Below, one piece after another: positions 1 to 64,000 of a stretch of 64,000 nt of DNA; position 1 is the stretch's first letter, and every line of letters begins with the position of its first letter. Source of the DNA: Bacteroidota bacterium (GTDB lineage: Bacteria; Bacteroidota; Bacteroidia; Palsa-965). The translations under genes were made by a program, and so were the position numbers. The stretch is from assembly GCA_020402865.1 (NCBI GenBank), contig JADBYT010000002.1, forward strand, positions 62,001 to 126,000. Reading direction: 5' to 3'. Under the pieces are notes generated by a model. It searched no databases and was not told the origin of the DNA. It saw nothing but the letters and a program-made list of their open reading frames with translations.

Positions 1-1
1 G

Positions 2-208
2 TTTGAGAAAATGGTGGCCGAGCAGCAATACCTCGAACTTGAACGAAGGTTGTTTCAGTTTCAGAAAGAATCGGCGCTTGAGCGTTATCAGTCGCTGCTG
101 CGCGATTATCCTGAATATGTGAAACACATTCCGCTGCATTATCTGGCAAGCTATCTTGGTATTACACAGCGCCACCTCAGCCGCATCCGCCGCGAGGCTG
201 TTGTTTAA
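2..208 (+). CDS. Crp/Fnr-family regulator, C-terminal part (5' cut by window edge)
   Basis: The reading frame is open from the first bases of the window, so this is the tail of a longer gene; the ATG at 11 is internal. The visible 68 residues contain a helical linker (RYQSLLRDYPEYVKHIPLHY) followed by a helix-turn-helix (LASYLGITQRHLSRIRRE). That order (dimer helix, then HTH with the recognition helix near the extreme C-terminus) is typical of Bacteroidota Crp/Fnr regulators carrying an N-terminal cyclic-nucleotide-binding-like domain. The ligand domain is outside the window, so the signal sensed cannot be stated. The next gene starts 49 bp downstream from its own promoter box. Confidence 0.75.
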   Translation, partial: FEKMVAEQQYLELERRLFQFQKESALERYQSLLRDYPEYVKHIPLHYLASYLGITQRHLSRIRREAVV

Positions 209-245
209 TAGACAAATGTCCTCGTTACCTCTTTTTATGCTGCAA

Positions 246-253
246 TAGCTTTG
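246..253 (+). promoter_or_regulatory. -7 box TAGCTTTG almost touching the start codon
   Basis: Exact match to the Bacteroidota -7 consensus TAnnTTTG. Only four bases separate it from the ATG at 258, so the transcript would begin at or within a few bases of the start codon. Confidence 0.6.
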
Positions 254-257
254 CGGC

Positions 258-836
258 ATGAAAAAGATTCTGGTTATCAATTGTCATCCCGACAAAGCAA
301 GTTTCAATTTTGCACTGGCGGCAGCTTATTGCAAAGGCGCGCAAAGTGCGGGCGCAGAAGTGGCGGAAATTGTACTTGCAGATCTTCACTTCGACCCTAA
401 TTTGCGGCATGGTTACCGGCAGCGCACCGAACTTGAGCCGGATCTTCTGCAAGCCTGGCAAAAAATACAATGGGCCGATCATCTGGTGTGGATTCATCCG
501 GTGTGGTGGGGAGGTTTGCCTGCCATTGCCAAAGGCTTTATCGACCGGCTTTTTTTGCCCGGCATGGCGTTTAAGCCTCGTCCAAACAGTGTGTGGTGGG
601 ATAAATTGCTGGCGGGTAAAACAGCGCATATCATCACCACACTCGATCAGCCGGGCTGGTATTACCGTTTCGCATTCGGGCGGCCGAGTGTGAACCAGTT
701 AAGGAAATCAACACTCGAATTTTGCGGTGTGAAGCCGGTGCGGGTAACCTATATCGGCATTGTGAAAACGGCTGATGAAGCGAAGAGGAGGGAATGGTTG
801 GAGAAGGTGAGGAGGTTGGGGGATACACAGGGATAG
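258..836 (+). CDS. Flavodoxin-fold NAD(P)H (quinone) oxidoreductase
   Basis: A 192-residue protein of the Flavodoxin_2 family (KefF/MdaB/NQO type). It begins with a beta strand and flavin-phosphate loop (KKILVINCHPDKASFN) and has the WADHLVWIHPVWWGGLPA segment typical of the FMN/FAD isoalloxazine-binding loop, then GFIDRLFLPG. Such proteins use a bound flavin to transfer two electrons from NAD(P)H to quinones or other acceptors in the cytoplasm; some modulate KefC-type potassium efflux. No potassium channel lies nearby, so a detoxifying reductase is the safer reading. It stands alone downstream of the Crp/Fnr regulator with its own promoter box, so regulation by that neighbour is possible but only inferred. 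Confidence 0.8.
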   Translation: MKKILVINCHPDKASFNFALAAAYCKGAQSAGAEVAEIVLADLHFDPNLRHGYRQRTELEPDLLQAWQKIQWADHLVWIHPVWWGGLPAIAKGFIDRLFLPGMAFKPRPNSVWWDKLLAGKTAHIITTLDQPGWYYRFAFGRPSVNQLRKSTLEFCGVKPVRVTYIGIVKTADEAKRREWLEKVRRLGDTQG

Positions 837-976
837 GTTAAAATACTGCAAGTTGCTGCGGTGATATTAATTGCAATTTTTATGAATGTCGAAATTAGTC
901 CGGTATAACAATCGAAAATTGCAATAATTTAACCGGTGTTTTATCAACAGATTTTCGCAAATCGGGCATGATTAGT

Positions 977-984
977 TATTTTTG
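977..984 (+). promoter_or_regulatory. -7 box TATTTTTG
   Basis: Matches TAnnTTTG, 21 bp ahead of the ATG at 1006. It overlaps the alternative upstream TTG start at 982, which argues for ATG 1006 as the true start. Confidence 0.45.
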
Positions 985-1005
985 TATTTGAAAATAAATC
1001 ATTCA

Positions 1006-1194
1006 ATGCAGTCTCAAAGTCAAAAGCGTTCTAAAACAACAAATCAGGAAGCTATTCCAGAAGAAGTTTTGCGCTCTGTAATTTCGCATTTACAGGATAA
1101 ACTTGATGCCCGTAGAATAGAAAAGGAAATGTTCACCGCCTCCATGAAAAAAATTACCGGAGGCAAAGGGTTTACATTAACTTTTTCAAAGTAA
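1006..1194 (+). CDS. Small hypothetical protein (62 aa)
   Basis: A short polar, probably helical protein: a Gln/Ser/Lys-rich N-terminus (MQSQSQKRSKTTNQ), a predicted helix (PEEVLRSVISHLQDKLDARRIEKEMF) and a short C-terminal GGKGFTLTFSK. I do not recognise the family. The start was placed at ATG 1006 because the -7 box covers the longer TTG start. It ends exactly where the convergent 65-residue gene ends. No function is offered; it could be a small regulator or a non-functional ORF. Confidence 0.45.
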   Translation: MQSQSQKRSKTTNQEAIPEEVLRSVISHLQDKLDARRIEKEMFTASMKKITGGKGFTLTFSK

Positions 1195-1392
1195 TTACAG
1201 GTGCCTGGTAGGTTTGATTATTGATTTACCCAAAATAAAGTTTATCCCATTTTCATTTATTGTGGCCAGTTTTATATGCCCGCCTACAGTGGGTATTTCT
1301 TTTGTGTAAGCCTGAAAATCGCGTTCAACTTTTAGCAGAAGGTATGCCAGATCGGCAGCTTGTTGAAGGCTTATATTTGAAATATGAAACAT
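1195..1392 (-). CDS. Small hypothetical partner of the Ntn-hydrolase gene (65 aa)
   Basis: This 65-residue ORF follows the Ntn-hydrolase-like gene by 9 bp, and the spacer holds a good ribosome site (AAGAGG about six bases before ATG 1392), so the two are likely one operon. The N-terminal half (ISLQQAADLAYLLLKVERDFQAY) reads as an amphipathic helix pair; the C-terminal half (GGHIKLATINENGINFILG) reads as two beta strands. I recognise no family. A regulatory or adaptor role for the neighbouring hydrolase is only inferred from linkage. Confidence 0.6.
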   Translation of the reverse strand: MFHISNISLQQAADLAYLLLKVERDFQAYTKEIPTVGGHIKLATINENGINFILGKSIIKPTRHL

Positions 1393-1401
1393 TTGTGCCT
1401 C

Positions 1402-2172
1402 TTAAATCTGGCTGTTTATTATTTGGAGGGTTTGGGTTTCATCCAGAGACTTGAAAAAGCCATTTGGCAGTTGCTTTCCTTCAACAATGCCATTTTTACC
1501 CAATTCCTGTTTCAAGGAATCTAAAATCAGATTTTTTATCTCCAAGCCCTCGATTATTCCTCCATATAATATTCTGTATGCTATTCCTGGCTGACCATCG
1601 CAAACAATGAGTTCTTTTACTGTGTTTGTATTTATGCTTACTGAATTAATGTCGCTTGATGGTTTTACACTTACTTTAAATACATGAGGAGTGAGGGAGT
1701 TTTTATCAAAATGAGAGAAAATGAATGTGGTTTCTCCAATAGATCCGTGTTCATTCATGTGCGCACTTACTTCCTGATGTAATATTTCACAGAACTCTTC
1801 GATTTTTCTGACAATTCCCTGTTGCCTGTAGCTGCGTTTGTTTTTCTGCGTTTTTTTCTTGATTTCGGCTACCAGATTGACAATACGTTTATTATTAATT
1901 ATTGCCGAACCCGCAGTTGAGATGAGAGTATAATCATCATATTCAAAGAGTTTGTTTTCGAAGTCTTTTGTGTGAGATGGTTTGGTTTGAAATAGCTGTG
2001 TTATTTCTTCTTCTGAAAATGAAAAGCCATTTTTCTTTTTTGCTACTGCACGGTTTTTCTCGATGAAGTCTTCCCAGTCTACTCTTTCCAGTGTTTCCGT
2101 AAACGAGGAAACTAAAGAATCAGCAACAACAGCAATCCCATCTTTAGCAATTACGCTTGCAATAAAAGTCAT
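1402..2172 (-). CDS. Ntn-hydrolase (proteasome/HslV-like) protein
   Basis: A 256-residue protein whose N-terminus, MTFIASVIAKDGIAVVADS, follows the proteasome beta/HslV pattern: a Thr directly after the initiator Met (candidate N-terminal nucleophile once Met is removed), a two-strand hairpin, then Ala-Asp-Ser with the conserved Asp. About 60 residues later, KLFEYDDYTLISTAGSAI matches the HslV segment with the catalytic Lys and the Gly-containing turn; the intervening insert (charged, Lys-rich) is longer than in HslV. No ATPase (HslU) is adjacent, so it is not a standard HslUV pair. It lies in an AT-rich stretch with a small downstream partner. The family call rests on these motifs only; the substrate is unknown. 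Confidence 0.55.
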   Translation of the reverse strand: MTFIASVIAKDGIAVVADSLVSSFTETLERVDWEDFIEKNRAVAKKKNGFSFSEEEITQLFQTKPSHTKDFENKLFEYDDYTLISTAGSAIINNKRIVNLVAEIKKKTQKNKRSYRQQGIVRKIEEFCEILHQEVSAHMNEHGSIGETTFIFSHFDKNSLTPHVFKVSVKPSSDINSVSINTNTVKELIVCDGQPGIAYRILYGGIIEGLEIKNLILDSLKQELGKNGIVEGKQLPNGFFKSLDETQTLQIINSQI

Positions 2173-2265
2173 ACATCAAGTATTGGTTGAATTTGTAAAT
2201 ATAAATACGGCGACAGGTGTATGTCAAGGAGAAAATGTGCGAAGAGAAAACTTATATATAAACAA

Positions 2266-2295
2266 CAGCGGCAGAAGAACATTCTTCTGCCGCTG
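2266..2295 (-). terminator. Strong hairpin downstream of glyQS
   Basis: A 14-bp perfect inverted repeat (CAGCGGCAGAAGAA, two-base centre, then its complement) sits 26 bp beyond the glyQS stop. On the minus strand it is followed by a T-rich but interrupted tail, so it is a probable glyQS terminator. Confidence 0.6.
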
Positions 2296-2321
2296 CTATA
2301 TTTATAAACTACTAATTCAAT

Positions 2322-3923
2322 CTACACAATCCGTTTCAGCGCCGATTTCAAACTCACGCGCTCATCAATAATAGCGGCAAGTTTGTCGATACTCACACGC
2401 TCCTGTTGCATACTGTCGCGTTCGCGGATGGTTACGGTGTTGTCTTCGAGGGTTTGATGATCAACGGTAATGCAGTAGGGAGTGCCAATGGCATCCTGAC
2501 GGCGGTAGCGTTTTCCGATGTTGTCTTTCTCTTCATAAACGCAGTTGTGATCGTACTTGAGCAGGTTCATAATCTCAAGTGCTTTTTCGGGCATGCCGTC
2601 TTTGCTCATGAGCGGGAACACGGCTGCTTTTACAGGGGCGAGGAAAGGCGGAAGATTAAGTACCACACGTTCGGAGCCATCGTCGAGTTTTTCTTCTTTG
2701 AGCGAGTGCGAGAGTATGGCGAGGAACATACGGTCGAGACCAATGGAGGTTTCGATTACGTAGGGTATGTAGCTGTGGTTGTCTTTCCAGTCTTCTTCGG
2801 TTTGTGTTTTACGCAGTTCCGAGTTTTGCGGGCCGGTGTAGTCGGGATCGAAGTACTGGAGTTTTTTGCCCGAAAATGCCTCGTGGTTGCGCAGGTCGAA
2901 ATCGGTACGCGAGTGTATGCCTTCGAGTTCCTTGAAGCCGAAGGGGAATTCAAACTCGATATCGCAGGCGGCATCGGCGTAGTGCGCCAGTTTGAGGTGA
3001 TCGTGGAAACGGTATTTGGTTTCGGGGAAGCCCAGTGCGCGGTGCCATTTCATGCGGGTTTCCTTCCAGTGGTTGTACCATTCGGTTTGCGTGCCGGGGC
3101 GGATGAAGAACTGCATCTCCATTTGCTCAAATTCACGCATGCGGAAGATAAACTGGCGTGCCACAATTTCGTTGCGGAAGGCCTTTCCGGTTTGCGCAAT
3201 GCCAAACGGAATTTTCATGCGGCCGGTTTTCTGCACATTCAGGTAATTCACAAAAATGCCCTGTGCGGTTTCCGGACGCAGATATACTGTGCTGGCATCA
3301 CCCGCCACTGCACCAAGCTGCGTGCTGAACATGAGGTTAAACTGGCGCACCTCGGTCCAGTTGCGTGAGCCTGATACTTCACACACAATTTCCAGATCAA
3401 GAATAATCTGGCGAAGCTCCTCCATGTTATTGTCTTCGAGCGCCGTTTTGAAACGCGTATTGATTGCGTCTATTTTCTGCTGATACTCTACCACACGTGC
3501 ATTGGTGCTGCGGAACATGTCGGCATCAAACGTTTCACCGAAACGTTTGGCGGCTTTCTCCACCTCTTTCTTGATCTTATCTTCAATTTTCGCCACCGCC
3601 CCTTCGATAAGCTGATCGGCGCGGTAGCGTTTTTTCGAATCCTTGTTGTCAATCAGCGGATCACTGAACGCATCCACGTGGCCGGATGCTTTCCAGGTAG
3701 TAGGGTGCATAAAAATTGCCGCATCAATACCCACAATATTCTCGTTCAGCTGCGTCATGGCTTTGTACCAGAACGTGCGGATGTTGTTTTTGAGTTCGGC
3801 GCCGTTCTGGCCGTAATCATACACAGCGCTTAATCCGTCGTAAATTTCACTCGACGGGAAAATGAATCCATACTCTTTACAGTGCGAGATAAGGTTCTTG
3901 AAATGATCTTCCTGATTAGCCAT
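2322..3923 (-). CDS. glyQS: Glycyl-tRNA synthetase, single-chain dimeric type
   Basis: A 533-residue class II aminoacyl-tRNA synthetase that charges tRNA-Gly with glycine in the cytoplasm. The N-terminus holds the characteristic KEYGFIFPSSEIYDGL and YDYGQNGAELKNN (class II motif 1 region). Motif 2 is visible at KAFRNEIVARQFIFRMREFEQ and motif 3 at ETSIGLDRMFLAIL. The C-terminal anticodon-binding domain follows (LPPFLAPVKAAVFPL onward). This is the archaeal/eukaryotic-like alpha2 enzyme used by Bacteroidota, not the alpha2beta2 GlyQ/GlyS pair. The ATG at 3923 sits seven bases downstream of a -7 box, so its leader is very short. Confidence 0.97.
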   Translation of the reverse strand: MANQEDHFKNLISHCKEYGFIFPSSEIYDGLSAVYDYGQNGAELKNNIRTFWYKAMTQLNENIVGIDAAIFMHPTTWKASGHVDAFSDPLIDNKDSKKRYRADQLIEGAVAKIEDKIKKEVEKAAKRFGETFDADMFRSTNARVVEYQQKIDAINTRFKTALEDNNMEELRQIILDLEIVCEVSGSRNWTEVRQFNLMFSTQLGAVAGDASTVYLRPETAQGIFVNYLNVQKTGRMKIPFGIAQTGKAFRNEIVARQFIFRMREFEQMEMQFFIRPGTQTEWYNHWKETRMKWHRALGFPETKYRFHDHLKLAHYADAACDIEFEFPFGFKELEGIHSRTDFDLRNHEAFSGKKLQYFDPDYTGPQNSELRKTQTEEDWKDNHSYIPYVIETSIGLDRMFLAILSHSLKEEKLDDGSERVVLNLPPFLAPVKAAVFPLMSKDGMPEKALEIMNLLKYDHNCVYEEKDNIGKRYRRQDAIGTPYCITVDHQTLEDNTVTIRERDSMQQERVSIDKLAAIIDERVSLKSALKRIV

Positions 3924-3930
3924 AGTGGCG

Positions 3931-3938
3931 CAAATATA
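3931..3938 (-). promoter_or_regulatory. -7 box TATATTTG of glyQS
   Basis: On the minus strand TATATTTG lies seven bases ahead of the glyQS ATG, giving a predicted leader of only a few bases. Confidence 0.55.
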
Positions 3939-4017
3939 GTACGCATCAGTGAGCCCACAGTCACCGGGTATCCTTTTGATTTTAAAAATTGATGTGTGGA
4001 ATATGCCGTAAGAAGTT

Positions 4018-4025
4018 TATATTTG
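4018..4025 (+). promoter_or_regulatory. -7 box TATATTTG close to the start codon
   Basis: Consensus -7 box six bases ahead of ATG 4032. It lies inside the longer ORF that begins at 3996, so it decides for the 4032 start. Confidence 0.55.
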
Positions 4026-4031
4026 ATTGTG

Positions 4032-4502
4032 ATGCAGCGATTTATTGCTTTTTTTATTCTGCCTGTGCTTTTCGTTCCTGCCATGTTGCGGGCCCAGGCC
4101 ACACACGCATTTCATGCCGAAGTACTTGGTATGGGTGGTCTGTACAGCTTCAGCTACGAGCGCACTTTTGGCGCAAAACAATGGATGCTTCAGCCCGGAT
4201 TATCATTTTTTGTGGCCGACAGCAAACCACTTATTATTATTCCGGTGATGTTTAAAAAGGCTTTCGGCAAAGGCGTTCACCGCTTTGAAACAGGCATCGG
4301 TCAGGGTTTTACATTCAGACCCGACAACGGGCTCAAATTTTTTATGCGCGGACTGCTGCTGGCCGGATGGCGCATGCAGCGCAACGGGAGTCCCTGGATT
4401 TTTCGCGCATTTTACATGCCCTATATCTCCTACCTCATCAACGTGCAATACCAGCACTGGGGCGGAATAGGTATTGGTTATCAGATAGGAGGGAAGTCAT
4501 GA
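4032..4502 (+). CDS. Secreted small beta-barrel-like protein
   Basis: A 156-residue exported protein. The signal peptide is MQRFIAFFILPVLFVPAMLRAQA. The rest alternates aromatic and glycine residues in short strands (HAEVLGMGGLYSFSYERTFG, GIGQGFTFRPD, WGGIGIGYQIGG), the pattern of small outer-membrane barrels or lipocalin-like surface proteins of Bacteroidota. I do not recognise a named family. Its stop codon overlaps the start of the next lipoprotein gene (ATGA), so the two are translationally coupled and may work together at the outer membrane. Confidence 0.65.
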   Translation: MQRFIAFFILPVLFVPAMLRAQATHAFHAEVLGMGGLYSFSYERTFGAKQWMLQPGLSFFVADSKPLIIIPVMFKKAFGKGVHRFETGIGQGFTFRPDNGLKFFMRGLLLAGWRMQRNGSPWIFRAFYMPYISYLINVQYQHWGGIGIGYQIGGKS

Positions 4503-5266
4503 AAAAAGTATGCCTGGCAACAATGCTGCTGATGCTGGCCGGTTGCTATAAAGCGCGTAACGAATACCTCGAAACGGCGATAAAAGACTATGCGGAAGAT
4601 TTTGAAAGCTACACGGCATTTCCGCAGCCTGCATTTCTTGCCAACTGGCCGGGGTCGCAGCTTACGTTTTCGCAAAACAGAATTTCCATCGACTCCACAT
4701 TTTCGCATTCCGGCAATAAATCGTTGCGCTGCGAGGCTACCAATACCCTGGGCGGCGATGTATCGAAAGCGAGCATTCTTAAAAACGATCTCGGCTTTGA
4801 GCAGGGCGAAGAAATTTACTTCGAATGCTGGTATTATCTCACCGCAAGTTCGCTCCCCAACATTTTTATTGCCGATTTTGAAGAGCCTGCCACCATCAGT
4901 TCAAGTCCCGGTTTCAGGCTTATGCTGAACGAAAATGGCGAATTGTGTGTGGAGCGGAATAAAATGAACAAAAGCACACTTTCACAAACGGGTTCACAGC
5001 CGCGTGTATTTCCGCAAATGCAATGGGTGCGCATACAGCTCGAGGCCAAACTCCACAAACGAAATAACGGCTATGTAAAAGTGTGGCAAAATGGCGAACT
5101 CATTCTTGAACACTACGATGTACAAACCCTGCCACGCGATATGATTTACGTTACACAGGGCACTGCGGCCGTGCTGCGGCAGGTGGAAATCGGGCTCACG
5201 GCAAACAGCAGCAGTGGTTCGGCGGTAATGTATGTGGATGATATGCGAATCAGAAAACTGCGTTAA
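4499..5266 (+). CDS. Lipoprotein with jelly-roll (ConA/polysaccharide-lyase-like) domain
   Basis: A 255-residue lipoprotein; the signal MKKVCLATMLLMLAGC ends in a clear lipobox Cys. ATG 4499 was chosen over the longer ORF from 4367 because it gives the signal peptide and the ATGA overlap with the gene before. After a short linker come FESYTAF, SGNKSLRCEAT, YFECWYYLTASS, WVRIQLEAKLH, GYVKVWQNGELILEHYDVQT and a final VMYVDDMRIRK. This run of strands is typical of concanavalin-A-like or polysaccharide-lyase-like jelly rolls that bind or cleave glycans. Catalytic residues cannot be assigned, so carbohydrate binding is inferred only. Confidence 0.65.
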   Translation: MKKVCLATMLLMLAGCYKARNEYLETAIKDYAEDFESYTAFPQPAFLANWPGSQLTFSQNRISIDSTFSHSGNKSLRCEATNTLGGDVSKASILKNDLGFEQGEEIYFECWYYLTASSLPNIFIADFEEPATISSSPGFRLMLNENGELCVERNKMNKSTLSQTGSQPRVFPQMQWVRIQLEAKLHKRNNGYVKVWQNGELILEHYDVQTLPRDMIYVTQGTAAVLRQVEIGLTANSSSGSAVMYVDDMRIRKLR

Positions 5267-5774
5267 CCGTACTTAGTTAAGTTCGCCACACCACTCAGCG
5301 GGCTTCACATACCCTGTTTGTATAATTAGCTATTAATTATCCGCTTATAAATCAGCAGGCGCATACAACACATTCACAGACTCTAAAACTGCTGCGTGAG
5401 TATTCCGTATGTAAAGCTCCTGAACGCCCCGTTCACGCCTTAACCTTACCATTGGCTCAGTAACGGCTTCCATTCACTCATTTAGGCTGGCGTTTGGCTT
5501 TATGCCAAACTACTTTCGGGTCATAATTACAAAAGACCAGAGGGGCTGTAAGGATTTTTGTCTTGATTTTGATGGATTTTTTGTCCGATTGAGGCGGCTT
5601 TTGCAGCGGATCTTTGAAAAAGATCTGTGAAAAGCCAACGAAAAGCGGGTAACTAAGACGCAAAATTTCTGGGAAGAAAAATTCAAAGAGCCTCTGAAAC
5701 CGAATGTGCACAATTTCGTCAGTGGTAGCCGAAAAACTGTAAAAGAGTAGGCATCATAACCCAAAACAAATCAC
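5267..5774. other. Gene-free stretch before a lipoprotein gene
   Basis: About 0.5 kb without a convincing gene. Two overlapping minus-strand ORFs of 77 and 84 residues have low-complexity Lys/Ser/Arg content and no ribosome site, so they are not called. A perfect hairpin (GATCTTT, three bases, AAAGATC) lies at 5609-5625. The block has an intergenic-repeat feel but no second copy is in the window. Confidence 0.5.
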
Positions 5775-6686
5775 ATGAATACGAAACTGTTTACAGCCGG
5801 TTTGGCCGGCGCAGGCATACTGTTTGCAGTTGCATTTGTCAGCTGTCAGAAGGAAGAACTGATTTTTGCTGACAATAATGAAACAATCACCGGGCAAAAG
5901 GGCGGTAACCCCACAGTGCAAACCCTGAATCCTCCGGTGGGCGGTAAAGCCTATTCGGCTGTGTTTAATAGCGCAGGAACCTGCACGGGAGGCCCCATTG
6001 TAACCTATAATTCTTCAATTCGGTATTTCAATCCGACCAATGGAACCGGAGAGATTATTGTAAATAATCAGGTGTGCTATGCGCGCGCTGTTGCCGAAAA
6101 TCCACTGGGTTGCGATATATATGTTGCTGTGGGGACTTCCGCCAGCGGTGTTAGTCAGTTATTCACTATCAGTAACACCGGCGCGCTTACGCTTATCGGG
6201 GACTTACGGAATCCCAACGGCACACCTTTTTATGTGGATGAAATGGAATGTGACATTTCCGGCAATCTTATTTTTCTGAACGGAGTAAATGTATTTTCCG
6301 TTCCACAGGCCAACATTACAGGCCCCAACATTACAGTTCAGTCTAATGGTACTATCGGATCAATTACGGTGAACCGGAAATACTCACTTTGCCGGAATGG
6401 TATTCAAATGCGGGTTGTATTGGATAACAAGCCGTTTAGCGGGCCCACTACTACCACAATTTACAACCTGACCGTGCCCATGAGCGGCTCGGCAACAATT
6501 GCCGGGGTGGCAACCTACAACTCGCCGGTGAATAGTATTGTGGATATTGCCACGTACTATCATGCGGGTGTACTTTACTACGCCAAGTCAGGCAATTTAT
6601 ACAATCTTGTTGCCGGAACCAATGTTGGTATTGCTACTATGTCAACATTTAACGACATGACCTACCGCGGAATTTGTAATCAGTAG
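5775..6686 (+). CDS. Lipoprotein of unknown function
   Basis: A 303-residue protein with a lipoprotein signal (GILFAVAFVSC, Cys at about residue 24) and then a Thr/Asn/Gly-rich beta body. Sections such as CDIYVAVGTSASGVSQLFTI and GDLRNPNGTPFYVDEMECD, and later YYHAGVLYYAKSGNLYNL, resemble blades of a beta-propeller reporting repeated 'read-out' motifs. Several paired Cys suggest disulfides outside the cytoplasm. It is a single transcription unit closed by a strong terminator. Surface display is likely; function not assigned. Confidence 0.6.
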   Translation: MNTKLFTAGLAGAGILFAVAFVSCQKEELIFADNNETITGQKGGNPTVQTLNPPVGGKAYSAVFNSAGTCTGGPIVTYNSSIRYFNPTNGTGEIIVNNQVCYARAVAENPLGCDIYVAVGTSASGVSQLFTISNTGALTLIGDLRNPNGTPFYVDEMECDISGNLIFLNGVNVFSVPQANITGPNITVQSNGTIGSITVNRKYSLCRNGIQMRVVLDNKPFSGPTTTTIYNLTVPMSGSATIAGVATYNSPVNSIVDIATYYHAGVLYYAKSGNLYNLVAGTNVGIATMSTFNDMTYRGICNQ

Positions 6687-6718
6687 CTTGTTTTACCCGT
6701 CCCAGTCCAATACCCCTT

Positions 6719-6754
6719 ACCGGCTTGCCTGAACAGGTGAGCCGGTTTTTTTTT
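6719..6754 (+). terminator. Rho-independent terminator after the lipoprotein gene
   Basis: ACCGGCT and CCTG pair with CAGG and AGCCGGT around a two-base loop, followed by nine T residues. Confidence 0.9.
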
Positions 6755-6781
6755 GCCCGGATAAAAATAATTCCTTTGCCT

Positions 6782-6789
6782 TACCTTTG
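6782..6789 (+). promoter_or_regulatory. -7 box TACCTTTG adjacent to start
   Basis: Consensus -7 box four bases ahead of ATG 6794; it rules out the longer ORF start at 6725, which also runs through the upstream terminator. Confidence 0.6.
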
Positions 6790-6793
6790 CTGC

Positions 6794-7369
6794 ATGATTG
6801 AAATTGGCCGCACACTGGTAGCTACCGAATTACTTGAGCGCAAATTTGTGTGCGATCTTACCGCTTGCAAAGGTGCCTGCTGTATTCACGGCGATTCGGG
6901 AGCTCCGCTGGAAGATGCGGAAACAGATAAGCTGGAAGAAATTTACTCGGCTGTAAAACCCTACATGACACCCGCCGGCATTGCGGCTGTGGAAGAGCAA
7001 GGAACCTGGGTAACCGACAGCGACGGCGATAAAGTGACACCGCTCGTGGGTGGCGACAAGGAATGTGCCTATGTGTATTTTGACGAGAAAGGAACAACCC
7101 TTTGCGCCATTGAAAAAGCATGGAAGGAAGGCAAAGTAGATTTTCAAAAACCGGTTTCCTGTCATCTTTACCCCGTTCGCATTACACCCTACAAGAAATT
7201 TGATGCGGTGAATTATGAGCAATGGGATATTTGCGCGCCGGCCTGCTCCTGCGGCGATAAGCTCGATGTGCCGGTATTCCGCTTCGTGAAAACGGCGCTC
7301 ATCAGAAAATACGGCGAAGAATGGTATCGTGAGCTTGAAGAGGCCGACCGGCTTATGCGTAACGCATAA
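6794..7369 (+). CDS. DUF3109 family cysteine-rich protein
   Basis: A 191-residue cytoplasmic protein conserved in Bacteroidota. Cysteines cluster as CDLTACKGACC near residues 19-29, a single Cys in KECAYVY, another in TLCAIE, one in KPVSCHLYPVRI, and CAPACSC near residue 150. This arrangement matches the DUF3109/YkgJ-like group thought to bind zinc or an iron-sulfur centre. The reaction is unknown. It has its own near-leaderless promoter and is followed by the exported peptidase gene after 60 bp. Confidence 0.75.
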   Translation: MIEIGRTLVATELLERKFVCDLTACKGACCIHGDSGAPLEDAETDKLEEIYSAVKPYMTPAGIAAVEEQGTWVTDSDGDKVTPLVGGDKECAYVYFDEKGTTLCAIEKAWKEGKVDFQKPVSCHLYPVRITPYKKFDAVNYEQWDICAPACSCGDKLDVPVFRFVKTALIRKYGEEWYRELEEADRLMRNA

Positions 7370-7429
7370 TTTTACTTGTGAAAAGCTGTAGCAGTGAGTA
7401 TCTTTCGATACTCACCTGACTCAGCTCAC

Positions 7430-8812
7430 ATGAAACGTTTCCTGTTATTTTTGTTAAGCATCCCGGCATTGTGCCCGGCTCAGTTTATTTCACAACCCGC
7501 AGGCAGTGCCTATACGTTTCAGTCGGGCGAGTGCATTAGCGATGCGCAGCGTGCGCAAATACGCACCCTGCTCGACAGCAGCAGGCAGCAACTTATTGCA
7601 CAGGGCCGGCTGAGTAGTGTGCACAGCGCACAGCAGGTGGCGCTCAACTGGCCCCTGCGTTTCCGGTCGGGCATTACGGAATATAATTTCTACTCCATTT
7701 CCGGAGGTGTTGATCATAATCCGCAATTCCCTAACCAACTGCTCGATTACAATTGCGGTTCACTTACCTATGATACCCAAAGCGGCTACAACCACGCCGG
7801 CACCGATTATTTCCTCTGGCCGTTTGCATTCAATAAAATGGACAGCTCGGAAGTAGAAATTGTGGCCGCCGCCGCCGGGACAATTATTTATAAGTCAGAC
7901 GGTAATTTCGACCGGAGCTGTGCATTTAACAGCAACAACTGGAACGCCGTGTATGTGCAGCACAGCGACGGCTCCGTGGCCTGGTACGGGCACATGAAAA
8001 ACGGTTCGCTTACCACCAAAACTGTGGGTCAGTCCGTAGTGCAGGGCGAATACCTCGGTGTAGTAGGCAGTTCTGGTAATTCAAGCGGTCCGCACCTGCA
8101 TCTCGAAATTTACGATGCAGCCAACAACCTCATCGACCCCTATGCCGGGCCCTGTAACTCGCTCAATACAACCAGCTGGTGGGCTTCGCAGGAACCCTAC
8201 TTCAACGGTGGCATAAACCACATTGCCACAAACAGCCAGCCGCCGGTATTCAATGCCTGTCCCGGAACCGATATCCGCAACGAGCGAGATTATTTTCTGG
8301 GCACTGACACCATTTACCTCATGCTCTACTACCGTTTCCTCGAAACCGGCGACAATACCACATATACCATTTACCGGCCTAACAATACAGTGTGGGGCAC
8401 ATGGCCATCAACCCACAATGGCCCCGATTACACCGCAGCCTGGTACTATTACTGGATTATACCCGGTGTTGGTGCGCCTAACGGGCAGTGGAAGTTTGAG
8501 GCCACCTACAACAATCAGACTTATTACACTTATTTCTACCTCGGCACTACTGCTGCTGAGCAAATGCAGGCAACGCCTCCCGCAGCCAGAGTGTGGTACA
8601 ACCAAGCCGCCACCACACTGCAGCTGGCCTCTACACAGCAGGGTATTTTGTATGTGTTTGATGCGGCCGGGAACCGGGTAAAGGAAACTGTAGTGCAGGA
8701 TGCCAATGAAGCCGTGTGGTGCGGCGATCTTGCCGCAGGGCTTTATATCTATCACTTTGCCGGAGATAACGGGGCCTCGGTAGCCGGGAAAATGGTGGTT
8801 TCGGCCAACTGA
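7430..8812 (+). CDS. T9SS-exported M23 (LytM) metallopeptidase
   Basis: A 460-residue secreted protein with a signal peptide (MKRFLLFLLSIPALCPAQ). The M23 catalytic domain spans roughly residues 120-235: the first zinc ligands lie in YNHAGTDYF (HxxxD) and the last in GPHLHLEIYD (HxH), separated by GYLGVVGSSGNS-type loop residues. Such enzymes cut peptidoglycan cross-links or Gly-rich peptides. The C-terminal 75 residues (GILYVFDAAGNRVKE, then GLYIYHFAG and GKMVVSAN) match the Por/T9SS type A sorting domain, so it should be secreted or surface anchored by T9SS. ATG 7430 was chosen over GTG 7394 because it opens the signal peptide. Confidence 0.85.
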   Translation: MKRFLLFLLSIPALCPAQFISQPAGSAYTFQSGECISDAQRAQIRTLLDSSRQQLIAQGRLSSVHSAQQVALNWPLRFRSGITEYNFYSISGGVDHNPQFPNQLLDYNCGSLTYDTQSGYNHAGTDYFLWPFAFNKMDSSEVEIVAAAAGTIIYKSDGNFDRSCAFNSNNWNAVYVQHSDGSVAWYGHMKNGSLTTKTVGQSVVQGEYLGVVGSSGNSSGPHLHLEIYDAANNLIDPYAGPCNSLNTTSWWASQEPYFNGGINHIATNSQPPVFNACPGTDIRNERDYFLGTDTIYLMLYYRFLETGDNTTYTIYRPNNTVWGTWPSTHNGPDYTAAWYYYWIIPGVGAPNGQWKFEATYNNQTYYTYFYLGTTAAEQMQATPPAARVWYNQAATTLQLASTQQGILYVFDAAGNRVKETVVQDANEAVWCGDLAAGLYIYHFAGDNGASVAGKMVVSAN

Positions 8813-9341
8813 TGCCTAATCGTAATTCAGCGGTTTCCGGCGGGAGTTCAGCACGTTTTTCAAGCCGGTAAACAAAACCGGCTGTTGAAAGGCGTAGTGG
8901 CTTGTTGTTCAGCAGAATGTGTGGTATCGAGAGGTTGAAGCAGCCTTTTACGCAGGAAATTCCGGTTTGTTTTAGGGCAATTTTCAGATGTATTTCCGCT
9001 GAAATTTGCAAAGGGGTAAGGTAGATTTTTATTAAAATTTACATACACGCGCCGTACCCCGCACCGTTATTGAAAAAAAGCAAAGTTGTAACCCGTTTTC
9101 AACAGAACCGGCTCGTGTAGTGTGTTGACAACTTCGGGACATTGTTAATGGAATGGACTTGACTCCTTCGCCCGATTTCTAAAAATTTGTTGTCGGCGAT
9201 AACGCTGAAGCAACCAGAATCTAAATGCTTCAACGCGAAGAGATTAACCAGAAACAGCAGGCACACCGCCTGCTTTTTTCGCCACAAAAGATTGATAATC
9301 AAAAAATAACATACACTTCATCCCAAAAGGAGGGCAGAATT
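8813..9341 (+). promoter_or_regulatory. Long untranslated leader region of nrdBA
   Basis: About 0.53 kb with no gene. It holds AGCCGGT/ACCGGCT arms at 8863-8883 (end of the M23 unit), then nearer nrdB an inverted repeat TGAAGCA...TGCTTCA (about 9207-9233), then a terminator-like hairpin at 9256-9279. The ORF that starts at 9225 merely extends nrdB upstream through these structures. A structured leader controlling nrdBA is inferred. Confidence 0.45.
9256..9279 (+). terminator. Terminator-like hairpin 62 bp before nrdB
   Basis: AGCAGGC, five-base loop ACACC, GCCTGCT, then six T residues. It lies between the inverted repeat upstream and nrdB, so it either ends an upstream transcript or acts as an attenuator. 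Confidence 0.75.
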
Positions 9342-10319
9342 ATGGCAGAGACGACAGAACCGATTTTGGTTGATAATAAAGACCGCTTCGTGTTGTTCCC
9401 GGTTAAGTTCCGGGACATCTGGGAAATGTATAAAAAGGCAGAAGCCAGTTTCTGGACTGCTGAGGAAATCGACCTTTCGCCTGACCTTACCGACTGGGCG
9501 AACAAGCTGAATGATGATGAGCGTTATTTCATCAAGAACGTGCTGGCGTTTTTTGCAGCCAGCGACGGGATTGTGAACGAAAACCTGGCCATCAATTTCA
9601 TGCGCGAGGTTCAGTATCCGGAGGCGCGCTGCTTTTATGGCTACCAGATTATGATTGAAAACATTCACAGCGAAACTTACTCGCTGCTGATTGATACCTA
9701 CATCAAAGATCCGGTTGAGAAAGACAAGTTATTCCACGCCATCGACACTGTTCCGGCTGTTGGGCGTAAGGCCGAGTGGGCGCTGCGCTGGATTTCGAAC
9801 GGTTCGTTTGCCGAGCGTCTGATTGCATTTGCTGCCGTGGAAGGCATTTTCTTCTCAGGCTCATTCTGCTCTATTTTCTGGCTCAAGAAACGCGGCCTGA
9901 TGCCCGGCCTTAGCTTCTCAAACGAACTCATTTCGCGCGATGAAGGCCTGCACTGCGATTTTGCATGCCTGCTCTATACAAACCATCTCCAGAACCAGCT
10001 TCCCAAAGAGCAGGTTACACAAATCATTGCCGACGCAGTGTCGATCGAAAAAGAATTTGTAACCGATTCGCTGCCCGTAAAACTTATTGGCATGAATGCC
10101 GAACTCATGTGCCAGTACATTGAGTTTGTGGCCGACCGCCTGCTCGTGGCTTTGGGCTGCGATAAAATATACAACGCCACAAACCCGTTCGATTTCATGG
10201 AAATGATTTCGCTGCAGGGCAAAACCAACTTCTTCGAAAAACGCGTGGCCGAATATCAGAAAGCCGGTGTGACCTCAGACCGCAGCCAGAATGTGTTCAG
10301 TCTCGACGAAGATTTCTAA
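9342..10319 (+). CDS. nrdB: Ribonucleotide reductase small subunit (class Ia)
   Basis: A 325-residue R2 protein that houses the diiron-tyrosyl radical and, with NrdA, reduces ribonucleoside diphosphates to deoxyribonucleotides. Ligands are visible: Asp in [10 protein letters not shown] (residue 44), then IENIHSETY with Glu106, His109 and the radical Tyr113; later EGIFFSG and EGLHCDFA supply the second set. The Tyr is present, so this is not the Tyr-less Chlamydia type. The C-terminal FSLDEDF resembles the tail that docks R2 on R1 in eukaryote-like enzymes. ATG 9342 follows an unusually strong ribosome site (AAAGGAGG). nrdA follows after 54 bp. Confidence 0.96.
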
Positions 10320-10373
10320 TTCAGCCAAACCACCAGTACCCCCACATACTCATCTCTAAAACACACACGCTAT

Positions 10374-12758
10374 ATGTACGTAATCAAACGCGACGGCAGC
10401 CGGGAATCGGTGAAATTCGACAAAATCACCGCCCGCATTCAGAAGCTCTGCTACGCCCTCGACCCTGTTCACGTGAGCGCGGTTGAGGTAGCCATGAAGG
10501 TTATTCAGGGCATCTATCCCGGCGTGACCACCAGTGAGCTCGACAACCTGGCAGCCGAAACCGCTGCCTCGCTCACGGTAAAGCACCCCGATTACGCCTT
10601 GCTCGCCTCACGCATTGCCGTTTCAAACCTGCATAAGAACACTGAAAAGTCGTTCTCCAAAACAATGAGCATGCTCTACAACTACGTGGACCCGAAAACC
10701 GGTCAGCGTGCAGCACTCATTGCCGACGATGTACACGAAATTATTCAGGCCAACGCGCAGCTGCTCGACTCAAGCATCATTTACGACCGTGATTTCGGCT
10801 ACGACTATTTCGGGTTCAAAACCCTTGAGCGTTCGTACCTGCTCAAAATTCACGGCAAAATTGCCGAGCGTCCGCAGCACATGCTCATGCGTGTTTCGGT
10901 AGGTATTCACAAAGACGATATCGAATCGGCTATTGAAACCTACAACCTCATGAGCGAGCGCTGGTTTACACACGCCACGCCCACACTCTTCAACGCCGGC
11001 ACACCCAAGCCGCAAATGTCGAGCTGCTTCCTGCTTCAGGTTAAAGACGACAGCATTGACGGTATTTACGATACCCTGAAAAACTGCGCCAAAATTTCGC
11101 AGAGTGCCGGTGGTATCGGTCTGAGCATTCACAACGTGCGTGCTACCGGTTCATACATCCGTGGCACAAACGGAACCTCAAACGGCATCATCCCCATGCT
11201 GCGTGTGTACAACGATACCGCACGCTACGTGGATCAGGGTGGTGGAAAGCGCAAAGGTTCCTTCGCCATTTACCTCGAACCCTGGCACTCGGATATCTTC
11301 GAATTCCTCGACCTGCGCAAAAACAACGGTAAGGAAGAAATGCGTGCACGCGACCTCTTTACCGCACTCTGGATCCCTGATCTGTTTATGAAGCGCGTGA
11401 AGGAAAACGGCGAGTGGTCGCTGTTCTGCCCCAACGAATGCCCCGGCCTGCACGATTGCCACAGCGAAGCGTTTGAAAAGCTTTATACCAAATACGAAGA
11501 AGAAGGACGCGCCCGCAAAACCATTAAAGCGCAGGACCTCTGGTTTGCCATTCTCGAATCGCAGATCGAAACCGGAAACCCGTACATGCTGTTTAAAGAT
11601 GCGGCCAACCGCAAATCAAACCAGCAGAACCTCGGCACCATCAAATCATCAAACCTCTGCACCGAAATCATCGAATATACCTCGCCCGATGAAGTGGCCG
11701 TGTGCAACCTCGCTTCTCTCGCACTACCCCGCTTCGTTGATCAGGGCAAGTTCGACCACCAGCGCCTGTTTGATGTAACCTACGTGGTGACCAAGAACCT
11801 GAACAAAATTATCGACGGCAACTACTACCCCATTCCTGAGGCGCGCAACAGCAACATGCGTCACCGCCCCATCGGACTTGGTGTACAGGGCCTGGCCGAT
11901 ACGTTCATTCTCATGCGCTATGCCTTCGATTCGCCCGAAGCCAAGCAGCTGAACATCGACATTCACGAAACCATTTACTACGCCTCCATGACCGCGTCGA
12001 AAGACCTGGCCAAAGAGCAGGGCGCCTACGAAACCTTTGCCGGGTCGCCGCTTTCAAAAGGTCAGTTCCAGTTCGACCTTTGGAACGTGAAGCCCACCGG
12101 CCGCTGGGAGTGGGACATTCTGCGCGACGAAGTAATGAAGCATGGTGTACGCAACTCACTGTTGCTGGCACCCATGCCCACCGCTTCAACCTCACAAATA
12201 CTCGGCAACAACGAGTGCTTTGAGCCTTACACCTCCAACATTTACACCCGCCGCGTACTCTCCGGCGAGTTTGTGGTGGTAAACAAACACCTGCTCAAAG
12301 ATCTCGTGAAGCTGGGCCTGTGGAACGATAACCTGAAAAACAAAATTATTGCCGCCAACGGCTCTATTCAGGACATTGCCGAGATTCCGCAAAACATCAA
12401 GGAACTGTACAAAACAGTGTGGGAACTTTCGCAGCGCACGCTCATTGATATGGCCGCTGATCGTGGCGCCTATATCTGCCAGAGCCAGTCGCTCAACCTC
12501 TTTGTACAGAGCCCCAACTTTGCGAAACTCACTTCGATGCACTTCTACGCCTGGGAAAAAGGCCTGAAAACAGGCATGTACTACCTGCGTACAAAAGCAG
12601 CTGCCGATGCCATCAAGTTTACGGTTGATACTTCAGCCCTTCAGGCTGCTCCCGAAACCACCGGCACCACCATCGAAGACGTGACCAGCGAACAACGCCT
12701 CGCCGAAATCGCCTGCTCACTCGACAATCCGGATGCCTGCGAAGCCTGCGGCAGCTAA
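10374..12758 (+). CDS. nrdA: Ribonucleotide reductase large subunit (class Ia)
   Basis: A 794-residue R1 protein. The first 90 residues form an ATP cone ([17 protein letters not shown]), the allosteric activity site. The catalytic barrel includes [19 protein letters not shown] (first redox Cys), NLCTEI (thiyl-radical Cys region) and [22 protein letters not shown]. The C-terminal tail ends CEACGS, the CxxC pair that re-reduces the active site. It is cotranscribed with nrdB and terminated by a good hairpin. The order B then A is the reverse of the E. coli nrdAB order. Confidence 0.96.
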
Positions 12759-12791
12759 TACAGCCATTGAAGGATAGGTTTTGAAGAAAGA

Positions 12792-12824
12792 AGCCCTCTT
12801 TGCGAAATGCGGAGAGGGCTTTTT
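12792..12824 (+). terminator. Terminator of nrdBA
   Basis: AGCCCTC pairs with GAGGGCT, followed by five T residues. Confidence 0.85.
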
Positions 12825-13068
12825 GTGTAAAGTAAAATTGAAGGCAACGTTTTTTATTTGCTGCGTCTGTATCTAAAAACCTGTTAATTGTTATAAGAGA
12901 AAGCTAAACCCAATATTACTTGAACAGGTAAGAAACGAAAACCTTCTTTTCGTTGCAATATGGCCTTTTGGGGCTGATTTACAGCTTGAACGAGGTAAGT
13001 AAGCCATCAACTCCGGTTGCCAGGCAAATGCAACCGTTGCAATTTTATCCCAACAAAACCCGAAACAC
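12825..13068. other. Spacer between nrdA and a lipoprotein gene
   Basis: Holds no convincing gene; the minus-strand ORF here lacks a ribosome site. One small hairpin, CGGTTGC and GCAACCG with a nine-base loop, lies at 13014-13036, about 35 bp before the next start. Confidence 0.4.
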
Positions 13069-14037
13069 ATGAAAAAGATCATTCCCCTTTTGTGTATTGC
13101 CGCATTCGTTATGCAGGCATTTACCGGCTGCCGCCGCGAACCCGATACACTTACATACAGCAGTCGTTCCGAAGCATTTCTCAATGCTTTCTACGACCGG
13201 CATAAACCGCGCACAGAATCGTTTTCCTTTTCCGCATCAGCAGGATATACACATACTACACAAAAAGGAACAGTGGTTGTGATTCCACCCAACGCCTTTG
13301 TCGATCAAAATGGCCAGCCTTACAACAGCACCGTAACGGTTTCCATTACTGATTTGTACAAAAAGAGCGAAATGCTTTTTGCCGATATGCACACCGTAAC
13401 CACCGGCGGTTTGTTGCTCGAATCGGCCGGCGAATTCAATATCAAGGCAGTAAACTCCATTCAGGTGCCACTCGAACTTGCGCCCGGTGCATTTATCCGT
13501 ATAGAACAACCGTTGCAGCCCCAGCAGCAAATTGAACCGGGCATGATGGCTTTTATTGCGGAGCAAGACTCGGCAGGCGGAAACGGATGGGCACTGGCTG
13601 ATACCGCAAGTGCCGCTCCACTCGTATCCGCACAGGCGAACTATATCTTTACGCTGTATTCATTTTCCACTCCGCTTGGCAATGGCACCTGGTGCAATTC
13701 TGATCAGCCGGCTTTTGGTACAATGCCCACCACCACGCTTACACTTAACGGAACCGATGACTACACGGAATTTTCAACCGATGTTTTTCTGATCTTCTCC
13801 GGTGTAAACAGTATGATTCATGTGTATTACGGTGGTGGTACGGGTGGAGCCGTGTTCCCCTATCCGTATGCACCGCAGGGGCAATCGTGCACGCTGGTAG
13901 CCATAGGTGCAAAAGACGATCAGCTTTATGCTTCGTTTGTGCCGGTAAACATTGGCACACAACCCACCAATGTAAACTTTACGCTTACACCAATCAGTGA
14001 AAACGATTTTGTAACGCAATTAGAGGCATTGAACTGA
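13069..14037 (+). CDS. Lipoprotein with beta-sandwich domains
   Basis: A 322-residue exported lipoprotein (MKKIIPLLCIAAFVMQAFTGC). After the signal comes a segment recurrent in Bacteroidota surface proteins, GTVVVIPPNAFVDQNGQP then VTVSITDLYKKSEMLFADM, which resembles the ZU5-like or carboxypeptidase-regulatory-like beta-sandwich. The C-terminal half (YIFTLYSFSTPLGNGTWCNSD, then a strand-rich tail) looks like a second beta domain. No catalytic residues are evident. It stands alone, with a strong hairpin 40 bp downstream. An outer-membrane-facing structural role is inferred. Confidence 0.65.
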   Translation: MKKIIPLLCIAAFVMQAFTGCRREPDTLTYSSRSEAFLNAFYDRHKPRTESFSFSASAGYTHTTQKGTVVVIPPNAFVDQNGQPYNSTVTVSITDLYKKSEMLFADMHTVTTGGLLLESAGEFNIKAVNSIQVPLELAPGAFIRIEQPLQPQQQIEPGMMAFIAEQDSAGGNGWALADTASAAPLVSAQANYIFTLYSFSTPLGNGTWCNSDQPAFGTMPTTTLTLNGTDDYTEFSTDVFLIFSGVNSMIHVYYGGGTGGAVFPYPYAPQGQSCTLVAIGAKDDQLYASFVPVNIGTQPTNVNFTLTPISENDFVTQLEALN

Positions 14038-14076
14038 TTGGCCGAGCAAGAAGATAAGCACGCTTAACAATATCAA

Positions 14077-14112
14077 GCAGGGGCTGCCGGGTAATATTCT
14101 GGCAGCCCCTGC
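14077..14112 (+). terminator. 12-bp perfect hairpin between lipoprotein and VOC genes
   Basis: GCAGGGGCTGCC, twelve-base loop, then GGCAGCCCCTGC. The T tract is poor, so termination is probable but not certain. Confidence 0.6.
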
Positions 14113-14169
14113 CTGTTGTTATTCCCAATGAGAATGCGTAATCTTAACAAACCAATCATTCATCACCAC

Positions 14170-14595
14170 ATGGCAAAAGTTACATCCCTCGGCGGCATCC
14201 TCTTTAAGTGCGATGATCCGAAAGCACAAAACGAATGGTATCGCACACATCTCGGTTTACAAACCGGCGATTATGGTACCTCGTTTATCTGGCGTAAACA
14301 CGGGCATCCTGAACAAACCGGCTTAACGGTGTGGAGTCCTTTCAGCAACAATACCAAGTATTTTGCGCCTTCCGAAAAATCATTCATGATTAATTTCCGT
14401 GTCGATAACCTCGATGAATTACTTGCGCAGCTTAAAGCACAGGGTGTGGAGCAGGTAGGCGAAGTGCAGGATTATGAGTATGGCCGCTTTGCGTGGATTA
14501 TGGATCCGGAAGGCAATAAAATTGAACTCTGGCAGCCGCTCGAAAATGAATCGGAAGATTCACTCGGCAATGACATTACCGGTGTGGGTTACTAA
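14170..14595 (+). CDS. VOC-family (glyoxalase/dioxygenase-fold) protein
   Basis: A 141-residue protein with a single vicinal-oxygen-chelate module: SLGGILFKCDDPKAQNEWYR at the start, FMINFRVDNLDELLAQLKAQG in the middle and DPEGNKIELWQP at the end, where Glu of IELWQP is the usual metal ligand. Members act as lyases, isomerases, thiol transferases or resistance binders, and one module usually dimerises. The substrate is not evident. ATG 14170 (MAKVTSLGG) was chosen over the upstream TTG because the extra 18 residues are not family-like. Confidence 0.8.
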   Translation: MAKVTSLGGILFKCDDPKAQNEWYRTHLGLQTGDYGTSFIWRKHGHPEQTGLTVWSPFSNNTKYFAPSEKSFMINFRVDNLDELLAQLKAQGVEQVGEVQDYEYGRFAWIMDPEGNKIELWQPLENESEDSLGNDITGVGY

Positions 14596-14619
14596 CTGCA
14601 CGGAATTAGAATACACTTA

Positions 14620-14653
14620 AATACATAACCGGGTGCAAAAACCGGTATGTATT
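14620..14653 (+). terminator. Probable terminator after the VOC gene
   Basis: AATACATAACCGG pairs with CCGGTATGTATT with one bulged A, followed by a short T stretch. Confidence 0.55.
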
Positions 14654-14681
14654 TTGTGCCGTTGTAAAGTAAAACCGCAAA

Positions 14682-14996
14682 ATGATTTTATTGCACATTG
14701 CCTCCGCCAGCGACAGCGAATTGACGCACATTGCCGCACTGCTGCTGAAAGAAAAATTAGTGGCTGATGTGCGTATTGATACCATCAGAAGGCTCCTGCT
14801 GAACGAGAAAGGGCAACTTGAAGAAGTACCCCGCTTTTTACTCATCTGCAAAACCAAAGCATTATTATTCAACAGCATTGTAGATTTCATCCGCGAAAAC
14901 AACAACAGCAGTCTCCCCGAAATTTATGCCCTGCCGTTGGTTAGCATGGAGCGTTCGCAGGAAGAAAAGGTTCGTATGCATACCAGACAGGTTTGA
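14682..14996 (+). CDS. CutA-like divalent-cation tolerance family protein
   Basis: A 104-residue protein with the CutA1 outline: a strand-helix start (LLHIASASDSELTHIAALLLKEKL, adenylyl-cyclase-like ferredoxin fold), a middle strand VPRFLLICKTKALLF and the hallmark PEIYALPL near the C-terminus. CutA forms trimers and has been linked to copper tolerance and, in other organisms, to metal or signal binding. The N-terminal and central parts are divergent from the classical family (for example no clear CxC), so the link is by fold pattern only. Confidence 0.6.
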   Translation: MILLHIASASDSELTHIAALLLKEKLVADVRIDTIRRLLLNEKGQLEEVPRFLLICKTKALLFNSIVDFIRENNNSSLPEIYALPLVSMERSQEEKVRMHTRQV

Positions 14997-15027
14997 GCCT
15001 TGTGCGAGGTGTTGCCGTTTTGCCCCT

Positions 15028-15035
15028 TATCTTTG
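15028..15035 (+). promoter_or_regulatory. -7 box TATCTTTG
   Basis: Consensus box 17 bp ahead of ATG 15053. Confidence 0.5.
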
Positions 15036-15052
15036 TCTGAAATAAATTTTCC

Positions 15053-15871
15053 ATGAGCAACAACAGCAATTATCTGCACGGTTTTACCACTGAAGAACAG
15101 GACAGGCTTTATCGCCAGGCCCGTTTTCTCGAAAGTATTATTTACCGCGATGTGGAATTGAGTCAGGTAAAACAGTTGCTCGAAGTAGGAAGCGGTGTGG
15201 GTGCACAGTCGCAGATACTGCTGCGCCGGTTTCCTGATCTGCAGCTTACCTGTCTCGACTTTTCGCCCGCCCAGATTGCCCGTGCCGAACAAATGCTGGC
15301 CACCAGCCCGCTGGCTGCCGGTCGCTACCAGATCAGGCAGATGAATGCAATGGATATGGATTTGCCCTCGGCCACACAGTTCGACGGGGCCTTTCTCTGC
15401 TGGGTGCTGGAGCACGTACCCAGTCCGCAAAAAGTGCTTTCCGAAGTGCGCCGTGTGCTTACCCCGGGCAGCGTGGTATATATTACCGAAGTGCTCAATT
15501 CCACCTTTTTCCTTGAGCCGTATTCGCCCAATGTATGGCAATACTGGATGCGCTACAACGACTGGCAGTACGACAATGGCGGCGACCCGTTTGTGGGTGC
15601 CAAGCTGGGCAACCTGCTGCTTTCGCTGGGCTACACCAATATACGCACACAGGTAAAAACCATTCACCTCGATAACCGCCAGCCCGGCCGCCGCGCCGAA
15701 ATGATTGCCTTCTGGAGTGAACTCCTCCAGAGCGGTGTGCCGCAAATGCTCAAAGCCGGTTACGTTACCGAAGAAACAGTTGCCCGGATGAAAGAGGAAA
15801 TGCACAAAGTAGCCAAAGACCCCAATGCCGTGTTCTTCTACTCATTTGTGCAGGCCACTGCACATACCTGA
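15053..15871 (+). CDS. Class I SAM-dependent methyltransferase
   Basis: A 272-residue Rossmann-fold methyltransferase. The SAM motif I is LLEVGSGVGAQS, the acidic end of strand 2 is LTCLDFSPAQI, motif II appears as FDGAFLCWVLEHVPSP and motif III as LTPGSVVYITEV. The middle includes a Tyr/Trp-rich segment (SPNVWQYWMRYNDWQY) that likely forms the substrate lid, as in ubiquinone/menaquinone or small-molecule methyltransferases. No pathway neighbours identify the acceptor. Its end lies 9 bp from the end of the convergent protease gene. Confidence 0.85.
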   Translation: MSNNSNYLHGFTTEEQDRLYRQARFLESIIYRDVELSQVKQLLEVGSGVGAQSQILLRRFPDLQLTCLDFSPAQIARAEQMLATSPLAAGRYQIRQMNAMDMDLPSATQFDGAFLCWVLEHVPSPQKVLSEVRRVLTPGSVVYITEVLNSTFFLEPYSPNVWQYWMRYNDWQYDNGGDPFVGAKLGNLLLSLGYTNIRTQVKTIHLDNRQPGRRAEMIAFWSELLQSGVPQMLKAGYVTEETVARMKEEMHKVAKDPNAVFFYSFVQATAHT

Positions 15872-15880
15872 CCAGGCGCG

Positions 15881-17425
15881 CTAACGCATATCCATATCAA
15901 ATGTATAGGTCCCGCTGGTGGCTACTTTCTCATTCCCGTCATAAATTACAAGATAGTATTGTAATTTATGATACTGCCCGTTTGCCAGATTCAGCTCGTT
16001 ATACGGTATAGTAATTGAAATATCGGAATTGGCGGACTTGCTGTAGAGTGCATTCTGAAACTTTGGCATAAACTGGCGGCAAAACATCAGCTCAGCGCCC
16101 GATTGATTGACCAGCTTTTTACCATCGGTAAAGGAAAAATAGGCACATACCCGATAATTGTTGTTAAGCCCGTTCTCAATTGAAAACTGTGGCCTTATGT
16201 TGAGAAACTTATTCCTGTTGTTGAATTCGGTAATGGAAGAAAAATTGTGAATGATAGCCCCCTTTGTAAAATCGAAATAATAATGACCGCTTTTGAATAA
16301 ATCATTCGAATGATTGCCCCATAATACAACCTGAAACTTCAGCTTGGAGTGACCCTGATTCATGTGTAATTCATCGTAAGGAATAAATAATTCCATTTTG
16401 GAATATCCCCCAACTGTAAAATCAGGGATAAATTTATACGAAACGGCTACCTGACCATCGGGTGCTTTATATTGCTGGTTAAAATCGCGCAGCATTTCAC
16501 CATTTGCGTAATAGAAATAGGCGCTAAGCTCGCACGACTTTCCCATTGAATTTTTCAGTGAAAAAGAAGAATAAATCCGCATGCCCTTTTGATTATCCTT
16601 GAATTGATTATGCTGAATTTCAATCCACATATCTGAACACGTGGCTTCATCAGGGTTTTGTACCGTAGTGATTGGAAGCAGCGTTACCCTTTTCGGATAC
16701 ATTTCTTTAATCAGGCGAATATCTCCTTCTGATAAATCACTGTTCCAGCCTACCGAGTAACCGTTCCGGGTAAACTTTTTATCCACCGGATAGTGCATAA
16801 TCGAATTCGGATCGTATTGCTGATTGGTGAGGTTTACGCTGTACCGGCTCAGCACCTGCTGATCCACCTGCTGTTTATTCCAGCCATGCGTCATAAAATA
16901 GTAGTTATATACGTATTCCGTATTCCACTGAATCGGGCTGAGCGGATTCATGTGCTCGTGAAGTAAGCCAAGCGCGTGCCCAAATTCGTGCAGCACAGTT
17001 GATTTTACCCACTCGTCGGCAGTCTTGTCGTCAAAGCCCTCAAAATTCATTGTCGGATTTCCAAAAGCGGCCTTTTGCCGGGCATTGGTACCGATCAGAC
17101 TCCAGTAGCCGCCTTTTTGAAATGCAATCAGAATATCGGGCACGCCCGTGCTGTGAAAGTCGAAGGTGATGTTTGCATAATTCTCCCAAATTTTGGCATA
17201 CCGCTCTATTCTTGTACGCACACCCTGCGTGCCGCCGTTGAACTGTACATGAATAATACTGCCGTTGGTCCATTGCACATTAGCAAGGTAAACTCCGCTG
17301 CTGCTGCCTGCGGCTACTTCCTGATGTTCGAGAATCTGATCGGTACACATTCTGACCTGAGCTAAGGCCGGAACTGCACTCATCAGCCATGCACACAGGA
17401 GGCTGACTTTCAAAGTTGTTTTCAT
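15881..17425 (-). CDS. Secreted astacin-like (M12A) zinc metalloprotease
   Basis: A 514-residue exported protein: the signal peptide is MKTTLKVSLLCAWLMSAVPALAQ. The catalytic domain (about residues 45-245) carries the zinc motif HEFGHALGLLHEH, which fits HExxHxxxxxH with the third His, and a Met-turn SIMHYP. GDIRLIKEMYP ends the domain. The C-terminal 270 residues consist of two repeated beta modules (SSFSLKNSMGKSCELSAYFYY, FSFTDGKKLV) each with 'YDELHMNQGHSKLKFQVVL'-like strands. No T9SS sorting domain is evident at the C-terminus (ends TYTFDMDMR). Likely secreted to the periplasm or medium. Confidence 0.88.
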   Translation of the reverse strand: MKTTLKVSLLCAWLMSAVPALAQVRMCTDQILEHQEVAAGSSSGVYLANVQWTNGSIIHVQFNGGTQGVRTRIERYAKIWENYANITFDFHSTGVPDILIAFQKGGYWSLIGTNARQKAAFGNPTMNFEGFDDKTADEWVKSTVLHEFGHALGLLHEHMNPLSPIQWNTEYVYNYYFMTHGWNKQQVDQQVLSRYSVNLTNQQYDPNSIMHYPVDKKFTRNGYSVGWNSDLSEGDIRLIKEMYPKRVTLLPITTVQNPDEATCSDMWIEIQHNQFKDNQKGMRIYSSFSLKNSMGKSCELSAYFYYANGEMLRDFNQQYKAPDGQVAVSYKFIPDFTVGGYSKMELFIPYDELHMNQGHSKLKFQVVLWGNHSNDLFKSGHYYFDFTKGAIIHNFSSITEFNNRNKFLNIRPQFSIENGLNNNYRVCAYFSFTDGKKLVNQSGAELMFCRQFMPKFQNALYSKSANSDISITIPYNELNLANGQYHKLQYYLVIYDGNEKVATSGTYTFDMDMR

Positions 17426-17901
17426 TGTGTAAGGGTTTGAAATAATGTTTTAAAGTAATAAATAGTCCCGCACATGCTGCTCAATTGTGCATGCTGAGCC
17501 ATAAATGAGTGCGACAAGCTATATACTTTCCGGGAAAGTGTATTAATCCCGCAGAGGGCCGAAGAGTAAGCCGGAAAAATAAGTGTAGTTTCTGATCGGT
17601 TCCCGGGGCGTTGTGGGCTTTACGCGATCAATATTGCATAAAAATGCGAAAGACCGGCTTCAGCCTGCCAGTCTTTCGCGTATTGGTGTGTTAAGCGGAA
17701 TATTGTGAGCGACAACTATTCACGCTGTAGCAATCCGGTTCCAAAACCCATAATACCTGATTGCTTCACAAACATACATAGTTCAATAGTGTATTTGTTA
17801 ATTCTATTTTAGCTTGTTTTTTGCTGATTTTAACCTTGGGTGCTTTTTTCTTCCAACAAGATGATTAATATTGCACCAACCAACACACCTGCGTAAATCT
17901 T
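17426..17901. other. Gene-free divergent spacer with a hairpin
   Basis: About 0.48 kb between the divergent protease and AraC genes. It holds a perfect 9-bp inverted repeat GCGAAAGAC...GTCTTTCGC at 17646-17679 with an inner GGCT/AGCC pairing. No gene is seen. It probably contains the promoters of both flanking genes, but I could not identify an exact -7 box. Confidence 0.4.
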
Positions 17902-18792
17902 ATGAAAGCATTACCCTTTAAAATCCCCATAGTAGGGGATACCTCCGTAATTGTGGAGGAAGAAATAGAACCTCACTTTTACACTTACCTTCACCAACAC
18001 GAGGAAGTTCAGCTAACCTGGATTCTCAAAGGTGAAGGTACGCTAATTGCCGGGAACTACACCGGGCAATTTTCATCGGGCGATATTTACTGGTTTGGCC
18101 CTAATCTGCCACACGTATTTCGTTGTGATCCAATTTATTTCCAGAACAAAGCCTGGCTCAAGGCGCAATCAATCTCGGTGTATTTCGATGTGTCGGAAAC
18201 CCGCACCGGGCTTACTGATATTCCCGAGCTCACCGCCCTGCGGCAGTTTGCCAGCCGTTCGGGAAGAGGATTTCGGATTGAGCCGGAAAATTATGTGGCC
18301 ATGACCGAGGCTTTTCTGAAAATTCGTGTGCAGCAGGGCATCCCCCGGCTTATGGCTTTTTTGCAACTGGCCGAAGAAGTGCTGCACCACAGTAGTTTGC
18401 AGCCGCTTTCGGATGTGCAGGCGGCTAAAGACCTTTCCGAAAAAGAAGGAACGCGCATGCACACCATTTACGATTTCACCCTGAAAAATTTCGATAAAGA
18501 CATTAGCGTAAGCGACGCAGCTGCACTGGTGCACATGACACCCGAGGCCTTTTGCCGCTTCTTTAAAAAGCACACACGCAAAACCTATGTCACTTTCCTC
18601 AACGCCGTGCGCGTAGAGCAGGCCTGCCGCCGGTTGCGTACCGAAAACGACCAGCTTGTGGCCGAAATAGCCTACTCCTGCGGTTTTGGAAATGTATCGC
18701 ATTTTAACCGCGTGTTTCGCAAAATAACAGGCAAAACCCCGCGCGAATTTCAGCAACAGGCCGTCGCTCAGGTGCAGAAAGCCAGCCGATGA
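17902..18792 (+). CDS. AraC-family transcriptional regulator
   Basis: A 296-residue regulator. The N-terminal cupin-like sensor (EEIEPHFYTYLHQHEEVQLTW, GDIYWFGPNLPHVFR) is followed by a C-terminal double HTH: ISVSDAAALVHMTPEAFCRFFK and LVAEIAYSCGFGNVSHFNRVFRK, the second matching the AraC signature. It closely resembles Bacteroidota AraC regulators with a cupin sensor. Its stop overlaps the start of a methyltransferase gene (ATGA), so that gene is coupled to it and may be a target or co-regulated partner. The ligand is unknown. Confidence 0.9.
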   Translation: MKALPFKIPIVGDTSVIVEEEIEPHFYTYLHQHEEVQLTWILKGEGTLIAGNYTGQFSSGDIYWFGPNLPHVFRCDPIYFQNKAWLKAQSISVYFDVSETRTGLTDIPELTALRQFASRSGRGFRIEPENYVAMTEAFLKIRVQQGIPRLMAFLQLAEEVLHHSSLQPLSDVQAAKDLSEKEGTRMHTIYDFTLKNFDKDISVSDAAALVHMTPEAFCRFFKKHTRKTYVTFLNAVRVEQACRRLRTENDQLVAEIAYSCGFGNVSHFNRVFRKITGKTPREFQQQAVAQVQKASR

Positions 18793-19532
18793 AAAGCATT
18801 ATCCGCAAACTGATTACCGGACGTGTCAGTCAGGTATTTATCGATAAGTCCGATGAATACCTGAACTGGCTGCTGGTGTCGAATCCCGGCATGCAGCACA
18901 AAGGCAATATCTATTGCTTTGAGCTGGCCGTGTGCGAGATGCCTCGCGGATTACCCGTACTCGAAATTGGTGCGCATGCCGGACTTTCGGCCAATATACT
19001 CACGTACCTGCTGCATAAACTCGGCCGCAGCGTACCTGTACTTTCGGCCGATCCGTGGATTGTGCGCGGCTACCGGGATGAGCAAGAGCCCGGTGAGGCT
19101 TACTTGCAGGTACTGGGCGATAATGCGCTGATTTCCCGCAAGTCATACGCCGATTTCATCTGTCAAAGCTACCTGCAAAACACCCGCTTCTTCAGTCCGC
19201 AAAACCAGCCCTACGGCTTTCGCCTCACGGCCGATGCGTTCTTCGAAAAATGGGCCGCCGCACAGCCGCTCACTGATCTCGAAGGCCGGAGTTTTGCCAC
19301 TGGCGGCCAGTTCGGGCTCGTGTATATCGACGGCAATCACGATTACGACGATTGCCGCCGGGATTTCGAGAATGCTCACCGCTTTCTGGCTCCCGGCGGT
19401 TTCATTCTGTTCGACGACTCGGCCGACGGATCACCGTTTGGTTCCGCGAAATTTGCAAAAGAGCTGGAAAGGAATTCGGCCTACACGCTTGTGGCCAAAA
19501 ACCCAAACAGGCTGTTCCGTAAAACGGGGTGA
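18789..19532 (+). CDS. Class I SAM-dependent methyltransferase (Methyltransf_24-like)
   Basis: A 247-residue protein with motif I VLEIGAHAGLSANILTYLL, then a diverged middle and FGLVYIDGNHDYDDCRRDFEN, whose D-G-N-H-D-Y pattern is that of class I methyltransferases of the glycan/nucleoside-modifying type; APGGFILFDDSADG is the motif III strand. It starts with ATGA overlap to the AraC gene. Substrate unknown; sugar or lipid O-methylation is possible because this family often sits in surface-polysaccharide loci, but none is visible here. Confidence 0.75.
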   Translation: MKSIIRKLITGRVSQVFIDKSDEYLNWLLVSNPGMQHKGNIYCFELAVCEMPRGLPVLEIGAHAGLSANILTYLLHKLGRSVPVLSADPWIVRGYRDEQEPGEAYLQVLGDNALISRKSYADFICQSYLQNTRFFSPQNQPYGFRLTADAFFEKWAAAQPLTDLEGRSFATGGQFGLVYIDGNHDYDDCRRDFENAHRFLAPGGFILFDDSADGSPFGSAKFAKELERNSAYTLVAKNPNRLFRKTG

Positions 19533-19577
19533 CTTGACTTTTTTTGGCGGGGTGGTACTATTTTGACCAAACGGTGT

Positions 19578-20141
19578 TTACTTTCCGTTAAAGTTGGTCA
19601 TGGTAAGTCCGATGCCGATGGTGGTGAATGCTTTTATCGCCTCGCTGCATTTTTCCAGCCGCTCAGGGAGCAGTTTTTGCTCGTCGGCATTCCATTTGCC
19701 AAGCACATAATCCACTTGGCGGCCTTTGGCAAATTCGCTCCCCACGCCAAAGCGCAGGCGGGCGTATTCCACACTGTTCAGCGTGGCCTGAATGTGTTTT
19801 AAGCCATTGTGGCCGCCGTCGCTGCCTTTGCCTTTAATGCGGATCGTGCCGAAGGGCAGGGCAATGTCGTCGGTTACCACCAGCAGGTTTTCCTGAGTAA
19901 TTTTTTCGGCCTGCATCCAGTACTGGATGGCTTTGCCGCTCAGGTTCATGTAGGTGGTGGGTTTGATGAGCACGAGAATACGGCCCTTGTGCTTTATCTC
20001 TGTCACAAAAGCATGGCGGTCGTGCCTGAAAACAGCACTGGATGCCCCGGCAAGGGCATCCAGCACTGAAAATCCGATGTTGTGGCGGGTGTTGGCGTAT
20101 TCGTCGCCGATATTGCCGAGGCCCGCGATTAAGTATTTCAC
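19578..20141 (-). CDS. pth: Peptidyl-tRNA hydrolase
   Basis: A 187-residue enzyme that frees stalled tRNAs from peptidyl-tRNA in the cytoplasm. It begins MKYLIAGLGNIGDEYANTRHNIGF, the family signature with catalytic His (NTRHNIGF), and has the conserved KPTTYMNLSGKAI and DDIALPFGTIRIKGKGSDGGHNG motifs including Asp and His/Asn. The order ctc-pth at short spacing (9 bp after ctc) is a typical bacterial arrangement. The C-terminal region is divergent but length is normal. Confidence 0.96.
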   Translation of the reverse strand: MKYLIAGLGNIGDEYANTRHNIGFSVLDALAGASSAVFRHDRHAFVTEIKHKGRILVLIKPTTYMNLSGKAIQYWMQAEKITQENLLVVTDDIALPFGTIRIKGKGSDGGHNGLKHIQATLNSVEYARLRFGVGSEFAKGRQVDYVLGKWNADEQKLLPERLEKCSEAIKAFTTIGIGLTMTNFNGK

Positions 20142-20150
20142 AACAGCTTA

Positions 20151-20747
20151 TTATTTTTTGCCTTTGGCAGCTTTCTTGTCATCGGCAGGAGCAGCCGCAG
20201 CCACGTTACGGGTGGTTTTAATGGTTACCACAGTCAGCGACGGAGCGTCGAGCAGGGCAAGACCATCAAGAGCCACTTCGCCGGCACGGATAGACTGGCC
20301 GAGATCGAGGGCGGTGATGTCGATAGTAATTTCACCCGGCATCTTGTCGATGGGGCCGCGCACTTTCAGTTTGCGCATTTTCTTGGTGAGTTTACCACCC
20401 GCTTTCACACCGGCAGAGTTACCGGTAAGTTTAATGGGCAGGCTCATTGTAACCGCTTTGCCATCGCCTACTTCCAGGAAGTCGGCATGAAGGATGCGGT
20501 CAGTAACGGGATGCAGCTGAAGGTCTTTCAGAATCGCTTTGTGGGCTACGCCGTCGATGGTGAGCTCCACAGTATGCACGTCCGGCGTAAACACGAGCGG
20601 CTTAAACTCCGCTTCGGTTGTCGAAAATGCAATCTGATCGGCACCACCGTACAGTACGCACGGCACAAGGCTCTGAACACGCAGCGCTTTAGCATCTTTT
20701 TTCCCTACGTTCGCACGACGCGAACCGCTCATAGCTACTGATTTCAT
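20151..20747 (-). CDS. ctc: 50S ribosomal protein L25 / general stress protein Ctc
   Basis: A 198-residue two-domain bL25 (Ctc/TL5 type): the N-terminal bL25 5S-rRNA binding part (RRANVGKKDAKALRVQSLVPCVLYGG) and a C-terminal beta domain (RILHADFLEVGDGKAV to SLTVVTIKTTRNVAAAAP). The Ala/Lys-rich tail is common in Bacteroidota. It binds 5S rRNA in the large subunit. Linked directly to prs (40 bp upstream on the minus strand) and pth, the classic prs-ctc-pth order. Confidence 0.93.
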   Translation of the reverse strand: MKSVAMSGSRRANVGKKDAKALRVQSLVPCVLYGGADQIAFSTTEAEFKPLVFTPDVHTVELTIDGVAHKAILKDLQLHPVTDRILHADFLEVGDGKAVTMSLPIKLTGNSAGVKAGGKLTKKMRKLKVRGPIDKMPGEITIDITALDLGQSIRAGEVALDGLALLDAPSLTVVTIKTTRNVAAAAPADDKKAAKGKK

Positions 20748-20787
20748 TGCTTGTTGATTTGGTATTGATTGGATTTGATTAAAGATT

Positions 20788-21720
20788 TCAGATGATAAAA
20801 TGTGAACTGATCGACTCGTGGTTTACGATGCGGTGGAACACATCGGAAAACATCTCGGCTACCGACAGCACTTTGATTTTGCTGCTTTCCTGACGCAGCG
20901 GAATGGTGTCGGTAACAATCAGTTCGGTGATTTTGGATTTCTCCAGGTTTTCATAGGCTTTGCCCGAAAGCACCGCATGTGTACAGAAAGCACGCACGCT
21001 CAGTGCGCCGCGTTCCATCATCATATCAGCTGCCTTGCAAAGTGTGCCGCCGGTGTCAATTATATCGTCCACCAGCACAATATTGCGGCCTTCTATTTCG
21101 CCGATGGCCGTCATGTGATCCACCACATTGGCGCGCGAACGCTGCTTGTAGCAGATTACAATGTCTGATTTAAGGTGTTTGGCGTATGCGTTTGCGCGTT
21201 TTGAGCCGCCCATATCCGGCGCCGCCATGGTCAGGTTTTGCAGGTTCAGGCTTTCGATGTAAGGAATAAACAGGGTAGAGGCGTAAAGATGATCTACCGG
21301 CACATCAAAAAAGCCCTGAATCTGATCGGCATGCAAATCCATGGTCATAATGCGGTGTACACCGGCCGTAGCCAGCATATCGGCTACTAACTTGGCACCG
21401 ATAGCTACACGGGGCTGGTCTTTGCGGTCCTGACGGGCAAAACCGTAATAGGGCATTACCGCAATAATTTCCTTTGCCGAAGCACGCTTGGCCGCGTCCA
21501 CCATCAACAACAGTTCAAACAGATTGTCGGTAGGCGGCATGGTTGACTGTACGATGAAAACGGTTGCACCACGTACGGTTTCTTCATACGAAGTTTGAAT
21601 TTCTCCATCGCTGAATCGCTGAAAAGTCATATTTCCAAGCGGCTGACCATAAGACCGGGCCACATTCTCGGCAAAGTGCCGCGAGGCTGTTCCTGTAAAT
21701 ATTTTGACCAGTGATGACAC
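20788..21720 (-). CDS. prs: Ribose-phosphate pyrophosphokinase
   Basis: A 310-residue PRPP synthetase transferring pyrophosphate from ATP to ribose-5-phosphate for nucleotide, His and Trp synthesis. Motifs seen: RFSDGEIQTSYEETVRG, VMPYYGFARQDRKDQPR, MDLHADQIQGFFDVPVDH and the PRPP-binding loop NIVLVDDIIDTGGTLCKAA. Translation begins at GTG 21720; an in-frame TAA lies a few codons before, which limits the choice. A -7 box TACATTTG is 21 bp upstream. Confidence 0.96.
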   Translation of the reverse strand: MSSLVKIFTGTASRHFAENVARSYGQPLGNMTFQRFSDGEIQTSYEETVRGATVFIVQSTMPPTDNLFELLLMVDAAKRASAKEIIAVMPYYGFARQDRKDQPRVAIGAKLVADMLATAGVHRIMTMDLHADQIQGFFDVPVDHLYASTLFIPYIESLNLQNLTMAAPDMGGSKRANAYAKHLKSDIVICYKQRSRANVVDHMTAIGEIEGRNIVLVDDIIDTGGTLCKAADMMMERGALSVRAFCTHAVLSGKAYENLEKSKITELIVTDTIPLRQESSKIKVLSVAEMFSDVFHRIVNHESISSHFII

Positions 21721-21741
21721 GCGCAGTCGTTTTTAGGGCTG

Positions 21742-21749
21742 CAAATGTA
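21742..21749 (-). promoter_or_regulatory. -7 box TACATTTG of prs
   Basis: Minus-strand TACATTTG, 21 bp ahead of the GTG start. Together with the cspA box at 21891 it forms a divergent promoter region. Confidence 0.5.
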
Positions 21750-21890
21750 GGAATTCGGCTGAAATACCGCAAGTTTTTCAACAGGTAATCTTTAAGAAGG
21801 ATAGATAATTAAGTGCTTGTTTATCAATAAATTAATGCATAACTGCGAATTCCCTGGAGGATAATGTGTTAATATCTACGTATATTGGTC

Positions 21891-21898
21891 TATCTTTG
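21891..21898 (+). promoter_or_regulatory. -7 box TATCTTTG of the cold-shock gene
   Basis: Consensus box 28 bp ahead of ATG 21927, giving a leader of about 25 bases, much shorter than the cspA leader of enterobacteria. Confidence 0.5.
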
Positions 21899-21926
21899 AC
21901 AAAATAATTCAATACCAATCAAATCA

Positions 21927-22118
21927 ATGAAAACTGGAACAGTAAAATTTTTCAACGAAACAAAGGGCTTCGGCTTCATCAAGAACAGTGAAGACGGCAA
22001 AGACATCTTTGTTCATGTTTCCGGACTGAAAGAAGAAATTCGTCAGGACGACGAAGTTGTTTTCGAAGTTCAGGAAGGTCGTAAAGGCCCCAACGCAGTT
22101 AACGTTCGTCGTGCATAA
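21927..22118 (+). CDS. cspA: Cold-shock domain protein
   Basis: A 63-residue single cold-shock domain: GTVKFFNETKGFGFI (RNP1, KGFGFI) and KDIFVHVSGL (RNP2). It binds single-stranded nucleic acid, acting as an RNA chaperone. It is divergently arranged with prs, has its own -7 box and ends in a strong terminator. The low-temperature induction of the family is known, but the short leader here suggests it may be mainly constitutive; this is an inference. Confidence 0.95.
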   Translation: MKTGTVKFFNETKGFGFIKNSEDGKDIFVHVSGLKEEIRQDDEVVFEVQEGRKGPNAVNVRRA

Positions 22119-22144
22119 TATTTGCTGAGATAGTTACCTGAAAG

Positions 22145-22169
22145 CCCGCTCAAATTGAGCGGGTTTTTT
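22145..22169 (+). terminator. Terminator of cspA
   Basis: CCCGCTCAA and TTGAGCGGG pair around one base, then six T residues. Confidence 0.92.
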
Positions 22170-22221
22170 GTTTTTTGTGATGTTGGTTTAGAGGTAATGG
22201 TGCAAAAATAGTTGGTACAAA

Positions 22222-22470
22222 CTCAACCACCGGGCAGCATTCCCCCCGGTGGTTTCGACGGCATTTGTCGCATGTGAGCATTTTTGTAGCTCAACCACCG
22301 GGCAACATTCCCCCCGGTGGTTTCGACGGCATTTGTCGCATTTGAGCATTTTTGTAGCTCAACCACCGGGCTACATTCCCCCCGGTGGTTGAGTTTATCG
22401 AAACCACCGTAATTCAGTTCCCGGTGGTTGAGTTTATCGAAACCACCGTAATTCAGCTCCCGGTGGTTGA
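22222..22470. repeat. Two palindromic tandem repeats (68 bp and 39 bp units)
   Basis: Unit A begins CTCAACCACCGGG at 22222, 22290 and 22358, a constant 68-bp period with 2.4 copies; each carries ACCACCGGG...CCCCCGGTGGT arms plus CATTTGTCGCAT. Unit B begins CCCGGTGGTTGAG at 22381, 22420 and 22459, a 39-bp period, each with GGTGGTT...AACCACC arms. Minus-strand ORF 22223-22486 is only these repeats translated. They fill the spacer between cspA and the hydrolase gene and are probable REP-like elements. Confidence 0.9.
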
Positions 22471-22492
22471 ATGGCACAAAATCCACGTTATG

Positions 22493-24412
22493 CTAAAATG
22501 ATGGCGTAATGGTCATGAAGCTTTTCTTGATTTCAAATGCGCAATCGGCCACGTTAGCAGGAAAAATCAGCGTAATGCGGCCTGTACGTGTGCTACGCAC
22601 ATTGATAAAACCCTGCAGTTGTGTATTAGGCGTGCGCGTGTTGTAATAGTTTACTACATACATCGCATTGCGTTCAAAACCGTTTAGTGTTATGGTTTTG
22701 CCGGTCCGGTTTTCGGGCGCAGCTACAGCATCATCGTCTTTAGGCAGTTGCATTTGTTTCTGGTTGCGGTCGCGGCAGTTTTGGCTCATGTTGGCCCACC
22801 AGTAGCTGGTGTTGTGGAGCCAGCCGGCGGCTTCTGTGCCTGCTTCATTGCTGCACCAGAAGGCCTCAAGGCCGTTTGCGGTGTTTGTGCCGGCACGTGT
22901 AAATTTATGCATGGGAACCTTCGCCAGGAAGGCTGCCAGCGCGGGGAAATTGGCCGCACGTATGCTGTCGTTGCGCCATTGCCACCAGTTGAGTCCGGTG
23001 CCGAAACAACCCGTAAAGCATGTGGCCCAAAGTGCGTTGTGAAAGCTCACATCGCTGCACCAGGTGTAATCGTCGGGGTCGGCCGCATTTACAGGGCCGT
23101 TTATCATTCCCATTTCGCCAAACTGGCTGGGTTTGTTGTACCGGCGCAGCGTGCCGCGTTTTTCGCCAAACAGCCCGTCGCCGTTTATGAGTTCGTAGCG
23201 GCGGTGATTGTCTCTGAAATCGTTTGTGTAATGATGAAGGCTTACAAACTGCACGCCTTCCAGGTCGTAAATACTGCCATAAGGCGGTGTGGCAAACGAC
23301 ACAGTAAGCAGGTGGCGGTTGTCGTGCAGGCCATTGCGCACAAAGTTTATCTGCTGTTCAATCCACGATTTAAACAGGGGCCGGTTTTGCTCAAACTGTG
23401 GCCAGTTGTCCATTTCACCCATCAGTTCATACACCGCCAGATTGGGGCTGCTGCCGTAACGGGCATGGAAATAGCGGATGAGTTGCTGCTGCAGTTTCAG
23501 GGCCGAATCGTTGCGCAGCAGTTCGAGGTAGCTGCCTGAGGCCACCGTGTTTCGCAGCGGGTGTTTTTCCCAGTTCCACTGATGCTGCCACGGCACAGTA
23601 TAGCCGTGATGAAATTCGAAATTCACCTGCGCGTATATGCCGCGTTTTTCGCAAATATGCAGCATACTGTCGAGCGCAGCCGCATGATCCTGCCTGTAGT
23701 TGCCAGCTACACTGCTTTCCAGTCCGCCGCACCAGGGTGTAAGTACAATGCGCACAAAATTTCCGCCGCAATCGGCCAGATGATTAAGATAATGGTACAC
23801 ATCCTCAAATCCGCCGATATACACCGGATGCGGACCATTGAATCCTTTCAGCACGGCTTCTTCGGCCCAGGCAATATTCTGGCCGATAGCGAAAAACGGT
23901 GTGCCGTCGGTAAATTGCAAATGACGGTTGTCGGGCGCCACCTTCAGCCAGCCGTGGCGGTCTGATGCGGCACAGTTAAAACGTATGTTTGTGGCCACGG
24001 GTATGGCGGTTTCGCCGGGCTGCGTGGTAAGCAGTTGCATGGTCCATATTCCCGGTAGCGGTGGTGCATAGCGAATACGCCAGGGCCAGGCAGCAGCTTC
24101 AGTATCGTAGCGGTTGGCGGCGCGGTTTATTACCGGCGCTTCGTACCAGAAAGCCTGTACCGTATCGCGCAGCACACCATTGCTGAATATTGCCCGCAGG
24201 TTAAGGTGTTTAGTCGTATATGGACTCAGTCCGCCACTTTCCCCGGCAATGAATGCCCTGAAACGGTTATCCATCGACGGGATGCTTACCCCCGCTTCAA
24301 GGGTCTGCCATTGTTTTACAGGCTCCTGACTAAGCAGTTGGGCATAAAAATTCAGTTGTGCCTGCGCTGTGAAGCAGAATAGTAGAGAAAGAGAAAAAAG
24401 TAATTTTCGCAT
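22493..24412 (-). CDS. Secreted glycoside-hydrolase-like protein (DUF5060/DUF4038 type)
   Basis: A 639-residue exported protein with signal peptide MRKLLFSLSLLFCFTAQAQ. The N-terminal third (about residues 35-160) is a beta-sandwich (FRAFIAGESGGL, WYEAPVINRAA). A TIM-barrel follows: FVRIVLTPWCGGLESS, CEKRGIYAQVNFEFHHGY, YELMGEMDNWPQ (candidate acid/base Glu at the end of strand 4) and PSQFGEMGM (candidate nucleophile Glu at strand 7). The C-terminal 100 residues form another sandwich. This resembles clan-A glycoside hydrolases such as GH5-like enzymes with an N-terminal DUF5060. Polysaccharide substrate unknown. ATG 24412 was chosen because it opens the signal peptide. Confidence 0.7.
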   Translation of the reverse strand: MRKLLFSLSLLFCFTAQAQLNFYAQLLSQEPVKQWQTLEAGVSIPSMDNRFRAFIAGESGGLSPYTTKHLNLRAIFSNGVLRDTVQAFWYEAPVINRAANRYDTEAAAWPWRIRYAPPLPGIWTMQLLTTQPGETAIPVATNIRFNCAASDRHGWLKVAPDNRHLQFTDGTPFFAIGQNIAWAEEAVLKGFNGPHPVYIGGFEDVYHYLNHLADCGGNFVRIVLTPWCGGLESSVAGNYRQDHAAALDSMLHICEKRGIYAQVNFEFHHGYTVPWQHQWNWEKHPLRNTVASGSYLELLRNDSALKLQQQLIRYFHARYGSSPNLAVYELMGEMDNWPQFEQNRPLFKSWIEQQINFVRNGLHDNRHLLTVSFATPPYGSIYDLEGVQFVSLHHYTNDFRDNHRRYELINGDGLFGEKRGTLRRYNKPSQFGEMGMINGPVNAADPDDYTWCSDVSFHNALWATCFTGCFGTGLNWWQWRNDSIRAANFPALAAFLAKVPMHKFTRAGTNTANGLEAFWCSNEAGTEAAGWLHNTSYWWANMSQNCRDRNQKQMQLPKDDDAVAAPENRTGKTITLNGFERNAMYVVNYYNTRTPNTQLQGFINVRSTRTGRITLIFPANVADCAFEIKKSFMTITPSF

Positions 24413-24480
24413 TACTTCAAATTTGGCAATTTTAAGGCGCAAAAAGCAACAACCGGCACTGTTGTTTGTTATTTCACCGT

Positions 24481-25149
24481 ATGCCACGCGTAAAGAAAGC
24501 ACCCACCGAAGAGAGAGGCATCATTGCCCGGTTTCTCAATCAGCATCCCGTAAGTACCGCTACCCGGTTTCTGCTGGGCGGTATTACTGTTTTGTTTCTT
24601 ACACTCATGGTGCTTTTTGCGTTGTATTCGCCGGGCAAGTTTCTGGCCGGGCAACCTTTTCCGAAATGGTTTTTCTTCAGCACGGGAATTATCCTGCTCA
24701 GCAGCTTTACCATTGACCGTGCCCGGCGCGCGTATCTGAAAGACGATGGTGCTGTTTTGCTAAACTTTCTGCTCATTACGCTGGTACTTGGCACACTGTT
24801 CAGCATTACACAATTTTTAGGCTGGCAGCAATTGTGGAGCGCCAAACTCACACTTTATGGCGTACCTGAAACGCCGCGTACCGAGGGTGCCGAACTTCGC
24901 ACCACGCCCGGAGCCGCATTGCTGTTTATAATTTCCGGCCTGCACGTATTTCACCTTGCAGGCGGGCTCGTGTATCTGTTTATCAGTATGTTCCGCACTG
25001 TAAATCATAACGGTGATCAGGTGAAGAGCCTGCTTTTTTTCTCCAGTCCGCTCGAACGGGCTCGCATCACCGCGCTGGCACTCTACTGGCATTTTTTAGA
25101 CCTGCTCTGGGTGCTGCTGTTTGTTTATTTTCTCTGGTTTTTTGTCTGA
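24481..25149 (+). CDS. Orphan heme-copper oxidase subunit III-like membrane protein
   Basis: A 222-residue protein with five to six predicted membrane helices: FLLGGITVLFLTLMVLFALY, KWFFFSTGIILLSSFTI, FLLITLVLGTLFSITQFLGWQ, LLFIISGLHVFHLAGGLVYLF and ALALYWHFLDLLWVLLFVYFLWFFV. The SGLHVFHLAGG and YWHFLDLLW patterns match cytochrome c/quinol oxidase subunit III. No subunits I, II or IV are next to it, so it would act as a distant partner or a stand-alone family member. Its start lies 68 bp from the divergent hydrolase gene. Confidence 0.8.
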   Translation: MPRVKKAPTEERGIIARFLNQHPVSTATRFLLGGITVLFLTLMVLFALYSPGKFLAGQPFPKWFFFSTGIILLSSFTIDRARRAYLKDDGAVLLNFLLITLVLGTLFSITQFLGWQQLWSAKLTLYGVPETPRTEGAELRTTPGAALLFIISGLHVFHLAGGLVYLFISMFRTVNHNGDQVKSLLFFSSPLERARITALALYWHFLDLLWVLLFVYFLWFFV

Positions 25150-25208
25150 ATGCCGGAAAACGGTATTTTCGCATCCCGGTTCAAACGCACCGCCGCTGAA
25201 CCGGAAAT

Positions 25209-25292
25209 GCCCTGATGGCGGAATTGGTAGACGCGATGGTCTCAAACACCATTGTCTTCACTGACATGCCGGTTCGAGTCCGGCTCGGGGTA
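25209..25292 (+). tRNA. tRNA-Leu (anticodon CAA)
   Basis: Cloverleaf readable by eye: acceptor GCCCTGA with TCGGGGT (two G-T pairs), D arm with GGTAGAC, anticodon stem ATGGT/ACCAT with loop CTCAAAC (anticodon CAA), long variable arm (TGTC/GACA), T arm GCCGG/CCGGC with TTCGAGT. The long variable arm is expected of tRNA-Leu. CCA is not encoded. It is followed at once by low-complexity repeat DNA. Confidence 0.95.
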
Positions 25293-25910
25293 CAACACAG
25301 AGCGAGGAACAGAGCGAGAGCGATGTTCCTCGTTTTTCTTTTCTTTTCTTCGCTCTCATTCTCCTTCTCGCTCTAAGTTTTTCGCTCTCTTTCTCCAACT
25401 CGCTCTGCTTTTCTTCGCTCTCTTTCTCCTTCTCGCTCTGAGTTTTCGCTCTATGTTGTCCCCATATCAAATTTCGATGGCCTTATATACAACACAGAGC
25501 GAGGAACAGAGCGAGAGCGATGTTCCTCGTTTTTCTTTTCTTCGCTCTCGCTCTGCTTCTCGCTCTGTTTTTTTCGCTCTCTTTCTCCAACTCGTTCTGC
25601 TTTTCTTCGCTCTCTTTCTCCTTCTCGCTCTAAGTTTTTCGCTCTCGTTCTCCAACTCGCTCTGCTTTTCTTCGCTCTCTTTCTCCTTCTCGCTCTGAGT
25701 TTTTGCTCTCTTTCTCCTTCTCGCTCTGAGTTTTTCGCTCTCATTCTCCTTCTCGCTCTGAGTTTTTCGCTCTCATTCTCCTTCTCGCTCTAAGTTTTTC
25801 GCTCTCGTTCTCATACTCGCTCTGCTTTTCTTCGCTCTCATTCTCCTTCTCGCTCTGAGTTTTCGCTCTATATTGTCCCCATATCAAATTTCGATGGCCT
25901 TTTATGCATT
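25291..25910. repeat. Pyrimidine-rich low-complexity tract with two duplicated blocks
   Basis: About 0.6 kb of imperfect (TCTC/TTCTC/GCTCT) units on the plus strand, with variants such as CTCGCTCTGAGTTTTTCGC. The block TACAACACAGAGCGAGGAAC occurs at 25291 and 25488 (197 bp apart), the first copy starting at the last bases of tRNA-Leu. A second block GCTCTATGTTGTCCCC and following bases occurs near 25448 and 25865 (417 bp apart). ORFs here (such as 25258-25744 minus strand) only encode Arg/Glu/Lys/Ser repeats and are not genes. Confidence 0.9.
25304..25345 (+). terminator. Hairpin plus T-rich tail after tRNA-Leu (first of two copies)
   Basis: CGAGGAAC and GTTCCTCG form a perfect 8-bp stem with a 14-base loop, followed by TTTTTCTTTTC. 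The same unit recurs at 25501-25542. Confidence 0.6.
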
Positions 25911-25975
25911 GAGCCAAAATCCGGGTTAGCTTTATTGATGTAATCAAACGAAACATTGATTTAAAAATAAATAGA

Positions 25976-26323
25976 ATGCCGTTCAACGAAAAAATATCCG
26001 ACCGCATCCGTGAGGCATTAATGAACCAGGCACATGTAGAGGAGAAGTATATGTTTGGCGGCGTGTGTTATATGGTTAATGGTAAGATGTGTGTGGGTGT
26101 GGTTGGCGATGAAATGATGTGCCGTATTGATCCGGGAAAAGAAGCAGAAGCCCTTTCAAAAAACGGATGCCGTCTCATGGACTTTACCGGCCGGCCAATG
26201 AAAGGCTATGTGTATGTAGATAATTCGGGGATGAAAACAAAGGCTGAGTTTGATTACTGGATCAACCTCTGCCTTGCATTTAACGAAACTGCGAAAGCTG
26301 CGGTAAAAAAGAAAAAGAAGTAA
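25976..26323 (+). CDS. TfoX/Sxy N-terminal domain protein
   Basis: A 115-residue protein matching the stand-alone TfoX N-terminal domain: VEEKYMFGGVCYMVNGKMCVGV near residues 22-43, DEMMCRIDPGKEAEAL, and MKGYVYVDNSGMKTKAEFDYW. In gamma-proteobacteria TfoX promotes competence gene expression with CRP; Bacteroidota homologues are short and of uncertain role. It ends in a lysine-rich tail. It stands alone after the repeat tract and converges on the broken HxlR gene. Confidence 0.8.
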   Translation: MPFNEKISDRIREALMNQAHVEEKYMFGGVCYMVNGKMCVGVVGDEMMCRIDPGKEAEALSKNGCRLMDFTGRPMKGYVYVDNSGMKTKAEFDYWINLCLAFNETAKAAVKKKKK

Positions 26324-26696
26324 TCAATTTCGGCCTGTGATGCGCTTGCGGTGTTTCTCTCCCCATTTATATAATTCGCCGATAAGAGGCTTTAATGTTT
26401 GGCCATAGGGCGTGAGTCTGTATTCCACACACAGGCTGCGTATCATACACCGTGCGCGAAACAAGTTCGTTTATTTCCAGATCCTTCAGTTCTTTCGAAA
26501 GTACCTTCGCCGTAATTCCCGGTATATCGCGCACAAGCTGGTTAAATCGTTTTTTATTAAAGCTGAGCGCCAGAATAATCTGCAGTTTCCATTTTCCGCT
26601 CAGTATATCCAGCGCATCTTTTACGGGCAGCATCTTTATTCTGCATTCGTGTGAACTATGCGGAGCCTGCCTTTCGCAAATGTTGTCTTTTTTCAT
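26324..26696 (-). pseudogene. HxlR-family regulator, frameshifted near its C-terminus
   Basis: The N-terminal 75 residues are an intact HxlR winged helix (CRIKMLPVKDALDILSGKWKLQIILAL, then GITAKVLSKELKDLEINELVSRTVYDTQPV). At the tract (CA)4, positions 26426-26433, the frame slips: it continues as GIQTHALW and stops early at 26367. Adding one CA unit restores QPVCVEYRLTPYGQTLKPLI and a stop at 26324, giving a normal 124-residue protein. So one dinucleotide has been lost, or a sequencing error lies here. ATG 26696 was chosen since a -7 box at 26703-26710 overlaps the longer TTG start. It is divergent from the DoxX-like gene it probably controls. Confidence 0.7.
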
Positions 26697-26702
26697 CACC
26701 TT

Positions 26703-26710
26703 CAAAAGTA
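26703..26710 (-). promoter_or_regulatory. -7 box TACTTTTG of the HxlR gene
   Basis: Minus-strand TACTTTTG, six bases ahead of ATG 26696. Four TACC motifs (26746, 26757, 26775, 26782) lie in the divergent spacer and may be part of an operator; this is speculative. Confidence 0.45.
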
Positions 26711-26822
26711 CATCTGATTGGGTTTGCTTTCTATATGATAGTAGTTACCTTTTGGATACCAGTTTCTTTTTTGCTACCAGTTACCATTTGTAAACCGAAG
26801 CCTTACCATCAGCCACACCGCA

Positions 26823-26830
26823 TACATTTG
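26823..26830 (+). promoter_or_regulatory. -7 box TACATTTG of the DoxX-like gene
   Basis: Consensus box 25 bp ahead of ATG 26856, facing the HxlR gene. Confidence 0.5.
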
Positions 26831-26855
26831 CTTCATAAACCAAACGCTTTTATTC

Positions 26856-27209
26856 ATGAACGATAAGACAAAACGAATCATATCAATCATATTGGGTGTA
26901 GTCCCCTCACTCATGCTGCTTATGAGTGCTGCAATGAAATTAGCAAAAGCCGAGCCGGTTTTTACCGGTTTAACAAAAGCAGGTTTTGGCGACAAGATAC
27001 TGCTGCTTGGCCTTGTTGAGCTTGTGTCAGTGGCGCTTTTTCTGATTCCTAAAACATGGAAAATTGGCTTTCTGCTTTTGTGCGGCTATCTCGGTGGAGC
27101 CATGTCAATTGAAATTGCCGGTGGTCAGTTTCCGGTTGCAGGCGTATTGCTGGCAGTGTGCTGGGTTTCGGCCTACCTGCGTGATCGCAGCATGTTTGCA
27201 ATAGGGTGA
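26856..27209 (+). CDS. DoxX-like membrane protein
   Basis: A 117-residue protein with four hydrophobic helices: IISIILGVVPSLMLLMSAAMKL, KILLLGLVELVSVALFLIP, IGFLLLCGYLGGAMSIEIAG and VAGVLLAVCWVSAYL. The small size and the GLVELV...LFLIPKTWKIG order fit the DoxX/DoxD-like family of redox-linked inner-membrane proteins. HxlR regulators commonly neighbour such genes. It ends in a strong bidirectional terminator shared with the AbiEii gene. Confidence 0.75.
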   Translation: MNDKTKRIISIILGVVPSLMLLMSAAMKLAKAEPVFTGLTKAGFGDKILLLGLVELVSVALFLIPKTWKIGFLLLCGYLGGAMSIEIAGGQFPVAGVLLAVCWVSAYLRDRSMFAIG

Positions 27210-27221
27210 TTTATGTTTATT

Positions 27222-27256
27222 AAAAAGCCGGACAGCTTTTGTGTGTCCGGCTTTTT
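27222..27256. terminator. Bidirectional terminator between DoxX-like and AbiEii genes
   Basis: 13-bp perfect arms AAAAAGCCGGACA and TGTCCGGCTTTTT with a nine-base loop. It serves the plus-strand gene and closes the minus-strand operon; the AbiEii stop codon lies at its edge. Confidence 0.92.
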
Positions 27257-27911
27257 AGCGGGCTGTGTTTTTGAAGTCTGTAAGATCCAGTTTGATCAGC
27301 TCCCAATACTTTCCGCGCAGACAATCAGGTTCAAAATCATTATCGGCTGCGGAAAAGTCTGTGAATTTTTCAATAAGTAAATCCCGGTTATGGGAATATG
27401 GATATCGCTGCTGATGCAGTTCGAGCATGCCTGTGAAGGAATACTCTTCATGCAATTCATGGATATCCCAAAAATCTTTTTTCCTGCCGCCACGCTGAAT
27501 CACGTCCATCTTCATGGCAATGATTTCTGCTACACTTGCAAGCCTCACTCCTTTTGAGAGTACAGGGGGAAATATGAATGGATCTGTAGAATAGTATAAA
27601 TCAATTTTCAACAACTCGTTTTCTGCATGCCCTGCAAAGTACGACTTCCCCATCCCCACAATATTGTTACCTCCCGGGTCGATATGTGTAAACTTCTCGC
27701 GCAGAAAATTTTCAAGTACATCAAAGTTTACACTTCCGTACAGCGCATCCGTAAACAAATCAATATCAACCGACATTCTGTGTCCGCGCAGTAAACTCAA
27801 TGCCGTGCCTCCCACAAGCCTGAATGAGTCGAATTCCGGTGCGTCCATCAGCATGCGGAGCGTACTTTTCAGCAGTGGCGAAACGGTATTATAATGAAGT
27901 TTAATGCTCAT
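27255..27911 (-). CDS. AbiEii/AbiGii-type nucleotidyltransferase toxin
   Basis: A 218-residue protein with the nucleotidyltransferase motif RLVGGTALSLLRGHRMSVDIDLFTD (GG then DxD, residues 34-60) and a helical C-terminal part, VAEIIAMKMDVIQRGGRKKDFWDIHEL, typical of the AbiEii toxin family. AbiEii proteins act in type IV toxin-antitoxin and phage-abortive systems by transferring nucleotides, probably to tRNA. ATG 27911 overlaps the antitoxin stop by 11 bp, so the two are coupled. The product is likely neutralised by the HTH protein encoded just before it. Confidence 0.8.
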   Translation of the reverse strand: MSIKLHYNTVSPLLKSTLRMLMDAPEFDSFRLVGGTALSLLRGHRMSVDIDLFTDALYGSVNFDVLENFLREKFTHIDPGGNNIVGMGKSYFAGHAENELLKIDLYYSTDPFIFPPVLSKGVRLASVAEIIAMKMDVIQRGGRKKDFWDIHELHEEYSFTGMLELHQQRYPYSHNRDLLIEKFTDFSAADNDFEPDCLRGKYWELIKLDLTDFKNTAR

Positions 27912-28356
27912 TTTTCCCCAGCACGGAATCAATGGCCGTTTGCCCGTAATAGTTAATTATTGCTTGCTTTTCCGCATCATTACCCCGTTCAAAAACACGT
28001 TTTATAATTGCCGCTTTGTTTTTCTCCCAATCAATGAGATCAAAGCGTGTATCCCAAAAGAGTACAGCCCGGAGTTTGGTAGTAAGCGGGTGCGTTTTTG
28101 CCTGCTCACGTTTTAAACGGGCAATTTCATAATAGACCTGAAGCATCATGAAGTAACCTTCCTCGAAACCCAATGCCGACTCTATTTTTAAGGCAAGCGC
28201 GGTATTCATGCCTCGCCGGCCTTTGGTAATAGCCGTAATGGTTTGAGGAAATTCCTGCAACGAAAGCGCAAAACGGCCTTTCGCTATTTTGCGCTTTTTC
28301 AGCTCCCGGTCTAAAATAATACCTGGATGAATACCTGATAATTTGATTGTTTGCAT
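27901..28356 (-). CDS. HigA/XRE-type antitoxin of the AbiEii pair
   Basis: A 151-residue HTH protein: HPGIILDRELKKRKIAKGRFALSLQEFPQTITAITKGRR (XRE helices 1-4) and LKIESALGFEEGYFMMLQVYYEI as in HigA antitoxins. The C-terminal RAVLFWDTRFDLIDWEKNKAA is family-specific. It should bind DNA to repress its own promoter and counter the overlapping toxin. ATG 28356 is supported by a -7 box nine bases upstream, so the longer ORF start at 28392 is rejected. Confidence 0.8.
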   Translation of the reverse strand: MQTIKLSGIHPGIILDRELKKRKIAKGRFALSLQEFPQTITAITKGRRGMNTALALKIESALGFEEGYFMMLQVYYEIARLKREQAKTHPLTTKLRAVLFWDTRFDLIDWEKNKAAIIKRVFERGNDAEKQAIINYYGQTAIDSVLGKNEH

Positions 28357-28365
28357 TTCCACACC

Positions 28366-28373
28366 CAAAAATA
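28366..28373 (-). promoter_or_regulatory. -7 box TATTTTTG of the antitoxin-toxin pair
   Basis: Minus-strand TATTTTTG, nine bases ahead of ATG 28356, immediately downstream of a palindrome at 28380-28393. Confidence 0.5.
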
Positions 28374-28379
28374 AGCAAA

Positions 28380-28393
28380 TTTGTTTAAACAAA
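28380..28393. promoter_or_regulatory. Palindrome TTTGTTTAAACAAA, likely antitoxin operator
   Basis: Perfect 14-bp palindrome six bases upstream of the -7 box, overlapping the expected -33 position. An HTH antitoxin binding here would block its own promoter; inferred. Confidence 0.5.
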
Positions 28394-28441
28394 AATACTT
28401 ATACCTTATCAATAGTGTAATAAATTGAAAATCATAAGCAT

Positions 28442-28485
28442 AAAAGCCAGTGGCGATGTCTTTTGAAACATCGCCACTGGCTTTT
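28442..28485. terminator. Bidirectional terminator downstream of asnS
   Basis: 18-bp perfect arms, AAAAGCCAGTGGCGATGT and its complement, with an eight-base loop and T-rich tails on both strands. Confidence 0.93.
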
Positions 28486-28501
28486 TCGGTATAATTTCAG
28501 C

Positions 28502-29926
28502 TTAAAACTCCGCGTTCTTCGGTGTGCGTGGGAACGGAATCACATCGCGGATGTTGGTCATGCCGGTAACAAACAGCAGTAAACGCTCGAAACCGAGGCC
28601 GAAGCCGCTGTGCGGGCAGGTACCGAACTGACGTGTTTCGAGGTACCACCAAAGCGATTCTTCGGGAATGCCTTGTTCTTTCACACGCGCGTGCAGGAGT
28701 TCGTAGTTTTCCTCGCGTTGCGAACCACCAATAATTTCGCCGATCCACGGGAACAGAATATCCATGGCGCGTACGGTTTTACCATCGGGGTTTTGCTTCA
28801 TGTAGAAGGCTTTGATGGCTTTGGGATAATTGATCACAATTACCGGTCCGCCGAAATGTTCCACAAGAAAGTTCTCATGTTCTTTCTGCAAATCCTTGCC
28901 CCAGCCGGGCTCGTACTCGAATGGTTTTTTGGCGTGTGTGGCAATGAGCACATCAACGGCATCGGTATAGGTGATGCGTGTAAACGGCTTGCCTACTACC
29001 GATTGCAGACGGGCCAGCAGTTTATCATCATATGTATCGTTGAGGAACTGTACATCTTCGGCGCAGTTGTCGAGCGCATACTGTACGAGGTATTTCAGCA
29101 TTTCCTCGGCCAGGTTCATGTTGTCGTCAATGTCGTAAAACGCCATTTCGGGCTCAATCATCCAGAACTCGGCCAGGTGGCGCGGGGTGTTTGAGTTTTC
29201 GGCGCGGAATGTGGGGCCGAATGTATAAATGAGTCCGAGGCCCATGGCACCGAGTTCACCTTCGAGCTGGCCCGATACGGTGAGGTTGGTTTCCTTACCA
29301 AAGAAATCCTGCTCGAAGTCGATGTGGCCTGCTTCGGTTTTCGGCAGATTGTGCAGGTCCAGCGTGGTTACACGGAACATTTCGCCTGCACCCTCGGCAT
29401 CGGAGCCGGTAATGATGGGCGTGTGCAGGTTGAAGAAGCCGCGGTCGTTGAAAAACTTGTGGATGCCGAAGCTCATGTGGTGGCGAATGCGCAGCACCGC
29501 GCCAAATGTATTGGTGCGCGGACGCAGGTGCGCTTTTTCACGCAGAAACTCAAGCGGCAGCGTAACCGGCTTTTTGTCTTTACTGTCCTGCCCGCGTTTT
29601 TGCAGCGGATAGGTTTCAGCGTCGCAGTCGCCAAGAATTTCAATGCTGGCGGCTTGTATCTCTGAACTCTGGCCCTTGCCCTGCGAAGCCACAAGCAAAC
29701 CAGTAACGCTGATGCAGGCACCAGTGGCACCGGCACGTTTCAACAAGGCTTCATCAAACTTATTGGTATCGGCCACCACCTGAATGTTCCGTATCGTGGA
29801 GCCATCATTCACATGAATAAATTGTACATATTTATTGCCGCGCGCACTGCGCACCCAGCCCATTACAGTTACTTCACGGTCAAGTTCTGCCGATTGCAGA
29901 AGCTCTTTTACTTTCGTATGTATCAT
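28502..29926 (-). CDS. asnS: Asparaginyl-tRNA synthetase
   Basis: A 474-residue class IIb enzyme charging tRNA-Asn. The N-terminal OB-fold ([22 protein letters not shown]) binds the anticodon; the catalytic part begins at [25 protein letters not shown] (motif 1), [21 protein letters not shown] (motif 2) and [22 protein letters not shown] (motif 3). The total length is normal. It reads from 29926 towards a strong terminator, leaving a 355-bp spacer to the tetR gene on the other side. Confidence 0.97.
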
Positions 29927-30040
29927 TATTGAAAAGAATTACAGGCCGCAAAAATCGGAAATTTCAGCCTTGCCGCAGCATTTCTTCCGTTTTGCATTTT
30001 CATTTCCCCGCTTTTTCTCAGGCCGGATACATGAAATACT

Positions 30041-30060
30041 ACTGACAAACCCTTGTCAGT
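30041..30060. promoter_or_regulatory. Perfect 8+4+8 inverted repeat, candidate TetR operator
   Basis: ACTGACAA and TTGTCAGT around ACCC. This is the size and symmetry of TetR-family operators; it lies in the spacer shared by asnS and the tetR-efflux operon. Confidence 0.5.
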
Positions 30061-30257
30061 ACCTCTTCTTTAATTTGAGCCATGAAACAAAAGAGCACAA
30101 AAAATGTTTCCTGTGTGTATGTGTTGCAACCCGGAAAATTTTAATGTTTCTAAAGTTTCCATTGTAATGTCCAATAAATCAGTGATTTAAATTAATTCCA
30201 TGTCTTCCACAGGTAAAAAAACAGACAAAGAAACTCCGGGAATGAAAAAAGTTTCCA

Positions 30258-30265
30258 TAGTTTTG
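30258..30265 (+). promoter_or_regulatory. -7 box TAGTTTTG of the tetR-efflux operon
   Basis: Consensus box 16 bp ahead of ATG 30282. Confidence 0.5.
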
Positions 30266-30281
30266 CGCCGTGATCTCAGAA

Positions 30282-30896
30282 ATGGAACCTAAAGACAAGA
30301 TTCTGGCAGCCTCTTTCGAGCTGTTCTCGCGCTATGGTATCAAAAGCGTGACAATGGACGATATAGCAAAGCATCTGTCCATGTCGAAAAAAACGATTTA
30401 TCAGTATTTCCGCGATAAAAGTGAAGTGGTGCACCTGCTCATGGAAAAGGAAATTGAACACGACATCAAAAACTTCACACACATCTCGGGGAATTCGAAA
30501 AATGTGGTGGAGGAAGTGTTTATGCACATGAAACAGATGCACCAGATACTGGCAAACATCAATCCGAACATGTTTTACGACCTTAAAAAGTATCACCCGC
30601 AATCGTGGCAGCTGTTTCAAAAGTTTAAGTCAGACTTTATGCTTGTGCAGGTTAAGTCCACACTTCAGCGCGGCATTGACCAGGGGCTTGTGCGCAGCGA
30701 TATCAATGTGGATGTGATGGCAAGGCTGCGCATGGAGGAAATTGATATAGGGTTTAATCCTGACGTATTTCCGTTTGATAAGTTCAGGATTATTGATGTG
30801 CAGCTTTCGCTGGCCGAGCATTTTCTCTACGGAATCTGTACACTCAAGGGGCACAAGCTGATAAATAAACACCGGCAAATTATCGAGGAAGAATAA
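30282..30896 (+). CDS. TetR-family transcriptional regulator of the efflux operon
   Basis: A 204-residue repressor. The N-terminal HTH is KILAASFELFSRYGIKSVTMDD then IAKHLSMSKKTIYQYFRDK, the classic TetR pattern; the C-terminal ligand-binding helical domain follows (VEEVFMHMKQMHQILA, FMLVQVKSTLQRGIDQGLV). ATG 30282 (MEPKD) is preferred to GTG 30270. It precedes tolC by 59 bp on the same strand and probably represses tolC-adaptor-RND expression until a drug or metabolite binds. The inducer cannot be told. Confidence 0.9.
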   Translation: MEPKDKILAASFELFSRYGIKSVTMDDIAKHLSMSKKTIYQYFRDKSEVVHLLMEKEIEHDIKNFTHISGNSKNVVEEVFMHMKQMHQILANINPNMFYDLKKYHPQSWQLFQKFKSDFMLVQVKSTLQRGIDQGLVRSDINVDVMARLRMEEIDIGFNPDVFPFDKFRIIDVQLSLAEHFLYGICTLKGHKLINKHRQIIEEE

Positions 30897-30955
30897 AATA
30901 ATTCACACTATATAACAGACTACACATTACCAACCGCTTCAATAATTCAATCAAT

Positions 30956-32314
30956 ATGACAACTCAAACAAAATGGCTTACCGGTTTGCTCTTGCTGCTT
31001 ACCACCGCAGGCGTATTGCAGGCACAACCGCAGCCGTCGGGACAGTCTTACAGCTTTACGCTGCAGCAGGCTGTTGATTTTGCGATGTCGAATCAAAACA
31101 CCGTGCGCAACGCACAGCTCGATGAGAAAGCTGCGCATTATAAGGTGAATGAGATTATCGGTATCGGCCTTCCGCAGGTTAGCGGAAGTTTTCAGTTTCA
31201 GGATTTTGTAGAACTGCCCACCTCGCTGCTTCCGGCCGAAATATTCGGCGGCCCTCCGGGATCCTTTATTCCGGTACAGTTTGGTGTGAAGTATAACGCC
31301 ACCGCATCCGTATCGGCCCAGCAGCTGCTTTTCAGCGGCAGTTACTTTCTGGGTGTGCAGGGCGCAAAAGTGTATCAGGAACTGGCCCGCAAAAACACGG
31401 TGCGTACCCGCATCGAAGCTACGGCCGATGTGACCAAAGCCTACTACACCGTGCTTGTGAACAAAGAGCGAAAAGCCCGGCTCGAAGCCAACCTCGCCCT
31501 GCTCAAAAAGCTCATGGAAGATACAAAAGCCCTTAACCAGAATGGCTTTGTGGAAAAAATAGACGTGGACCGCGCTACGGTGAGCTATAACTCGCTCGCC
31601 ATTGAAGTGCAAAATGTTCAGCGTTTGCTCGATCTGGGCATGGTGCTGCTCAAGTATCAGATGGGCATGGATCAAACATCCGCACTCACACTCACCGACG
31701 ACCTTTCGAAGCTCACCTTCTCGCAGCCGCAGCCCAACATGCTCAGGTACAACGACCGGGTTGAGTACCAGTTGCTTGATCTTCAGCTGCGCGGCAGCCT
31801 GCTTACCATGCGCGCCGAGCGTATGGGATACCTGCCCACAATCGCTTTTTTTGCAAGTGTTCAGGCACAGGCACAGCGCAATAAGTTTGATTTCTTCGAC
31901 AGCAACAGCCAGCGCTGGTATCCCATCGGTATCATCGGGTTGCAGGTAAACGTTCCCATTTTCGACGGCGGCCAGCGCCACTTCCGTATTCAGCAGGCGC
32001 GTGTGAGCATGATGAAAGCGCAGAATGACATGCTGTTCATTCAGCAAACCATCGACCTGCAGGTGGCCTCGGCGCGCGTTACGCTCGAAAACAGCACCGC
32101 CACGCTCGATATACGCAAAGCCAACATGGACCTTGCACAGGGCGTGTATGATGTGGCCCGCAAAAAATACGAGCAGGGTGTGGGCTCAAACCTTGAAGTG
32201 ATGGTGGCCCAAACTTCACTCACCGATGCCCAGGCCGAATACTACGATGCACTCTACGCCGCAGTAATCGCCAAAGTGGATTACGACAAGGCGATGGGCA
32301 CACTCACAAAATAA
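30956..32314 (+). CDS. TolC-family outer-membrane efflux channel
   Basis: A 452-residue channel protein with signal peptide (MTTQTKWLTGLLLLLTTAGVLQAQ). Two homologous halves of long helices plus strands are visible: FTLQQAVDFAMSNQNTVRNAQ and LQQTIDLQVASARVTLEN, each with the family's PQVSGSFQFQDF and VPIFDGGQRHFRIQQARVS-type strand segments. It forms a trimeric exit duct joined to the adaptor and pump encoded next. Part of one operon with tetR upstream and the MFP 37 bp downstream. Confidence 0.93.
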   Translation: MTTQTKWLTGLLLLLTTAGVLQAQPQPSGQSYSFTLQQAVDFAMSNQNTVRNAQLDEKAAHYKVNEIIGIGLPQVSGSFQFQDFVELPTSLLPAEIFGGPPGSFIPVQFGVKYNATASVSAQQLLFSGSYFLGVQGAKVYQELARKNTVRTRIEATADVTKAYYTVLVNKERKARLEANLALLKKLMEDTKALNQNGFVEKIDVDRATVSYNSLAIEVQNVQRLLDLGMVLLKYQMGMDQTSALTLTDDLSKLTFSQPQPNMLRYNDRVEYQLLDLQLRGSLLTMRAERMGYLPTIAFFASVQAQAQRNKFDFFDSNSQRWYPIGIIGLQVNVPIFDGGQRHFRIQQARVSMMKAQNDMLFIQQTIDLQVASARVTLENSTATLDIRKANMDLAQGVYDVARKKYEQGVGSNLEVMVAQTSLTDAQAEYYDALYAAVIAKVDYDKAMGTLTK

Positions 32315-32351
32315 TTTCCCACACACACTACAAAGCAACCAACCCGTTATT

Positions 32352-33479
32352 ATGAAACATTACATATTCATTTTCAGTGCTGCACTTTTCCTCGCTGCAT
32401 GCGGCGAACAAAAGGATCCTGCGCAGAAACTGAAAGACGAAATCAGTACCAAAAAAGGTGAAATGAGCAAACTTCAGGGCGAAATTGCAAGCCTCGAAGC
32501 CGATCTGCTTAAACTCGATCCTAACGCAGCCAAGAAAGGAAAAGCCGTACAGCTGCTTACACTTCAGCCTACCACGTTTGTACATTCAATCGACATTCAG
32601 GGCCGTGTGGATGCAGAAGAAAGTGTAACCGTTGGGCCGCAAATGCCCGGCATGGTAAAGCGTGTACTTGTACAGCCCGGCGACCGTGTAGCCGCAGGCC
32701 AGCTGCTCGCTGAACTTGATGCGGATGCCATGGTGCAGCAGCTTGGCGCACTTAAAATACAGCGCGATCTGACCAAACAAATTTTCGATCGTCAGCGCAA
32801 CTTGTGGGATCAGAAAATCGGTACCGAAGTACAGTTTCTGCAAGCTAAAGCCAGCTACGAAGCCGTAGATAAACAAGTTTCCGCACTGGAAGAACAGATT
32901 GATATGGCCCGTATCAAGGCACCAATGGCTGGTGTGGTTGATAATGTAGGCCTCAAAGTGGGCGAAATGGCAAGCCCCGGTTTTACAACCATTCTCATTG
33001 TAAACGGCAGCAAACTCCGCGTGAAAGGCGAAGTGGCCGAAGGCTATGTAGCAAAAGTGAAGGCCGGAAATGCAGTAACCATCGAACTTCCCGATGCCGG
33101 TAAAACCATTGATGCCAATGTAACTTATGCCGGTCGCATCATCAACAAACTCAACCGCACATTCAACGTGGAAGTAGCTATCCGCCCCGATGCGGATGTA
33201 GTGCCCAACATGGTTGCCGTGATGAAGATCGAAGACTACCGCAAAGACAACCAGATTGTGGTTCCCCTCTCGTGCATCCAGCAGGGTTCTGACGGAAAGA
33301 GTTTTGTGTTTGTAGCAAAGTCGAATGGAAAAACAGTTGTGGCCGAGCGCCGCGAAGTAACCTATTCCATGACCTACAACGGCAAAGCACAAATTGACAG
33401 CGGACTTGCAGCCGGCGATCAGGTGGTTACCGAAGGATATGCCGAACTCAACAGTGGCGACGAAATTTCGGGTAAATAA
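32352..33479 (+). CDS. RND efflux adaptor (membrane fusion) lipoprotein
   Basis: A 375-residue periplasmic adaptor. A lipoprotein signal (MKHYIFIFSAALFLAAC) anchors it. Residues about 25-60 form a coiled coil (ISTKKGEMSKLQGEIASLEADLLK). The barrel-sandwich/lipoyl parts are VTVGPQMPGMVKRVLVQPGDRVAAG and MARIKAPMAGVVDNVGLKVGE, and the beta barrel is in KLRVKGEVAEGYVAKVKAG. It bridges the RND pump and TolC. Gene order tetR-tolC-adaptor-pump is typical of multidrug export operons in Bacteroidota. Confidence 0.93.
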   Translation: MKHYIFIFSAALFLAACGEQKDPAQKLKDEISTKKGEMSKLQGEIASLEADLLKLDPNAAKKGKAVQLLTLQPTTFVHSIDIQGRVDAEESVTVGPQMPGMVKRVLVQPGDRVAAGQLLAELDADAMVQQLGALKIQRDLTKQIFDRQRNLWDQKIGTEVQFLQAKASYEAVDKQVSALEEQIDMARIKAPMAGVVDNVGLKVGEMASPGFTTILIVNGSKLRVKGEVAEGYVAKVKAGNAVTIELPDAGKTIDANVTYAGRIINKLNRTFNVEVAIRPDADVVPNMVAVMKIEDYRKDNQIVVPLSCIQQGSDGKSFVFVAKSNGKTVVAERREVTYSMTYNGKAQIDSGLAAGDQVVTEGYAELNSGDEISGK

Positions 33480-33517
33480 GCACACGGCAATTTCTCTGCC
33501 TACAAAGACATACTACT

Positions 33518-36500
33518 ATGCTTGATAAAATCAAAGAGTTCAAGCCCACCAGCTGGTCGATAACGAATAAGACTACCATCTTTATTCTTACGCTATTCCT
33601 CGGTCTGGCAGGCATACTCTACTATCAGAAACTGCCCAAAGAGCAGTTCCCCGATATTGTGGTGCCCACAATTTATGTGACCACCGTATATGCAGGTTCT
33701 TCACCTACCGATATGGAGAACCTCGTAACCAAGCCGCTCGAAAAGCAAATGAAAGCCATTACCGGCGTGAAGAAAATCACCAGCAACTCGGTGCAGGACT
33801 TCTCCAACGTAATTGTAGAATTTGCTACCGATGTAAAACCTGAAGTGGCCAAGCAGCGCGTGAAAGACGCTATTGACCGCGCACAGCGCGACCTGCCGCA
33901 GTCGCTTACTTCGGGCCCCACAGCCATTGAGATCAACTTCTCCGACCTGCCGATTATGGCCCTTAACGTGGCCGGTAATTATGATCTTGCCAAACTCAAG
34001 TACTATGCCGACAACCTCAAGGATAAAATTGAGGGCATGAAGGAAATTACCCGCATCGACATGATCGGCGCGCTCTCGCGCGAGATTACCGTGGATGTGG
34101 ATATGTACAAGATGCAGGCCGCACAGCTTACCATTGGCGATATTTCGCGCGCCATTGGTATGGAAAATCTTAACATTTCGGGTGGCGATGTAACTACCGA
34201 TGGAATCCGCCGCACACTTGTAGTGCGTAAGGAATTTAAAGATGTGGAAGAACTGCGTAATGTAGTTATTGGTTCGCAGGCCGGGGCACTGGTTTACCTG
34301 AAAGACGTGGCCGATGTGAAAGACGGATTTGAAGAGCAGCAGAGCTTTGCACGCCTCAACGGTAAAAACGTAATTACGCTTAACGTAATTAAACGCGCTG
34401 GCGAAAACCTCATCGAAGCCTCCGATAAAATTCACAAAGTGGTTGATGATATGCGTGAGTCAGGTGCGTTGCCCAAAGACCTTGATGTGTCTTTTACCGG
34501 CGAACAGGCTGATGCCACACGTGTAACATTGCACGACCTTATTAATACGATTATTATCGGTTTCGTACTGGTTGTAATTGTACTCATGTTCTTCATGGGG
34601 GCTACCAATTCATTTTTTGTGGCGCTTTCGGTGCCGCTTTCCATGGCGGTAGCGTTTATCGTGTTGTTCACTATGGGCTACACGCTGAACATGATTGTAC
34701 TCTTTGCGTTCCTGCTTGCGCTGGGTATTGTGGTTGACGATGCTATTGTAGTAATCGAAAACACCCACCGCATTTTTATGGAAAACAAAGGCATTAGTAT
34801 TGTGCGGGCAGCCAAACTGGCCGCCGGCGAAGTGTTTTTGCCTGTACTTTCAGGTACGCTTACCATGCTTGCTCCGTTTATCCCGCTTGCCTTCTGGAGC
34901 GGCATTATCGGTAAGTTCATGATCTTCCTTCCTGTTACGCTTATCATCACTCTCCTTGCTTCGTTGCTGGTGGCCTACATCATTAACCCGGTGTTTGCCG
35001 TGCAGTTCATGCGTCATTATGATGCGGCCGAAGCGAAAAACAATGCATGGCCGCGCTGGCTCAAACGCTTTACCATTGTGGCCGGTGCTATTGCGTTACT
35101 CAGCTACGCTTCCGGTTCGTTTGGTACGGCAAACTTTACCGTGTTTATTCTTGCAGTGGTTCTTCTCCACCATTATTTCCTGCGCCGCACCATTTTCTCT
35201 TTTCAGGATAATGTGTGGCCCAAAGTGCGTGAGTGGTATGGCCGCCGGCTTACCTGGGCAGTGAATCATCCTGCAATTATTCTTGTTTCAACGGTTGTAC
35301 TGTTTGTTCTTTCCGTTTTTCTGGTAGTTGCACGCCAGCCCGCCGTAGAATTCTTCCCCACAGCCGATCCGAACTTCGTGTACACCTATGTGAAAATGCC
35401 GGTAGGCACTGATCAGAGCAAAACCGATTCGGTAGCACGCATTGTAGAAAACAAAGTGGCCGAACTTGTGAAGGGCGATCTGGATGTGGTGAAATCGGTA
35501 ATTACAAACGTTACCATTGGTACCGGCGACGGACAGGATCAGGATCAGTCGCCGCACCCTGAAAAAGCCAAAGTAACGGTTGCCTTCGTTGAATTTGCAA
35601 AACGTAACGGTAAAAACACCCGCGATATTCTCATCCGTATTCAGGATGAAATGGCCAAGCTCCGTATTCCCGGTGCACAGATTTATGCCGAACAGGAGCA
35701 GGGCGGCCCGCCGGTGCCCAAACCAATAAGTATTGAAATCAGCGGCGACGATCTGAATGATCTCGTAATTACTGCCGATTCCCTCAAGCAGTATCTCAAT
35801 AAACAGGATATTGCGGGTGTTGATTATCTGCAGTCAGATGTAGTAGCCAGCAAGCCCGAAGTAGTGTTCTCTGTTGATCGTGAGCGTGCAAACCGCGAAG
35901 GTGTTTCGGCTTACAGCGTAGGCATGGAAGTACGTAATGCTGTCTTTGGTGCCGAAGCTTCGAAGTTCCGCGATGACAACGACGAATACAAAATCATGGT
36001 GCGCTACAAGCCTGAGCAGCGTAAAGACATTAACGCGCTCAAAAACCTCAAGCTCACTTACCGCGATATGAATATGGGCGGTATGATCCGCAACGTGCCG
36101 CTCTCGTCGTTTGCCGATGTGCGCTACGAATCGAGCTTTGGTGCCGTGAAACGCAAAGGTCAGAAACGACTCATCACACTTGAGTCGAACGTGCTCCCCG
36201 GCTTCGATCAAAATCAGGTGGTGCAGAACATTACAGCACAGATAACCGGTTTCAAAGGAAAGCGCCCGGGTGTGGAAATCAAAATGGGTGGCCAGCAGGA
36301 AGAACAGGCCGAAACAGCCAGCTTCCTTGGCGGTGCACTCATGGCGTCGATGGGTCTCATTCTGCTCATCCTCACCCTGCAGTTCAACTCGGTTGGAAAG
36401 CCGCTCATTATTATGAGTGTAATTTTCTTCAGCATCATTGGTGTATTCCTCGGCCTCGGCATCTTTGGCGATGCGGTTTCGATTGTAATGACCGGTGTGG

Positions 36501-36949
36501 GTATTGTGGCGCTTGCAGGTATTGTGGTGAGGAACGGTATTCTGGTGGTGGAGTTTATTGATATTCTGCGCGAACGCGGAATGGAAACAAAAGCGGCCAT
36601 TATTGAAGCCGGTAAAACACGTATGACGCCCGTGCTGCTTACTGCTACAGCCACCATTCTTGGCCTTATTCCGCTGGCTATCGGTCTTAACATCGACTTC
36701 GCCAGGCTGTTCTCCGAACTCAATCCGCACATCTTCCTCGGCGGCGACAGTGTAGCTTTCTGGGGCCCGCTTTCGTGGACAATGATTTACGGCTTGAGCT
36801 TTGCCACCATACTGACACTCATCGTACTTCCGGTGTTGTATCTGGTGGCGTGGAGAACCAAACAGCGTTTCTCGCCCAAGAAAACCACCGACTCCCATCA
36901 TGGACATGAGGCGGACACTGAACCAACAACCGAGCAACACATTGCATAA
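33518..36949 (+). CDS. RND-family efflux pump
   Basis: A 1143-residue inner-membrane proton/drug antiporter with 12 membrane helices in two halves and two large periplasmic loops. The first helix is TIFILTLFLGLAGILYY; helix 4 carries the proton-relay LALGIVVDDAIVVIENTHR (Asp-Asp); the second-half equivalent is VVRNGILVVEFIDILRERG. The porter domains include LPKDLDVSFTGEQADATRV and KPISIEISGDDLNDL. It is the last gene of the tetR-tolC-adaptor operon and closes with a strong terminator. Substrate range is unknown; the eukaryote-size pump resembles HAE1-type exporters. Confidence 0.95.
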   Translation: MLDKIKEFKPTSWSITNKTTIFILTLFLGLAGILYYQKLPKEQFPDIVVPTIYVTTVYAGSSPTDMENLVTKPLEKQMKAITGVKKITSNSVQDFSNVIVEFATDVKPEVAKQRVKDAIDRAQRDLPQSLTSGPTAIEINFSDLPIMALNVAGNYDLAKLKYYADNLKDKIEGMKEITRIDMIGALSREITVDVDMYKMQAAQLTIGDISRAIGMENLNISGGDVTTDGIRRTLVVRKEFKDVEELRNVVIGSQAGALVYLKDVADVKDGFEEQQSFARLNGKNVITLNVIKRAGENLIEASDKIHKVVDDMRESGALPKDLDVSFTGEQADATRVTLHDLINTIIIGFVLVVIVLMFFMGATNSFFVALSVPLSMAVAFIVLFTMGYTLNMIVLFAFLLALGIVVDDAIVVIENTHRIFMENKGISIVRAAKLAAGEVFLPVLSGTLTMLAPFIPLAFWSGIIGKFMIFLPVTLIITLLASLLVAYIINPVFAVQFMRHYDAAEAKNNAWPRWLKRFTIVAGAIALLSYASGSFGTANFTVFILAVVLLHHYFLRRTIFSFQDNVWPKVREWYGRRLTWAVNHPAIILVSTVVLFVLSVFLVVARQPAVEFFPTADPNFVYTYVKMPVGTDQSKTDSVARIVENKVAELVKGDLDVVKSVITNVTIGTGDGQDQDQSPHPEKAKVTVAFVEFAKRNGKNTRDILIRIQDEMAKLRIPGAQIYAEQEQGGPPVPKPISIEISGDDLNDLVITADSLKQYLNKQDIAGVDYLQSDVVASKPEVVFSVDRERANREGVSAYSVGMEVRNAVFGAEASKFRDDNDEYKIMVRYKPEQRKDINALKNLKLTYRDMNMGGMIRNVPLSSFADVRYESSFGAVKRKGQKRLITLESNVLPGFDQNQVVQNITAQITGFKGKRPGVEIKMGGQQEEQAETASFLGGALMASMGLILLILTLQFNSVGKPLIIMSVIFFSIIGVFLGLGIFGDAVSIVMTGVGIVALAGIVVRNGILVVEFIDILRERGMETKAAIIEAGKTRMTPVLLTATATILGLIPLAIGLNIDFARLFSELNPHIFLGGDSVAFWGPLSWTMIYGLSFATILTLIVLPVLYLVAWRTKQRFSPKKTTDSHHGHEADTEPTTEQHIA

Positions 36950-36986
36950 TGAATGTGAGATTGATTTTTTTTGAGGGGTGAAGGAC

Positions 36987-37026
36987 GAAAAGACCCGCGA
37001 TGCTGTTTGGGCAGGCGGGTCTTTTC
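36987..37026 (+). terminator. Terminator of the RND operon
   Basis: GAAAAGACCCGC and GCGGGTCTTTTC form a 12-bp perfect stem with a 16-base loop, followed by AATTC; it sits between the pump and the next adaptor gene. Confidence 0.85.
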
Positions 37027-37123
37027 AATTCATGGCAACGATCATTTGCATATATAAACAGAAATGAGAATAATCAGGTATCGCCTTCTTGAATTCCCGT
37101 TTGTTCGCTCTACCTTTCCGGTT

Positions 37124-38212
37124 ATGAAACACAAATTCCTGCTCCTGTTCTTGCCCGTATTCGCGCTGTTTTCGTGCGGCGGAAGTAAAGAACAGATATT
37201 TGCACAGCGTCGCGATCTTACGCAGGCTGTGTATGCTTCGGGCAAATTATTTCCTAAAAATGATTACAAGGTTTTTGCGCGCCTGCCCGGTTACGTGCAG
37301 GAAGTGCATGTGCATGTAGGCGATACCGTGCGCATCGGCGATCCGCTTATTACCATACGCAGCGAAGTAAGTTCTATTAATGTTGATGTTGCGCGCAATC
37401 AGTATCAGCTGGCGCAAAATAATGCGGCTGAATCAGGCCCGCTGCTGCGTACGCTGCTCGAAGATGTGGACGCTGCCCGCTCAAAATATATGCTTGATTC
37501 AACCACGGCAGCCCGCTATGCCAATCTGCTGCAGCAAAACGCTACCTCAAAACAGCAGGCCGATCAGGCGCGCACGCAGTTTGAAATTTCGCGTGCGGCT
37601 TGGCAAAAATCGCAGGCTAATCTTCAAAACACCCGCGCCCGACTGCGTACCGAAAGCGAAAACGCCCGCCTCCAGCTCGATGCACAAACTTCAAACCGCA
37701 GCGATTATGTGGTTACGGCTGCCGTTGCCGGCCGCGTTTATGATGTTGTGCCCAAGGTTGGTGATTTGGTGAACTCACAACAAGCGCTGCTCGAAATCGG
37801 TGATGCATCAAGCTTTGAAGTTGAACTGAGCGTTGATGAAACCGATGTATCGCTGCTGAAAGACGCACAGCAGGTCATTTATTCTATTGATGCGTATGAA
37901 AGCACGGCCTTCAGCGGAAATCTTGTTGAGGTCTATCCGCGCATAAGCTCCGGAAACAAAACAGCGCGTGTTATCGGCTCCATCACTATTCCCAAAGATA
38001 TACAGGTGTTTGCCGGACTTTCGGTTGAAGCCAATATTGTAATTGCCGAACGCAAAAACATACTCGTCATTCCGCGCGAATATCTGCAGTCTGACAATAC
38101 CGTTAAAGTAAAAGGGAAAGATGCCGCAGTATCTGTAAAAACAGGTGTTTCCGACCTGCAATTTGTAGAAATTGTTTCGGGAATTACCGAGCAGGATGAA
38201 CTAATTAAATAA
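37124..38212 (+). CDS. Membrane fusion adaptor of an ABC exporter
   Basis: A 362-residue HlyD/MacA-type adaptor lipoprotein: signal MKHKFLLLFLPVFALFSC, then barrel-sandwich halves VFARLPGYVQEVHVHVGDTVRIGD and VVTAAVAGRVYDVVPKVGDLV separated by a long coiled coil (DVARNQYQLAQNNAAESGP, QADQARTQFEISRAAWQKSQ). ATG 37124 lies after a near-consensus TACCTTTC box and opens the lipoprotein signal, so the upstream ATG at 37064 is rejected. It is followed at once by permease and ATPase genes and likely forms a tripartite export system with a TolC protein. Confidence 0.9.
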   Translation: MKHKFLLLFLPVFALFSCGGSKEQIFAQRRDLTQAVYASGKLFPKNDYKVFARLPGYVQEVHVHVGDTVRIGDPLITIRSEVSSINVDVARNQYQLAQNNAAESGPLLRTLLEDVDAARSKYMLDSTTAARYANLLQQNATSKQQADQARTQFEISRAAWQKSQANLQNTRARLRTESENARLQLDAQTSNRSDYVVTAAVAGRVYDVVPKVGDLVNSQQALLEIGDASSFEVELSVDETDVSLLKDAQQVIYSIDAYESTAFSGNLVEVYPRISSGNKTARVIGSITIPKDIQVFAGLSVEANIVIAERKNILVIPREYLQSDNTVKVKGKDAAVSVKTGVSDLQFVEIVSGITEQDELIK

Positions 38213-38215
38213 ACC

Positions 38216-39481
38216 ATGAGCTATCGCCGGCATCCTGTTTTTCGCATTGCCATTACGCACCTTGTTTCTAAAAAGCGGCAAACTATTGTTGCCATGCTGG
38301 GTGTAACGTTTGGCATTGCTATTTTTATTTTTCAGGCCGGACTCATGTCGGGCTTTCAAAGCACGTTTATTGATCAAACCGTAAATACCTCGGCCAATGT
38401 GCGCATCTACAATGATGTGCAGGAGCAGCGGTCTTCGGTGCTCGAACGCTTTGGGAAGAAGCAAGACCACTGGTATGTAGTGCGCAATCAAAAGCCGAAA
38501 GAGCAGGAGCAGAATATCAAGAACGGAAGGCAGATTATGCAGATTCTTGAAAAGCATCCTGAGGTAAAAGGCATTTCACCGTTTATCGGCGCGCAAACTA
38601 TTTTCAGGCTCGGTCTGGCGCAGGTTGCAGGGCGTGTGGCCGGTGTTGATATTGAAAAAGAGAATGCCGTGTTTAATGTTGAGCAATACATTGTGCAGGG
38701 CGATTTGCGAAGATTAGAAACCATCAACAACGGCATCATTCTCGGCTCCGGACTTGCTGAAAAATTGGGCGCAAAGCTCAATGATAACATGACGGTGACT
38801 TCGCCGCGCGGCGTTACACTCGACATGAAAATTGTGGGCATTCACAAATCAGGAATTACCGAGCTTGACAATAACCGCGCTTACATCAGCATTTACAACG
38901 GACAGAAATTGCTGATGGTTGATGGCTCTTACATTACCGATTTGAACATCAAGCTGCGCGACATCAGCAAAGCCGCACAGCTTGCGGCCGAATTTCAGGA
39001 GCGTTTCGGCTACAAGGCGCAAGACTGGGAAACCGCCAATGCCAGTATTTTCAGTGTCTTCAAGATTCAGAACATGGTTACGTATCTCATTATCGTTTCG
39101 ATATTGATTGTATCGGGCTTCGGTATTTTCAATATTCTGATGATGATTATTTATGAGAAGATGCCCGATATTGCGATTCTGAAAGCTACCGGTTTCCGCA
39201 GTCGCGATATACGACAGATATTCCTAACCGAATCGCTTGTGATTGGTATTATTGGCGGTTTGCTCGGACTTATCGTAGGCTTTTTGCTGCAGAAAATTGC
39301 CGGCAGCATCCGCATGGATGTAAAAGGTTTTGTAGAGATGGAATATTTGCATTTCAACACATCGCCTTCATTCTATGCCTTTGCTTATATGTTCGGGTTA
39401 GTGGTAACTGCGCTTGCCGGTTACTTCCCCGCCCGCAAAGCCGCCCGTGTTGATACTATTGATATTATCCGCAGCAAATAA
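38216..39481 (+). CDS. FtsX/MacB-type ABC transporter permease
   Basis: A 421-residue membrane protein with one N-terminal helix (RQTIVAMLGVTFGIAIFIFQ), a large periplasmic domain (about residues 45-260) and three C-terminal helices: YLIIVSILIVSGFGIFNILMM, SLVIGIIGGLLGLIVGFLLQ and FAYMFGLVVTALAGYFPARKAARVD. This is the FtsX/LolE/MacB fold, which moves lipoproteins, peptides or macrolides without a channel in the permease itself. It starts 3 bp after the adaptor stop and is followed by the ATPase, so the three are one operon. Confidence 0.9.
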   Translation: MSYRRHPVFRIAITHLVSKKRQTIVAMLGVTFGIAIFIFQAGLMSGFQSTFIDQTVNTSANVRIYNDVQEQRSSVLERFGKKQDHWYVVRNQKPKEQEQNIKNGRQIMQILEKHPEVKGISPFIGAQTIFRLGLAQVAGRVAGVDIEKENAVFNVEQYIVQGDLRRLETINNGIILGSGLAEKLGAKLNDNMTVTSPRGVTLDMKIVGIHKSGITELDNNRAYISIYNGQKLLMVDGSYITDLNIKLRDISKAAQLAAEFQERFGYKAQDWETANASIFSVFKIQNMVTYLIIVSILIVSGFGIFNILMMIIYEKMPDIAILKATGFRSRDIRQIFLTESLVIGIIGGLLGLIVGFLLQKIAGSIRMDVKGFVEMEYLHFNTSPSFYAFAYMFGLVVTALAGYFPARKAARVDTIDIIRSK

Positions 39482-39488
39482 CCGGGGC

Positions 39489-40172
39489 ATGGAAAAGAAA
39501 GCAATTATCCGCACGCAAAATCTCAACAAAATCTTCCACGATCCGGTCGATTTTCAGGCACTGAAAAATGTCAACATCCGCATCAACGAAGGCGAGTTTC
39601 TGTCTATCATCGGTTCATCGGGAAGCGGAAAGTCCACACTGCTTTACGTGCTCTCCACACTCGATACCGATTACGAAGGCGAAATTTTCTTCGAGGAAAA
39701 AGAGCTCGGAAAAATGAACAGCAACCAGCTTTCCGATTTACGCAACGAGAAGATCGGTTTCGTATTTCAGTTTCACTATCTGCTGCCCGAGTTCACCGTA
39801 ATCGACAATGTAATGCTGCCCGCGCTCAAACTCGGCCGCTACGATGAAGCGCAGATTCGCCACAACGCCAACGAAAAACTCAGACTCCTCGGCCTCGAAG
39901 ATCAGGCGCACAAAAAAGCCAACAAACTCTCCGGCGGCCAGCAGCAGCGCGTAGCCATTGCCCGCGCCCTCATCAACGAACCCCGCATCATTTTCGGCGA
40001 CGAACCCACCGGCAACCTCGATTCAAAAAATGCACAAACAGTGTTTGAGATTTTTCAGGAGCTAAAAGAGAAGTACAATCAAACCATTGTTATCGTAACG
40101 CACGATATGAATTTTGCGAATCAGACGGATCGGTTGATTCGGTTGAAGGATGGGGAAGTGGTGAGCGAGTGA
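39489..40172 (+). CDS. ABC transporter ATP-binding protein (MacB/LolD type)
   Basis: A 227-residue ATPase with all motifs: Walker [11 protein letters not shown]-loop [18 protein letters not shown], signature [15 protein letters not shown], Walker [14 protein letters not shown] and H-loop [12 protein letters not shown]. This class powers FtsX-type permeases. ATG 39489 is 7 bp after the permease stop. Its end is 10 bp from the end of the convergent surface-protein gene. Confidence 0.95.
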
Positions 40173-40182
40173 GTTGCAAAAT

Positions 40183-41970
40183 TTATAAAGACGAATATTG
40201 CCACTCCTCCAATACAATATCAACGCCCTGTCTCGAAGTAAGTATATGTTTCAATGGCAATCCGTCTAAATTGTAAGTATAGGTATGTCGATAAACACGC
40301 ACGCCATCTTCCAAATAACTCATTTCCACCACACGACCTGATTCATAACGACTGATCCATTCGTTGTATAAACCGTCTGCTTTGTTGCTTCTGCTTATGT
40401 AATGATAAGCAGTATCACCCCGGCTGTTCAGACTCAGCGAATCATAGCTGTGCAATCCGTTCATGCCGAGACTGTCGGTAACTAAGCAAATTCCTTTATC
40501 ATTCCACACGTAACGGATACTGGTCTTTTCAGTTGTTGTGTCGCAACTGATATCTTCTGTAATGCACTGTCCTTTTGAGTTGTAAGTGTAGGTAATTATA
40601 GTTTTTGAAAGATGTACAGAATCTTTCGATACTGTTTTCTCTTTTCGGATGAGTCGGTTGTTTTCATCGTAGAGAAATGTATCCCGGTGTGATTTCCCTG
40701 CTATGTGATATTCCTGAAACACATTATGTTGTAGTACACTGTCCCAAGCAAATGTTACGTAAGGTTTGAAATAATAGCCTGAAACATACAGATTCGTTTT
40801 TAATCTGTTTACAGGAATATCCAGTTCAGAGAGGCGATGATAATCTGTAGTAATTGAAACATTCCCCTTTTTTGTGTATGAATACATATTCACAAAGTAT
40901 CTGTCAATTAGAAACGTCAGTACCTGATTTGTTGAATCATTATAGTAGTTACGAATAACATCGTATTTGTTTTCTGCCGTATGATAGGTTATTAATGGGA
41001 GTATGTGAGATGTGCCTTCATAACTCAACAAACGTCCTTTTTTATCATATATCCATTTCCCCTTTACCGGTTTTCGAAATGCAAATGCTTTAGAAAAAGC
41101 ATCCATATTTTCGTTGTAAATATATCCGCGCATCCGCAGTGGCCGTCCATCGCGTGTATAGCTGCATTTTACATGTTGCCTGAATTCTTTTCTCCACGCA
41201 TGTGTGCGCATACGTTTCAAACTTCCCTGTTTGTTGTAGGAATACCAGGTAAATGCGGGTCTTATACTCATCGAATTCGAACGGAGTGAATTACTTACAA
41301 AGGAAATTTTACCCGCTTTGTTATATCTCACTTTTAATATACGTTCGCCCCTGTATGATACGGTTTTTGTTTTTCTGATTCGGTCTGGATAATATGTGTA
41401 CGCCACATCTATTTTCTTCAATCCCTCTTCTATCCGCTCATGTAATAATAAGCTATCCTTCGACCAAGTTTGAATAAGTGTAGCTCCGGCACTGTATTTT
41501 TCAAGATATAGAAGTCCGGAGTCAGTACGTAATACTTTTTTTGAAAACAGTACAATTTCATCGGGCAGTTTGCCTGTGGAATCGGCTACAGGTTTTTTTG
41601 AAAGCAGAATGGTATGAAAAGCGGTATCGCCATTGGCATTATAGCGCCACACTTCGCGCCACTGGTCTTTGTGCGTAATCGAATCATAAGAAATAAGTAA
41701 ATACACAAAACGCCCGGCTGTATCGGTTTTCAGGGTGCAACTGGGTTCGTTAAGCGATTGGGTAATGATGGTTTGCGAACGGGCTGTGTTGTTGCTTTGC
41801 AGATAAATTTCCGGGCGGCCAAACCAATGCGGAGTGGTTTGTGCGTTTACAAAGTGCGGCAGTAGAAGAGTGAAAAGCAGCAGAATACTTCGTATTACCC
41901 GATACAAATATCCTGATGCTGCATGATGCAAGTCTATATACAGATATGTAAGTAAATTAATTGCCATCAT
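40183..41970 (-). CDS. Large exported protein with YD/RHS-like repeats
   Basis: A 595-residue protein exported by a signal region (RSILLLFTLLLPHFVNAQ). The body repeats the pattern YxYNxxGxxxxxx: for example VRYNKAGKISF, TWYSYNKQGSLKRM, KWIYDKKGRLLSYEG, MYSYTKKGNVSIT, TFLYDENNRLIRKEK, YTYNSKGQCITED, YTYNLDGLPLKHILT. This resembles RHS/YD repeats, which form a beta-cage, but without the core toxin-carrying region. The start ATG 41970 leaves a long N-terminal stretch before the signal, so a downstream start is possible. It lies 9 bp after the gliding-type protein, in an operon with it. Confidence 0.65.
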   Translation of the reverse strand: MMAINLLTYLYIDLHHAASGYLYRVIRSILLLFTLLLPHFVNAQTTPHWFGRPEIYLQSNNTARSQTIITQSLNEPSCTLKTDTAGRFVYLLISYDSITHKDQWREVWRYNANGDTAFHTILLSKKPVADSTGKLPDEIVLFSKKVLRTDSGLLYLEKYSAGATLIQTWSKDSLLLHERIEEGLKKIDVAYTYYPDRIRKTKTVSYRGERILKVRYNKAGKISFVSNSLRSNSMSIRPAFTWYSYNKQGSLKRMRTHAWRKEFRQHVKCSYTRDGRPLRMRGYIYNENMDAFSKAFAFRKPVKGKWIYDKKGRLLSYEGTSHILPLITYHTAENKYDVIRNYYNDSTNQVLTFLIDRYFVNMYSYTKKGNVSITTDYHRLSELDIPVNRLKTNLYVSGYYFKPYVTFAWDSVLQHNVFQEYHIAGKSHRDTFLYDENNRLIRKEKTVSKDSVHLSKTIITYTYNSKGQCITEDISCDTTTEKTSIRYVWNDKGICLVTDSLGMNGLHSYDSLSLNSRGDTAYHYISRSNKADGLYNEWISRYESGRVVEMSYLEDGVRVYRHTYTYNLDGLPLKHILTSRQGVDIVLEEWQYSSL

Positions 41971-41979
41971 AGAAAATCA

Positions 41980-43053
41980 CTACCTGATTAACGTCACAAA
42001 TCCGGCAATATTAGTTGTTGCAGAAGCAGAGGTGGCCGTAAGAATCCAGTAATACACCCCATCGGGTGAAGGCGAGTTATTAACGTTTCCATCCCATCCT
42101 GTATCCGCCTTACCCGAATAAAGCTCTTTTCCCCAGCGGTTGAATACCCTCAGCGAATATTCAATGCTATTGGCGCAGTTGGGTGAAATTGTGCCTGTGG
42201 GAAGCCGGAACATGTCGTTTACTAAATCGCCATTGGGTGTAAATACATTGGGCATTGCCAGTTGCGGAACCGGATTTATATTTCCTCCGGGCGCACTCTG
42301 GCTTTCCTGGGGCGAGGCTGCGCCATACAGGCCATCAAACTGTTGCATTGCGCTAACCACGCAGAAGGGGGTTACGGCTGCGGTTTGCGGATCTACTTCA
42401 AAAATGGTGCGTCCGCCTGTGGCAAACATTCTTACGCTATCGGTGCCTGTTATCAGGCCGGTACAAGTATCAACGATGGGCTGCCCCGAAGTAATGATGC
42501 CGAAAATCGGATCAGTGACAGTTTGCATATTGCCTATAAGCTGCAACCCAAAGGGGTTGAGCGTAATGCGCACCAACTGTTGCGATAAATCGGCCATGTA
42601 CAAATCGCCATTATAAAAAGTAAGATCGCCACCTGCCACATAAGGAAAAAGCGAACCTACAAGCACCCAGCTGTTGTTCACCGGATCGAGTCTGTACAGA
42701 TCATTACTGGCTGAGTACAGCACACCGTTGGCATCACTTACAAGAGCCACTTCAACTGCCGTCGGAAACGGCGGTGCGCCTGCCACCAGCGTGGTGGCTG
42801 CCGTGCTGGTGTTTATGCTCACCAGTCCGTTAATATCAATGCCATAGAGTGTGCCGTTGGGCGTAAGCGCAATATCGGCCTGCGGATTGCCGGTGTTGCC
42901 AATGAGTGTGCTGGTGCAGTTGCTCAGGTCAACAGAAATTAAATCGGCCAGGGCGGTACACACGTAAATTATTTGTGAGCGAACGGGAACACTGGCAAGT
43001 AAAAAACAGAATAAAATAATTGATTTAGTAAAATGGCCGAATGGGGTTTTCAT
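41980..43053 (-). CDS. Secreted protein with type B (gliding-type) C-terminal sorting domain
   Basis: A 357-residue protein: signal peptide FTKSIILFCFLLASVPVRSQ, then a beta body with repeated 'ALxxLYGxD'-type strands (ALADLISVDLSNCTSTLIG, NGTLYGIDINGLVSI, NGVLYSASNDLYRLD), probably a beta-propeller, and a C-terminal region AMPNVFTPNGDLVNDMFRLP then SLRVFNRWGKELYSG and WDGNVNNSPSPDGVYYWIL. That end matches the CHU/gliding-motility-associated C-terminal domain used by T9SS. It is likely displayed on the cell surface or secreted. Confidence 0.85.
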   Translation of the reverse strand: MKTPFGHFTKSIILFCFLLASVPVRSQIIYVCTALADLISVDLSNCTSTLIGNTGNPQADIALTPNGTLYGIDINGLVSINTSTAATTLVAGAPPFPTAVEVALVSDANGVLYSASNDLYRLDPVNNSWVLVGSLFPYVAGGDLTFYNGDLYMADLSQQLVRITLNPFGLQLIGNMQTVTDPIFGIITSGQPIVDTCTGLITGTDSVRMFATGGRTIFEVDPQTAAVTPFCVVSAMQQFDGLYGAASPQESQSAPGGNINPVPQLAMPNVFTPNGDLVNDMFRLPTGTISPNCANSIEYSLRVFNRWGKELYSGKADTGWDGNVNNSPSPDGVYYWILTATSASATTNIAGFVTLIR

Positions 43054-43571
43054 ACGTTCAGCATTTTGTGTACTGATGCCGGGTGTTTTGTGGAGAACTG
43101 ATTATGAAAGTTACATAATAATTAACGAACATTCAACAAGACCCTGTACAAATTCTGTGTAAGTAATGTGTGGCAACATCCTTCGGCTGTTTCAGCCGGT
43201 TTGCACTTACCGTCCGGTTTTAGGCAACGTGTAAAGCTAATTTACAAAACGTGTAGCCGCATTATCTACATCTCATCGTGTAAATAATGCAGTAATGCGA
43301 TGTAATTAAGGGATAAAATAACCTGTTCTGTGTTAAGCAGCAGCAGGTTTTATTTACCGGTTAAATATACAGGCAAAATCATAAACATATTGCACACCAT
43401 ATCCTTTAGCAGGCAGCAATATATACTGATCTACTGTAAAAATGGAAGATATCCGGGGAGTTTAATTCACGGAATTTTGACAAAGCAGATGAATAGACTG
43501 TAGGCAATTCTTCCAATGAATAACTCATTGTGGTACTTCTTGTTCGTCTAAATATAGTGTGATGGATATCG
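43054..43571. other. Gene-free spacer with repeated CGTGTA hexamers
   Basis: About 0.5 kb. CGTGTA occurs at 43228, 43250 and 43277. No gene, terminator or clear promoter box was recognised; it likely includes the promoter of the secreted-protein operon on the minus strand. Confidence 0.4.
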
Positions 43572-44102
43572 CTACCCTCCATTTTTCTTGGCTTTCACCC
43601 ATAACCCCAAGGCAAGACTAATTCTATGATCCGAAATTTCAGAAGATCTATATCTATTTATGAGATAAGAATAGATAATTTCAATGCCACCAATATCCAA
43701 ACCGATAGACGGATATGCCGATATGAAGTTGGTTTGATTGAAGTTTGTTGTATAGTCAATACCAGCTCCCAATCTAATTATTCCAAGTGTTAAGGGATAA
43801 GACCTGAAATGCGCTTCCAAATTCGAATTGATAAATTGCTGATCGTTGAATTTTGTATAGTTCAGTGAAAACGTTTGTCCAGTGTTAAAAGTAAAAATTC
43901 CTGCTTCATTGTCGGATTTTTCTCTTTTGTATTGAATGCCATACATCAGGTTTGAAGACATCCACGAAAATCTTCCTTGCAGGTAATGATAAGTAGAAGA
44001 CATTTCGGCACCATACAATCGATCGGTAATTTTTATCTTCTCCTGAGCAATACAGGAAGATGAGAAAAGAATGAAAACCAAAATTAGTTTAAGCGAATTC
44101 AT
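43572..44102 (-). CDS. Small exported beta-barrel-like protein
   Basis: A 176-residue protein. The signal peptide is MNSLKLILVFILFSSSCIAQ. The rest is a run of short amphipathic strands with aromatic ends (TYHYLQGRFSWMSSNLMYGIQY, LGIIRLGAGIDYTTNFNQ, YPSIGLDIGGIEIIYSYLI, ISLALGLWVKAKK), which looks like an 8-stranded outer-membrane barrel. I recognise no family. It is AT-rich compared with the upstream surface-protein genes and begins the accessory stretch. Confidence 0.6.
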   Translation of the reverse strand: MNSLKLILVFILFSSSCIAQEKIKITDRLYGAEMSSTYHYLQGRFSWMSSNLMYGIQYKREKSDNEAGIFTFNTGQTFSLNYTKFNDQQFINSNLEAHFRSYPLTLGIIRLGAGIDYTTNFNQTNFISAYPSIGLDIGGIEIIYSYLINRYRSSEISDHRISLALGLWVKAKKNGG

Positions 44103-44217
44103 ATAGTAACCTATTAAGATTTCAGATATAAGTTGATATGTTCAATTAAGGTAAAAACGATTTAACGAGTCAAAAATTTTATACCAATAATTAATGTCTG
44201 CGATTCTAGCAGCTTAC

Positions 44218-44670
44218 TTAATCCATTTTTATGTAACCCGATAACCAGCAAATGCTTAATCCTATAAAGAAAAGCCCGACTAAAGTTGCTAACGTAAATG
44301 AAAAATAGTTGAAACCCTTTTCTTTTTCTAAAACAAATTTTTTTGGATCATCAGGGTCATATATGATAATTACAGGTTGATTAATTAAGTTTGAGTATGT
44401 TCTTAGTTTACTCAAATCTGTCGTGGTATAAACATAAGGCTTCTCTTGTATGAGTTGGCCTGTCTTTGTTGTAAATTCGATAAGAGGTGTTTTATTTCTG
44501 TTCCAACTTATATGATATCCGATTATTTTGCCTTCCCATTCAATTCCCTTTTTGTGTATTCTTGACATAAAACGGAATGCTCCAAATGCAACATAACAAC
44601 AAATTATTCCCAGAATTAAAAAACAGAATGCGGGTTTGATGAACGCGCACAAAGCAAAAAAATATTGCAA
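44218..44670 (-). CDS. DUF3592-like membrane protein
   Basis: A 150-residue protein with one N-terminal helix (PAFCFLILGIICCYVAFGAFRF) and another at the C-terminus (FSFTLATLVGLFFIGLSICWLSG), flanking a soluble part WEGKIIGYHISWNRNKTPLIEF...VIIIYDPDDPKKFVLE. The two helices around a beta domain ending YDPDDP match the DUF3592 family. Function unknown; it may be anchored in the inner membrane. Confidence 0.6.
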   Translation of the reverse strand: MQYFFALCAFIKPAFCFLILGIICCYVAFGAFRFMSRIHKKGIEWEGKIIGYHISWNRNKTPLIEFTTKTGQLIQEKPYVYTTTDLSKLRTYSNLINQPVIIIYDPDDPKKFVLEKEKGFNYFSFTLATLVGLFFIGLSICWLSGYIKMD

Positions 44671-44762
44671 TTCCCTTCTGATGTTTTACTATAAAATTCA
44701 TTGGATAAAGTTCGAAATTATGAAATACAATTACTCGTATTGTCGTAGATCTCAAGTTGACT

Positions 44763-45392
44763 TTACTTCACTGTTAAAATAGTTGTTGCACTTAAACTAT
44801 CACCAGTTTCAGGATCAACTTCTGAAAACACTTCTGGTCCCCAAACAGAGTAAGGACGAATAATTTCGTAGCTGTAATACCTGAATACCTTGCCTTTTGG
44901 CGGATTGGGAACTGTGAAATCTCCGTTTTTGGGCAAACGTTTATCCATGTATTCTTTGCCTATAAAACGAACCGTTGTGCCATTTACTCCTACGCGCCAG
45001 TCGAGTTCGAGCGAACTGTCGGCGGCTTCTATATAATATCCATGCTCGTCAAGGTTGAATTGTAACTGGCCTCTTGCGTCAAGTTCATCTACATTGTCAT
45101 TTTGAGTTTTTGCTTTATTATGAATATCTGCAAGAATCCATTGTTGACAATCTCAAAAGGCAAAGTAGTAGGTGAGTTCAAGTGTATCTATTGGCATTTG
45201 GGGCGGCATTATATCCTTATCCACCAGATCTAAACGGGAGACACGTTCTTTGATGGCTAATTGCGAAATTACCTTTGCGGTGTCAAAGTCACCAACCAGC
45301 ATTCGGGATGTAGCTGGGGTTTTGTTTTCTGCTGTTTGGCAGGAAAAGGCGGCGAGAACGACTATCAGGGTTATGCAGTTGATTGGATGCAT
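44763..45392 (-). pseudogene. Lipoprotein gene interrupted by one in-frame TGA
   Basis: The minus-strand ORF 45153-45392 is a lipoprotein start (INCITLIVVLAAFSC) ending at TGA 45153 after TYYFAF. Reading on in the same frame gives DCQQWILADIHNKAK and continues without a stop to TAA at 44763, through a coherent C-terminal part (HGYYIEAADSSLELDWRV, GKVFRYYSYEIIRPYSVWG). The full product would be 209 residues with the TGA in place of one codon, probably Cys in a CxCxxW motif. One nonsense change or a recoding event explains it; a selenoprotein is unlikely as no clear SECIS follows. The codon is the only defect. Confidence 0.7.
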
Positions 45393-45559
45393 GCAGATTA
45401 GGTCTAATCATTATTTCTTGGTAAAACTGCTGCTGAATATTTTTCAGTGAATCTTTAGTGCTAAACAAGTTAATCAATTTCAATTTACTCATTTCAAATT
45501 CAGCTTCTTTATATATCGCTGAACTTCTCGTTCTACTTTCTCAAAATCGGGTAAATCTT

Positions 45560-46408
45560 TTATTTGTTTGTTTCGTTAATACCGATTTTAATTTCTTGTA
45601 GCCATTCGGTTATTTCCTCAACAGTTTTATTTAATGCTCCTGCAATAATTTCAGCAATGGCCTTTGCATTTCCTTTTGCTGAAAGAATCCCTACAACTCT
45701 CTCGGTTAATTTTTCATTACGTTTCAAAAACTTACTCATTTCCCTGCCTAAAACCCTTGCTGATATTTTTTCCAGCGATTTGTCATCATCGAATAAGTCA
45801 TTGTGATCACTCCAAATGAGTTCATCATAAATGTTGAAGAAGTGAATAAGAATGTCTGCAATATCAATCAGGTCATCTCTTCGTATTTCTGGACGGTCAT
45901 CATAAGCAATCAGTTTTAGTAATACGATCCCCGGCAAGGTGCATACTTTAAACGTTATTTTTTCTTCAAAACTTACTTCAGGAATACCTTCTTCAAAAAC
46001 TTCCTTCATGCCGTCCACATATATGGTGGTCATGCCTGTTCCCTTAACAGTTACTTTTCCTTCCTTTTCAATTTCTCCGAAAGGAAGAATATCAATTTGC
46101 CTGCGGTTAGGTGCAATCAATACAAAGGCATTTTCCTTATAACCTGTAAACCCTTCCTTGTTAATTAAATAATCTTTAAGTTCTGCAAAGTGTTCACTGT
46201 TTTTAATTAGAATTCCGAAATCAATATCACTGGTTGCTCTTCTTGGTGTAATGTCTTTCAATCCTCGCATCCATACCTCACGCGCAAGAGCACCAACTAA
46301 ATAATAGTCAATGCCAAATTTTGCGAACCCCCTTTCAAGAGCTTCTAAAATTTGGAGAATTGATGTCTCCTGTCTGATTTTATTAAAGTCGGTTACTAAG
46401 TAGCTCAT
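45560..46408 (-). CDS. AbiEii-type nucleotidyltransferase toxin (type IV TA)
   Basis: A 282-residue protein with a nucleotidyltransferase motif YYLVGALAREVWMRG then RRATSDIDFGILIKN (G-x and DxD, residues 34-70), QIDILPFGEI (third acidic) and helical C-terminus. It is the likely toxin partner of the AbiEi-like gene; the start overlaps that gene by 26 bp. Type IV AbiE toxins transfer nucleotides and arrest growth. A shifted frame beyond the stop encodes QIKDLPDFEKVEREVQRYIKK and ends at 45489; one extra AAAC unit at the C-terminus would fuse it. Confidence 0.75.
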   Translation of the reverse strand: MSYLVTDFNKIRQETSILQILEALERGFAKFGIDYYLVGALAREVWMRGLKDITPRRATSDIDFGILIKNSEHFAELKDYLINKEGFTGYKENAFVLIAPNRRQIDILPFGEIEKEGKVTVKGTGMTTIYVDGMKEVFEEGIPEVSFEEKITFKVCTLPGIVLLKLIAYDDRPEIRRDDLIDIADILIHFFNIYDELIWSDHNDLFDDDKSLEKISARVLGREMSKFLKRNEKLTERVVGILSAKGNAKAIAEIIAGALNKTVEEITEWLQEIKIGINETNK

Positions 46409-47381
46409 CGTATATTTTATTTGCTGTTTCCATGCTTCTTCTATCGCCTGTGTTCATAAGGTCGGCGTATGCAAGCAGGGGATGAACTGTAGTTTCATCA
46501 AATGTGTTCTGCCCTTTCCAGAATTTTTTGTATGCTCTTACATTTCCATTTGGATCAGGAATCAGGCGATAATTTTTTATGAGATTGCTTCTTGTTTCAT
46601 CAGTATATAATGTAAATATTTCAGGTAGCAAATAGTTTGTGATTATGGCTCCTGCTGGTTCACCTCCCCAATAAGTTTGGTTTTTATGCAACGCAATATT
46701 TTTCCATTGGGTGTAATCATCATTTCTCAGAAATCGAAAATTGCCGATGTGTAAAGTAGGCTTTAGTTTTTCTTCAAATTGCATTACCCACTTTTGAAGC
46801 AGATCGCGTTTATTGATAAGTTGAATTTCATTTTTGTTTATCTCAATCAGGAATTTAAATTCTTTCAGTCCTTTCAATATGTAGTTGATGTTGCCTAACG
46901 CAATTCCCGCTTCTTTTGCAATCGCACGCTGTGGTTGATTAATCAAAGTTGTATTTGTAAGAAAAAGATAAATCACTTTTAATCCTGCGGTCTTAAATGC
47001 TCTGTTCGTTTTTTCTGTTTCCTTTTTTTCAGCTTTATGGCCTTCAATCCATAAATGATACTTGGGTGTTTGCAGAAAAATATTTCCTGCCATGTCCAAA
47101 TAACAGATACCTAGTTTCCGCAATCTTTCCTTTATTTTCGGGAAAATGGTTTCGGCTATCAATAGGAATTTTTTGTTGTTTCGTGCCAAATCCTCAATTG
47201 CAGGTATCTGGTGGTTTCTGATTTCTCGTTTCACTTCCACCAAGAACAATTCCCGGCTATTTTGTATTGTTAAGTTCACCTCACCTTCAACCCCCTTTTT
47301 TTGCGTGATTCTGTAAGTGCCCTCAAAGCCAGTATGCTTTCTTAGGCTCTCTAAGGCCGTATGAACTATTTTTTCTTTCAT
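46383..47381 (-). CDS. AbiEi-family antitoxin/regulator (type IV TA)
   Basis: A 332-residue protein. The N-terminal part, REIRNHQIPAIEDLARNNKK after LFLVEVK, has a restriction-endonuclease-like pattern (E-V-K), then GICYLDMAGNIFLQTPKYHLWIEG as in the AbiEi_2 family. The middle has a winged HTH (RAIAKEAGIALGNINYILKGLKEF), which should bind operator DNA. The C-terminus (YWGGEPAGAIITNYLLPEIFTLYT) is family-typical. It precedes and overlaps the toxin, and its promoter contains a perfect palindromic operator, so negative autoregulation is likely. Confidence 0.75.
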   Translation of the reverse strand: MKEKIVHTALESLRKHTGFEGTYRITQKKGVEGEVNLTIQNSRELFLVEVKREIRNHQIPAIEDLARNNKKFLLIAETIFPKIKERLRKLGICYLDMAGNIFLQTPKYHLWIEGHKAEKKETEKTNRAFKTAGLKVIYLFLTNTTLINQPQRAIAKEAGIALGNINYILKGLKEFKFLIEINKNEIQLINKRDLLQKWVMQFEEKLKPTLHIGNFRFLRNDDYTQWKNIALHKNQTYWGGEPAGAIITNYLLPEIFTLYTDETRSNLIKNYRLIPDPNGNVRAYKKFWKGQNTFDETTVHPLLAYADLMNTGDRRSMETANKIYDELLSNRL

Positions 47382-47409
47382 TTTCTAAAATATGTTCAGT
47401 AAATATATT

Positions 47410-47428
47410 TGTTCACGAACCGTGAACA
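47410..47428. promoter_or_regulatory. Palindromic operator of the AbiE-type operon
   Basis: TGTTCACG, AAC, CGTGAACA (perfect 8-bp arms) overlaps the predicted transcription start. Half-sites GTTCA-type lie on both sides, including one next to the -7 box. Confidence 0.65.
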
Positions 47429-47430
47429 TA

Positions 47431-47438
47431 CAAATATA
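47431..47438 (-). promoter_or_regulatory. -7 box TATATTTG of the AbiEi gene
   Basis: Minus-strand consensus box three bases upstream of the palindrome, 49 bp ahead of ATG 47381. Confidence 0.55.
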
Positions 47439-47605
47439 GTGAACACGGTATTAGTTAAACAAATTTTTTTGGACCTCTCTTGCAAAAAATCCTGGATAGT
47501 AATCAATTGAAAATAAGGCAAATATTATAACACAAAAAAACATTTCTAACATTCGAGTATTCTCCCGGCCCCCAAAAAAAGCAATTAACACCTTTTACCA
47601 AATCT

Positions 47606-47646
47606 CCCCACCCCAAAACCCCCGTAAATCCCCCCAAAATCCCCCC
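47606..47646 (-). other. G-quadruplex-prone tract upstream of dxs
   Basis: Five C-runs on the plus strand (4,4,5,6 and 6 C at 47606, 47611, 47619, 47630 and 47641) mean five G-runs on the minus strand with short loops. It ends 19 bp before the dxs -7 box. An earlier C-run pair occurs near 47566. Confidence 0.55.
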
Positions 47647-47664
47647 GCATAAACCTTTTTGCAC

Positions 47665-47672
47665 TACCTTTG
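47665..47672 (+). promoter_or_regulatory. -7 box TACCTTTG of dxs
   Basis: Consensus box 13 bp ahead of ATG 47686; it lies inside the ORF extension that starts at TTG 47659, so the shorter start is preferred. Confidence 0.55.
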
Positions 47673-47685
47673 TTTAGCTTTAGCA

Positions 47686-49626
47686 ATGAGTACACCCACC
47701 CACCAACCCGAGTTTCAGGCCGGAGAACTCCTCCGGAACATCGAAATTCCAGCCGATCTGCGCAAACTGGCCGAAGAAAAACTTCCCCAGCTTTGCGATG
47801 AACTTCGTCAGTATATCATTGATTTAGTGTCGGTTAAGGGCGGGCATTTTGGTGCCAGCCTGGGTGTTGTGGAGCTTACCGTGGCGCTGCATTATGTGTT
47901 TGAAACGCCCCACGATCAGCTTGTTTGGGATGTGGGACACCAAGCCTACGGACACAAGATTTTGACCGGCCGCCGCAAGGTGTTTCATACCAACCGCATT
48001 TACAAAGGCATTTCTGGTTTCCCCAAACGCTCTGAAAGCGAGTATGATACGTTTGGCGTAGGCCACTCGTCAACCTCCATTTCGGCGGCGCTGGGCATGG
48101 CGGTTGCCGCCAACCGCAAAGGCGAACACGACCGCCAGGTAGTTGCTGTAATTGGCGACGGCGCCATGACGGCCGGCCTCGCATTTGAAGGCCTCAACCA
48201 CGCAGGTATCGAAAAAAGCAACCTGCTGGTGGTGCTCAACGACAACTGCATGAGCATTGACCCCAACGTGGGCGCGCTCAAAGAATACCTGAACGACATT
48301 ACCACCTCGCACACCTACAACAAGGTGAAAGACGAGGTGTGGAAAGTGCTCAGCAAGTTTGGCCCCGATGCACAGAAAATGGCATCGAAGCTCAGCGACG
48401 GACTGAAAACCGCGCTGCTCAAGCACAGCAACCTGTTCGAATCACTCAACTTCCGCTATTTCGGGCCTATTGACGGGCACGATGTGGACCGGTTGGTGAA
48501 AGTGATGCGCGACCTCAAAGACATTCCCGGCCCCAAACTCCTGCATGTGGTTACGCGCAAGGGAAAAGGCTTCAAGTTTTCGGAAGAAGGTAATCCTACG
48601 CTCTGGCACGCGCCGGGGCTGTTTGACAAAACCACCGGTCAGCTGGTGAAATCGCCCAACAACGGGCCTTCGGCGCCGAAGTATCAGGATGTGTTTGGCC
48701 ACACGATGGTGGAACTGGCCGAAGCCAATCCGAAAATCATGGGTATTACGCCGGCCATGCCCTCGGGCTGCTCGCTCAATATCATGATGAAAGCCATGCC
48801 CGAACGCGCAATCGACGTGGGCATTGCCGAACAGCATGCGGTAACGTTCTCGGCCGGACTGGCCACACAGGGTATGGTGCCGTTCTGCAACATCTATTCC
48901 TCGTTCATGCAGCGCGCCTACGATCAGGTGGTGCATGATGTGGCGCTGCAGAACCTGCACGTAGTATTTTGCCTCGATCGCGGCGGACTGGCGGGTGCTG
49001 ATGGCCCCACGCACCACGGCGCATTTGATCTTGCCTATTTCCGCTGCATCCCGAACATGGTGGTGAGCGCACCGATGAATGAACAGGAGCTGCGCAACCT
49101 CATGTACACCGCACAGCTCGATAAAAATGCCGGGCCGTTCTCGATCCGCTATCCGCGCGGCAACGGCGTGATGCCCGAGTGGCGCGCTCCGCTTGAAGAA
49201 TTACCCATTGGCAAAGGTCGCAAAGTGCGTGCAGGCAAAGATGTAGCCATTCTTACCATAGGCCATCCCGGCAATTTTGCGGTAGAAGCCTGCGAAACAC
49301 TTGCCGCCAAAGGCATTCAGGCCGCGCATTACGATATGCGTTTTGTGAAGCCGATTGATGAAGAAATGCTGCACGAAGTATTCTCGAAGTACAGTGCGGT
49401 AATTACTGTGGAAGACGGCTGCATACAAGGCGGTTTCGGCAGTGCGGTAATTGAATTTATGGCCGATCACGGCTACTCCGCAAAACTCAAACGCCTCGGC
49501 ATTCCTGATAAATGGATTGAGCACGGCGAACAACCGCAGCTCTGGAAAGAATGCGGCTTTGATACGGATGCCATTGTGAATACTGCGGTGGAGTTGGTGG
49601 AGAAGAAGAGTATAGTAACCGTGTAA
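47686..49626 (+). CDS. dxs: 1-deoxy-D-xylulose-5-phosphate synthase
   Basis: A 646-residue thiamine-diphosphate enzyme condensing pyruvate with glyceraldehyde-3-phosphate to DXP, the first step of the MEP isoprenoid pathway and precursor for thiamine and pyridoxal. Motifs: GHFGASLGVVELTVALHYVF, VWDVGHQAYGHKILTGR, the ThDP motif IGDGAMTAGLAFEGLNHAG...NDN, and the central part DRGGLAGADGPTHHGAFDLAYFR plus EGG-type PVGKGRKVRAG. The length is normal. It ends in a bidirectional terminator shared with a HAD gene. Confidence 0.97.
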   Translation: MSTPTHQPEFQAGELLRNIEIPADLRKLAEEKLPQLCDELRQYIIDLVSVKGGHFGASLGVVELTVALHYVFETPHDQLVWDVGHQAYGHKILTGRRKVFHTNRIYKGISGFPKRSESEYDTFGVGHSSTSISAALGMAVAANRKGEHDRQVVAVIGDGAMTAGLAFEGLNHAGIEKSNLLVVLNDNCMSIDPNVGALKEYLNDITTSHTYNKVKDEVWKVLSKFGPDAQKMASKLSDGLKTALLKHSNLFESLNFRYFGPIDGHDVDRLVKVMRDLKDIPGPKLLHVVTRKGKGFKFSEEGNPTLWHAPGLFDKTTGQLVKSPNNGPSAPKYQDVFGHTMVELAEANPKIMGITPAMPSGCSLNIMMKAMPERAIDVGIAEQHAVTFSAGLATQGMVPFCNIYSSFMQRAYDQVVHDVALQNLHVVFCLDRGGLAGADGPTHHGAFDLAYFRCIPNMVVSAPMNEQELRNLMYTAQLDKNAGPFSIRYPRGNGVMPEWRAPLEELPIGKGRKVRAGKDVAILTIGHPGNFAVEACETLAAKGIQAAHYDMRFVKPIDEEMLHEVFSKYSAVITVEDGCIQGGFGSAVIEFMADHGYSAKLKRLGIPDKWIEHGEQPQLWKECGFDTDAIVNTAVELVEKKSIVTV

Positions 49627-49640
49627 GTACACATGCAAAA

Positions 49641-49675
49641 AAAACACCGGCTTTGTTATTTAGAGCCGGTGTTTT
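49641..49675. terminator. Bidirectional terminator of dxs and the HAD gene
   Basis: 12-bp perfect stem AAAACACCGGCT / AGCCGGTGTTTT with an 11-base loop containing the HAD stop codon. Confidence 0.9.
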
Positions 49676-50303
49676 CATTTGTATCAAATCCAAACATTAC
49701 ATCGAGAAAATCGGCGGACCGGTTGATGAGATTTTCTTTCCAGTTCCGTTTTTCTATAGTACGCATGTTGTGTACATTGCGCAGACTTTGCAGATAGAAT
49801 GCGAGATAATAAAGTTCTTTATCATCGGTCTGGCCTGTCCATTCATTCACATAAATCGCATTGCCGTAATTAAACTGCACTTTAGCCGGTGTATCGTCCA
49901 CAATCAACATACGGTTAATATCCCATCCACGCTTGCGGAGTTTATTCAGTTTTTTGGCATACAGATAATTACCAAAACCGTGCGGGCTAACCAGTGAGGT
50001 TTCGTCAAACGCAGGAAAATAAGGTGTGCAGCGCGAATTGCCCCATACAAATTCCAGCGGAATATCTGCTGGAAAAATCCGCTTAACTACTTCAGCTACA
50101 TAATCATCACTGGCCGATGACCAGACAGCAAGCTGATAGTGCGGTTTTACGAACTTAAGGAAATAGTGGAGGTGAGGGCGTATATATACGGAGTAGTTAA
50201 ACACACTGAAGTCAGCTTCACGAGCCAATGGTTTGGGAGCAGCGTGAATAAGGGTTTCGTCGAGATCGAGGATGAGTAATGCGGGGTTATAGGGGGGATT
50301 CAT
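49656..50303 (-). CDS. HAD-superfamily NLI-interacting-factor-like phosphatase
   Basis: A 215-residue protein with catalytic motif LLILDLDETLIH (DxDxT, FCP1/SCP type), YIRPHLHYFLKFV, VWSSASDDYVAEVVKRI (motif II Ser) and LIVDDTPAKVQFNYGNAI (motif IV DD). Such proteins are Mg-dependent phosphatases of phospho-proteins or small molecules; the bacterial substrates are not established. It is the last gene before the integrated element; its start is 40 bp from the outer repeat. Confidence 0.85.
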   Translation of the reverse strand: MNPPYNPALLILDLDETLIHAAPKPLAREADFSVFNYSVYIRPHLHYFLKFVKPHYQLAVWSSASDDYVAEVVKRIFPADIPLEFVWGNSRCTPYFPAFDETSLVSPHGFGNYLYAKKLNKLRKRGWDINRMLIVDDTPAKVQFNYGNAIYVNEWTGQTDDKELYYLAFYLQSLRNVHNMRTIEKRNWKENLINRSADFLDVMFGFDTNENTGSK

Positions 50304-50343
50304 AGGGTGGTTAATTGTAAAGCGAAGTTATTGATTTTGTACG

Positions 50344-50368
50344 GCAAGTCTGGAGACTTGCGAAAGTT
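50344..50368. repeat. Left copy of outer direct repeat (25 bp, perfect)
   Basis: GCAAGTCTGG…AGACTTGC followed by GAAAGTT; itself palindromic (GCAAGTC TGGA GACTTGC). A perfect second copy is at 61096-61120. It could mark the element ends or be a dispersed repeat. Confidence 0.7.
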
Positions 50369-50496
50369 AAAAGTAAACTCAAAAACCAAACAGATAACAA
50401 CACAAAACATATATAGACAAACTATTGTATATCCATTACTTACGGCATTTTGTTTGATTCCTATTATTTGTATTTTCTCTGATATTTAGCTCAGAT

Positions 50497-50517
50497 TTGT
50501 ACCTTTGTTGTACCTCA
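50497..50517. repeat. Left copy of inner direct repeat, candidate attachment site
   Basis: TTGTACC, TTTG, TTGTACCTCA. The right copy at 60897-60917 differs at two of 21 positions. It contains two TTGTACC units 11 bp apart and overlaps a -7 box TACCTTTG (50500-50507). Confidence 0.6.
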
Positions 50518-50533
50518 AACAGTCGAGGTACAA
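50508..50533. promoter_or_regulatory. Inverted repeat (9 + 8 + 9 bp) ahead of the integrase
   Basis: TTGTACCTC, spacer AAACAGTC, GAGGTACAA. The geometry fits either a tyrosine-recombinase core site or a repressor operator at the integrase promoter, 10 bp before the integrase ATG at 50544. Confidence 0.55.
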
Positions 50534-50543
50534 ATATTAGCCT

Positions 50544-51686
50544 ATGCCTATCAAAGTAAAACTCCGTCAAAAGAAAATTTCCCAAAACAGGCAAAGTTTA
50601 TACTTAGACTTTTACCCTGCCATCATTAACCCGGAAACAGGTAAATCCACACGGAGGGAGTTTTTGAACTTATACTTATACGATAATACCAGAAACCCTA
50701 TTGATAAGCAGCACAACAAAGAAACGCTGCAAATAGCCCAGCAGATACGCCAGAAACGTGAAAACAGTTTGAACAAACCGGAGGTTTACACTGAGCAGGA
50801 AAGGGAACATCTGAATAAAAAACAGTTAGGCGAAAAGGACTTTTTGGCCTATTACATAGCACTTAAAGATAAGCGGCACGGAAGTAACCGCGAAATCTGG
50901 GCTGCCGCATATTCATACATTGAAATGTTTGCTAATGGAAATTTGAAATTTTCCGATTTAACACCTCAGTTTTGTGATAATCTTAGAGAGTATCTGCTCA
51001 ACTCAAAAAGTCTGAGAAATCAAAATTTAATGATAAGTCAGAACACAGCATCCGGGTATTTCAGAACTTTCAAAACTGCACTCAAAAAGGCCTTTAAAGA
51101 CGGATATATTCAAACTGATATTAGTACAAAAGTGGCCGCAATTCCTCCCGCCGAAACATTTAGAAATTTTCTGAGTTTGGAGGAGTTAAAAAACCTTGCA
51201 AATACAGAATGTGCAGACCCTCTAATTAAAAGAGCGGCGCTGTTTTCTGCTCTTACCGGGTTGAGGTTTTCGGATATTTCAAATCTTACATGGGGCGATG
51301 TGCATTTAAGCGATACACAAGGCTGTTCAATACATTTCCGGCAGCAAAAGACAAAAGGGGTTGAAATCATGCCTATTTCAGCGGATGCGGTGGTATTAAT
51401 GGGAGAACGAAAAGAAACACACAAACAGGTTTTCGAGGGGCTTAAAAAATCTGCATACGGCAATGTATATATGTACAGATGGCTGGGGGCTGCCGGTATT
51501 ACCAAACACATAACATTTCACTGTTTCAGGCATACTTTTGCTACTATTCAACTCTCTTTAGGTACAGACATTTACACGGTTTCAAAAATGCTGGGACATC
51601 GGGAGTTATCCACAACTCAGGTTTATGCCAAAGTAATTGACAAATCAAAGAGAGAGGCGGCAGACAGGATTAAACTGGATTTGTAA
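50544..51686 (+). CDS. Tyrosine recombinase (integrase)
   Basis: A 380-residue integrase of the phage/conjugative-element type. The N-terminal arm-binding region (KVKLRQKKISQNRQSLYLDFYP) is followed by a SAM-like core-binding domain (KDFLAYYIALKDKRHG...ALKKAFKDGYI) and a catalytic domain with all residues: Arg in ALTGLRFSDISNL, Lys in RQQKTKG, His-Arg in ITFHCFRHTFA and His in LGHRELSTTQVYAKV, whose Tyr is the nucleophile. It would excise or insert the element. The start has a short spacer to the inverted repeat. Confidence 0.95.
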   Translation: MPIKVKLRQKKISQNRQSLYLDFYPAIINPETGKSTRREFLNLYLYDNTRNPIDKQHNKETLQIAQQIRQKRENSLNKPEVYTEQEREHLNKKQLGEKDFLAYYIALKDKRHGSNREIWAAAYSYIEMFANGNLKFSDLTPQFCDNLREYLLNSKSLRNQNLMISQNTASGYFRTFKTALKKAFKDGYIQTDISTKVAAIPPAETFRNFLSLEELKNLANTECADPLIKRAALFSALTGLRFSDISNLTWGDVHLSDTQGCSIHFRQQKTKGVEIMPISADAVVLMGERKETHKQVFEGLKKSAYGNVYMYRWLGAAGITKHITFHCFRHTFATIQLSLGTDIYTVSKMLGHRELSTTQVYAKVIDKSKREAADRIKLDL

Positions 51687-51703
51687 ACCCTAATAGAAAC
51701 AAA

Positions 51704-53113
51704 ATGAGAGAAAGGCATTTTTCATTTGACGTTGAACGCATTACCCCTCTAAAGATGTGTGGTAAAGTAGTTATGTATGAGTTTAAAACAAGCGGGGGTT
51801 TTGAATATCCTTTTGAAATACAACCAACAAAGGGAGAACATGATTTTTCAACCTGCGAAAAATGCCAAAAATCGCTCAGTGACTTAACGAAAAGATTTAC
51901 TGAAAAGTTCAACGGCAATAAACAAAAAAAAGGATTTCCATTATGCTGTCCTTATCACTCAAATCTTGTAAATATTAAAGAGTTTAACCGTGATTTTATG
52001 GTGAACGTTCCGGCAATGGTTGCCAGAAAAATAATTTACACAAACCAGCATATTATCAATTATCACAGTTCTGAAAATTGGTATAAACAGATTACGGATT
52101 ACATAGATTACGCTGTGGATAGCTTTGGGAAAATGCCTAAAGACTGCGGGGAACCCTTGTATTTATCAGATTACTTTGATTATGTGACTGATCTGCTCAA
52201 ACCAAATACAGTGATTAACTCAAAAAAGAAAGAGCAGATATTTGATTTTATTAACGCCTATAAGCAACCGGCAAAAAGCTACAAAACCGATTTACAATTA
52301 CTGCTAAACATTTATCAAAAGTGGCTCAACGAATTTCCTTTTGAGTTGAATAGTTACTTCGGAAATCTGAAACAATACTTTGAAAATAGCTTACCATTAC
52401 TAAATGGCACATCCGAAATGAATATTTATTCTGGTTGGGCAAGGGTTAAATTTCATACCAAAGCCAGCCTCATTATGCTAATAGAAAATATTACAAAAGA
52501 TATACTAAATCAAATAAACGGGGTTTCGCTATATGAAAAGGGATTAATTACAGATACAAACAAAATCCAAATTGAACTCTTAATTAGCAGCCGTAAACTG
52601 AAACTAAATGCAGGGTATAAAAGCAGTTCAAAGGACGAAGAACAACGCTACCGGAAAATATTAAAAGAGTGGTTAGAAGATGAGAAAAAATTCTTTAAGG
52701 AGTTAGCCCCTTTATTATCTCAATCAATAGCGGTAAATCAAAATCCGAAACAGGAAACCAGAGCAGAGAAACTATCTAAAATATTTGCTCAACACGGGTT
52801 CAATGAATTAGATAAAGTGAAGAATTTATCTGAGCCTAACAAAATCAAATTAGTTGAATTAATCGCTCAAAATAAGATACCCTACATTGTGGCAATGTTG
52901 GATTTTTTGGGTTTTTTCACTTTGCTTAAAAAAGATTATTTCGGAAGCGATGATAAGTTATATAAATCAATGAGCAAGTGGTTTGACTGTGACGAAAGAG
53001 CAATAAAAGGTAATAAAGCGGTACTAAATGAAATATCTAAAGAAGATAGGAAAAGATACACTGCCGACCAGCAGAAAGAAACAGTAAAAAAAGACTATGA
53101 AAAATTAAAATAG
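51704..53113 (+). CDS. Element-borne protein with N-terminal Cys/His cluster
   Basis: A 469-residue protein not recognised. The first 110 residues have CEKCQKSLSDL (CxxC) and, later, LCCPYHSN (CC..H), compatible with a zinc ribbon. The rest is helical and Lys-rich (IYQKWLNEFPFELNSYFGNL, KKFFKELAPLLSQS, LAKIFAQHG type). The C-terminus DFLGFFTLLKKDYFGSDDKLYKSM with many charged residues resembles regulators or replication/transfer proteins of Bacteroidota elements. It follows the integrase by 17 bp; AT-rich codon use marks it as recently acquired. Confidence 0.45.
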   Translation: MRERHFSFDVERITPLKMCGKVVMYEFKTSGGFEYPFEIQPTKGEHDFSTCEKCQKSLSDLTKRFTEKFNGNKQKKGFPLCCPYHSNLVNIKEFNRDFMVNVPAMVARKIIYTNQHIINYHSSENWYKQITDYIDYAVDSFGKMPKDCGEPLYLSDYFDYVTDLLKPNTVINSKKKEQIFDFINAYKQPAKSYKTDLQLLLNIYQKWLNEFPFELNSYFGNLKQYFENSLPLLNGTSEMNIYSGWARVKFHTKASLIMLIENITKDILNQINGVSLYEKGLITDTNKIQIELLISSRKLKLNAGYKSSSKDEEQRYRKILKEWLEDEKKFFKELAPLLSQSIAVNQNPKQETRAEKLSKIFAQHGFNELDKVKNLSEPNKIKLVELIAQNKIPYIVAMLDFLGFFTLLKKDYFGSDDKLYKSMSKWFDCDERAIKGNKAVLNEISKEDRKRYTADQQKETVKKDYEKLK

Positions 53114-53177
53114 GGCGTACCCCCCTATTGTTGCCCCTAAATGCCCCTCAGAGTATTGCAGCCAAAATATAACTGCA

Positions 53178-53522
53178 ATGCTAAAAGTAACATTTGACAC
53201 CCTCCCGGAAGCGGTTACACAGCTTTACGATAAGCTAACCGCTATTGAGCGCATTCTGGTTGAGCAAAACCCGCCTCAACACGCAGAAACCGAACAACTG
53301 CTCACTATTCAACAGGCCGGGGAATTTCTCAATCTCTCAGTACCTACGCTTTACGGCTATGTAAGCCGCTCCGCTATTCCGGTAAGTAAACGCGGAAAGA
53401 GGCTGTATTTCTCAAAGCTGGAGCTTTTGCAATGGATAAAAGACGGGCGAAAGAAAACGGCTGCTGAGATAAAAAACGAAGCTGAAAGCTATCTAAAATC
53501 TAAAAGGGGCAGAAATGGTTAA
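53178..53522 (+). CDS. Excisionase-like helix-turn-helix DNA-binding protein
   Basis: A 114-residue protein. The C-terminal two thirds is a MerR/excisionase-like HTH: LLTIQQAGEFLNLSVPTLYGYVSR, then IPVSKRGKRLYFSKLELLQWI. The N-terminus (EAVTQLYDKLTAIERILVEQN) is a predicted coiled coil that may dimerise. Excisionases of this type direct the recombinase to excise the element; its location just after the integrase block supports that. Confidence 0.75.
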   Translation: MLKVTFDTLPEAVTQLYDKLTAIERILVEQNPPQHAETEQLLTIQQAGEFLNLSVPTLYGYVSRSAIPVSKRGKRLYFSKLELLQWIKDGRKKTAAEIKNEAESYLKSKRGRNG

Positions 53523-53668
53523 CATCCCTTGCCCCTTACATTTTGTGCAGTTCAAAGATAGCGTTTCATTGTGCCGGATGCAACTGTTTTGCAGAATAAA
53601 AAGCTATTCTCTCACCCGCTTTAATGCGTTACTACTGCTGCCCGCCGCCTTAAAAAAAGGAGGCTAAA

Positions 53669-54529
53669 ATGGTTGACTATATTAAGTTATCCATTACCTC
53701 CAAAAGTTTGGCTCATTACCTGCGAACCAATGTTTGCCACGTTCTGGATAATGTACTACACAGAACCGGCGATATTTCAAACTCTGTGTATGTAGGAACT
53801 ATTGGGAATGAGTTTAAAGTAGAGGTGTTTAGTTCAAACAGGGTGCAGCTTTCCGGCAGCCTCCACAAATACTATACACAAGGCACAAACGCAGGGGATT
53901 TTACCTTTTCAATGGTTTGTGATGCTGTTGAAAGGTTAGCCGGTGAACTGGGAGTTTATCCGTATGAATTAATACTTCACAATCTGGAGATAGGCGTAAA
54001 CCTGTCTTTACCTTACAGCCCGGATAATGTCTTAAAAAACATAGTATGCACAAAAACCGGCTGCCAGTTCAATATACATTCAACCTCTGTACGGTACTGC
54101 CCTAAAGGTGAGTACAGACATAAGATTTACAACAAGTCTGCACAGTACCCGATAAAGGACAAACACATTCTCCGTTATGAAATTCACATTGATAAAATGC
54201 GAAAAATACCCCCGGTGAAAACATTACAAGATTTAACCGAAATGCAGAACTGGTTTGAGTTTCAGCGGTTACTACTTTTACATTTTGGTGAAATTGTTTT
54301 TTTAGATTATTACGATTGGGAAATCCTACCTGAAACAGAGCGAAACTTCTATAAAAAGCACGGTTCAAAAATCAATAATATACTCTGTTGGAAAAGGTTT
54401 AAAGCCAAACAACGGCACGACATTTTCAAACAGTTGAAAGCTTTTCAAATAAAATATGGAGCAAACCGGTTTTCGTTTTACTTACACTCACTCATTGAAA
54501 AGAAAATAGACGAATTAAGAGTTTTGTAA
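53669..54529 (+). CDS. Replication-initiator-like protein of the element
   Basis: A 286-residue protein. The middle, VQLSGSLHKYYTQGTNAGDFT and ILHNLEIGVNLSLPYSPDNVL, follows the pattern of rolling-circle initiators of the filamentous-phage gpII/X type (S-L-H-K-Y...G-x-N-x-x-D-F and L-E-x-G-V-N). HKIYNKSAQYPIKDKHILRYEIH may be the catalytic region, where Tyr candidates lie. If correct, the element replicates when excised. The recognition is by pattern only. Confidence 0.45.
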   Translation: MVDYIKLSITSKSLAHYLRTNVCHVLDNVLHRTGDISNSVYVGTIGNEFKVEVFSSNRVQLSGSLHKYYTQGTNAGDFTFSMVCDAVERLAGELGVYPYELILHNLEIGVNLSLPYSPDNVLKNIVCTKTGCQFNIHSTSVRYCPKGEYRHKIYNKSAQYPIKDKHILRYEIHIDKMRKIPPVKTLQDLTEMQNWFEFQRLLLLHFGEIVFLDYYDWEILPETERNFYKKHGSKINNILCWKRFKAKQRHDIFKQLKAFQIKYGANRFSFYLHSLIEKKIDELRVL

Positions 54530-54598
54530 TGTTTTCACCGTTCAATTAATGGGTGAAAAGATTACCTGCGTATTTCTCTAAGAATTTAGGTTATCTAT

Positions 54599-55174
54599 AT
54601 GGGACGTTATTCTACACTACCAACACTGTACAACGAATGCCGAAAATTAACAGCCTCAAAGCTGAATAAATGGGGCTACATTCAACCGGGAGGGATTGTT
54701 TCCGGTGTGATAAGCTGGAGTAAAAACGGACATAAAACCGGCGAAGTTTCGGCCTCTCTCAGTTTCGCGGGTGCGTTGCCGGTTTTAACGCTGAATTATT
54801 GCTTCAACAAAGAACCCCGGGAGTTTACTGTACAGCTTACCTCCCGGCAGTCGAATTTAGGCCGGGGGCTGGTTTGGTACTTCGTTTGCCCGAAAACCGG
54901 TTTACTGTGCAGCAAACTGTATCTCATTAACGGCTACTTTGTACGACGTGCAACACACGGCACGGGCTTTTACCATATACAAACTATGTCGAAATCAGAC
55001 CGGGTTAAAATGCAGCTTTACGAACGTTTTTTCAGGTGTGAGAATGCTTATATGGCTTTGTATAGTAAACACTTCAAAAAAACATACAACGGAAAGCCCA
55101 CGCACCGGTATATGAAAGTAATGCAGCATATACGGCAGGGAGAGGGTATAAACGAGGAGGAACTTTACATTTAA
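54599..55174 (+). CDS. Hypothetical protein of the element
   Basis: A 191-residue basic protein starting MGRYSTLPTLYNECRKLTAS; strand-rich (GVISWSKNGHKTGEVSASLSF, GLVWYFVCPKTGLLCSKLYLI) with a helical tail (QLYERFFRCENAYMALYSKH). No family recognised. The Cys-rich FVCPKTGLLCSKLY could hold a metal. The gene's stop overlaps the stop of the convergent helical-repeat gene by 4 bp. Confidence 0.45.
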   Translation: MGRYSTLPTLYNECRKLTASKLNKWGYIQPGGIVSGVISWSKNGHKTGEVSASLSFAGALPVLTLNYCFNKEPREFTVQLTSRQSNLGRGLVWYFVCPKTGLLCSKLYLINGYFVRRATHGTGFYHIQTMSKSDRVKMQLYERFFRCENAYMALYSKHFKKTYNGKPTHRYMKVMQHIRQGEGINEEELYI

Positions 55175-56649
55175 CCCGGTTTGCGGCGGCTTTCTTTCAT
55201 TTCAAAAGCAACGCCCAAAGCCTTTGATATAAACCAGTCGTGAAACGGCAGTATTTCCCACCTGAACAAATGCCGGGTGTTTGCGCCGTGCAGAGCCGGT
55301 ACTAAACCCGGTTGATATTCGCGGAGTTGGTTAATTACTTCGGATTTGTGCTGAAATACCTTTTTGAAATTCAAATCCGTTTCTGCCAGTGCTTCAACTA
55401 ATTCTATACAGCAATGTTCCCGCGCTGTGAGTTGTCCGTATTTGGGCAGTGTTGCCAGTACACGGCGAAACATACCGGCAGTTTTGCTTTGTGTTTTTGT
55501 TTGCCCTTGCTCTGTATATGCAATAAGCAAAAGCAGCCGTGCAGACACCCCGAAACCCTCCGCGTCTGCTGTTTTCATATTCAGCAATTCAAGTACCTCA
55601 GCCGCCTCTGCAAATTCGTTTTTGCAAAGCAGCAGCAGAGCTTTCAGATAAACCGTTTTTTCTGAAAGTGGTTTTGTTTCTTTGAGCAGTTGAGCCGCAA
55701 GCGTAAAGCGTTTAAGCTGTATGTATGCCGCTGCTTCAATTTGCAGTAATTCGCTGAGGTCGAAATCTTGCCCGGTTTCAACGGCTTTGGCTTGCTGTGC
55801 TGTTATCAAAGCCTTTTCCGGTTTATTGCAATGCAAGTAAAGCAGCGCAAGTTTCAGCAGGGTTTCACGCTCTGGAGTACCGCTTTGCAAAGCCGGGGAC
55901 TGTTTTATTAACCGAAGTTGATTTTTACGGCAGCGTACAACCTTTGCAAACTGATTGTTTTTCTCCGCGCTGAGTGCTTCGGTTTCAAACAAACAGAATG
56001 AAACACGCACCGAATGAAACTGCTTTTCAAGTTCGCGGAGTTCGTTTAATTGTATTTCGGTTGCTCCGGCGGGTGCAGCCTCAGCAAACCGGTAAAGCTC
56101 CCGGCAGGTGTGCAGCAGTTGCATACTTTGCAGGTATTTTCCCTCCAGCTTTTCATACTTTGCCCCCTGTGCCGGGTTTATTTGTTGCAGGTAGGCCAAT
56201 ATTTGCAGCAGTTCGGGGTAAAACTCAAACTGCAAAGCCGTATCGTAAACCGTGCTGAGGTAAAACCCTGCAAACACAGTTAAACCGCGTTCTAAAAGAA
56301 ACTCCGCATGATGCAAGCGAACACGGCAAGCCGAAAACGCTTTTGTGTATGCCGTTTGTGAAATGTGCCGCTTTGTATTGATGTGAAGTGTAACAGCCTC
56401 CAGCAGCTTTTCTTTGAGCCGCAATACCAAACGACTGAAAGCCGGTACATTCATTTTACCGTAGAGCAAAAACTGTAATTCTCTTTCGGTGTGCTGTTCT
56501 TCGCTGCAAAGCAGGATTAACAGTTTTCGGCTTTTGCTTTCGTAGTTTTCCCCGCGTTCGTCAAACGCTGCAAGGAAGTTATGGCAGAGTGCAACTTCGT
56601 TTGGTTTCAGGGCTTTTACAAGGGCTGTGAGTGTGTTTATTCCGCTCAT
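55171..56649 (-). CDS. Helical-repeat (TPR-like) protein inside the element
   Basis: A 492-residue, Leu/Ala/Glu-rich all-helical protein. It starts LTALVKALKPNEVALCHNFLAAF and has several pairs of helices reminiscent of TPR (ERETLLKLALLYLHCNKPEKALITAQQAKAVE, IQLKRFTLAAQLLKETKPLSEKTVYLKALLLLCKNEFAEAAEV). It resembles the protein at 61361-62893 in overall plan. Its higher GC than its left neighbours suggests a different origin from the replication genes. Function unknown. Confidence 0.55.
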   Translation of the reverse strand: MSGINTLTALVKALKPNEVALCHNFLAAFDERGENYESKSRKLLILLCSEEQHTERELQFLLYGKMNVPAFSRLVLRLKEKLLEAVTLHINTKRHISQTAYTKAFSACRVRLHHAEFLLERGLTVFAGFYLSTVYDTALQFEFYPELLQILAYLQQINPAQGAKYEKLEGKYLQSMQLLHTCRELYRFAEAAPAGATEIQLNELRELEKQFHSVRVSFCLFETEALSAEKNNQFAKVVRCRKNQLRLIKQSPALQSGTPERETLLKLALLYLHCNKPEKALITAQQAKAVETGQDFDLSELLQIEAAAYIQLKRFTLAAQLLKETKPLSEKTVYLKALLLLCKNEFAEAAEVLELLNMKTADAEGFGVSARLLLLIAYTEQGQTKTQSKTAGMFRRVLATLPKYGQLTAREHCCIELVEALAETDLNFKKVFQHKSEVINQLREYQPGLVPALHGANTRHLFRWEILPFHDWFISKALGVAFEMKESRRKPG

Positions 56650-56870
56650 TGGTTTTACTGGTTTAAGTGAACCGTAAAACCCTCATTTCAAATATGCCTC
56701 AGCTTTGGGCTATGCTGCAAATAGCGGACACTCAAAAACACCTATACAGCACACTAACAACCGGTTACAGTGGTGCAGAAAACGCTCTGCCCTTTGTTGC
56801 TGCTTTGGCAGAGGTTGCCCCGGTCTTTCAACTCCCGCCTAAATGCTTAAATTTCGCATTAAGGTTTCTC

Positions 56871-56878
56871 TATCTTTG
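56871..56878 (+). promoter_or_regulatory. -7 box TATCTTTG close to the JAB gene start
   Basis: Consensus box five bases ahead of ATG 56884; it is part of the DNA read by the 56667-56879 ORF, which is therefore doubtful. Confidence 0.6.
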
Positions 56879-56883
56879 AGCGT

Positions 56884-57498
56884 ATGAACGTGACATTAAC
56901 CAAAACGCAGAAAATATTAATTGAAAGTTCCGGCGATATTGCCCGGATAATGCGGCAAATACTGCTACGTGAAAACCGCATAAGCCGCCAAAAAGAACAC
57001 CTCTGGGCTATTGGGCTTAATGCAGATTTCAGCATTCTGTACGTTGAGTTAATTGCGTTTGGCATACCCGGCAAAGGCAAGGTTAAACCGATGGAAATTT
57101 TTCGTTTGGCGTTGCAAAAAGAGGCTGAGTATATGTACCTCTGCCACAACCGGAAAACGGCTGATATGGCCGCTCAACCAGACGATAAGGCGCTAACTGA
57201 TCGAATGATACAGGTAGGCAATATTGTAGGGATTAACGTTTACGACCACGTAATAATAAATGCGAAAACCGAAGATTACCTCAGCTTTGCAGATGTGGGA
57301 TTAATGGAGGAACTGCGAAAGAGTACAACGTGGATACCAAAGTTTGAGCAGATCAAAAAAATTAAGAAAATGGCTGCTGATGAAGCTGTAAAAAAAGACC
57401 GTATCACCATTGCCAAAACAATGAAGAAAAACAAGGTTTCGGCAGATTTGATTTCAAAGTTTACCGGGCTGAGTGTGGAGGAAATAAAAAGCCTTTAA
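56884..57498 (+). CDS. RadC/JAB-like protein with degraded metal motif
   Basis: A 204-residue protein. The middle follows the RadC/JAMM plan: VELIAFGIPGKGKVKPMEIFRLALQ, then YLCHNRKTADMAAQPDDKALTDRM, then VGINVYDHVIIN. RadC has HNHPSG...PSxxDxxxT; here the second His is Arg and the PSG is lost, so the metal site is probably not functional as a protease. The C-terminus (DRITIAKTMKKNKVSADLISKFTGLSVEEIKS) looks like the tail of HTH-linked or Rpn-type proteins. A variant JAB protein, role unknown. Confidence 0.6.
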   Translation: MNVTLTKTQKILIESSGDIARIMRQILLRENRISRQKEHLWAIGLNADFSILYVELIAFGIPGKGKVKPMEIFRLALQKEAEYMYLCHNRKTADMAAQPDDKALTDRMIQVGNIVGINVYDHVIINAKTEDYLSFADVGLMEELRKSTTWIPKFEQIKKIKKMAADEAVKKDRITIAKTMKKNKVSADLISKFTGLSVEEIKSL

Positions 57499-57505
57499 CC
57501 GCTAA

Positions 57506-60500
57506 TTACTCAAAGTCTATTTTGTCTATCTCTTTCATTATACGCGCTGTTTCAGATAGTGCCACAATGATTTTCTGATAGTGCAAAATATCGTCGAACT
57601 CCAGTTTCCTTTCTTTGCGGTCTTTGAGCCATTTCTGGGCGGGCTGATAACCGCCTATATAAAACTCCCACGCAGTGGCCGGTACATTGTCGAAATACTG
57701 CGTTTCGTTTATATACACCCTGCCGTTTTTATACACGGGTTTGTTTACCACGTTATCCCCGTCAACCGGGTACTGTGTTATGTACTTTTCTACTTTCGGG
57801 CTTTCCAGCAAATGTATTTCCCTGAGTTCGCCGCCTAACTTTACTAATTTCCAAAACGTTTCTTTGTCTTTCGGATAGGGTACTCTGGGAAAATCTATTT
57901 TCAAAAACTCTTTGTATTTCTCCCGGTAGGTGGGCGAATGTAAAACGGAATAGATATAGTCTAAAATGTCTATTGGTGCGAAAGTATTTTTGCCCGTTTC
58001 TTTTTCCGTGGTGAATTTAAGAGCTAATATTTTACTTATCTGTGTAATAATTTCCGAGTTTAAATTTGGTTGTCTTTTATCGGTAAACTCCGAAACAATA
58101 CTTCTTTGATTTTTTTCTTGAGGATTGACATATAATGGAAAGTAACTTCCAGAACCAAATCTTCCTGCTGTACCTGTTAAATTAAAATCACCAATCAGTT
58201 TTGTAATGAATATATAATGCCAGTTTCCTACGCTTTGACGTGCAATCACCATTCCTAAGTTATCCCCATTAAGAAAATGCTGCATTACTTGTTTTACAGG
58301 CCATCCAATAAACCCCTTTGATTCACCAGTGTAATAAGTCCATTTAATATCGAAAGGTCTATAATTGTATTTTACAAACAAATGATCCTTCAAGCCGAAC
58401 GCCATTACATTATTTTTACAAAATTCTACTTTCCCATCTCTGCTTTCCCAGCTAATTTTATTGTATTTAATTTTTATTTCATCACAACTAAGATTGTAAA
58501 TATCCTGAACCTTTTCAATGATTTCTGATTTTGTATTTTGAAATGCTAAGCTATCTCTTTTACTAACAATGCCTATTCCATTTATCTTAAAAAGACTAAC
58601 CACAGAAAACCCATCATTATACTTTTTTGAATCGTTAAATTTCTTCGGCGTAAAAAAATAATTTGGTGTAACCGGATTAAGCCTCTTAAAGCCTATTTCT
58701 GATAGCTTTTTTGAACTTAGAAAATTGTATTTTTTATCTCTCTTCCCAAATAAATCTATATGGAAAACTTGCCCTAAATTATTTGACTTTTTTTCGCCGG
58801 TCTTAATAAATATATTAATTGAAACTCCTTGCTGAATATCAAATACATTTTCATCAATGCTACCATCCGGTGAAATCTCTTTCTTTTTACTATTCCCGTG
58901 CAAATCAATGGTATAAATTTTATCAAATGTCTTTAACAAGTTCCATCTCATCCCTCTAAACGTGGGGTTATCTAAATAGCTATTAGGATTAATGTAGGCT
59001 AATATGCCACTCCCGTTTTTTTCGATAAAATGCTGCCCATACCTAATAAATTTATTTTCATCAGCGTTTATCCATTTTGAATTTTTCTCTTGTAGTTTCC
59101 CCTTTGAATCTGGCTCTTTTTTGTAATCTTCCATCAACTTCAAAATCCATTCCCCTTTATTCGCACTTTCCCCACTATACGGCGGGTTTCCTATAATGCA
59201 CATAACCGGCGTATCTCTTTTTATTTTGTTTGCCTCGTTTGCCTCCGCACTCAACCAGTTTGCAAACAGCGTTCCGGTATCGGGGTGGCTTTCTTCTAAA
59301 CTGTTGGTAAGATACACGCGGAGGCGTTGGTTTTTGGTGGGCTTAAAACCGGTTTCGGTAAACAGTAAATCCAACTGCAAATGTGCCATTGCATAGCTTG
59401 CCATAAGCAACTCAAAACCGTTGAGGCGGGGCAGTAGATGCGTTTCTACATAGTTGCTCCAAATACCTTGTTGCCCCTCAAACTTTTTGTGTATCTGTTT
59501 AACCACCTCAGCCAAAAATGTACCTGTACCGGTGGCCGGGTCAAGTATCTGCACTTTGTGTACTTCCTGCTCAACCGTTTTTATATTCTCTTTGTAGCGT
59601 TTATCGGTTTCCTGCAAGTTTACTTTTACTTTGGTTTTGCTGGTATCTGCTAAACCGTTGGGCAGGTTAAACTCTGTTTTCAATACCTCATCAACAGCAC
59701 GTACTATAAAATTAACTACCGGTGCAGGTGTGTACCAAACGCCCCGCGCTTTGCGTAGTTTGGGGTCGTACTCACTCAGAAAGGTTTCGTAAAAGTGTAT
59801 TATCGGGTCTTCGGTTTTGGTGCTTTTGCCGTAGTTCTTTAGCAGTTCCTCCACGTTGCAGGCTAAAAACACCTCCACCAAACTATCTACAATCCATTTA
59901 ATACGGTCGTCAATGTCAACCCCGGCAATGTAGCTAAATAGCTTTCTCAAAAATGGGTTTGATTTGGGTATAAGCTCCGCTGCTTCCTGTCTGCTGAATG
60001 TGGGCAGCGTGGGGTCGTGCAAACGTGCTGCAAACATGCCGTAGGCTATTGTCTGGGCGTACACATCTGCAAAGGCTTTCGGGGTAATGTCGTGTATGAG
60101 AATTTCTTTGAATGCGTGTAGCTGGTCTTTGAGTGTGCTGTTTTCTGAGGTTTCCTCATCGCTGTTCAACGCCTGTTCAATTACGTTTGCCAGCAGCCGG
60201 GCTTTGGCGGCCATCATTTCGGCTAATGTTTTGCTGCTCTTTATGGTTTGCGTTACCTCTAAAGCAAAATCACGGATAAGGTGTTCAAACGTTGTAAATG
60301 CTTCGGGTATAGGCTTTATTTCGCGTTTCCCGGCCTTATCTGTTATTTCGGCTATGCGGACGCTCTGCGTAGGCTTTCCGGCCTTGTAGAAGTGGAAATC
60401 CAGATAATCGGTAAAAATCAAATTGGTAAGGCTTTCCCGGTAGCGGTCGAACTGTTCTTTGTTGCCGCTTTTGTTTTTGCCCTGCAAATCGCCGTCCCCT

Positions 60501-60715
60501 ACGTCTTTAGCTTCAATAAAACCCACCGGTATATCATTCCGGGTTAAAATATAGTCGGGTGCTCCGCATTTTTGGCGTTTGGGTTCGTTTGTAGCATACA
60601 CACCGGGAATGAGGCTTTCAATGAGTAGCTGTAAATCACCCCTGAATGAGTGTTCGGTGGTATTGCCTTGCTTATATCGTTTATTGATACTGTCTAAATA
60701 TTCGGCTACGTTCAT
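57506..60715 (-). CDS. Single-chain restriction-modification enzyme (type IIG/ISP-like)
   Basis: A 1069-residue protein combining nuclease, methylase and target recognition. The N-terminal PD-(D/E)xK pattern is GAPDYILTRNDIPVGFIEAKD (residues about 47-70). The adenine-methylase motifs are ILDPATGTGTFLAEVVKQIH (motif I) and CIIGNPPYSGES (motif IV, NPPY). The C-terminal part carries specificity and LGMVIARQSVG. One chain both cutting and methylating protects the host and may addict it to the element. It lies at the right end of the element on the minus strand. Confidence 0.85.
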   Translation of the reverse strand: MNVAEYLDSINKRYKQGNTTEHSFRGDLQLLIESLIPGVYATNEPKRQKCGAPDYILTRNDIPVGFIEAKDVGDGDLQGKNKSGNKEQFDRYRESLTNLIFTDYLDFHFYKAGKPTQSVRIAEITDKAGKREIKPIPEAFTTFEHLIRDFALEVTQTIKSSKTLAEMMAAKARLLANVIEQALNSDEETSENSTLKDQLHAFKEILIHDITPKAFADVYAQTIAYGMFAARLHDPTLPTFSRQEAAELIPKSNPFLRKLFSYIAGVDIDDRIKWIVDSLVEVFLACNVEELLKNYGKSTKTEDPIIHFYETFLSEYDPKLRKARGVWYTPAPVVNFIVRAVDEVLKTEFNLPNGLADTSKTKVKVNLQETDKRYKENIKTVEQEVHKVQILDPATGTGTFLAEVVKQIHKKFEGQQGIWSNYVETHLLPRLNGFELLMASYAMAHLQLDLLFTETGFKPTKNQRLRVYLTNSLEESHPDTGTLFANWLSAEANEANKIKRDTPVMCIIGNPPYSGESANKGEWILKLMEDYKKEPDSKGKLQEKNSKWINADENKFIRYGQHFIEKNGSGILAYINPNSYLDNPTFRGMRWNLLKTFDKIYTIDLHGNSKKKEISPDGSIDENVFDIQQGVSINIFIKTGEKKSNNLGQVFHIDLFGKRDKKYNFLSSKKLSEIGFKRLNPVTPNYFFTPKKFNDSKKYNDGFSVVSLFKINGIGIVSKRDSLAFQNTKSEIIEKVQDIYNLSCDEIKIKYNKISWESRDGKVEFCKNNVMAFGLKDHLFVKYNYRPFDIKWTYYTGESKGFIGWPVKQVMQHFLNGDNLGMVIARQSVGNWHYIFITKLIGDFNLTGTAGRFGSGSYFPLYVNPQEKNQRSIVSEFTDKRQPNLNSEIITQISKILALKFTTEKETGKNTFAPIDILDYIYSVLHSPTYREKYKEFLKIDFPRVPYPKDKETFWKLVKLGGELREIHLLESPKVEKYITQYPVDGDNVVNKPVYKNGRVYINETQYFDNVPATAWEFYIGGYQPAQKWLKDRKERKLEFDDILHYQKIIVALSETARIMKEIDKIDFE

Positions 60716-60896
60716 ACGTTCGGAAATGGAATTTGTGCAGGGAGGTTTTATTTTCTGCTAAAATACGGGGATAAATGAGAGCGTAAAACTATGTCGGGGA
60801 AACCGCTTTTGCCTGTTGCGGGAAATTTTGGGCTGTTTTCGGGTAGCTTTTTTGGTAGTGGGCATATTGTGGCTGATTGACCGCCTCCGCTGATTT

Positions 60897-60917
60897 TTGT
60901 ACCTTATTTGTACCTCA
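60897..60917. repeat. Right copy of inner direct repeat, candidate attachment site
   Basis: TTGTACCTT, ATT, TGTACCTCA; 19 of 21 bases as in 50497-50517. Confidence 0.6.
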
Positions 60918-60979
60918 TGCGCGGTTATTTAGTATAAGTGACTAATAATCAGCATCTTGAAAATTTATCGACTTGCTTC

Positions 60980-61219
60980 AGTTTTAGCGTGCGGGTTTTA
61001 TCGGCTTCGCCGAAGTAAACCCTTCGCAGCTTTGGTTGTTTTTTGAGATGATGGGTTAATTCTGTAAACGTAGAATGCGTGTTGTACATTCTGCAGCAAG
61101 TCTGGAGACTTGCGAAAGTTTTAGCGTGCGGGTTTTATCGGCTTCGCCGAAGCAAACCCTTCGCAGCTTTGCAGCTTTGTTTTATCGGCTTCGCCGAAGT
61201 AAGCCCTTCGCAGCTTTGG
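60980..61219. repeat. REP-like repeats with CTTCGCCGAAG core
   Basis: Units AGTTTTAGCGTGCGGGTTTT then ATCGGCTTCGCCGAAG and CCTTCGCAGCTTTG occur at 60980-61034 and 61117-61170, with a shorter copy at 61178-61219. The central CGGCTTCGCCG is near-palindromic. Confidence 0.85.
61096..61120. repeat. Right copy of outer direct repeat (25 bp, perfect)
   Basis: Identical to 50344-50368; it abuts the second REP-like unit, which favours a dispersed repeat rather than an att site. Confidence 0.7.
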
Positions 61220-61360
61220 GCAGCTTCGGGCAGGTATTTCTTCCTGTTAAAACAAATTGACAGGCAGCACATCCGGGGTCAAAAGCGACCCCGGATGTTT
61301 CTTTTGCAACGACAGTTTGTTTTAGCAGAAATGCAGCTGTGGGCGATGGGGGATTGCACG

Positions 61361-62893
61361 TTACTGTTTATGCCTTTCGCGGAACACTTCGGCAAAAGTT
61401 CTGTTCTCGAGCTGGGCGCGAAGCCAGGCAATGCAATCGAAATATTCGAGCGCAGCTTGTTCGAAGCGGTTCTGGCTGAGTTTCTGTAATTGCTGAAGTA
61501 ATTGCTGATAGACGATGCGCTGTTTTTCGCGGGTGATGGGCTTGGCGAGCGTGAGCGCAAAACGCAGCAGCAGATTTTCAGTGGTGTAAAGCCGGCGACG
61601 GCGGTCGAGATAATTTGAGGTGGAGCGGGCTATGGAGCCAATAAGTTCGTCGTTGCCGATATCAATGTGGATGAACAAACGAAAGATGCGTGCAAAGCTC
61701 ACCACATCCTGCACATAATCGTGCTCATGTTCATTTATAATGCTGTTGAGCCATTGCAGGGCTTTTCGCACTTTACCATCGCCGTAATACAACAATGCAA
61801 TGTTGTAGCGAAGTATGAGTTCAATGTCTTTTTCGATGAGTGCACCAAAGCGGGTGAGGTTTTTTTCCCAGTAGCTTACCCGCTGCACCCCTTCGGCAAA
61901 ACGCCCGGCACATTGGAGTACATCCGACTCGATAATGGCACTGCGCTTAAATACCACAGCTTTGTTGTTTTCTGTTCTGAACTGCGGATACTGTGCATTA
62001 AGTTGCATGAGCTGCCGGTTAATGGCCAGCGCCTCGTCGTAATTGCGCTGGCTGCGATGCACCACAGCCAGGTCGAACAACACGCCTGAGTATTTCGAAA
62101 TCTGAAGCGGGGTAGGCGAGGGCAGGTGTTCAAACAACATGGCCAGTTTGCGCCGGTGCTGCATGGTTTTGTCGAGATTGCCCAGCACCAGGTTGCAGTT
62201 GGCGTTGAGGCGGTGAAAAAAGTAGCGGGCCTCAAACGAGCGGGCTCTGGAAGCCGAGGTGAGCAGCGGATTTTTCAGTAAATCGCGGAATACTTTTTCT
62301 TCTTTGGCTGTTCGCGGCCAGAGACTTCGCCTTCGGCTGAGGTCGAATCTGTCGCTAAGATGCTGGTAGGCACTCAGGTTGGCGTATTGTTCAATAAGTT
62401 CTTTTTCTTCTCTGATGAGACCTTCCATTTTCCCTTCCATGGTTAGCGGATCGAAATGCCGGATCAATTGTTTTTTAAGAGCCAGCGCTTCGAGTGCATG
62501 CAGGAATAGTTCTTTTTCAATGAGACGCGGATAAAGCCTGTTCAGTCTTTTGCTTGCTGCTGTAAACATGCCTTTGCGTATGAGCAGGCTTGCCGCAAGC
62601 ATTTCGGCCGAAGCAGCGGCCTGCGCATTATCGGGCTGATGCAGGGCGCAAAGTGCATCGAGAATTTGTGTAAACAGGTAGTTCTTTACCGCCGGCAGCC
62701 GTGATAAAAAACTCCGCCCTTTGAAATGCTGCTTCAGCGCAGCCTCATCATACTGTTTCTGTTTCAGCACTACATCAAAAACCTGCATGTAATCGGCATT
62801 GGCGGCCGCCGCTCCGCACCAGGTGCGAAACCATGCTTTTTCTTTTTTATCGAGTAAGTGAATGAGCTGATGCAATTCGGAAGAAGGTGTCAT
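61361..62893 (-). CDS. Helical-repeat (TPR-like) hypothetical protein
   Basis: A 510-residue all-helical cytoplasmic protein: ELHQLIHLLDKKEKAWFRTWC at the N-terminus, paired helices (KQHFKGRSFLSRLPAVKNYLFTQI, FTAASKRLNRLYPRLIEKELFL, KVRKALQWLNSIINEHEHD). It has no obvious enzyme motif. The architecture (N-terminal L-x-K-x-E-K-x-x-F, then TPR-like pairs, about 500 residues) parallels the element's 492-residue protein. It lies outside the inner and outer repeats, so it is probably chromosomal. Confidence 0.6.
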   Translation of the reverse strand: MTPSSELHQLIHLLDKKEKAWFRTWCGAAAANADYMQVFDVVLKQKQYDEAALKQHFKGRSFLSRLPAVKNYLFTQILDALCALHQPDNAQAAASAEMLAASLLIRKGMFTAASKRLNRLYPRLIEKELFLHALEALALKKQLIRHFDPLTMEGKMEGLIREEKELIEQYANLSAYQHLSDRFDLSRRRSLWPRTAKEEKVFRDLLKNPLLTSASRARSFEARYFFHRLNANCNLVLGNLDKTMQHRRKLAMLFEHLPSPTPLQISKYSGVLFDLAVVHRSQRNYDEALAINRQLMQLNAQYPQFRTENNKAVVFKRSAIIESDVLQCAGRFAEGVQRVSYWEKNLTRFGALIEKDIELILRYNIALLYYGDGKVRKALQWLNSIINEHEHDYVQDVVSFARIFRLFIHIDIGNDELIGSIARSTSNYLDRRRRLYTTENLLLRFALTLAKPITREKQRIVYQQLLQQLQKLSQNRFEQAALEYFDCIAWLRAQLENRTFAEVFRERHKQ

Positions 62894-63043
62894 GCAAAGC
62901 GAAGAATAACCGGGTTTGTTTACCTTAAAAGTATTGTTAATAAAGGTAAAGATGAAGATTAAAGATTAAAAAATACAATTTGCCGGAAGAAGAATAAATT
63001 AAACCTGCCACCGCAGCTTGCCTTTTTTAACCGAAATTGCAGC

Positions 63044-64000
63044 ATGGTAAACCGGTTACTGATTTTATTTTGTCTTTGCTGTGCGGGTATGGCGAAGGCA
63101 CAAAATACGCCGCAGCATTATTTCCACAACCCCGCAAACGCCGGTGTAAATAATTCGTTTTTCCTCGACGGGCTTTGCAATAAATTTCTTTTCATTTATA
63201 CCCAGGCCGAAATTGCGGGAATGACCAATCCGGTTACTTCTTCCATTACCATTGATACCATCTGGTTCAGACACGGAGGCAGTTCGTCAAATCCCTCCAC
63301 CACATTTACCAACCTGGTTATTACACTTGGTCACACCACACTTGCGGCGCCGGTGGCTAATTTTGCGGCCAATTTCAATGCGGGGACACCGCAGGTGGTG
63401 CTCAGTGCCACAAGTTATACCTACACCAACAACACCGGTGCCTGGAATGTACCTGCCGACAACTGGACGCCCATTGTACTGCAAACGCCATTCACCTACA
63501 ATTTCACCGACAATCTTGCCGTGCAGTTTGAGTTTGCCGTTTCGTCGGCCGCTATTGCGGGGCATTATGCCGATAACGGCGGTATTCCCATTACGCAGTA
63601 TGCATCACCATCTACTTCGGCCACGGCTACGGCGTTTACATCGCGGCCCATGTTTGGCATTTCGCGCGGGTGCGGTGCGCCGGTGCAGCTGGGTGCCGAT
63701 ACTACATTGTGCGGCGGACAGCAGCTTACACTCAATGCCGGCAGTCCGAGCGCCACACACAACTGGAGCACCGGCGCCACTTCGCAAAGCATTACCGTGA
63801 GCACGGCAGGCACTTACTGGGTTACAGTGAGCGACAGCTGCGGCACACGCACCGATACCATTGTGGTGGCCGTAAACACACAGCCCGTGGCCGATGCCGG
63901 CAACACCGAACTCATTTGCCTCGGCAGCGGTGCACAGCTTACCGCCAGCGGAGGAAGCAACTACGCCTGGCAACCGCCTGCAGGCTTATCATCGGTCAAT
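63044..64000 (+). CDS. Secreted repeat-rich surface protein, N-terminal part (3' cut by window edge)
   Basis: An open frame from ATG 63044 runs off the window (319 residues seen). Signal peptide MVNRLLILFCLCCAGMAKAQ. The mature part starts with NTPQHYFHNPANAGVNNSFFLD, then strands such as SITIDTIWFRHGGS, FTNLVITLGHT and NLAVQFEFAVSSAAIAGHY; after about residue 210 come Ig/PKD-like repeats with LGADTTLCGGQQLTLNAGSP and WSTGATSQSITVSTAGTYWV. This pattern (LCGGQ..LTLNAG..WSTGATS) is typical of T9SS-exported adhesins of Bacteroidota. The C-terminal sorting domain would be beyond the window. Confidence 0.8.
   Translation, partial: MVNRLLILFCLCCAGMAKAQNTPQHYFHNPANAGVNNSFFLDGLCNKFLFIYTQAEIAGMTNPVTSSITIDTIWFRHGGSSSNPSTTFTNLVITLGHTTLAAPVANFAANFNAGTPQVVLSATSYTYTNNTGAWNVPADNWTPIVLQTPFTYNFTDNLAVQFEFAVSSAAIAGHYADNGGIPITQYASPSTSATATAFTSRPMFGISRGCGAPVQLGADTTLCGGQQLTLNAGSPSATHNWSTGATSQSITVSTAGTYWVTVSDSCGTRTDTIVVAVNTQPVADAGNTELICLGSGAQLTASGGSNYAWQPPAGLSSVN

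Follow-up and report, generated by a model that had tools for sequence, protein, structure and literature searches.

A predicted integrative element of a Bacteroidota genome interrupts a REP-like repeat and has relatives at the end of mnmE

The window, a 64,000-nucleotide stretch of a Bacteroidota genome, contains a predicted mobile DNA island of about 10.6 kb, with genes for an integrase of its own and for restriction-modification (Table 1). We consider it very probable that this island is a site-specific integrative element, comprising positions 50362–60969 plus a shared 7-bp overlap, and that its own tyrosine integrase inserted it into a dispersed REP-like unit. Two features of such elements are present: a recombinase with catalytic motifs adjoins one end, and GACTTGC occurs at both ends with the target REP-like unit interrupted. 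Judged from its sequence, the island is a member of a Bacteroidota family whose usual insertion site is the end of mnmE. It shares with this family a related integrase and paired GTACC subterminal sites at both ends, but it lies in a REP-like unit instead of at the mnmE 3' end, and the host mnmE is elsewhere. A preliminary description had recognized an integrated element, with an integrase near one end and restriction-modification cargo near the other. This is borne out by an element of like gene order that lies at a different locus in a related genome (G007) and by three circular relatives. It is a real integrated element, with boundaries that we correct here. GC content had also been described as lower than in the flanks. 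This holds for the window as a whole (0.403 in the element, 0.472 in the remainder), but the 10 kb to the left of the element are also low (0.421), so composition alone is weak evidence for the element.

Table 1. Features of the predicted element and its junctions, in window coordinates
Feature	Position	Strand	Description
Left junction (attL)	50344–50368	+	Left REP-like half (palindrome GCAAGTCTGGAGACTTGC), overlap GACTTGC at 50355–50361, element arm GAAAGTT
Left subterminal site TTTGTACCTTTGTTGTACCTC	50496–50516	+	Pair of GTACC half-sites with 11 bp between them; likely arm-type site for the integrase
Third half-site, inverted	50525–50534	-	Offset same as in several relatives
Tyrosine integrase, 380 aa	50544–51686	+	Arm-DNA-bind_5, SAM-like and catalytic domains; catalytic R, HxxR, H and Y motifs
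orf469	51704–53113	+	No assigned function; C-terminal part common to same-position proteins of circular relatives (50–51%)
HTH_17 protein, excisionase-like	53178–53522	+	Putative directionality factor
orf286	53669–54529	+	Unannotated family with members in 37 of the 395 class genomes; any role in replication a guess
orf191	54599–55174	+	No assigned function; conserved counterparts in G007 and in the circular relative L122
TPR-like protein	55171–56649	-	Conserved in G007 (39%)
RadC-like JAB-domain protein	56884–57498	+	80% identical in G007
Type IIG (ISP-type) restriction enzyme-methyltransferase, 1069 aa	57506–60715	-	Predicted; variable cargo slot
Right subterminal site TTTGTACCTTATTTGTACCTC	60896–60916	+	Likely integrase arm-type site
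Right junction (attR)	60970–61034	+	Overlap GACTTGC at 60970–60976, then tail and stem-loop (60977–61034) of split unit
Intact neighbouring REP-like unit	61096–61171	+	Source of outer 25-bp repeat; outside element

Two nested pairs of direct repeats had been reported around the island, and both are present: an inner 21-bp pair at 50496–50516 and 60896–60916, and an outer pair at 50344–50368 and 61096–61120 that is identical at 25 of 25 bases (GCAAGTCTGGAGACTTGCGAAAGTT). The view of the outer repeat as REP-like stands, with nine copies of its palindrome in the genome and none in the control. What had been missed is that the left copy is the left half of a unit split by the element. The palindrome is followed by a tail and stem-loop in all eight other genomic copies, whereas element DNA follows the copy at 50344. 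The left part of this unit occupies 50344–50361, its missing tail and stem-loop lie at 60977–61034, and GACTTGC is common to both ends. Joining the flanks in a script restored a complete REP-like unit. Since the other copies are complete and the joined flanks restore a unit, we conclude that the element split one REP-like unit, and that the outer 25-bp pair consists of half of this unit and of the intact neighbour at 61096. Insertion into a REP-like unit is known for a single copy of the element family, the one in the window.

Across window positions 60970–61260 and loci L079–L087, the REP-like family is a two-hairpin unit, with a fixed palindrome and then a stem-loop that varies in sequence yet stays paired. 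A search of Rfam gave no match across window positions 49400–61600, REP-like copies included.

The main weaknesses of these boundaries are both on the right, where the subterminal site is 55 bp from the core and where the junction reads GACTTGCTTCAGTT (TTCAGTT), not GACTTGCGAAAGTT (GAAAGTT), with 3 of 7 bases differing after the overlap. If the outer pair were instead the true attachment repeat, the element would end in the unit at 61096–61120 (right end 61107) and not at 60970. This reading would use a perfect 25-bp repeat and give the junction GACTTGC-GAAAGTT on both sides, a better fit to the GAAAGT arm of relatives. However, it would place the right site 192 bp from the core, compared with 41–63 bp in relatives, and would make a coincidence of the truncated unit at 60970, which starts exactly at the break of the left copy. 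We regard it as unlikely and retain a right end at 60969.

The inner pair had been favored as the attachment site, and it does form a direct repeat (19 of 21 bases) suitably spaced to enclose integrase and cargo. Comparison with relatives makes this role highly improbable. Their core is the mnmE 3' end (TTYTGTATYGGAAAGTAA), and it lies outside the inner sites. Among relatives with closely related integrases in other Bacteroidota, the distance from left site to core was 138–141 bp in 12 cases; the distance from right site to core was 41–42 or 63 bp in six cases, two classes separated by about two helical turns. In G007, a 17-bp direct repeat (TGTATCGGAAAGTAACC; L042 6652–6668 and 17859–17875) corresponds to the mnmE 3' end and lies outside the equivalent motifs, which are thus internal to the G007 element. 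Additionally, the three circular relatives keep both motifs about 200 bp apart with a single core between them, whereas recombination at the motifs would leave only one.

The inner pair represents conserved subterminal sites inside the element, and these most likely serve as binding sites for the arm domain of the integrase. With up to 3 mismatches allowed, the pattern occurs at only two places in the window (50496 and 60896; 0.05 expected by chance). Nearly every case also has a third half-site past the left site, placed at either of two fixed offsets, and the arm domain is the part of the integrase most conserved relative to the window protein (71%–75%, compared with 42%–66% elsewhere). We read the sites as predicted arm-type integrase sites because of this fixed geometry and arm-domain conservation. 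In the window, the left core arm GAAAGTT is 136 bp from the left site (131–134 bp in relatives), and the 55-bp right spacing falls between the two classes of relatives and fits neither exactly. The motif was carried by 12 of 395 class genomes (14 matches, compared with 2 in a backwards control), and a search with the DNA motif alone recovered cognate integrases in two further viral contigs and, directly beside the motif, in five genomes other than the host (G000) and G007.

The sister element in G007, a family-level relative, has the same gene order as the window element. Protein identities are 60% for the integrase, 50% for the HTH protein, 44% for orf286, 43% for orf191, 39% for the TPR-like protein, and 80% for RadC. 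Its ends carry the same inner motifs, and it adjoins mnmE on its 3' side. Other genomes hold degraded or solo-site remnants of the family at mnmE (L158, L159, L161, and L162). At L158 (4896) and L162 (18697, partly masked), solo subterminal sites lie 138 bp past the mnmE core without a nearby integrase; these are possible scars of lost elements. In a genus relative (L163, G005:C10), a frame resembling another integrase starts past the mnmE 3' end, which suggests that this position may be a hotspot for a wider range of elements.

The three circular relatives are IMG/VR contigs (L122, L132, and L137), and they are apparently excised circles, with circularity judged from the terminal repeats of assembled contigs. 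L122, found via orf191, has a 127-bp terminal repeat and is accordingly read as a circle of 7683 bp; between its inner motifs, the core reads GTTACTTTC-TGTATCG-GAAAGTAAG. L132 and L137, found by the search with the DNA motif alone, have terminal repeats giving circles of 6053 and 7050 bp and a layout like that of L122. The L122 integrase (6691–7809) has a proline at the expected first catalytic arginine (LTGIPFQ, compared with LTGLRFS).

Gene content had been described as including an integrase, a helix-turn-helix gene and a restriction-modification gene, all of which we find, and a replication-like protein, orf286, for which such a role is a guess: none of Pfam, NCBIfam, and PHROGs gave it a significant family match. 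When orf286 alone or alignments A3 and A6 were used to scan viral and genome contigs, at most the G007 record was returned. Among phages and plasmids, the matches were two faecal contigs and one plasmid, all weak. Its structure, predicted from two sequences, was poor (pLDDT 44.6), so we make no Rep or HUH assignment. Genes of the orf286 family (window 53669–54529, L088–L121) often directly follow an HTH_17 gene and have an integrase nearby. The enzyme encoded beside the right end matches the PADLOC type IIG model PDLC03610 and Type_ISP_C, and is predicted to combine a methyltransferase and an ISP-like specificity domain in one chain. The slot that it occupies carries variable cargo. In G007, RadC is followed in the same slot by a different type IIG enzyme (Eco57I/TaqI type) and orf260; the remnants carry a HipBA-like pair (L161) or a HigBA-like pair (L159), names that come from reading the sequences and not from a family scan, and L156 carries other genes. 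PHROGs matches covered only integration and small DNA-binding or enzyme genes, with no virion structural or packaging genes as in a prophage, and no relaxase or virion gene was recognized among the annotated proteins of the element.

The window copy is presumably mobile, as circular forms of three relatives suggest. Alternatively, it could be a dead relic that no longer excises, in keeping with the differences between its two junctions past the overlap and with the family remnants at mnmE elsewhere; we think this rather doubtful, given that the integrase and the other listed genes have open frames, that the integrase retains its catalytic motifs, and that neither subterminal site is damaged. 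We found neither a circle nor an empty site of the window element itself, and the predicted circle junction had no exact match in the viral contigs searched. Comparison through flanking genes also gave no empty site: the phosphatase gene on the left is absent from genus relatives, and in these the nearest homologue of the TPR gene on the right (41%) is not beside dxs.

For a mobile window element, the most likely arrangement is that the core-binding and catalytic domains of the integrase hold the core while its N-terminal arm domain holds the paired GTACC sites. The HTH_17 protein would probably steer the reaction towards excision. The excised circle would presumably join AAATTTATC-GACTTGC-GAAAGTTAA, by analogy with the circular relatives and their cores. 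We predict a circle junction of AAAATTTATC-GACTTGC-GAAAGTTAAAAG and an empty site of GCAAGTCTGGA-GACTTGC-TTCAGTTTTAGCG. The type IIG enzyme is exchangeable cargo that probably protects or stabilizes the element and its host.

The host mnmE suggests that an earlier element was once present there. Its end reads TTTTGTATCGGTAAATAA, and 32 bp later starts a type IIG gene that shares 61% protein identity, and 79% DNA identity over 1.6 kb, with the G007 cargo. At this locus (L166; G000:C13, ~66.3–69.2 kb), no integrase was found adjoining the gene, which may be a cargo remnant of an mnmE element that has since been lost. We tentatively propose, as a possibility short of an even chance, that an mnmE-targeting integrase lineage switched its core specificity to the two-hairpin repeat and so gained several equivalent intergenic sites, with the host mnmE end diverged (GGTAAATAA) and directly after it a restriction gene resembling that of the sister element.

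These results define a Bacteroidota family of small integrative elements through a cis-site signature usable as a DNA search pattern, and circular contigs filed as viruses are probably excised forms of this family. The window element is also a clear case in which the most visible direct repeats at the ends of an island are not its attachment sites, and it makes testable whether elements switch targets between conserved gene ends and palindromic repeats. Within an incomplete coverage of the literature, we found no paper on Bacteroidota mnmE or hotspot elements, an absence that is weak evidence of novelty.

In its mode of action, the window element would resemble other tyrosine-integrase islands. 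Among known systems, SGI1 uses the 3' end of trmE (= mnmE) as its target, and among SGI1-like islands (trmE/mnmE, dusA, and yicC) the target differs together with the integrase (PMC6531882, PMC8409611). The window element resembles this group in being a tyrosine-integrase island whose relatives target the mnmE 3' end, but it differs in its Bacteroidota host and in lying elsewhere than mnmE. Family scans of the annotated proteins gave no family matching the mpsAB/oriT mobilization module or conserved tra genes of SGI1. NBU and CTnDOT of Bacteroides have a tyrosine integrase with an N-terminal arm domain, an HTH excisionase-like protein, and a 7-bp overlap. The window element is like them in these general features, but it has another target and no recognized relaxase or conjugation genes. 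Some IS elements, such as IS621, are known to target REP sequences (PMC1525189, PMC11208160). The window element is likewise inserted in a dispersed palindromic repeat, but it is a multi-gene island with a tyrosine integrase and has no IS110-type or other IS transposase; within a limited coverage of the literature, no paper described a tyrosine-integrase island inserted into REP-like repeats. Finally, its restriction enzyme matches the class of type IIG/ISP-type enzymes, but here the enzyme is cargo, in a slot that holds another type IIG enzyme in G007.
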